Source of the DNA: Syntrophaceae bacterium
Lineage (GTDB): Bacteria; Desulfobacterota; SM23-61
Assembly: GCA_003154025.1 (NCBI GenBank)
Contig: PMCE01000152.1
Location: 3,402 to 10,502, forward strand
Length of the DNA stretch: 7,101 nucleotides
Reading direction: 5' to 3'
A program made the translations under genes and the position numbers. The notes beneath the pieces were generated by a model. The model searched no databases and was not told the origin of the DNA. It saw only the letters and a program-made list of their open reading frames with translations. Shown here piece by piece: positions 1 to 7,101 of this stretch. Position 1 is the first letter of the stretch. Each line of letters starts with the position of its first letter.

Positions 1-200
1 ACCGCGTTGTCGCCGGACAGGATGATATTGATGAGAATGATGCTGAGGAAGCCCATGCAGAAGGCCCAGGTAAAATCGATCCTTCCCAGAAAGCCCAGGT
101 CGATCCCGCCCGCTGCCAGGGCCGGGGAGGATAACAGGAGGGTGCTCAAGCAGGTAATGACCGCCCAGACCAGGTTTCTTTTGATTCTTGCTCCTTCCAT
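1..200 (-). CDS. TerC-family integral membrane protein, 5' part (gene runs off the left edge)
   Basis: This is the N-terminal 66 codons of a gene read leftwards from an ATG at 200; the rest lies outside the window. The stretch ending in I-I-L-I-N-I-I-L-S-G-D-N-A-V (about residues 54-67) matches the first conserved membrane helix of the TerC/YjbE/YkoY family, where the S-G-D-N-A motif is characteristic. Members are implicated in metal ion (notably manganese) export or tolerance, and in loading metal onto exported proteins. Before that helix there is a basic start, a hydrophobic run (about residues 10-25) and an A-L-A-A site near residue 30, which looks like a cleavable signal peptide or an extra signal anchor. 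A weak AAGGA lies about 9 bases before the start. The family call is fairly safe on the motif; substrate and full topology cannot be judged from a fragment. Confidence 0.75.
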   Translation of the reverse strand, partial: MEGARIKRNLVWAVITCLSTLLLSSPALAAGGIDLGFLGRIDFTWAFCMGFLSIILINIILSGDNA

Positions 201-254
201 TTTTGAAGATCCTTTCCATTTACGATCCAGACCAAGAATGACCGAACTCATCAT

Positions 255-282
255 AGGGTACTGTTTTTCATTCAAAAGTCAA
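255..282 (-). promoter_or_regulatory. candidate sigma70 promoter for the TerC-family gene (proximal)
   Basis: On the minus strand TTGACT (282-277) is followed after 16 bases by TACCCT (260-255); an overlapping TATGAT (255-250) has a better -10 sequence but too long a spacer. The nine bases ATCCTTGAC occur at both this box and the distal one, so the two may be a small duplication. It is weaker than the distal site. Confidence 0.3.
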
Positions 283-327
283 GGATCTAACTTTTCCTCG
301 GAATTCCTCGCCGGGGAATTTTGCCCA

Positions 328-356
328 ACGGTAAGACATCAATCCCGAATTGTCAA
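328..356 (-). promoter_or_regulatory. candidate sigma70 promoter for the TerC-family gene (distal)
   Basis: On the minus strand TTGACA (356-351) is followed after 17 bases by TACCGT (333-328). The -35 box is perfect and the -10 box keeps the key first, second and last bases. It lies about 130 bases upstream of the start at 200 and downstream of the hairpin behind the transporter gene, so the TerC-family gene could be transcribed independently. Confidence 0.4.
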
Positions 357-393
357 GGATTTTGTATTCTTGATTCTATTTTCTGCGGGCTTT

Positions 394-435
394 TCTCTCC
401 ATGGGGCCCCGGTCGTACCCGGAGCCCCATAGAGA
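394..435 (-). terminator. strong hairpin behind the YeiH-type gene, terminator-like but without a U tract
   Basis: The arm 401-412 (ATGGGGC, one mismatch, CCGG) pairs with 419-430 around a 6-base loop. A further 5 pairs (394-398 with 431-435) extend the stem after a two-base bulge. It starts about 25 bases after the stop of the transporter gene. The bases that follow on the minus strand are A-rich and contain no T run, so it is not a textbook intrinsic terminator. It may instead protect the mRNA 3' end or assist Rho-dependent termination. Confidence 0.45.
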
Positions 436-460
436 GACGTTCAGCAACCCGGAAAGGAAA

Positions 461-1990
461 TTATAATTTGGGTGCGGGGAAGATCACCCCGCCGAAGATG
501 AGGTAGGCCAAAATGAGAGTCCAGATGATGTTAAAGATCTGGGCCCCCAGGAAGGCGACCGCCGGCCTTCCCCCGCCCATCTTGAACAGGTCGGAAAACC
601 GGGTTTCCAATCCGATACAGGTAAAGGCCATGGCGAACCACCAGGTCCGCAGCGCCCCGAGCTGCCCTTTCACGGCGTCCACGGTTTTCGTGTCGAGGAC
701 AAAGGAAAAGAGAACGGAGGCCACGATGAAGCCCAAAACGAATTTGGGGAAACGGAACCAGATTTCGATGGCCCCGGGTTTGTCCCCCGGCGCGGCTTTT
801 TTGAAAGTCCAGACGATGGCCAGGATGAAAGCGGCAAACCCGATCAACACGTTCTGGGACATCTTTACGATGACCCCGATCTTCATGGCCGCTTCGCTCA
901 CCAGAGCTCCGGCCGCCACTACGGAACCGCTCGTATCCAGCGTTCCTCCCAGCCAGGCTCCGCCCACGATATGATCCATGTTGGTGGCCTTGATAATCCA
1001 CGGCATGATGACTAACATGGGGACCGCACAAACCAGGACGATGGAAGTCACATAACTCAGCTTCTTCGGGTCCCCCTTTATGGCCCCCGCGGTGGCAATG
1101 GCCGCGGAAACCCCGCAGATGGAAACGCCGCTGGCCAGGATGGCGGCAAATTCATCATCCACCTTCAGCTTCCGGGCAAACCAGTAGCACGCGTACCAGA
1201 CGACCCCGACGACCAGGACCCCCTGGATGATCCCATAGCCGCCCGCCTGGATGATCTCCCCGAAGAGGATCCCTGCGCCGAGAATGACCAGGCCGATCTT
1301 GATGAAGTATTCGGTCCGCGCGGCGGCCAACAGCCACTTGGGGGTGCCGAACACATTGCTGATGATCAACCCAATCACCAGGCACCACAAGACATACTCG
1401 AGTCCGAAATAGAGGATGGTGTAATTCCCGGATAGGAACTGGGCGATGAAGGCGATGATGAAGATGACCGGGAAACCGGCGGCGAACTTCCCGACCTCCA
1501 ACCCCATGGCCGCGGCCCCGATGGTGACAAGTATCCAGAAGAAGATCAGGATATAAACAGCGGATAGAAAGTTTTTGCCGTCAAAGACCTTCTCCAGGAG
1601 GTTTCCCGCTTCTCCCCGTACGCTCCGGACCAGAGGGGGCACTTTCTTTTTCAGGCCTGCATCGATCGCCCCCTTCATCGCCTCATCCACCTTCTTGAGG
1701 GCGTCCCCTACGGTTTTCCGATCCTTCGATTCCATGGCAACCTTCAGGGCCATGATTTGTTCCTGAAGCGCCGGTTCACCCTTATCCCCCGCCTCCTTGG
1801 CCAGTTTGTCCACCACCGGCATCTGCTCCGTGACGAAGGAAGCAAATTCTCCGTCCGTGGTCCATTTGAAGTTTACATTCGTCAGCTTGAGCCCGGCCAG
1901 CGAGAGAATAATGATCAGGAAACCGATCCAGACCGCAAACCATTCGTCCTTCTTCCAAAGAGAAGACCAATCAATCGCCTTATTCGCCAT
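461..1990 (-). CDS. YeiH/UPF0324-family putative sulfate exporter, long form with an extracytoplasmic insertion
   Basis: This is a 509-residue multi-pass inner-membrane protein of the Cons_hypoth698 family (YeiH; 'putative sulfate exporter', a name derived from the TauZ proposal in taurine degradation and not firmly proven). The ATG at 1990 is chosen because GGGAGG sits about 6 bases upstream and residues 1-15 read as a typical cytoplasmic start; an ATG 21 codons upstream lacks this. Residues 16-34 form a first membrane helix. Residues about 36-140 are charged, helical and free of membrane segments. From about 143 to the end there are roughly ten hydrophobic segments. Family hallmarks include S-I-C-G-V-S-A (290-296), the G-G-T-L-D-T-S-G-S-V-V-A-A-G stretch (348-361) and G-L-E-T-R-F (460-465). 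E. coli YeiH is about 350 residues, so this is a long variant. It has its own promoter and diverges from ileS, so no pathway link to its neighbours is evident; export of sulfate or a related anion is inferred from the family only. Confidence 0.85.
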   Translation of the reverse strand: MANKAIDWSSLWKKDEWFAVWIGFLIIILSLAGLKLTNVNFKWTTDGEFASFVTEQMPVVDKLAKEAGDKGEPALQEQIMALKVAMESKDRKTVGDALKKVDEAMKGAIDAGLKKKVPPLVRSVRGEAGNLLEKVFDGKNFLSAVYILIFFWILVTIGAAAMGLEVGKFAAGFPVIFIIAFIAQFLSGNYTILYFGLEYVLWCLVIGLIISNVFGTPKWLLAAARTEYFIKIGLVILGAGILFGEIIQAGGYGIIQGVLVVGVVWYACYWFARKLKVDDEFAAILASGVSICGVSAAIATAGAIKGDPKKLSYVTSIVLVCAVPMLVIMPWIIKATNMDHIVGGAWLGGTLDTSGSVVAAGALVSEAAMKIGVIVKMSQNVLIGFAAFILAIVWTFKKAAPGDKPGAIEIWFRFPKFVLGFIVASVLFSFVLDTKTVDAVKGQLGALRTWWFAMAFTCIGLETRFSDLFKMGGGRPAVAFLGAQIFNIIWTLILAYLIFGGVIFPAPKL

Positions 1991-2171
1991 TGTTCCCTCC
2001 CCTTTGCATGATAGAATATGTGTATAAATCCCTGCCCCTGCCAGGGTCGGCAAATAACCTTCTCAGGTCCGTCAAATATCTTCCCCCTGCCCGCGCTAAG
2101 GGAGGTGTGAATTCTCGGGGGGGGTAATGGTTGAATCCGGGCGAAGAATGGCAGTGAGACTAACGGGAGGA

Positions 2172-2201
2172 ATTATATCATTTGCCAAAAATGGTGCGCA
2201 A
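2172..2201 (-). promoter_or_regulatory. extended -10 promoter for the YeiH-type gene
   Basis: On the minus strand TTGCGC (2201-2196) is followed after 18 bases by a perfect TATAAT (2177-2172) preceded by TGA, an extended -10 element. Transcription would start near 2165 and leave a leader of about 175 bases before the start at 1990. I recognise no riboswitch in that leader. This is the best promoter sequence in the intergenic region. Confidence 0.6.
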
Positions 2202-2299
2202 TGAAAAAAGATAATGAAAAAGATAAGGAGGAGGGGGCCGGATTTGTTCGCTCCGGGGACTGTTTTGATTGCTCCCTTCGGTCTCTCCGATCTTTTTTC

Positions 2300-2328
2300 T
2301 TGTGCGGCAGCCCTTCCTGTGATAAAAA
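2300..2328 (+). promoter_or_regulatory. candidate promoter for ileS-lspA-lgt
   Basis: TTGTGC (2300-2305) is followed after 17 bases by TAAAAA (2323-2328), which is preceded by TGA and so resembles an extended -10. It would give a leader of about 75 bases before the ileS ATG. Both boxes are imperfect and other AT-rich sites are nearby (TATAAA at 2347-2352 has no partner box), so the call is tentative. Confidence 0.35.
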
Positions 2329-2410
2329 TTTATGAATTACTTAGATTATAAAGAGTTGCGCAATTCCTCTCTCCTGGGAGTGGAGCGCTATCTTTTGCTT
2401 CGAGGAACCC

Positions 2411-5218
2411 ATGGACTATAAAGATACCTTGAATTTACCCAAGACTTCCTTCCCGATGAAAGCCAACCTCCCCCAGAGGGAACCGGAAATCCTGAAAAGA
2501 TGGGAAGAAGAAAAGACCTATCAGCAACTGAGGGAAATCGCCAAAGAGCGGCCCAAGTACATCCTTCATGACGGCCCTCCCTATGCCAACGGGCACATTC
2601 ATATCGGGACCGCCTTGAACAAGATACTGAAAGACCTCATCATAAAATCCAGGAACATGGCGGGTTTTAACGGCGAGTACGTTCCCGGATGGGACTGTCA
2701 CGGCCTGCCCATCGAGCACGAGGTCGACAAGAGCCTGGGAAGCAAAAAGGGCTCCTATTCCATCTCCGAAAAAAGAAAGCTCTGCCGGGCCTTCGCCAAC
2801 CGATTCATCGACATCCAGCGCGAGGAGTTCAAGAGGCTGGGAGTCATGGGAGAGTGGGAGAACCCCTATCTCACCATGAGCTATGACTATGAAGCCACCA
2901 TCGCCCGGGAGTACGGCCGGTTCGTCGGCAAAGGATCGGTCTACCGGGGGAAGAAGCCGGTTTACTGGTGCGCCTCCTGCGTCACCGCCCTGGCCGAGGC
3001 CGAAGTCGAGTACGAAGACCATAAATCCCCCTCGATCGCGGTCAAGTTCCCAGCCCTCTCCGATTTTGGCGAGCGTTTGCCGGCCCTGAAGAATAAAAAG
3101 GTCTATGTGCTGATCTGGACCACCACCCCCTGGACCATTCCGGCCAACCTGGCCATCGCCTTTCACCCCGACTATACCTACGTAGCCGCCGAAGTGGACG
3201 GAGAGGTATGGATCCTGGCCGAAGCCCTTCTGAACCAAGTCATGGCCAAGGCCAAGAAAAAACAGGTTCAGGTATTGGAAAAATTCTCCGGCAAGACCCT
3301 GGAAGGGCTGAAGACCCGCCATCCCTTCCTCGACCGGGAATCCGTGCTCATCCTCGCCAACTACATCACCCTGGATACCGGGACCGGATGCGTCCATACG
3401 GCCCCCGGACACGGGCAGGAGGACTACGAGTCCGGGTTGGAATACCATATTCCCATCTACTCCCCCGTGGATGACCATGGGCGGTTTACCCCCGACGTGG
3501 AATTTTTCGCCGGGCAGTACGTCTTCGACGCCAACGAGGCGGTCATCCAGAAGCTCAAGGAAGTGGGGGCCCTGGTCTACTCGGAAGTCTACACCCACCA
3601 GTACCCCAACTGCTGGCGCTGCAAGAACCCCATCATCTTTCGGGCCACGGAGCAGTGGTTCATCTCCATGGAAAAAAACGGACTGCGCCAGAAGGCCCTG
3701 GAGGCCATCGACAAAGTCTCCTGGATTCCCCACTGGGGGCATGACCGGATTTACGGCATGATCCAGAACCGTCCCGACTGGTGCATCTCGCGGCAGAGGG
3801 CATGGGGGGTTCCGATCGTGGCCTTCACCTGCACCTCCTGCGGGGAGATCTTAAACGAAGAACCCGTCGTGGAGCACGTATCCAGGCTGTTCGAAAAGGG
3901 CGGGGCCGACGCCTGGTTTGACCTGTCGGTGAAGGAGCTCCTTCCCCCGGGCACCCGCTGCCCGAAGTGCCAGGGACAAGAGTTCAAGAAGGAAACCGAC
4001 ATTCTGGATGTCTGGTTCGACTCCGGAGTGAGCTACGCCGCGGTCTGCGAGAAGAGGCCCAATTTGAAGTCCCCGGCCGATATGTACCTCGAGGGAAGCG
4101 ACCAGCATCGGGGATGGTTCCACAGTTCCCTCCTGGCCTCCGTGGGAACCCGGGGGCAGGCGCCTTACCACTCGGTCCTCACCCACGGCTTTGTGGTGGA
4201 CGAAAAAGGGAGAAAGATGTCCAAGTCCCTGGGCAATGTCATCCTTCCCGACGAGGTGATCAAGCGGTACGGCGCCGAAATCCTGCGCCTCTGGGTGGCG
4301 GCCGAAGACTACCGGGACGACATCCGTATCTCCGAGGAGATCCTCTCCCGTCTCTCCGACGCGTACCGGAGAATCCGCAACACCTGCCGGTTCCTCCTCG
4401 GCAATCTCTACGATTTCGACCCCCGGAAGGACCGGGTCCCGGATTCTCAGCTCCACGACCTGGACCGCTGGATCCTCCTGCGCCTCCAGAAGCTCACCGC
4501 CCGCCTGAGAGAGGCGTACACCAACTTCGAGTTTCACATGGTCTACCATGGGATCCAAAACTTTTGCACCGTTGATTTGAGCGCCCTCTACCTGGACATC
4601 CTCAAAGACCGACTCTACACCTCTCCGGCTTCTTCCCCCCAGCGCCGGGCGGCCCAGACGACCCTGTACAAAATTCTGGATTCCCTGGTTCGGCTCATGG
4701 CCACCATTCTCTCCTTCACCGCCGAAGAGGTCTGGGATCACATCCCGGGGGCCAAGGAACGGGCGCAGAGTGTACACTTCGCTCTGTTTCCCGAGGCGGA
4801 ACCGCAGTACCTCGACGCCAAACTGGAAGAGCGGTTCGAGCTCCTTCTCAAAGTGCGGACCGAAGTGTCCAGGATCCTGGAAGCGGCCCGGCAGGGTAAG
4901 GTGATTGGAAACTCCCTGGAGGCTTCCGTGACTCTGAACGCCCCGGAGAAGCTCCTCGCTTTCCTCCGGGAGAATGAGCCCCTGCTGAAGGATTTCTTCA
5001 TTGTTTCCGAAGTCATCTTGACCCCCACCGTTCCCCCGGGAGCCCAGCAGAGCAAGGAGATGGAAGGCCTTCATATTCTGGTCTCCCGGTCCGCCGGTCA
5101 AAAATGCCAGCGTTGCTGGATGTACGACTCCAAGGTGGGGCAAAGTGTGGCGCATCCATCGGTCTGTCCCCGGTGTCTTGCCGCCCTGGAGGCCATCCAG
5201 GCAGAAGGGAAGCCGTGA
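2411..5218 (+). CDS. ileS: isoleucyl-tRNA synthetase
   Basis: A complete 935-residue class I aminoacyl-tRNA synthetase that charges tRNA-Ile with isoleucine in the cytoplasm; E. coli IleS is of similar length. Visible landmarks are [11 protein letters not shown] (HIGH motif, about 56-66), W-T-T-T-P-W-T (236-242) and G-H-G-Q-E-D in the CP1 editing domain. The editing aspartate is Asp338. The family motif D-V-W-F-D-S-G is at 533-539 and K-M-S-K-S at 602-606, followed by an anticodon-binding domain. A C-terminal zinc site is formed by Cys899, Cys902, Cys919 and Cys922. Two further CxxC pairs (474/477 and 517/520) just before D-V-W-F-D-S-G look like a zinc-ribbon insertion; E. coli IleS lacks it as far as I recall. 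GAGGA lies 4 bases before the ATG. It is the first gene of the apparent operon; its stop overlaps the lspA start, indicating translational coupling. Confidence 0.97.
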
Positions 5219-5712
5219 GTCTGAAGTACGCCCTGACGGGTCTGATCAGCGGGTCGGTCCTGATTCTGGATCAGATTACCAAACTCCTGGTCGACAGGAC
5301 CATGGCCCTCCACCAATCCATCGAAATCTTCCCCAATTTTGCGCACCTTACCTATCTGCGCAACACGGGGGCGGCCTTCGGGTTTCTAGCCGGTAGCCAT
5401 TCCACCCTGCGGATTATCTTTTTCGGGCTCATATCCGTCGTGGCCATCGGGTGCGTTGCCTACCTCCTCCGGTCTCTGCGGCCCCAGCAGAAGACGCTGC
5501 TCGTCAGCCTGTCCCTGATCCTGGGAGGGGCCGTGGGTAACTTGATCGACCGCCTGCGTCTCGGGGAGGTGATAGACTTTATCGATCTCCACTGGTATCA
5601 TGTTCACTGGCCGGCCTTCAACGTGGCCGATTCAGCGATCTCCATCGGCGTGGTGCTGCTGTTCATCCAGATGGTGAGGAAAGGCTCTCTGACCTTCGGA
5701 GAGAAGGATTGA
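5215..5712 (+). CDS. lspA: lipoprotein signal peptidase (signal peptidase II)
   Basis: A 165-residue inner-membrane aspartyl protease that cleaves the signal peptide from prolipoproteins after Lgt has lipidated the lipobox cysteine. The GTG at 5215 is chosen: it overlaps the ileS stop (GTGA), has AAGGGA about 5 bases upstream, and gives the usual family length (E. coli 164). The open frame extends further upstream, but only inside ileS. Conserved elements are L-D-Q-I-T-K (18-23), L-R-N-T-G-A-A-F-G (48-56), G-N-L-I-D-R (108-113), V-I-D-F (119-122) and F-N-V-A-D-S (135-140). By family comparison Asp121 and Asp139 are the catalytic pair, with Asn109, Arg113 and Asn136 supporting. Four membrane helices are expected, near residues 7-25, 64-86, 94-112 and 138-154. 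It is followed by lgt, the preceding step in the same pathway. Confidence 0.95.
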
Positions 5713-5724
5713 ATATGAGAATCA

Positions 5725-5754
5725 GTAGGGGGCGCCCCGGCGGGTCGCCCCTAC
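5725..5754. repeat. palindromic REP-like hairpin between lspA and lgt
   Basis: GTAGGGG (5725-5731) pairs with CCCCTAC (5748-5754). After a one-base bulge the stem continues with CG/CG, a mismatch and CCC/GGG around a 3-base loop (5739-5741). The design resembles GTAGGGGCGACCC-type palindromes that I recall as dispersed intergenic repeats in environmental bacteria, with a small lesion in the left arm. No T run follows, so it is unlikely to be an intrinsic terminator. It lies 19 bases before the lgt ATG and could influence processing or translation of the lspA-lgt message. Copy number in the genome cannot be seen here. Confidence 0.65.
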
Positions 5755-5773
5755 GAGACGCGACCCGTTATTT

Positions 5774-6547
5774 ATGTATCCCATTCTAATTAGAGTCAGC
5801 GAATTCACCCTCCACACGTATGGGTTGCTCCTGGCCTTGGCATTCTTCCTGGCGGTAATGCTCGCGGTGCGCGAGGCCAAGCGCGTAGGGGTGGACCCGA
5901 ACGTGATGATGGACCTGTCCTTCTATGGCCTCTTGGCGGCCCTGATCGGATCCCGCGTTTTTTACGTCATCACCACCTGGGAAGAGTTTCGGGACAACCC
6001 GGTGGACATCGTGCGCTTCTGGCGGGGAGGATTGGTCTTTTACGGAGGGTTGATCTTTGGCTTTCTCGTCGCGATCTGGTATGTGCGCAAACATCATTTG
6101 AACTTCACGCAGCTCGCCGATATCGTCGCCCCGGCGATCCCCCTGGGCCAAGCCATCGGGAGGTTGGGCTGTTTTGCCGCCGGCTGATGTTACGGGTCAC
6201 CCGCGGGGGTTCCGTGGGCCGTCATCTTCACTGATCCCGAATCCCTGGCTCCCCGGGGCATTCCTCTCCATCCCACGCAGGTCTACGAATCGGCGGCCGG
6301 CTTTGTGATCTTTCTGATTCTGATGGCCATACGGAAGAAGGAACGCTTCCAGGGAAAGCTATTCTGGTTTTATCTTCTCTTTTATTCGACCGCCCGTTTC
6401 ATCATCGAATTCTACCGGGATGATCCCCGGGGGTGGGTCATTCCGCAGGTCCTCTCCAGCGCCCAGGCTGTCGGAATCCCCGCAGTAATCCTGGCCGTCT
6501 ACATGCTCCTGAGAAAAAGGCCGCAAGTCGCAAGTCGCAAGTCGTGA
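5774..6547 (+). CDS. lgt: prolipoprotein diacylglyceryl transferase, predicted selenoprotein (in-frame TGA read as Sec138)
   Basis: Lgt moves diacylglycerol from phosphatidylglycerol onto the lipobox cysteine of prolipoproteins at the inner membrane. Read through one TGA (6185-6187), the gene encodes 257 residues, normal for the family. Before the TGA: an N-terminus typical of Lgt (H-T-Y-G, 14-17), G-G-L-V-F-Y-G-G (85-92) and G-R-L-G-C-F-A-A-G (129-137), whose Arg130 corresponds to the essential Arg143 of E. coli. After it: C-Y-G (139-141), H-P-T-Q-V-Y-E-S (166-173) and A-R-F-I-I-E-F-Y-R-D-D (207-217), with Arg208 and Glu212 in the place of E. coli Arg239 and Glu243. Many homologues read A-G-C-C-Y-G, so the TGA replaces the first of two cysteines. 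A SECIS-like hairpin follows at once. There is no clear ribosome binding site before the ATG at 5774. The last codons lie in a 7-base tandem repeat. The alternatives are a pseudogene or a read error (Cys codon to TGA); no other lesion is present, which favours selenocysteine. Confidence 0.85.
6190..6217 (+). promoter_or_regulatory. SECIS-like hairpin directing Sec insertion in lgt
   Basis: The stem begins 3 bases after the TGA. Bases 6190-6196 (UUACGGG) pair with 6211-6217 (UCCGUGG), with three G-U pairs in seven. U6197 and C6198 bulge out. ACCC (6199-6202) then pairs with GGGU (6207-6210), closing a GCGG loop (6203-6206). Bacterial SECIS elements are expected to lie inside the coding region just after the UGA, with an apical loop roughly 16-37 bases away that carries a G in its first positions, and often a bulged U in the stem. 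This hairpin meets those rules. Its GC-rich codons are also constrained by the protein, so chance folding is not excluded. Confidence 0.7.
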
Positions 6548-6604
6548 GGGCGTGAAAGATTTTTTTTACCCCTTGCGCCCTCGCGACTTGCGCCTTGCGG
6601 TCTT
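6517..6604. repeat. long inverted repeat built from CAAGTCG units at the lgt 3' end
   Basis: The left arm (6521-6552) and right arm (6576-6600) are complementary over 25 positions with two mismatched positions (T/G, and a G-U-capable T/C) and one extra 7-base unit in the left arm; pairing extends to 6517/6604. CAAGTCG is present three times in tandem (6524-6544). The 23-base loop contains a run of eight T (6560-6567). The element separates two convergent genes and may terminate both transcripts, although the T run is in the loop and not after the stem. The lgt stop codon (6545-6547) lies within the left arm, so the last residues of Lgt are written by the repeat. Confidence 0.75.
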
Positions 6605-6607
6605 CTC

Positions 6608-6928
6608 TCACCCGACTCGTTCAATCCTGAAAAACACCGGCCGGGCCCCGTCGCTGCAGCAGGAAATGGCCATCCCCTCTTTTTTCATCCAGGGGAAATC
6701 CCCCCCGAAACGGAGGGTGGTCACCGTGGGATAGATGTCATGCCAGGCCCAGGTGCAGAAACCGGTCGGCATCGTTCCGGCTTCGTCCACGTGGAACTCC
6801 TGCCCTACTTCCATACGATCGCAGTAGGCGGCCATGGTCTCGGAAACTTCGGGCAGGGGATGCCCGTAAATCTCCTTGGAACTTAGTTTCTTGAGTACCG
6901 TGATCTTCAGCGGATGTCGTTTGGCCAT
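6608..6928 (-). CDS. TIGR04076-family small protein, function unknown
   Basis: A 106-residue soluble protein with no signal peptide or membrane segment. The ATG at 6928 is chosen because AAGGAG lies about 5 bases upstream; the open frame continues 51 codons further, but that part has poor coding character and contains the promoter. The signature G-F-C-T-W-A-W-H-D-I (56-65), a G-G pair (75-76) and C-C-S-D-G-A-R-P-V-F-F (90-100) followed by I-E-R match what I recall of the TIGR04076 family, short proteins of anaerobes with conserved Cys, Trp and Asp. Cys36, Cys58, Cys90 and Cys91 could bind metal or take part in redox chemistry, but no function is established to my knowledge. It is convergent with lgt and transcribed alone, so the neighbourhood gives no hint of its role. 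Confidence 0.8.
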   Translation of the reverse strand: MAKRHPLKITVLKKLSSKEIYGHPLPEVSETMAAYCDRMEVGQEFHVDEAGTMPTGFCTWAWHDIYPTVTTLRFGGDFPWMKKEGMAISCCSDGARPVFFRIERVG

Positions 6929-6991
6929 GTCATCTCCTTTTCTAGGATGGATTGGCGGGGCGGCATTTTGCTTCCAGCCCCTGCCTGCTTC

Positions 6992-7004
6992 CGGGTTGAA
7001 CCCG
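6992..7004. repeat. short palindrome in the leader of the TIGR04076-type gene
   Basis: CGGGTTGAACCCG is a perfect 13-base palindrome with a single central base. It lies between the promoter and the start at 6928. It could form a small RNA hairpin or bind a dimeric regulator; no T run follows, so it is not an intrinsic terminator. Confidence 0.4.
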
Positions 7005-7051
7005 TTCGTTGTGCAGCCCTCCCCTTTCGGCTCAACCTGTCGGATTGGACG

Positions 7052-7081
7052 AATATACCAGAGAAAGAATCCCCGCGACAA
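7052..7081 (-). promoter_or_regulatory. extended -10 promoter for the TIGR04076-type gene
   Basis: On the minus strand TTGTCG (7081-7076) is followed after 18 bases by TATATT (7057-7052) preceded by TGG, an extended -10. The predicted leader is about 115 bases. A perfect 10-base palindrome CTTGATCAAG (7086-7095) lies just upstream of the -35 box and could be an operator half of a larger site cut by the window edge. Confidence 0.5.
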
Positions 7082-7101
7082 GCTTCTTGATCAAGCCCCG
7101 G

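Follow-up and report, generated by a model that had tools for sequence, protein, structure and literature searches.

The window, by which we mean the whole 7,101-nucleotide stretch of DNA analysed here, harbours an lgt gene with an internal in-frame TGA codon, preceded on the same strand by lspA and by a long gene that we take to be ileS (Table 1). Lgt attaches the lipid anchor to bacterial lipoproteins, and the product of lspA acts at the next step of lipoprotein maturation. The start of lspA most plausibly lies at a GTG codon (5215), as opposed to the start at 5104 reported by the ORF lister. This gene order recurs in the relatives, with lspA preceding lgt in all 10 of the distinct regions compared (from 12 related loci, including two repeats) and ileS preceding lspA in eight of these; the other two (L078 and L080) are short stretches. 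On the opposite strand, the window also encodes a YeiH-like putative sulfate exporter and a TIGR04076 family protein. The gene for the latter is convergent to lgt and adjoins it in six of these 10 distinct regions, some of the remaining ones being truncated.

Table 1. Annotated features of the lgt locus, in window coordinates.
Feature	Coordinates	Strand	Remarks
YeiH-like putative sulfate exporter	464..1990	-	Long N-terminal extension; 79 bits against a cut-off of 232.6
ileS, isoleucyl-tRNA synthetase (presumed)	2411..5218	+	Identity presumed from the sequence
lspA, signal peptidase II	5215..5712	+	TIGR00077 126.6 bits against a cut-off of 73.95 (searched as 5218-5709); upstream of lgt
lgt, phosphatidylglycerol:prolipoprotein diacylglyceryl transferase	5774..6547	+	Single gene, 257 codons plus stop; predicted Sec (U138) at the internal TGA
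Cys133 codon	6170..6172	+	Aligns with E. coli N146; invariant in 46 aligned sequences
TGA codon 138, predicted selenocysteine codon	6185..6187	+	Aligns with Cys of homologues and with E151 of E. coli Lgt
Cys139 codon	6188..6190	+	Position of the TGA in CU-type Sec-Lgt
Predicted bSECIS core	6200..6218	+	Stem CCCGCGG/CCGTGGG (6200-6206 with 6212-6218); apical loop GGGTT (6207-6211); 19 nt past the TGA
TIGR04076 family protein	6608..6925	-	Convergent to lgt

Read through the TGA, the lgt frame remains open for 119 further codons and ends at a second TGA (6545-6547). The resulting protein has the Lgt fold and scores 169 bits against TIGR00544, above the family cut-off of 118.9 bits, whereas the separate halves score 106.3 and 52.8 bits, both below it. 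The mechanical listing of open reading frames breaks the gene into products of 137 and 80 amino acids, the second starting at GTG 6305. A preliminary description of this DNA had proposed that the TGA divides two halves of a single Lgt, with the frame open for 119 codons beyond it and the HPTQ and ARFIIEFYR stretches in place, and had anticipated that standard annotation would split the gene with a start at 6305. Each of these points is borne out by the data, ARFIIEFYR being common to Lgt proteins and HPTQ being conserved at the protein level in the relatives. The signature motif of the read-through protein is GRLGCFAAGUCYG, which encompasses C133, U138 and C139. At its 3' end, the gene terminates within a short direct repeat (cgcaagt, 6520-6600); five of the six TGA-carrying relatives identified by the pattern scan outlined below terminate at TAA, the sixth being cut by the end of its contig, and the C-terminal tail in the window may be recent.

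Taken on its own, a single window is compatible with a nonsense mutation in a pseudogene or with a sequencing or assembly error, and the splitting of the gene by the ORF lister is in line with both. The recurrence of the codon argues against them. A pattern scan of genome contigs, which required the TGA, returned nine matches, comprising six Lgt genes (62.8-83.2% identical) and three chance matches. A class-wide protein search, which did not require it, covered eight genomes of the relatives' class (the six from the pattern scan and two others), and the site was found to be TGA in seven of them, drawn from separately named MAG projects, and TGT in the remaining one (locus L040 in genome G008, 82% identical), with neither TAA nor TAG occurring there in any of the eight. 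Homologues with TGA or Cys codons at the site, which the preliminary description had suggested looking for, are hence present in other organisms, and the presence of TGA at the same codon in relatives indicates that the one in the window is no isolated error. Of 395 genomes sampled from the phylum, 289 presented an Lgt match at 1e-30. Within the listed matches from this sample, the TGA motif occurred in the same seven genomes and in genomes G393 and G140, which constitutes a lower bound.

Protein databases convey the same picture. The residue at the TGA site was Cys in 119 and Trp in one (P0064) of the 120 homologues listed out of 6467 matches (the count was run on 121 rows, with the query included as Cys), confirming that the TGA stands exactly where a Cys had been expected. 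Furthermore, of the 106 matches to the N-terminal half, 51 terminate precisely at ..GCFxAG, and 49 of these have a length of exactly 137 amino acids; their stop codon is deduced from the protein ends and not from DNA. Two of the proteins ending at the site (P0138 and P0139) are encoded in contigs longer than 40 kb, so the stop there is not a contig end.

Two loci in distant genomes of the phylum sample, L078 (G393) and L080 (G140), have their TGA shifted downstream by one codon, so that it falls on the second Cys of the CC pair (GCFFAGC-TGA-YG), and present their own hairpin after it; the preliminary description makes no mention of this second placement. In addition, ten database proteins end after ..GCFxxGC, nine of them identified with a regular expression and one (P0230) from the match listing. 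We designate the window type as UC, the type with TGA at the second Cys as CU and the type with both Cys as CC. The putative Sec is thus seen at position 138 or 139, and never at 133. The finding of TGA at neighbouring codons in different lineages suggests that Sec entered Lgt independently at each position.

Purifying selection acts on the half of lgt that follows the TGA. Between TGA genes, its dN/dS ranges from 0.10 to 0.21 (seven pairs), and the value for the window against the Cys gene L040 is 0.20, with codons compared by position without gaps over no more than 110 codons (65 in comparisons with L007). These low values indicate that the downstream half is most likely translated, and the relatives show none of the decay after the TGA that the preliminary description had listed as evidence against a selenoprotein. 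With the open frame, the identical codon in seven of eight class genomes, the 51 database N-terminal halves ending at this codon and the hairpin detected in all ten TGA genes (see below), a nonsense mutation or an error becomes extremely improbable. The two mechanical reading frames of 137 and 80 amino acids could also denote a truly split gene, in which two half-Lgt proteins are made and then assembled. Nevertheless, the stretch of 39 codons that separates the TGA from GTG 6305 is conserved at the protein level in the relatives (CYG..PWA..HPTQ) and belongs to the half under purifying selection; since read-through is needed to translate it, we give hardly any credence to this arrangement.

A SECIS-like hairpin (for background on SECIS elements, see PMC4607533 and PMC1088965) is predicted downstream of the TGA. 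The rules for bSECIS elements set out in the legend of Fig. 2A of PMC13188914 comprise a loop of 3-9 nt with G in the first two loop positions, a stem of 4-16 bp, a distance of 16-37 nt from the UGA and an energy of -7.5 or lower. A hairpin conforming to these rules follows the TGA in all ten TGA genes (eight UC and two CU; -12.0 kcal/mol in the window, and barely in L080, at -7.6), versus only one of 25 Cys genes, defined as loci whose motif fits the regular expression of the script. Hairpin stability relative to synonymous recodings yielded mean z scores of -2.18 for the eight UC genes, -1.68 for the two CU genes and -0.23 for the 25 CC genes (Mann-Whitney p = 0.00016, with the relatedness of genes ignored). 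Considered alone, the window hairpin is not clearly beyond its synonymous recodings (z -0.75) and does not stand out from dinucleotide shuffles (z -1.29 and +0.73 for two stretches), and some Cys genes show z scores below -2 against synonymous recodings, with other folds.

In an alignment of nine hairpin sequences (the eight UC genes and L040), 98.6% of pair cells pair and six of the eight pairs never vary, while the innermost stem pair appears as GC, AU, CG and GU, and is unpaired once. Covariation is present but thin, and mainly concerns one pair. The covariation score was matched by 14 of 500 shuffles; the count of pairs changed on both sides, matched by 400 of 500, is no higher than in shuffles. 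The single Cys gene with a rule-fitting hairpin is L040, which in the tree described below falls in a starred set with 13 rows, six of them Sec forms, the window among these. This hairpin is likely a relic of a Sec-encoding ancestor, and L040 looks like a recent Sec-to-Cys reversion. Its genome encodes selA, selB and selD, and presented no tRNA-Sec over the cut-off among the 150 of 1049 candidates that were scored.

The genes required for Sec incorporation were located in the relatives. In the seven genomes with UC genes (G001-G007), matches over the cut-off were obtained for tRNA-Sec, selA and selD in all seven and for selB in six; selB has no match over the cut-off in G003 and a partial one in G007, and the selD of G001 is a fragment. 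The same cut-offs returned tRNA-Sec in five, selA in one, selB in two and selD in two of 14 control genomes. Among the genomes with CU genes, G140 contains tRNA-Sec, selA, selB and selD, and G393 contains selA, selB and a selD fragment below the cut-off. In G393, no tRNA-Sec passed the cut-off among the 150 candidates scored out of 216, nor was one located in the vicinity of selA, selB or the fragment of selD. Contig C222 of genome G002 (3118-7487; L016, L030 and L038) carries, besides the main set located elsewhere in the genome, a second Sec cassette made up of three successive genes: one resembling tRNA-Sec, a selB and a selD that contains a TGA.

These data also bear on the decoding of UGA as another amino acid, for instance Trp, through a suppressor tRNA or a genome-wide reassignment. 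P0064, the sole Trp-bearing protein among the 120 listed homologues, nests among the short (UC) forms and could be taken to support such a decoding; its Trp denotes either a TGG codon or a gene caller using a code with TGA as Trp. In the window, however, ileS, lspA and lgt all terminate at TGA, and the selA matches and full-length selB matches of the relatives contain no internal stop, so TGA does not act as a sense codon everywhere, and each of the over-cut-off selD matches in the UC genomes contains one internal TGA. Moreover, the TGA of lgt aligns with Cys and is accompanied by the hairpin and by the Sec machinery of the relatives. Decoding as a residue other than Sec is therefore very unlikely.

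The history of the site was addressed with a tree of 204 rows based on the first 137 residues (137 columns), in which many forks are unresolved. The window was added, eight sequences with long branches (P0241, P0245, P0246, P0247, P0249, P0250, L069 and L080) were omitted, and some duplicate or near-duplicate genes, such as P0181/L078 and P0164/L005, were kept. With the states of database rows read from protein ends, the tree comprises 133 CC, 61 UC and nine CU rows, plus one uncounted Trp row. These states require 27 changes on the tree, against a mean of 60.9 when shuffled, and the starred branches force at least five changes for UC and two for CU. All 61 UC rows fall within one starred set of 140 rows that contains no CU form. 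The CU rows lie outside this set, six in a set of their own and three spread within a starred set of 32 rows that otherwise carry Cys. This pattern suggests that Sec and Cys have been swapped repeatedly and that the two Sec positions arose apart.

Taken together, the TGA/Cys exchange, the hairpin, the selection on the downstream half, the Sec machinery of the relatives and the Lgt fold support the notion advanced in the preliminary description of an Lgt selenoprotein with Sec at a conserved Cys, and we consider it almost certain, on this sequence evidence, that positions 5774-6547 constitute one functional lgt in which UGA codon 138 is read as selenocysteine. We infer from the same features that selenium would actually be inserted in the cell. 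Decoding of UGA 138 would be directed by the stem-loop located 19-20 nt downstream, together with SelA, SelB, SelD and tRNA-Sec, and the product would be a full-length Lgt of the Cys-rich type.

Alignment with E. coli Lgt equates C133 with N146, U138 with E151, C139 with L152 and Y90 with H103, the latter placed by the HGGL motif (chain numbering in the output is one higher). The residues that are essential in E. coli, H103 and N146, are hence absent, with Tyr90 and Cys133 in their place. In E. coli Lgt, E151 is described as forming two hydrogen bonds to the phosphatidylglycerol (PG) glycerol head group of the donor lipid, and the H103Y variant as failing to complement (PMC4728403). Distant Lgts are reported to carry C or C/D at N146 and E151, and H103 is reported to be replaceable by Y, W or F (PMC13251419). 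Since such replacements are reported in other Lgts, Tyr90 and Cys133 mark a subtype. A disulfide arising from N146C has been suggested in Leptospira (PMC13251419, 2026). Positions 133, 138 and 139 are invariantly Cys, with the window Sec written as Cys, in 46 aligned sequences hand-picked from 121, a selection that does not comprise the Trp-bearing P0064.

These observations can be accommodated by a scheme in which U138, positioned at the E151 contact with the donor-lipid head group, would form a reversible redox trio with C139 and C133 through selenenylsulfide and disulfide bonds, with the Sec at 138 or 139 acting as the reactive member. Sec would lower the pKa and resist over-oxidation, so that lipidation could be shut off and then restored; the selenolate may also replace the Glu carboxylate. 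The invariance of the Cys trio in the 46 sequences and the placement of Sec at 138 or 139, but not at 133, point to such a trio. On the other hand, an E151A variant is reported to still support growth of E. coli lacking Lpp, with smaller colonies (PMC13251419), which argues against a redox role. We put forward the switchable trio tentatively, at a little under even chances.

As the main alternative, the Sec residue might act as an anion, with its selenolate taking over the contact of the E151 carboxylate with the PG head group, or might serve as a base. The alignment of U138 with E151 and the hydrogen bonds made by the latter (PMC4728403) are consistent with this role, as are the C or C/D residues at N146 and E151 in distant Lgts (PMC13251419) and the presence of Y90 at the catalytic H103 position, where Tyr fails in E. 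coli and occurs in other Lgts (PMC4728403, PMC13251419). In other lineages, however, the TGA maps to the next residue (E. coli L152) and not to E151, and a redox pair fits this displacement better than one fixed ligand. The anion or base role accordingly retains an appreciable probability, yet one clearly under even chances. Returning to the redox trio, Lgt may have adopted selenocysteine on several occasions, at one or other of two adjacent residues, because selenol/thiol chemistry at the site of the donor lipid controls or drives lipidation in these bacteria, although we would stop short of calling this probable.

Full-text literature searches listed no report of a Sec-containing Lgt. A groundwater survey by Deng et al. 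(2026) reportedly mentions unvalidated selenoprotein candidates. Lgt (PF01790) is missing from the 119 prokaryotic selenoprotein families compiled in Table 1 of PMC13188914 (2026), in agreement with the initial remark that Lgt is not an established selenoprotein family, and the terms 'lipoprotein', 'diacylglycer' and 'Lgt' are absent from the available main text of PMC12013277, PMC9312934 and PMC2398784. Sec-Lgt is thus new in the sense of being absent from the inventory and the literature searched. It would enlarge the prokaryotic selenoproteome by one family, and its recognition would put right the entries currently listed in databases as truncated Lgt proteins (51 among the N-terminal matches). 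That a Sec form exists suggests a chemically active Cys trio in Cys-type Lgts, as opposed to structural filler, and the contrast between Sec and Cys provides a direct handle on the mechanism of Lgt, while two adjacent Sec sites and repeated Sec/Cys switches amount to a natural experiment on the gain and loss of Sec. If the redox reading holds true, lipoprotein making would be redox-gated at its first committed step, and Sec would be at work in a membrane transferase whose known reaction is not that of an oxidoreductase.

The protein encoded in the window shares with Lgt (PF01790, TIGR00544; E. coli 5azb/5azc) its fold, its length, the frame of the signature motif with its Arg (E. coli R143), the ARFIIEFYR stretch and the neighbouring lspA; it differs in carrying Cys for N146, Sec for E151, Cys for L152 and Tyr for H103. 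Also close to it are the Cys-type Lgts of Thermodesulfobacteriota/Deltaproteobacteria MAGs and other distant Lgts with N146C and E151C, which are 49-88% identical among the 120 listed matches and possess the same Cys trio (GCFxAGCCYG), but use TGC or TGT in place of TGA at one position of the CC pair and, in 24 of 25 cases, lack a hairpin fitting the bSECIS rules. With the bacterial selenoprotein families identified through Cys/Sec pairs (PMC13188914), Sec-Lgt has in common the TGA/Cys exchange, a bSECIS element at 16-37 nt and the Sec genes of its relatives. In contrast to these families, Lgt is an integral-membrane lipid transferase, and not an oxidoreductase by its known reaction.
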